Shown here one piece after another: positions 1-13,631 of a stretch of DNA of 13,631 bases. The stretch is taken from assembly GCA_021827245.1 (NCBI GenBank), contig JAKAWN010000158.1, positions 1 through 13,631 on the forward strand, given 5' to 3'. The position numbers and the translations under genes were made by a program. Source of the DNA: Acidobacteriota bacterium. GTDB taxonomy: Bacteria; Acidobacteriota; Terriglobia; UBA7540. Position 1 is the stretch's first letter. Each line of letters starts with the position of its first letter. The notes below the pieces were generated by a model, which saw only the letters and a program-made list of their open reading frames with translations, was not told the origin of the DNA and made no database searches.

Positions 1-69
1 TTGTGCCAAGGGCTGTGCGCAAATTCACAATTCACACCTTCACCCCAGAGTCTCCTTCTGGACCTAGCT

Positions 70-103
70 GCCGCTTGAACGGTGTGGTTCAGGTTGGCTT
101 TTT
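70..103 (+). terminator. Candidate rho-independent terminator of a gene left of the window
   Basis: A hairpin pairs 74-80 with 87-93 (core TGAAC/GTTCA, one G-U pair, six-base loop). An outer GCC/GGC pair is possible, and TTTTT follows at 99-103. The T-run lies on the plus-strand 3' side, so it would end a rightward transcript coming from outside the window and facing queD. The stem is modest and has an internal loop, so the call is tentative. Bases 1-69 show no gene; they hold a small tandem repeat of ATTCACA near 26-39. Confidence 0.35.
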
Positions 104-109
104 AAGGAA

Positions 110-487
110 TTAAGACTTTGGGGGACGATAGGTTGCGGATGTGGTGTCGGTTTCCCAAACCGTTACGGAACGCACGCGCACGTCATGATCCTGAATCTTT
201 CGGTCGAGTTCGCTGCCAAGATAGTAGGCCAGATTTTCAGCTGAAGGGTTGACCTGGTTAAAAGGCTCCAGGTCATTTAAGAAACGGTGGTCAAAAGATT
301 CCGCAAGCTCCTTCAGGGCAGCCCGCAAATCCGTAAAATCCACAAGCAGTCCGATGGAATTGAGCTTATCACCCGCTACGACGACTTTGACCCGATAGTT
401 GTGCCCATGGACGTTTTCACACTTCCCCTTGTAACCGCGCAGCGCGTGACCTGCGGCAAAAGAATATTCCACTGAAACCTCAAACAT
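110..487 (-). CDS. queD: 6-carboxy-5,6,7,8-tetrahydropterin synthase (QueD/PTPS family)
   Basis: This cytosolic enzyme converts dihydroneopterin triphosphate to 6-carboxytetrahydropterin, the second step from GTP towards queuosine and other 7-deazaguanines. The 125-residue product is the normal family length. Visible family residues are the zinc ligands H14, H27 and H29 (AAGH, VHGHNY), catalytic C23 just before VHGH, the FDHRFLND segment with H67, VNPSAENLA, and E112 in the C-terminal WETDT pterin-binding stretch. The ATG at 485-487 has a good GGAGGG ribosome site four bases upstream. No queC, queE or queF is nearby, so it looks like an isolated pathway gene. A plain PTPS activity cannot be excluded, but the CxxxHGH spacing fits QueD. 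Confidence 0.93.
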   Translation of the reverse strand: MFEVSVEYSFAAGHALRGYKGKCENVHGHNYRVKVVVAGDKLNSIGLLVDFTDLRAALKELAESFDHRFLNDLEPFNQVNPSAENLAYYLGSELDRKIQDHDVRVRSVTVWETDTTSATYRPPKS

Positions 488-713
488 TGACCCTCCGGCT
501 CCCTGGCCCGTGGCGTGATCCTCAGGCCGGCCTCAAACCGTCAAGGCCTCACTTCAGTCCTGCCGTTCAGGCGCCGTGTAGTTTCTTTGGGCCTTTATGC
601 CCCGAACGCGTAGCCCCAGCGGCTAAAGCCAGCCCTCTTCCAATGGCCATCACGAGGCGGCACGGCTGAAGCCCTCCCCTGACACGCCAGCCATTCATTC
701 CAACATTATCTCG
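488..713. other. Gene-free gap between queD and the dinG-like gene
   Basis: This roughly 226-base stretch lies upstream of queD and downstream of the helicase gene, both leftward. The small open frames here have no protein-like composition. A TTGACG on the minus strand near 541-546 has no convincing -10 at the right distance, so no promoter is called. The only structure noticed is a pair of near-identical short palindromes, listed separately. Confidence 0.5.
620..675. repeat. Two copies of a short palindromic repeat (CGGCTRAAGCC)
   Basis: CGGCTAAAGCC lies at 620-630 and CGGCTGAAGCC at 663-673, differing by one base and 43 bases apart. Each contains GGCT/AGCC arms around two bases, so each could form a tiny hairpin. 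Both are in the intergenic gap. They may belong to a dispersed REP-like family, but with only two copies visible that is inference. Confidence 0.35.
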
Positions 714-2657
714 CTACGGACATTCTTGCATAAATGCACTAACCTCTTCCAGCCGCGCGGCGCGGCGGTAAGCCGGCAGGCTGTTAAAAAAAACCTTTCC
801 ATATTGTTTGCGCACGATGCGGTGGTCAAGGATGCCCAGCACACCACGGTCGGATTCGCTGCGAATCAGGCGTCCGAAGCCCTGCTTGAGGGCGATCACG
901 GCCTCCGGGATCTGGTACTCGACAAAAGCGTTGCCGCCCTCCTCGTTGATCTGGCGGATTCGGGCGGCCACCACCGGGTCCGTAGGAACGGCGAAGGGCA
1001 GCCGGTCAACGATCACGGCGCTCAGTTGCTGCCCCTGTACATCAACCCCCTGCCAGAACGAGCTGGTGGCAAACAGCACGGCATGAGGCGTTGATCGAAA
1101 CTTATCCAGCAGCGCGGTTCGCGGCGCCGAACCCTGGATCATCAACGGGTAACGCAGCCGCCGGCGTACGCGTTCATAAACCGCCCGCATCTGCTGATAG
1201 GACGTAAACAGCACAAAAGCGCGGCCCTCGGTGGCTTTCAGCAGATTGACGATTTCGCTGGCCGCTCGTGGCGCGAAGTCCGGTTCGCGCGGGTCGGGAA
1301 GATGCAGCGGAGTGTACAGGATCGCCTGCCGGCCAAAGTCAAAGTGAGATTCCAGGATCTTTTCGCGGGCCATCCCGATGCCCAGGCGGCGCTTGAGAAA
1401 ATCAAATGTTCCGCCCACGGCGAGAGTGGCGGAGGTCAGGATAACCGTCCGGACCTGCCCGAACAACTTTTCACGAAGGATGGGCGAAACATCAATCGGC
1501 GACGCCTCAATGAAAACACCGCGTCCCCTTCTTTCCCACCAGTAGACCAGCGTCCGGTCGCGGCTCTCCATGATGATTTCCAGCGCCTGACGGATTTCCG
1601 CCGAGCGCCGCGCCAGATTGTTGATTTCTTCAGGCCGGTCCTTGACGCGGAGCAATTCCGTCTCAAGCCGCACCAGAGCGTTCAACAAGGCTGAGTAAGT
1701 GCCCCTGTGAACCTCCAGGAAGCTTTCGCGATTGTCGAAACTCGTGCGGCCATCGCCGGCCGGAAACAGCTCAAAGAAGAGTTCGCTGCGCCGGCGAAGC
1801 TCCCGGACTGCGCTCAGCACTTCGCCGCCTTCAAGGCCCTTCATCCTCAAAGTGGCCTCGGTGTCGCGCGCCAGCTCTTCAAGCTTGTAGTTGGAAACTT
1901 TGATGCCGAAGTACTGCGTGACAACATCCTCAATCTCATGAGCCTCGTCGAACACGACAGCCGTGTAGTCCGGAAGAAGGCTTGCGTAATCGGATTGTTT
2001 CAGCGCCAGGTCGGCAAAAAACAGGTGGTGATTCACGATGATCAGGTTGGATTCCGCCGCCCGCTGATGCATCCAGGTGATGAAGCAGCGCTCAAATTGC
2101 GGGCATTTCTGGCCGGTGCAGCTTTCCCGGCGGGCATCGACGTGCGACCACAACTCGCTCGAATCCGGAAGGCCGGCAACTTCCGTACGGTCGCCGATTT
2201 CCGTGCGGGTTTCCCATTCGCGCAGTTGACCATAAAGGCGGACTTCCTCAAGCCCGTTCAGGACCGGCTGCTTTTCCAGGTCATAGAGCTTTTGCCGGCA
2301 AAGATAGTTCTGCCGGCCCTTCATCAAGGTGGCGCGCAGCGTTGGAAAAAGCTTTCGGATGAATGGGATGTCCTTGTAAAAGAGCTGCTCCTGAAGGTTC
2401 TTGGTTCCCGTTGAGATGACCACTCGCTGCCCGCTGCGAATCAGCGGAACCAGGTAAGCGAGGGTTTTGCCCGTTCCTGTGCCGGCCTCAACAATCAGGT
2501 GCTGGCCGTTTTCAAGGGACGACTCGACGACCTCAGCCATTTCCAACTGGCCGGGGCGATACTCGAAGCTCGGATGATGGCGGGCCAGCCAGCCTGACGG
2601 GCCGAAAATCCGTTCGAGCGGCGCTTTTTCCGATATTCCGCGACTGTTGACAGCCAT
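714..2657 (-). CDS. dinG: DinG/YoaA-family ATP-dependent DNA helicase (XPD-like, Fe-S)
   Basis: This is a superfamily 2, 5'-3' DNA helicase of the XPD/DinG group, which works on forks, D-loops and R-loops. Numbering here runs from an in-frame GTG at 2684, giving 656 residues. YRPGQ (42-46) is the Q-motif, GTGTGKT (68-74) the Walker A, and C129, C189, C194 and C200 the expected four Fe-S ligands. NHHLFF is at 218-223, DEAH at 246-249, and motif VI contains QGFGRLIR (601-608). There is no N-terminal exonuclease domain, so it resembles YoaA or E. coli DinG rather than Firmicutes DinG. I chose the ATG at 2655-2657 (residue 10) over the GTG; neither has a clear ribosome site, so the start is uncertain. 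It is divergent from der. Confidence 0.93.
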   Translation of the reverse strand: MAVNSRGISEKAPLERIFGPSGWLARHHPSFEYRPGQLEMAEVVESSLENGQHLIVEAGTGTGKTLAYLVPLIRSGQRVVISTGTKNLQEQLFYKDIPFIRKLFPTLRATLMKGRQNYLCRQKLYDLEKQPVLNGLEEVRLYGQLREWETRTEIGDRTEVAGLPDSSELWSHVDARRESCTGQKCPQFERCFITWMHQRAAESNLIIVNHHLFFADLALKQSDYASLLPDYTAVVFDEAHEIEDVVTQYFGIKVSNYKLEELARDTEATLRMKGLEGGEVLSAVRELRRRSELFFELFPAGDGRTSFDNRESFLEVHRGTYSALLNALVRLETELLRVKDRPEEINNLARRSAEIRQALEIIMESRDRTLVYWWERRGRGVFIEASPIDVSPILREKLFGQVRTVILTSATLAVGGTFDFLKRRLGIGMAREKILESHFDFGRQAILYTPLHLPDPREPDFAPRAASEIVNLLKATEGRAFVLFTSYQQMRAVYERVRRRLRYPLMIQGSAPRTALLDKFRSTPHAVLFATSSFWQGVDVQGQQLSAVIVDRLPFAVPTDPVVAARIRQINEEGGNAFVEYQIPEAVIALKQGFGRLIRSESDRGVLGILDHRIVRKQYGKVFFNSLPAYRRAARLEEVSAFMQECP

Positions 2658-2709
2658 GTTGTACGGTACAGACCCGACAGACACCCGAAGGTCAATCTGG
2701 CAGGAGACT

Positions 2710-2736
2710 ACAACCTCACGTTAGACTGTAGGTTGT
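2710..2736. promoter_or_regulatory. Inverted repeat between divergent dinG-like and der genes (operator-like)
   Basis: ACAACCT (2710-2716) is matched perfectly by AGGTTGT (2730-2736) with 13 bases between. An overlapping shorter pair, CTACA (2708-2712) and TGTAG (2727-2731), adds to the symmetry. It lies in the roughly 140-base region between two divergent starts, where a repressor operator or shared control site would be expected. No convincing sigma-70 promoter could be assigned next to it on either strand, so the role is inferred from position alone. Confidence 0.3.
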
Positions 2737-2801
2737 TCACTGGCAAGAATAACACAGAAGCTTCACGGCTGATTCCAGCCAGCCTTGCAGGTATGAGGTC
2801 T

Positions 2802-4118
2802 ATGCAGAAGTTGCCGCTTATCGTCATTCTCGGACGCCCCAACGTGGGCAAATCAACGCTCTTCAATCGAGTTGTGGGCAGCCGCCGCGCGCTGGTGGGA
2901 AATGAGCCGGGGATGACCCGCGACCGCATCGAAGAGACCGCCGAATGGCAGGGGAAGCGCTTCAATCTGGTGGATACGGGCGGGATCGTCCCGCAGGACC
3001 GGGATATGATTGCCACGGAAGTTTTGCGGCACGCGCAAATGGCGATCGAAAAGGCGGCACACCTGATTCTGGTGATCGACGGGCGCGAAGGAGTGCTTCC
3101 CCTCGACGAAGAACTCTGCAACCTGCTGCGGCAGACGGGCAAACGCGTTTCCGTGGCCGTTAACAAGATCGACCTTCCAATGCACACTCCCCTTGCTGCG
3201 GAGGCTGCCCGCCTGGGCATCGCGGACACCTTTCCTGTTTCGGCTGAACATGGCCTGGGAGTCGACCAACTGCTCGACCACGTCACGGCAGATTTGCAGA
3301 CTCCGGAAGAGGTTGCTGCCGGCGCTGAAGAACCGGTAAGGATCGCCATCATCGGGCGACCCAATGTCGGCAAGTCGACGCTGCTCAATTGCCTGGCCGG
3401 GCAGGAGCGTTCCATCGTCACGCCGGTGGCCGGGACCACCCGCGATGCCGTGGACGTGGAAGTGGAGCGAGATGGCGCAAGGTACGTGTTTGTGGATACG
3501 GCCGGCATCCGGCGCAAAGGGAAGACCAAGCTGCTGGCGGAGAAGCTGAGCGTGATCCAGGCGCGAAAGCATCTGGAGAGCGCTGACATTGCCCTGGTGG
3601 TGATTGACGCCGGGGAAGGCGTGACCGCTCCCGATACGCACATCGCCGGCTATGCTCATGAGAGCCGCCGTTCCGCCATCCTGGTGGTGAATAAATGGGA
3701 TGCCATCCAGAAGGGGCCAACCGTTACACGTGATTACACGCAGGAACTGCGCGAGCGCATGAAGTTCCTGGATTACGCGCCGATAGTGTTCATTTCAGCT
3801 CTGAAGGGGCAACGAATTGAGAGCCTGTGGCGGGTGATCGCCGAGGTGACTGCGGCCCGCAGAATCCGTGTGCCGACTTCACAGATGAACGCGTTTCTGA
3901 AGGGGATTGATCTCCGGCGACTTCCCAGTTTTCGCGGCCGTCCTTTGCGCGTTTATTATCTGACTCAAGCCGGTGTTTCTCCGCCCACCTTCATTGCGTT
4001 CACCAATCGCGCCGGGAAACTCCACTTTTCCATCGAGCGGTTTCTCGAGAACCGCATTCGGGAAACATTTGGCTTTGTCGGGAGCCCCATTGTCATCAAA
4101 TCGCGGTCCCGGACGTGA
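2802..4118 (+). CDS. der: Ribosome-assembly GTPase Der (EngA), double G domain
   Basis: Der is an essential tandem GTPase that helps assemble the 50S ribosomal subunit. The 438-residue product has two complete G domains, each with a GRPNVGKST P-loop (residues 11-19 and 185-193), DTGG and DTAG G3 motifs, and NKID and NKWD G4 motifs. A KH-like C-terminal domain follows (from about 370, RRLPSFRGRPLRVYY), ending in a basic tail. Length and order are normal. I chose the ATG at 2802 because the protein then begins just before the first P-loop strand, as in other Der proteins; AGG lies three bases upstream. Starts at 2793 (ATG) or 2733 (TTG) would only add unconserved residues. It is divergent from the helicase gene. 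Confidence 0.96.
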   Translation: MQKLPLIVILGRPNVGKSTLFNRVVGSRRALVGNEPGMTRDRIEETAEWQGKRFNLVDTGGIVPQDRDMIATEVLRHAQMAIEKAAHLILVIDGREGVLPLDEELCNLLRQTGKRVSVAVNKIDLPMHTPLAAEAARLGIADTFPVSAEHGLGVDQLLDHVTADLQTPEEVAAGAEEPVRIAIIGRPNVGKSTLLNCLAGQERSIVTPVAGTTRDAVDVEVERDGARYVFVDTAGIRRKGKTKLLAEKLSVIQARKHLESADIALVVIDAGEGVTAPDTHIAGYAHESRRSAILVVNKWDAIQKGPTVTRDYTQELRERMKFLDYAPIVFISALKGQRIESLWRVIAEVTAARRIRVPTSQMNAFLKGIDLRRLPSFRGRPLRVYYLTQAGVSPPTFIAFTNRAGKLHFSIERFLENRIRETFGFVGSPIVIKSRSRT

Positions 4119-4192
4119 ACTTTCCGAGGCGAATAAAAGTCGAGAAAATGGTGAAAATCTGTTAATTTAGTGTAAAATTCATTGCATCTTGT

Positions 4193-4223
4193 TTGACCTT
4201 GGTGGTCACGGTAGTGCTATGCT
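4193..4223 (+). promoter_or_regulatory. Candidate sigma-70-type promoter for the PIN/TRAM-ispD-ispF block
   Basis: TTGACC at 4193-4198 could be a -35 box. TATGCT at 4218-4223 could be a -10, preceded by TG at 4215-4216 in the extended -10 position. The 19-base spacer is longer than ideal. The site lies in an AT-rich 193-base gap after der, about 90 bases before the next start codon. No der terminator was recognised in this gap. Confidence 0.4.
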
Positions 4224-4311
4224 GAGCTCAAGTTAATCTATGCCTGCCTAACCCGAGGCAACATGCTTGGAGTAACGTTTCCGAAATCATACAGAAGGGA
4301 GCCAGGAATAA

Positions 4312-5331
4312 ATGTCATGGGAGATGTCGACTATTCGGGTAATATTCATTGTTTCCGTCATTACGGCTGCTTACCACTTGCGGCCATTTCACTGGTCATC
4401 ATTAGTGTCATCCCTGGTTGGCGCGGCGTTGGCATCGGCTTTTATTATCATCGAGATGCGCCTCAGGAAAGCCAGCCTTAAACGCCTGATCGGCGCGGTT
4501 GTCGGTGCGTCCCTGGGTGTACTGGGCGCATTGGTAGTCAGCCATTTGCTGAGCCTGACCTCGCTCGAGAAGATGTCTGTTTCATATGTCCAGATTACTC
4601 TTCTTCTTCTGCTGGGCTATATTGGTCTGGTTGTCGGGGCTTCCAAGGGTGACATGCTGAACCTGGCCGCGATGGGCGGTATTTTCGCCGCTGAGCGGCA
4701 GGGCAGGAAAAGCAGCAAGATTCTCGACACCAGCGTGATCATCGACGGCCGCATTGCCGATATCTGCGAAACAGGATTTATCGAGGGGCCATTGATCCTC
4801 CCGCAATTTGTGCTTCGCGAATTACAGCTTGTGGCTGACTCGACCGACCCGCTCAAGCGCAACCGTGGAAGGCGCGGCCTTGACGTCATGCAACGGATCC
4901 AGAAAACACCCTCTGTTCAGGTACAGATTGTGGAAGAGGACTTTCCTCAGATCCGTGAGGTCGATCTCAAGTTGATCGAGCTGGCCAAAAAATTCGAGGG
5001 CAAAATCCTCACCAACGATTTCAACCTGAACAAGGTTGCGCAGCTTCAGCACGTCCCGGTCCTGAATATCAATGAGCTGGCCAACGCTCTGAAGCCCGTG
5101 GTTCTTCCCGGTGAAATCATGCGGGTGTTTATCCTTAAGGAAGGCAAGGAATACAATCAGGGCGTTGCCTATCTGGATGATGGTACGATGGTCGTGGTGG
5201 ATAACGCCAAGAAGATGATCTCCAAGACGATTGATATTTCCGTGACCAGCGTCTTGCAGACAACGGCTGGGAAGATGATCTTCGGGAAATACGAGAACGC
5301 CAAACAGCGAATCGAGGTGGCTCAGTCCTAG
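4312..5331 (+). CDS. Membrane-anchored PIN/TRAM-domain protein (YacL type)
   Basis: The 339-residue product has four hydrophobic segments (about 8-20, 30-47, 59-80 and 92-110). A PIN nuclease-fold domain follows from about 136 ([12 protein letters not shown], with D139 and D145). TND at 234-236 supplies another conserved acidic residue, and a TRAM-like beta domain runs from about 265 to 330. This is the architecture of Bacillus YacL. PIN domains are typically metal-dependent RNases and TRAM domains bind RNA, but the substrate of this family is not something I can state. The ATG at 4312 has AGGA four bases upstream. The gene lies directly before ispD and ispF, as yacL does in Bacillus, which supports the identification and suggests co-transcription. 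The cytoplasmic side should carry the PIN and TRAM domains. Confidence 0.88.
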
Positions 5332-5371
5332 CACCCCGGCAGGTGCGTCCTGAAACGGCCGGGAGCGGCCG
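5331..5371 (+). other. Two small hairpins between the PIN/TRAM gene and ispD
   Basis: GCACC (5331-5335) pairs with GGTGC (5342-5346), starting at the last base of the preceding stop codon. CGGCC (5356-5360) pairs with GGCCG (5367-5371). No T-run follows either stem directly; TTTT appears only at 5383-5386. They could be a weak terminator or attenuator or an RNA-processing site inside an operon. I cannot choose between these, and the stems are short. Confidence 0.3.
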
Positions 5372-5395
5372 ACGGGAGCCGGTTTTATTCCTACA

Positions 5396-6112
5396 ATGAA
5401 AGTCCTAGCGATTATTCCTGCTGCGGGCGCGGGCGTCCGCATGGGTGGAGAAACACCCAAGCAATTTCTTTCCCTCGAGGGCGTGCCGATTGTCGTCCAT
5501 ACCCTGAGGAAGTTCAGCGACGCGGATACCATAGACGAGATATATCTGGGTGTGCGGCCTGAAGACATGGATCGCGCCCATGCCGAGATTCAGAGGGAAA
5601 GCTTCAGCAAGCCAGTCCGCGTTGTGGCGGGAGGCGTGACACGGCAACAGACCGTTACCCTTGCGTTGCGGGAGGTGCGGTCGAACGCGGAAATCGTCGT
5701 GGTTCACGATGCGGTGCGCCCTTTCGTAACCACGGAGATGATCCGCCTGGCGGTTGAGGCAGCACGCAAATCGGGTGCGGCGATTCTCGGCATCCCGAGT
5801 GTTGACACCGTGAAGCAGGTGGAGCGGCAAACGATTCTAGGCACCATCCCGCGCGAACGCATTGTGCTGGCTCAAACCCCGCAGGCGTTCCACTTCGATG
5901 TTCTCAAGGAAGCCTGCGACCGGGCGGAAGCAGACGGTTACGAAGGAACGGATGAATCGAGCCTGGTGGAACGCCTGGGCCGCACGGTTACGGTATTGAT
6001 GGGATCAGACCGGAACATCAAGATTACCAAGCCTTCCGATTTGCCGCTGGCTCGCCTCTTTCTTGCCCAGGAACACGAACAGGCAGAACGCCGCGCAAGA
6101 ACGCTCCTGTAA
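5396..6112 (+). CDS. ispD: 2-C-methyl-D-erythritol 4-phosphate cytidylyltransferase IspD
   Basis: IspD couples CTP to methylerythritol phosphate, the third step of the non-mevalonate isoprenoid pathway, in the cytosol. The 238-residue length is typical. The N-terminal nucleotide-binding signature PAAGAGVRMGGETPKQF (8-24) contains the catalytic R15 and K22. VHDAVRPF, GIPSVDTVKQV, AQTPQAF, GTDESSLVE and the C-terminal NIKITKP (K209) follow in the expected order. The ATG at 5396 begins directly at the signature strand; the nearest GGGAG is about 18 bases upstream, so the ribosome site is poor and translation may depend on the preceding gene. A charged tail (EHEQAERRARTLL) extends past the conserved core. 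ispF follows after 74 bases. Confidence 0.96.
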   Translation: MKVLAIIPAAGAGVRMGGETPKQFLSLEGVPIVVHTLRKFSDADTIDEIYLGVRPEDMDRAHAEIQRESFSKPVRVVAGGVTRQQTVTLALREVRSNAEIVVVHDAVRPFVTTEMIRLAVEAARKSGAAILGIPSVDTVKQVERQTILGTIPRERIVLAQTPQAFHFDVLKEACDRAEADGYEGTDESSLVERLGRTVTVLMGSDRNIKITKPSDLPLARLFLAQEHEQAERRARTLL

Positions 6113-6186
6113 GAGGGAATCCCGGTAAAATAGAGTCCTGAAAATCGGGCTCCGCTGAAGGCCGAGAAAAAACGAGAGAAAAGACT

Positions 6187-6726
6187 GTGAACTCCAAGTG
6201 CGCGGACCGAATCGGTTTTGGAAATGACGTGCACCGGCTGGCTGCCGGACGCAAGTTGATTCTCGGCGGCATCCACATCCCGTTTGAACGAGGGCCAGTG
6301 GGACATTCCGATGGTGACGCGCTGGCTCACGCCGTCTGCGACGCTCTGCTGGGAGCGGCCGCGCTGGGAGACATCGGGCAGCACTTTCCCGACACCTCGC
6401 CCGAGTGGCACGACGCTTCGAGTCTGTTGTTCCTGCAGCGAGCCCGGGAACTGCTGGATGCCGCGGGCTATCGAATCGCCAACGTGGATTCAACCATCAG
6501 CCTGGAACGGCCCAAGCTTGCGCCTTTTGTTTCACAGATGCGAGAAAAGATTGCTGAATCGCTCGGAATCCTCCCCGACCAGGTAAGCATTAAGGCAAAA
6601 ACCGGCGAAGGCATTGACGCCGTTGGCAAGGGCGAGGCCATCCGCGCGGATGCTGTCGTCCTGATTGAATCGCTTGCTGCTGAATTCCCTCGGCCAAAGC
6701 CGCGTACGCAAGGGCAGTGGGTATAG
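6187..6726 (+). CDS. ispF: 2-C-methyl-D-erythritol 2,4-cyclodiphosphate synthase IspF
   Basis: IspF cyclises CDP-methylerythritol 2-phosphate with release of CMP, the fifth step of the non-mevalonate pathway; the enzyme is a homotrimer with a zinc site. The 179-residue product shows the zinc ligands D14, H16 and H48 (GNDVHR and ALAHAVCDA), GHSDGD (39-44), the GDIGQHFPDT loop (61-70), and the C-terminal KTGEGIDAVGKGEAI region. The last roughly 17 residues after LIESL are an unconserved tail. The start is a GTG at 6187 with only a weak purine-rich stretch upstream. An ATG-only annotation would lose the zinc ligands, so GTG is right. It sits after ispD as in many bacteria and is probably in the same transcript. 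Confidence 0.95.
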   Translation: MNSKCADRIGFGNDVHRLAAGRKLILGGIHIPFERGPVGHSDGDALAHAVCDALLGAAALGDIGQHFPDTSPEWHDASSLLFLQRARELLDAAGYRIANVDSTISLERPKLAPFVSQMREKIAESLGILPDQVSIKAKTGEGIDAVGKGEAIRADAVVLIESLAAEFPRPKPRTQGQWV

Positions 6727-6869
6727 GGCGGCCGCAGCAAATCTCCACAAAAGACCCGCCGCGAACGAAGATTTCACTTATCGGTGTAAGATCTCAGGGA
6801 ATGTTCTCAATCCGAAAAGGGAGGGGTATTGTCGCTCCCATCCCTGCCATCTGCTATCACTGAATTCAC

Positions 6870-6898
6870 TTGCAATCCTTGAAACCGGAGCTTAGCAT
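6870..6898 (+). promoter_or_regulatory. Candidate promoter of the CBS-pair gene
   Basis: TTGCAA (6870-6875) and TAGCAT (6893-6898) are separated by 17 bases; each matches four of six consensus positions. The predicted start, near 6905, gives a leader of about 25 bases to the ATG at 6931. The 204-base gap after ispF holds no other feature I can support. Confidence 0.4.
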
Positions 6899-6930
6899 TA
6901 GGGTCACAATTCCTTTCCGAGGTGAATCCT

Positions 6931-7365
6931 ATGACGGTTTCGACCTTGACCGAATCGCGTGGGGAAGTCTTCTCGATTACGGAGGCCACGACAGTTTATG
7001 AAGCTGCTCGTTACCTCCGTGAGAAGCAAGTCCGTGCGGTGGCCGTTTGTAACGACCAGGGAAAAGTGGTAGGGGTTGTTTCACAAAGCGATATCTCCGA
7101 CAAAGTTGCCGCAGAGAACAAGTGTCCTGAATGGGTCCGCGCATCGGAGATCATGAGCAGGAGCCTGGTTATGGTCTCGCCGGAAAAATCGCTCGAGGAA
7201 TGCCTGGACCTGATGGAAAAGCACGGCATTTATCACCTGCTCGTAGTCGCGGAAAACAATGCCTACCGCGGGATGATCTCGATCCAGGATTTGCTGAAGG
7301 TTATTGCGATACAAAATCGAACTCGCGCCGATAGTCTGGAAGACTATATTGTAGGCAGGCGTTAG
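6931..7365 (+). CDS. CBS-domain pair protein
   Basis: This 144-residue cytosolic protein consists almost entirely of two CBS motifs (about 12-60 and 75-130). VGVVSQSDISDKV closes the first and RGMISIQDLLKVI the second, the usual helix ends of CBS repeats. Stand-alone CBS pairs usually sense adenosine nucleotides or other ligands and act on partner proteins; the partner here is unknown. I chose the ATG at 6931 because GAGG lies eight bases upstream. A GTG at 6922 would overlap that ribosome site. Nothing in the flanking genes (ispF, glpD) identifies its target. Confidence 0.88.
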   Translation: MTVSTLTESRGEVFSITEATTVYEAARYLREKQVRAVAVCNDQGKVVGVVSQSDISDKVAAENKCPEWVRASEIMSRSLVMVSPEKSLEECLDLMEKHGIYHLLVVAENNAYRGMISIQDLLKVIAIQNRTRADSLEDYIVGRR

Positions 7366-7374
7366 TCTCAGGGG

Positions 7375-7400
7375 CGCCCTTCAGGAAGGGTGTTATAGTT
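7375..7400 (+). terminator. Terminator-like hairpin after the CBS-pair gene
   Basis: CGCCCTT (7375-7381) pairs with AAGGGTG (7386-7392) around the loop CAGG, giving seven pairs with one G-U. TTATAGTT follows. It begins ten bases after the CBS stop codon. The T-tract is interrupted, so termination may be leaky. Confidence 0.5.
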
Positions 7401-7404
7401 GAGT

Positions 7405-7564
7405 GGCCTTGCGTGCATATGCTCGTCGGGCAAGGCGCACCCGTCCGCCTCCTCGCCAAGGGCGTGCGGAAGTACGGCGCCCTGAATCACTCTGCCGGAA
7501 AAACAAAGCCACTCGCGGCGTGTTGCCGGCCTGGTCAGTTGCCACACGCGGAGGTTGCCGGCAA
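7405..7564 (+). repeat. Inverted repeats in the region upstream of glpD
   Basis: The 290-base gap before glpD is not protein-like in its first half but contains several inverted repeats. GCCTTGC near 7406 and GCAAGGC near 7430 form one pair. TTGCCGGC occurs at 7523-7530 and again at 7555-7562; the second copy is part of the perfect palindrome TTGCCGGCAA (7555-7564), so 7523-7530 can pair with 7557-7564 over eight bases. A competing stem GCGTGT/ACACGC (7518-7523 with 7544-7549) is also possible. Alternative pairings of this kind suit a regulated leader, but no known riboswitch class was recognised. Confidence 0.35.
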
Positions 7565-7568
7565 TCAC

Positions 7569-7637
7569 ATGGACACGTGCAGAGTCTGCAACGTACCATA
7601 TGCGCCGGAAGAGTTTCGGTGCCATCATGAATCTTAG
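7569..7637 (+). CDS. Possible cysteine-rich microprotein upstream of glpD
   Basis: A 22-codon frame starts at ATG 7569 and ends at TAG 7635-7637, 20 bases before glpD. The peptide has C4, C7, C18, H19 and H20 (C-x2-C-x10-C-H-H), a pattern that could bind one zinc ion or be a relic of a zinc-ribbon gene. The nearest GGAGG is 14 bases upstream, too far for a good ribosome site. It could equally be chance. No homologue is known to me. Confidence 0.18.
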   Translation: MDTCRVCNVPYAPEEFRCHHES

Positions 7638-7657
7638 ACGAGTTTGACTTTGGCCAG

Positions 7658-9331
7658 ATGAAGCCGGGACATGATCCTATGAACCGCAATGTGGCAGCTT
7701 TTTCAGGAACCACCTTCGACCTTGTGGTGATCGGCGGAGGCATCAACGGGGCGGCGACGGCGCGGGAAGCCGCGTTGCGCGGCATGAAGGTCGCGTTGAT
7801 GGACGCACACGATTTTGCGAGCGGCACCTCCAGCCGCTCCTCCAAGCTGATTCATGGCGGTCTGCGTTATCTTCAGCAGTTCGAGTTTCGGCTGGTGGGA
7901 GAAGCTCGCCGAGAGCGGCGCCTGCTGCGCGAACTTGCGCCCCATCTGGCGCGGCCCGTGCCCTTTCTCCTGCCTATCTATCAGGGCGACCCTTATTCGC
8001 CGCTCAAGATTCGGCTGGGACTCACCATTTATGATCTGTTGGGAAATCTTGGAGGGGCAGACCGGCACCAGACGCTCAGCAAGGATGAGCTTCTCCGGCG
8101 GGTACCGGCGCTCCAGCCTAACGGGTTGCGGTCTGGAGCGCTCTATTATGACTCGGAAACGGATGACGCCCGCCTCACCATCGAATGCCTTGTGGATGCG
8201 GCTTCCCACGGAGCTGTGATTGCCAACTACGCGGAAGTGCGCGCCTTCAGCCTGGGCACGCGGAAAAGAGACGGCTGTCCCATAGTGGCAACGGCCGAAG
8301 TGGAGGACCACCGAAGCGGCAAGCGGTATGAGGTCATGTCGCGATTCTGGGTAAACGCTACGGGACCCTGGGTAGACCACGTGCGGAGTTTCCTGCCCGG
8401 CTACGACGGATCAAAAACTGTCCGGCTGACCAAGGGTACACACATTGTTGTGCCGCCGGTCGCGGGAAATAGTGCCTTGTTCGCAGCCATCCTTCCTGGC
8501 GAACGAATATTCTTGATGATGCCCTGGCATCGGCATGCGCTCCTTGGGACCACGGACACCGACTACAGCGGCGACGCGGACCACGTGCAGCCGGATAGCG
8601 ACGACATTGAATATCTTCTGCGCGCAGTGAACCGGGTGCTTCGCCAGCCCCTCGAGAGGAGCGACGTGATCGGGAGTTTCGCAGGTTTGCGGGCGCTGGT
8701 CATCCAGCCCGGCGCAAGCCCTTCCGAAAACACCCGCGAGTGCCGATTCCATCTGGACCCGTGGGCCGCGAATCTGATTACGGTTTGCGGCGGAAAGTTG
8801 ACAACGGCACGCGCCCTGGGAGAAAAGCTGGTGGACCAGGTTGTGGCGAATCTGCCTGGCAGTTCACCGGCGGAGTGGGCAGAGCACCCAAGTCGGGAAT
8901 GGCCTCTTCCGGGCGGCCACATGACTGACTTTGAAAATTATCTCAAGGTTTCCGCCGTGGACGCAGTGCGCCTGTTCGGGATCCCGCGAGCTGCAGCGGA
9001 GCGCCTGGTGCGGACTTATGGAACACAGTGGGAGCAGGTGCTGGAGCCTATCCATTCGGATCTCAAACTCGGCGAGCCGCTTCCCGGCAGCGACGAATTC
9101 CTGAACGCGGAAGTAGTCTTTGCCATTGAACATGAAATGGCGCTGGAGCTTGACGACTTCTTCCTGCGCCGCTCTGGACTGAACTGGTATGCGGCGTACG
9201 CGCTCCAGGAGGCGGTGCCGAAAGTGGCGGAGATTTTTGCTGAACGGTTGGGGTGGGACCCGGCGCGCCGTGACGGTTCCATTGAAAAGTTTCGCGAGGC
9301 AGGATATTTTAGCGCTGCGCCGGCAACTTAG
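7658..9331 (+). CDS. glpD: FAD-dependent glycerol-3-phosphate dehydrogenase (GlpD/GlpA family)
   Basis: This membrane-associated flavoenzyme oxidises sn-glycerol 3-phosphate to dihydroxyacetone phosphate and passes electrons to quinone. The 557-residue product is close to Bacillus GlpD in length. The FAD-binding Rossmann motif GGGINGA is at 26-32, followed by the family signature GTSSRSSKLIHGGLRYL (56-72). WVNATGPWVD and LLGTTDTDYSGD follow in the expected order, then CGGKLTTAR near the end of the FAD domain and a helical C-terminal DAO domain. The start is uncertain: ATG 7658 and ATG 7679 are both possible and neither has a strong ribosome site. No glpF or glpK is in view. The upstream inverted repeats may regulate it. 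Confidence 0.94.
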   Translation: MKPGHDPMNRNVAAFSGTTFDLVVIGGGINGAATAREAALRGMKVALMDAHDFASGTSSRSSKLIHGGLRYLQQFEFRLVGEARRERRLLRELAPHLARPVPFLLPIYQGDPYSPLKIRLGLTIYDLLGNLGGADRHQTLSKDELLRRVPALQPNGLRSGALYYDSETDDARLTIECLVDAASHGAVIANYAEVRAFSLGTRKRDGCPIVATAEVEDHRSGKRYEVMSRFWVNATGPWVDHVRSFLPGYDGSKTVRLTKGTHIVVPPVAGNSALFAAILPGERIFLMMPWHRHALLGTTDTDYSGDADHVQPDSDDIEYLLRAVNRVLRQPLERSDVIGSFAGLRALVIQPGASPSENTRECRFHLDPWAANLITVCGGKLTTARALGEKLVDQVVANLPGSSPAEWAEHPSREWPLPGGHMTDFENYLKVSAVDAVRLFGIPRAAAERLVRTYGTQWEQVLEPIHSDLKLGEPLPGSDEFLNAEVVFAIEHEMALELDDFFLRRSGLNWYAAYALQEAVPKVAEIFAERLGWDPARRDGSIEKFREAGYFSAAPAT

Positions 9332-9338
9332 CAGTTTG

Positions 9339-9366
9339 TTGACGGGTGCCATAGCCATACCATAAT
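9339..9366 (+). promoter_or_regulatory. Near-consensus sigma-70-type promoter upstream of acyP
   Basis: TTGACG (9339-9344) and CATAAT (9361-9366) each match five of six consensus positions with a 16-base spacer. This is the best promoter seen in the window. Transcription would start near 9373, about 240 bases before acyP, leaving a long leader. Confidence 0.6.
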
Positions 9367-9372
9367 GCGCGC

Positions 9373-9604
9373 GTCGATTGCGATACCTGGCGAGGCGAAG
9401 AGTCTTTGGATTCCGCTCGGAGCGAATTGTTCGACGTGCCTTTATGCCCTCCGTATCATTAAAGCTCGAACACGGAGTTCGTCCGTGCCTTCCGCGTTGA
9501 GCTTCATCCTGCCATTGAGGATGCGGAGCGATAAAAGGCCGGGAGCGCTTCGTTCCCTGTGGCGGCGCAGGACAACGAGCCCTGAATTGTTAATTCTCGT
9601 TGTC
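9373..9604 (+). ncRNA. Hairpin-dense leader or small RNA before acyP (candidate)
   Basis: Between the promoter and acyP several stems follow each other. ATT-c-CGCT pairs with AGCG-AAT (9410-9427, one bulged C). AAGCTC (9462-9467) with GAGCTT (9499-9504) encloses CACGGA/TCCGTG (9471-9476, 9482-9487). CATCCT pairs with AGGATG (9505-9510, 9518-9523), and GGGAGCG with CGTTCCC (9541-9547, 9551-9557). The strongest is GACAACGAG with CTCGTTGTC (9571-9579, 9596-9604), nine perfect pairs enclosing AATT/AATT. The acyP ribosome site follows the last stem immediately. No known RNA family (tmRNA, RNase P, SRP, common riboswitches) was recognised. It could be a structured 5' leader, an independent small RNA, or degenerate repeat sequence. 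Confidence 0.35.
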
Positions 9605-9613
9605 GGAGAAGGC

Positions 9614-9898
9614 ATGAAGAAGCAAGCCAGAAAATACGTGATCTTCGGGCGCGTGCAAGGGGTGGGGTTTCGTTTTTTCGCCGAAAACTGGGCGCACCGC
9701 CTGGGGCTTTCAGGTTACGTCAAGAATTGCACGGACGGGACCGTGGAGGCATACGCCATTGGAGACGCCGCCGCGCTGGAAGAATTCAAGGCTCGACTGG
9801 AGGAAGGTCCGCGCAGCGCGCGCGTGGACCAGGTGCAGGAATTCGAAGAGCAAGTGAAAGGCGGCTACAGCCTTTTTGTGGTTGAAAGCGACTGGTAG
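9614..9898 (+). CDS. acyP: Acylphosphatase
   Basis: This small cytosolic enzyme hydrolyses acyl phosphates such as acetyl phosphate or carbamoyl phosphate. The 94-residue length is typical. The catalytic signature [11 protein letters not shown] (12-22) carries R20, and [11 protein letters not shown] supplies N38; the ferredoxin-like fold continues to the end. The frame stays open upstream to 9365, but those 83 residues do not resemble protein, while the ATG at 9614 has GGAGAAGG directly before it, so this start is preferred. apt begins 26 bases downstream and is probably co-transcribed. The C39 next to the catalytic asparagine is not needed for known catalysis. Confidence 0.93.
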
Positions 9899-9924
9899 CC
9901 TATCCAATACAGAGGAGACGTTGC

Positions 9925-10440
9925 GTGGAAAATCTCAAATCTCTGATCCGTGAAGTTCCGGACTTTCCCAAACCGGGAATTCTGTTTTACGACATCACCA
10001 CTCTGCTGAAAGACCCCGTGGGGCTGCACTGGGCGGTGGATTCGCTGGCCAATCATTACGTGGGACAGGTCATCGACCGCGTGGTGGGAATTGAGGCGCG
10101 AGGCTTTATCTTTGCGCCCATGGTGGCTTATCGCCTGAACGCAGGGTTCGTGCCCGTGCGCAAGCCCAAGAAGCTTCCCGCTGAGACTTCGCGAGTCGAG
10201 TATAGCCTGGAATACGGGAAAGATGCACTCGAGGTCCATCGCGACGCCATCAGCGAAGGACAGCAAGTGCTGATTATCGACGACCTGCTGGCCACCGGAG
10301 GCACAGCGGCGGCCGTCGCTCAACTGGTGGAGTCACTGGGAGGAAATGTGGTGGGTCTGGGTTTCCTGATTGAACTCGAATTCCTGAAGGGAAAAGAGAA
10401 GCTCTCGAAATACAATCTGCATTCGGTTTTGAAGTATTGA
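9925..10440 (+). CDS. apt: Adenine phosphoribosyltransferase
   Basis: Apt joins adenine to phosphoribosyl pyrophosphate to make AMP in purine salvage, in the cytosol. The 171-residue product has the N-terminal [17 protein letters not shown] segment typical of Apt and [12 protein letters not shown] in the middle. The PRPP-binding motif is [13 protein letters not shown] (115-127), and the C-terminus [15 protein letters not shown] is as in Bacillus Apt, so the end is natural. Translation starts at GTG 9925, with AGAGGAG seven bases upstream. The TGA stop overlaps the ATG of a small downstream frame (TGATG), an arrangement typical of translational coupling. Confidence 0.96.
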
Positions 10441-10630
10441 TGCGGACTTTCATTGACATATCGCGGATCGGCGAGAGGGCGCGGCTTTCAATCGTGCCGG
10501 AAGATGAAGCCTCCAAAACCTTCCCGAATTGTGTCTGGCGCCGCGGTACACTTACATCGCCGAACACGAGATGGAAGGCATAGATCTGTGGCTGATCGCA
10601 TTGCCGCGGGGATATATCCGAGCCTTTTAG
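10440..10630 (+). pseudogene. Small hypothetical gene overlapping apt, apparently frameshifted
   Basis: An ATG at 10440-10442 overlaps the apt stop (TGATG) and opens a 47-codon frame ending at TAG 10581-10583. Its first 37 or so residues look protein-like (FIDISRIGERARL, VPEDEASKTFPNCVW). From about 10553 a different frame becomes protein-like (YIAEHEMEGIDLWLIALPRG) and ends at TAG 10628-10630. Adding one base near the CTT at 10551-10553, for example a third T, joins both parts into a 63-residue protein. This suggests a one-base loss in the genome, a sequencing error, or less likely a -1 frameshift. I do not recognise the family. GC-rich third positions in the first part support coding. Confidence 0.42.
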
Positions 10631-10649
10631 CGTCCTGAAATACGGGCCC

Positions 10650-11315
10650 TTATTCCTTTTCAGTCTCTCCCTCAGGCTGAAGGGCCTTGAGGATAGTATC
10701 CAGGAAATAACTTTCTGGCAGGGAGCCTTCGAGCGATTGTTCCGCGTTGATCACCGTCTTGGGTACAGCGTGGACGCGATACTGGGTAACCAGGTCGGGA
10801 AATTCAGTAGCCTCGATGCAGTCGGCCGTGACGTGTTCGCTCTCCAGCGCAAACTGATGGGCCAGGCGCACCGCCCGGGGACAATGCGGTCACGTGGGAG
10901 TGACAAAAACCTCAAGGTGCACCGGCTGGCTCAGTCCGGCAAGCTTCTCCTTGCTCTCGGCCCCCAGACCTGAGCTTCCTTTTGAGACGTCGATGATTGC
11001 CTCCAGCAGAGTAGAGAATTCGTAACCCGCCGGCATCCCGTAATACCTTATTCCGTAGTCCTTGCCGTTGCGGATCACTGTCGCCGGGACTTTGTCGATG
11101 CCGTATTCAGCCGCCTTCTCTTTGTCGACGATAAAGTCATAAACTTCGAGGGAGAGCTGGTCGGACAATCCGGCGAGTTCTTCGAGCACCTGCCGCGTCT
11201 CGCGCCCGTACTCGAGATTGAGTTCCTGGGTGAAATGAATGATCTTTACGGACCCTGCCATTCCGCCGAGTCGTCGGCGGATTTCCGCGGAGTCTTCCTC
11301 CCGCAGTAGTACCAT
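10650..11315 (-). CDS. Two-domain thioredoxin/glutaredoxin-like disulfide oxidoreductase, probable selenoprotein (in-frame TGA = Sec)
   Basis: Reading the TGA at 10890-10892 as selenocysteine gives 221 residues, the usual size of the protein-disulfide-oxidoreductase (glutaredoxin-like) family. The N-terminal thioredoxin fold spans about 1-110, with KIIHFTQ and cis-proline P77 (KVPATVI). Its usual CxxC is replaced: the aligned stretch reads LNLEYGRET, without cysteine. The C-terminal fold spans about 130-221. EVFVTPT is followed by the TGA codon (U142), then PHCPRA, so the active site reads U-P-H-C with C145; cis-proline P185 is in HAVPKTVI. The same frame is open on both sides of the TGA. I chose the ATG at 11315 because AAGGAG lies five bases upstream; an ATG at 11330 is possible. 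It lies downstream of mutS2 on the same strand, 148 bases away. Confidence 0.85.
10862..10892 (-). promoter_or_regulatory. UGA codon plus candidate bacterial SECIS hairpin
   Basis: On the minus strand the UGA (10892-10890) is followed by 11 bases and then CCGGGCG-GUG-CGCCUGG (10878-10862). This is seven consecutive pairs, one of them G-U, with a GUG loop; opening the top pair gives the five-base loop GGUGC. The loop begins 18 bases after the UGA. Bacterial SECIS elements lie inside the coding region just 3' of the UGA, with a short apical stem and a G at the start of the loop, and this matches. The selA, selB, selC and selD genes are not in the window. Confidence 0.65.
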
Positions 11316-11463
11316 TTGCGCTCCTTCCATCTCCTCTGTAATTGACCGGCCGTTCCTTGACGCTGACGATTCTGGCAGGATATGGCGGCCAACCGAGCAC
11401 GTCCCTCCCCGGCCTGCAGTGATTCGATGCTTTCAAGTAAGCGAAAGATTCGAGGAAGAGCCG
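11316..11463. other. Gap between mutS2 and the oxidoreductase gene
   Basis: This 148-base region separates two minus-strand genes. GATTCGA occurs twice (about 11411-11417 and 11437-11452), with CTTTC and GAAAG between the copies forming a weak inverted pair. No convincing promoter or terminator was found, so the oxidoreductase may be read from the mutS2 transcript or from an unrecognised promoter. Confidence 0.3.
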
Positions 11464-13631
11464 TTAGTTCCTCAGCTCGACGATGGTGGCGCCACCGCCG
11501 CCTTCGCCCTGCGGAGCAAGATAAAACTTTGCGACGTGGGGATGTGAGGCGAACATTTCATGGAGATTCTTGCGAAGGATTCCTTTGCCAAACCCGTGAA
11601 TCACGCGCAGCCGCGCGCGCCCTGCCGTGTACGCCCGGTCCAGAAACTCGTCTACACGCTCGAGCGCCTCTTCCGCCGTGTTTCCAATTACATTGATTTC
11701 ATCAGGCACGTCGCCCGACGAGGCCTCAACCCGCATGCCCAGGCGGCCGTGGGCTGCGGGAGCGTGTTCTGATGGCTCTGTCCTCCGGGCAACGATCTGT
11801 GCTTCGTCTCCAGTGATTCGCAGGCGCAAATTTCCCACCTGCACCTGGAGCTGCCCATCATCGTCAATTTCTGTGACGGTGCCGGGCGTGGAAAGGTTCG
11901 GAATTCGTACCTGGTCGCCAACCGCAACAGGCGCTTCGGGCCCGGCCGGGCGTTCCGGCGCCGGCTCGGCCAGAACATTCAGCACCTGCGCGTTCCATTC
12001 TTCGCGAACTTCCTGCTTCAGTGCCACCACTTTGCGGTCTACGCCCTTAGGCAAGCGCGGTTTCTCGACCCGGGCGCGCAACTCGGCCAGAACGTCGTCC
12101 CAATGCTTTTCCATCTTCCGCAGCGTTTCTTCAAGACGTGTGTCGAGTTCTTTCAGTGTCGCGTGGCGCTCCTGCCGGGCTTTGGACTCCAGTTCGGCCG
12201 CGCGCTCCTGAAGTTTCCGCTCCTCGGCTTGCAGGTTCGCCAATTGCGCCTCATACATCGCTCTCTGCTCGTGGAGAGATTGGAGAAGCGCCGAAGCCTC
12301 GGCCTCCTCTGACCCGATCAGTTCGCGAGCCTTTTCGAGAATGTCTTCGGGCAGGCCCAGGCGCGCCGCGATATCGACGGCGTTGGACTTTCCGGGAAGG
12401 CCCACCAGCAGCCGGTAAGTAGGTTGCAAGGTTTCCTCGTCGAACTCCATGGCGGCGTTTTCAGCCTCCGGAGTCTCGCTGCCATAGGCTTTCAGCCGTC
12501 CATGATGAGTGGTCACAAGAGTCAGCGCGCGCGACTTTCTGAAGCGCTCGAGAATGGCGATTGCCAGCGCCGCGCCTTCGCCGGGCTCGGTGGTCGAGCC
12601 CAGTTCGTCCAGCAGCACCAGATCGCCCGGTCCGACAACTTCAACCATGTCGCGGATGCTGTTGATGTGAGCCGAGAATGTGCTCAAATTCGCCTGGATG
12701 GACTGCTGATCGCCGATGTCCGCCAGCACGCGATAGAACAACGGCAGTTGAGCTTCACTGGCGGCGACCGGCAGCCCGGCCTGCGCCATCAGGGCGGCAA
12801 TCCCGACGGTCTTGAGCGCTACCGTCTTGCCACCGGCATTCGGCCCGCTGATTACCATCAGGCTCTTGGGCTCCTGTAATGCAATTGCGAGCGGCACCGA
12901 TTTCAGGCCGGTTTTCCGGAGACTGTATTCGAGCAGAGGATGGCGAACCTCCGAGAGCAAAAGCCGCCGGCCGGTGTTGAACAGCGGAATACAACACTCG
13001 TAGGCTATGGCGAAAGCGGCTTTGGCAAAGACCATGTCCAGCTCGGCAAGGATGGACGCCGCGCCCAGAAGGTCGGCCAGGCGAGCCCGGAGCTTTCCCG
13101 TGAAATTGCCCAGGATACGTTGCGTTTCGGCATACTCGCGGTCCTCAAGTTCCACCAGCTCATTGTTCAGCGGCACGGTTTCCATGGGTTCGAGGAAGAC
13201 GGTGGCACCCGATGAGCTTGCACCGTGGATCACTCCTGGGACGTGCCGCTTTTCTTCCGCACGGATAGGAATTACCAGCCGCTCGTTGCGCAGCATCACG
13301 ACGGCGTCCTGCAACACCTTGTCACGGCTGAGGCGCCGCATCAGGCTCTCAAGCGCTTTCTGAATTTCCTGCCGCGCCAGCTCGATCGCACGGCGAATGC
13401 GGCCAAGCTCCGGGCTGGCGGAGGAATCAAGCGTGCCGTCGGGGTGGATTTTGCCATTCAACTCTGAAAGCAGAGAGCGGAAGTCGGGCAGTACGGCAGT
13501 TAGGTCCGTAAGATGCGGGAAGGCGTCCCGGTCGAACAGCTTCCTTATTTCCTGCGCCTTTTGCATCACCGCGAGAACGACCAGAATCTCGCGCGCGGTG
13601 CATGAAGCTCCTTCGACGTGCAGAGATCGGA
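11464..13631 (-). CDS. mutS2: MutS2 ATPase/Smr protein, 5' end beyond the window
   Basis: MutS2 is a MutS-like dimeric ATPase involved in suppressing recombination or, as shown in Bacillus, in rescuing collided ribosomes. The frame stays open to the right edge: 721 residues are visible and about 60-70 N-terminal residues are missing (family about 780). An ATG at 13566 or GTG at 13569 is internal, not the true start. The Walker A GPNAGGKT is at 12823-12846, followed by NLSTFSAHI and the Walker B VLLDELGS. A long charged coiled coil follows (about 12000-12300), then a KOW-like beta region (VGDQVRIPNLSTPGTV) and a C-terminal Smr domain. The Smr HGFGKG is at 11581-11598. The usual LDLRG-type start of the Smr domain is INVIG here. 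Confidence 0.95.
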   Translation of the reverse strand, partial: RSLHVEGASCTAREILVVLAVMQKAQEIRKLFDRDAFPHLTDLTAVLPDFRSLLSELNGKIHPDGTLDSSASPELGRIRRAIELARQEIQKALESLMRRLSRDKVLQDAVVMLRNERLVIPIRAEEKRHVPGVIHGASSSGATVFLEPMETVPLNNELVELEDREYAETQRILGNFTGKLRARLADLLGAASILAELDMVFAKAAFAIAYECCIPLFNTGRRLLLSEVRHPLLEYSLRKTGLKSVPLAIALQEPKSLMVISGPNAGGKTVALKTVGIAALMAQAGLPVAASEAQLPLFYRVLADIGDQQSIQANLSTFSAHINSIRDMVEVVGPGDLVLLDELGSTTEPGEGAALAIAILERFRKSRALTLVTTHHGRLKAYGSETPEAENAAMEFDEETLQPTYRLLVGLPGKSNAVDIAARLGLPEDILEKARELIGSEEAEASALLQSLHEQRAMYEAQLANLQAEERKLQERAAELESKARQERHATLKELDTRLEETLRKMEKHWDDVLAELRARVEKPRLPKGVDRKVVALKQEVREEWNAQVLNVLAEPAPERPAGPEAPVAVGDQVRIPNLSTPGTVTEIDDDGQLQVQVGNLRLRITGDEAQIVARRTEPSEHAPAAHGRLGMRVEASSGDVPDEINVIGNTAEEALERVDEFLDRAYTAGRARLRVIHGFGKGILRKNLHEMFASHPHVAKFYLAPQGEGGGGATIVELRN

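Follow-up and report, generated by a model that had tools for sequence, protein, structure and literature searches.

A TGA-interrupted gene between mutS2 and apt

The window (the whole stretch of acidobacterial DNA analyzed here, 13,631 nucleotides) carries on its minus strand a two-domain glutaredoxin-like gene that is crossed by one in-frame TGA and ends with TAA at 10652-10650 (Table 1). The original prediction was right that a single TGA interrupts an otherwise continuous frame; it did not give the strand, which is minus. Translation of this frame places EVFVTPT upstream and PHCPRA downstream of the TGA, just as had been described. The read-through product is a two-domain protein of 221 residues in which the TGA supplies residue 142 and PHC comes next; with a start at ATG 11330 that residue would be number 147. 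A GGAG abuts ATG 11330, a GGAG lies 5 bases upstream of ATG 11315, and the aligned Cys is residue 142 in the majority of the first 60 homologues from the database. The spacing of the GGAG and the position of the homologues' Cys therefore favor ATG 11315. (The starts of the compared rows were picked by script to match the expected length and carry no weight in this choice.) The corresponding gene products in the protein database, P0050 from the window and P0056, stop at the TGA, each at 141 residues.

Table 1. Features at the locus (positions within the window)
Feature	Positions	Strand	Remarks
apt, adenine phosphoribosyltransferase	9925..10440	+	convergent neighbor; ordinary TGA stop
Selenoprotein PDO-like gene (proposed), TIGR02187	10650..11315	-	two Trx domains, the N-terminal one lacking CxxC and the C-terminal one bearing UPHC
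SECIS-like hairpin	10862..10878	-	6 bp, loop GGUGC, or 7 bp, loop GUG
In-frame TGA read as selenocysteine (proposed)	10890..10892	-	first Cys position of the C-terminal CxxC
Residues 31-37, ELNLEYG	11205..11225	-	N-terminal redox motif absent; double-site relatives have, e.g., ELECQYC
mutS2	11464..13569	-	upstream neighbor; open frame continues to the end of the window

Family, fold and redox sites

The read-through protein matches TIGR02187 (PDO_seleno_TRX) at 268.1 bits, with NCBI's curated cut-off at 185, over positions 2-209 of the 209-position profile, and a Thioredoxin_3 domain spans the TGA site. Its closest solved relatives by sequence are the glutaredoxin-like proteins (PDO) of Pyrococcus and Aquifex (1j08 at 1.1e-51). 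An AlphaFold2 model, in which Cys stands in for Sec, consists of two tandem thioredoxin folds. Its mean pLDDT is 91.6, with 71 for the block surrounding the absent N-terminal motif. The nearest solved folds are those of Pyrococcus PDO (TM 0.92-0.93), and the likeness extends over the Pyrococcus and Aquifex set (1j08, 1a8l, 2ywm, 2ayt; TM 0.89-0.93).

The redox motif of the C-terminal domain, UPHC, occupies residues 142-145. The N-terminal domain has no CxxC, a point absent from the original prediction, and there is no Cys anywhere in residues 1-141. In the window's clade the N-terminal motif is ELNLEYG-like, as opposed to ELECQYC-like elsewhere. In the family-level group of the nearest genome the N-terminal CxxC is absent from 29 of 29 informative rows; the 30th (L119) is cut before the motif. 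PDOs are described as thermophile proteins with a CXXC in each domain; their thiol-transferase activity requires the C-terminal site, and their isomerase activity requires both (PMC7465337). The window protein differs from the Pyrococcus and Aquifex PDOs in having one site, and in that site being UxxC.

Conservation of the TGA

A protein search yielded 7429 homologues, and what is said here of these proteins covers the 120 listed. The site is CxxC in 116 of the 120 and WxxC in two (P0023, P0055), and the remaining two (P0050, P0056) end at this codon. P0056, which comes from another contig, is 94% identical to the window protein and has its stop at the same codon. The alignment at residue 142 that had been proposed finds Cys in nearly all of the listed homologues.

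Genomes were scanned with the N-terminal half of the protein only, so that Cys or Sec at the site could not bias the scan, and the best 80 of 417 loci were taken. At the site, 37 of these 80 have TGA and 43 TGC or TGT; the TGA loci among them are labeled as Acidobacteria, Chloroflexi, Rokubacteria, Ignavibacterium, Zixibacteria and Cloacimonadota. L001, the nearest, belongs to an acidobacterial MAG (G001). The family-level group of G001 comprises 39 genomes; the gene is over the cut-off in 30 of them, and 27 of the 30 have TGA. In a sample of the phylum the gene is found in 72 of 396 genomes (73 matches), and the internal stops are all TGA, none TAA or TAG. The codon was read from DNA in 72 of the 73 matches (30 TGA, 23 TGC, 19 TGT); the 73rd is G001, whose TGA was read in L001, for a total of 31 TGA in 73. 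Beyond the TGA, the alignment of the 37 TGA loci reaches query residue 211-216 without a second stop, L010, at a contig end, being the exception. Two 81-residue matches with one TGA (in G016 and G009) were set aside as not selenoproteins: their TGA immediately precedes a likely start.

These data bear on the notion that a sequencing error, or decay of a Cys-type gene by mutation, produced the TGA. In its favor, the window comes from one contig only and close Cys-type relatives exist (P0001 is 76% identical); but the same stop is found in P0056, TGA occupies the codon in 27 of 30 family genomes and in several phyla, internal stops of the over-cut-off matches are TGA only, and the frame is intact on either side. 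Since the same-codon TGA is found in independently sequenced genomes, an error or pseudogene is rejected, its likelihood being close to nil.

Reassignment of TGA to Trp in the lineage (as in genetic code 4) can point to P0023 and P0055, JGI homologues that read TWPHC at the site; this is known from protein letters, and perhaps reflects either TGA rendered as Trp by a gene caller under code 4 or a true TGG. It is contradicted by der and apt, which end with ordinary TGA stops in the window (two of the 11 other genes checked), by Cys as the otherwise aligned residue, and by the Sec machinery of relatives (see below). With genes of the window itself ending in TGA, reassignment is also rejected, as something hardly credible.

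A hairpin that accompanies the TGA

The original prediction of a 7-bp hairpin with a G-led loop, 11 bases past the TGA, holds: in the window, CCGGGCG-GTG-CGCCTGG starts with the 12th base after the TGA, and 11 bases lie between. In its alternative, 6-bp form, CCGGGC pairs with GCCUGG around GGUGC. When synonymous codons are shuffled, a stem as long as that of the window arises in 3% of draws; the same control applied across rows gives a mean z of -1.29 for 38 TGA rows vs -0.35 for 43 Cys rows. When the 5' arm is fixed at bases 12-17 past the TGA and the loop limited to 3-5 bases, an unbroken run of 5 pairs or longer is seen in 54 of 70 TGA rows vs 4 of 79 Cys rows, all of them rows related by descent and hence not independent draws; in the other 16 TGA rows the run at this position is shorter than 5 pairs. 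Allowing the loop to move weakens the contrast (mean stem 5.8 bp for TGA vs 4.1 bp for Cys). Pair types are exchanged on both arms: C-G, A-U and G-C are found at base 13, and G-C and C-G at base 15. The commonest loops in the rows are CGUGC, GGUC and GGUCC; GGUC is also the loop found in the SECIS of E. coli fdhF.

Four Cys rows retain the hairpin: L023, L059, L128 and L165. L023 lies within the window's clade and L128 adjoins the TGA-bearing L143 on the tree; the hairpins of these two are as expected for recent changes from Sec to Cys. L059 and L165 have no comparable TGA neighbor on the tree. Rfam has no match at gathering thresholds over the whole window; an Rfam lncRNA match near the site, far below threshold, is dismissed as chance.

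Across related genes, then, the hairpin tracks TGA and not Cys, and it is a predicted SECIS. This also weighs on the alternative that the TGA is a true stop, with the 141-residue N-terminal half as the product and read-through absent or minor. The database does hold products of just that length for the window and for P0056. However, sequence is conserved past the TGA in the 37 TGA loci, the truncated product would be deprived of the only CxxC, and the hairpin goes with the TGA; a true stop is accordingly quite improbable, if somewhat less so than an error or a changed code.

Selenocysteine machinery in relatives

Sec machinery was tallied in the genomes of relatives: the 37 genomes with TGA from the best 80 of 417 loci, and 13 genomes with Cys. 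Of the former, 35 have selA over the cut-off and 31 selB, which is under the cut-off or absent in the other six; at least one of SelA, SelB and tRNA-Sec is found in 36. A tRNA-Sec scoring at least 67 bits was found in 28 of the 33 TGA genomes searched for it and not in the other five; the 67-bit line separates cleanly, because the next tRNA matches score about 51 bits. In one near relative, G004 (the genome of L004), neither selA, selB nor tRNA-Sec turned up in the 2.0 Mb searched. The nearest relative, G001, has all of selA, selB, tRNA-Sec and selD. Among the Cys genomes selA is present in 7 of 13, selB in 6 of 13 and tRNA-Sec in 3 of 5 searched. With Sec machinery in 7 of 13 Cys-type genomes, the machinery alone cannot single out the Sec form of the gene.

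SelD is over the cut-off in 10 of 10 genomes tried, and in 8 of the 10 there is one TGA inside the match. Those with the internal TGA include the nearest relatives G001, G062 and G063, and also G023, whose TIGR02187 gene is Cys-type; SelD has no TGA in G005 and G051, where the TIGR02187 gene is likewise Cys-type.

The gene is thus very probably (we put it at roughly 0.93) a selenoprotein gene of the TIGR02187 family, a variant with a single redox site whose UGA would be read as Sec. What has been observed is a conserved TGA, a conserved hairpin, Sec machinery in relatives, a model with two thioredoxin folds, and the absence of an N-terminal CxxC. The first three of these bear out the central proposal of the original prediction, a UxxC selenoprotein of the two-domain glutaredoxin-like (PDO) family.

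Turnover of Sec and Cys at one locus

The gene order mutS2 - PDO-like gene - apt - acylphosphatase - glpD - CBS gene - ispF - ispD is common to the window, L001 and L004, and of the 26 loci L001-L026, 22 have apt next to the gene, Cys-type L005 and L023 included. Given this shared order, the Sec and Cys forms at these loci are orthologues that occupy a single place. In a tree of 137 rows, in which database proteins were called Cys from their protein letters, 15 Sec/Cys changes are required, at least 6 of them forced by well-supported branches; a tree of 149 rows, with codons taken from DNA, requires 18. Both are trees of the 'quick' type, with many weak branches and long-branch warnings.

Among the same best 80 of 417 loci, a thioredoxin-reductase-like flavoprotein is encoded close by in 11 of the 43 Cys loci (L039, L044, L050, L052, L055, L056, L061, L067, L068, L069 and L071) and in none of 37 TGA loci, counting at most three open frames per side within 4 kb, on contigs of which several are short. 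One representative of these flavoproteins scores 297 bits with TRX_reduct (cut-off 343) and 350 with AhpF (cut-off 503), under both.

Does Sec go with absence of the N-terminal site?

In the 149 rows the N-terminal CxxC is missing from 40 of 70 TGA rows vs 6 of 79 Cys rows, and present in 30 and 73, respectively; L182, L183 and L191 are counted as having it, though their shortened starts hide the motif. Of the six Cys rows without it, three (L005, L023, L102) belong to the window's clade and L184 to a different single-site TGA clade, and L163 and L196 stand apart on the tree. This raw contrast is striking, but the N-terminal CxxC needs only 6 changes on the tree, with 3 independent pairs on well-supported branches, so a paired test cannot reach significance. 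Moreover, among the first 60 proteins in the list of 120 homologues, 56 are without N-terminal CxxC, and 52 of those 56 are Cys-type; single-site Cys forms are thus common, which counts against a link to selenium. The single-site Cys proteins of the database fall in the same clade as TGA genes. A causal connection between Sec and the absence of the N-terminal site is suggestive at most, and the tree does not order the two states in time.

Several rows are worth recording individually. G015 and G026 have second TIGR02187 copies (L151 and L152), with TGA at the same codon and the N-terminal CxxC kept, so that these genomes hold both single-site and double-site selenium forms; neither second copy has the hairpin at the tested place (a run of 1 pair). 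The TGA-type L066 and L073 of Rokubacteria retain just one Cys at the N-terminal motif, which reads GSETC; here the N-terminal site was apparently lost separately.

A more ambitious reading is that gain of Sec made the N-terminal CxxC dispensable; that single-site Sec PDOs then originated several times (in the window's clade, an acidobacterial FGGSESG clade, the L168/L172/L189 clade and a Rokubacteria pair), so that an enzyme shuffling disulfides with two sites became a selenium reductase with one; and that Sec afterwards reverted to Cys repeatedly at the same locus, leaving a relic SECIS in places. We consider this reading less likely than not.

Relation to known selenoproteins

The N-terminal domain of AhpF has tandem thioredoxin folds and only one CxxC. 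The window protein is like it in the tandem folds (TM 0.79-0.86), but stands alone, without the flavoprotein part, and its score with the PDO model is far above those with AhpF models. Selenocysteine-containing thioredoxin and glutaredoxin are single-domain proteins. They share UxxC in a thioredoxin fold with the window protein and are listed in two reviews as families of their own (PMC13188914, PMC9312934).

The suggestion that the two-domain form was undescribed as a selenoprotein is wrong: the TIGR02187 family has been published since 2006. A survey of that year includes, among its selenoprotein families, a 'homolog of AhpF, amino-terminal domain' from Carboxydothermus and Symbiobacterium, and credits Acidobacteria with 4 selenoproteins belonging to 3 families (PMC1794560). 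A stop-codon screen of 2007 has a glutaredoxin-like TGA family, with CHY_0740 (PMC1914089), and UxxC is given for the AhpF N-terminal-homolog family as TIGR02187 in reviews of 2022 (PMC9312934) and 2026 (PMC13188914). A TIGR02187 selenoprotein was reported from Asgard archaea in 2024 (PMC11227280), and an acidobacterium with 3 known selenoproteins in 2025 (PMC12013277). The published members are like the window's in family, UxxC and selenoprotein status. The difference, a clade without N-terminal CxxC when 30 of 70 TGA rows keep it, is drawn within the rows compared here. The selenoprotein family is already known; what we did not find described, in a search of open-licence PMC papers, is the single-site form, with UxxC as the sole redox site, and the repeated Sec/Cys exchange at one conserved locus.

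Proposed mechanism and significance

Insertion of Sec itself, the direction of electron flow, the substrate and the electron donor are what we infer in the following scheme. The hairpin that begins 12 bases past the UGA would serve as SECIS and be bound by SelB with Sec-tRNA; the UGA would be decoded as selenocysteine to yield the 221-residue protein of two fused thioredoxin folds. At the C-terminal motif, U142-P-H-C145, the selenolate would attack a substrate disulfide and Cys145 would resolve the Se-S bond. The N-terminal fold, which keeps its shape, would be a scaffold or docking surface, since there is no CxxC in it. Recharging would fall to a separate enzyme of the thioredoxin-reductase type; archaeal PDOs receive electrons from a thioredoxin reductase (PMC7278568). 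The protein would most likely act, then, as a single-site, selenium-dependent disulfide reductase.

For the organisms, this shows the selenium PDO to be usual within an acidobacterial family where 27 of the 30 genomes that have the gene carry the TGA, and where ordinary gene calling truncates it at the UGA, as with P0050 and P0056. For the protein family, it offers a natural comparison between Sec and Cys orthologues that share one syntenic locus, with L023 as a Cys member that has kept the hairpin. Such a comparison lets one ask what a redox enzyme gains from selenium, and whether it can then do without a second redox site.
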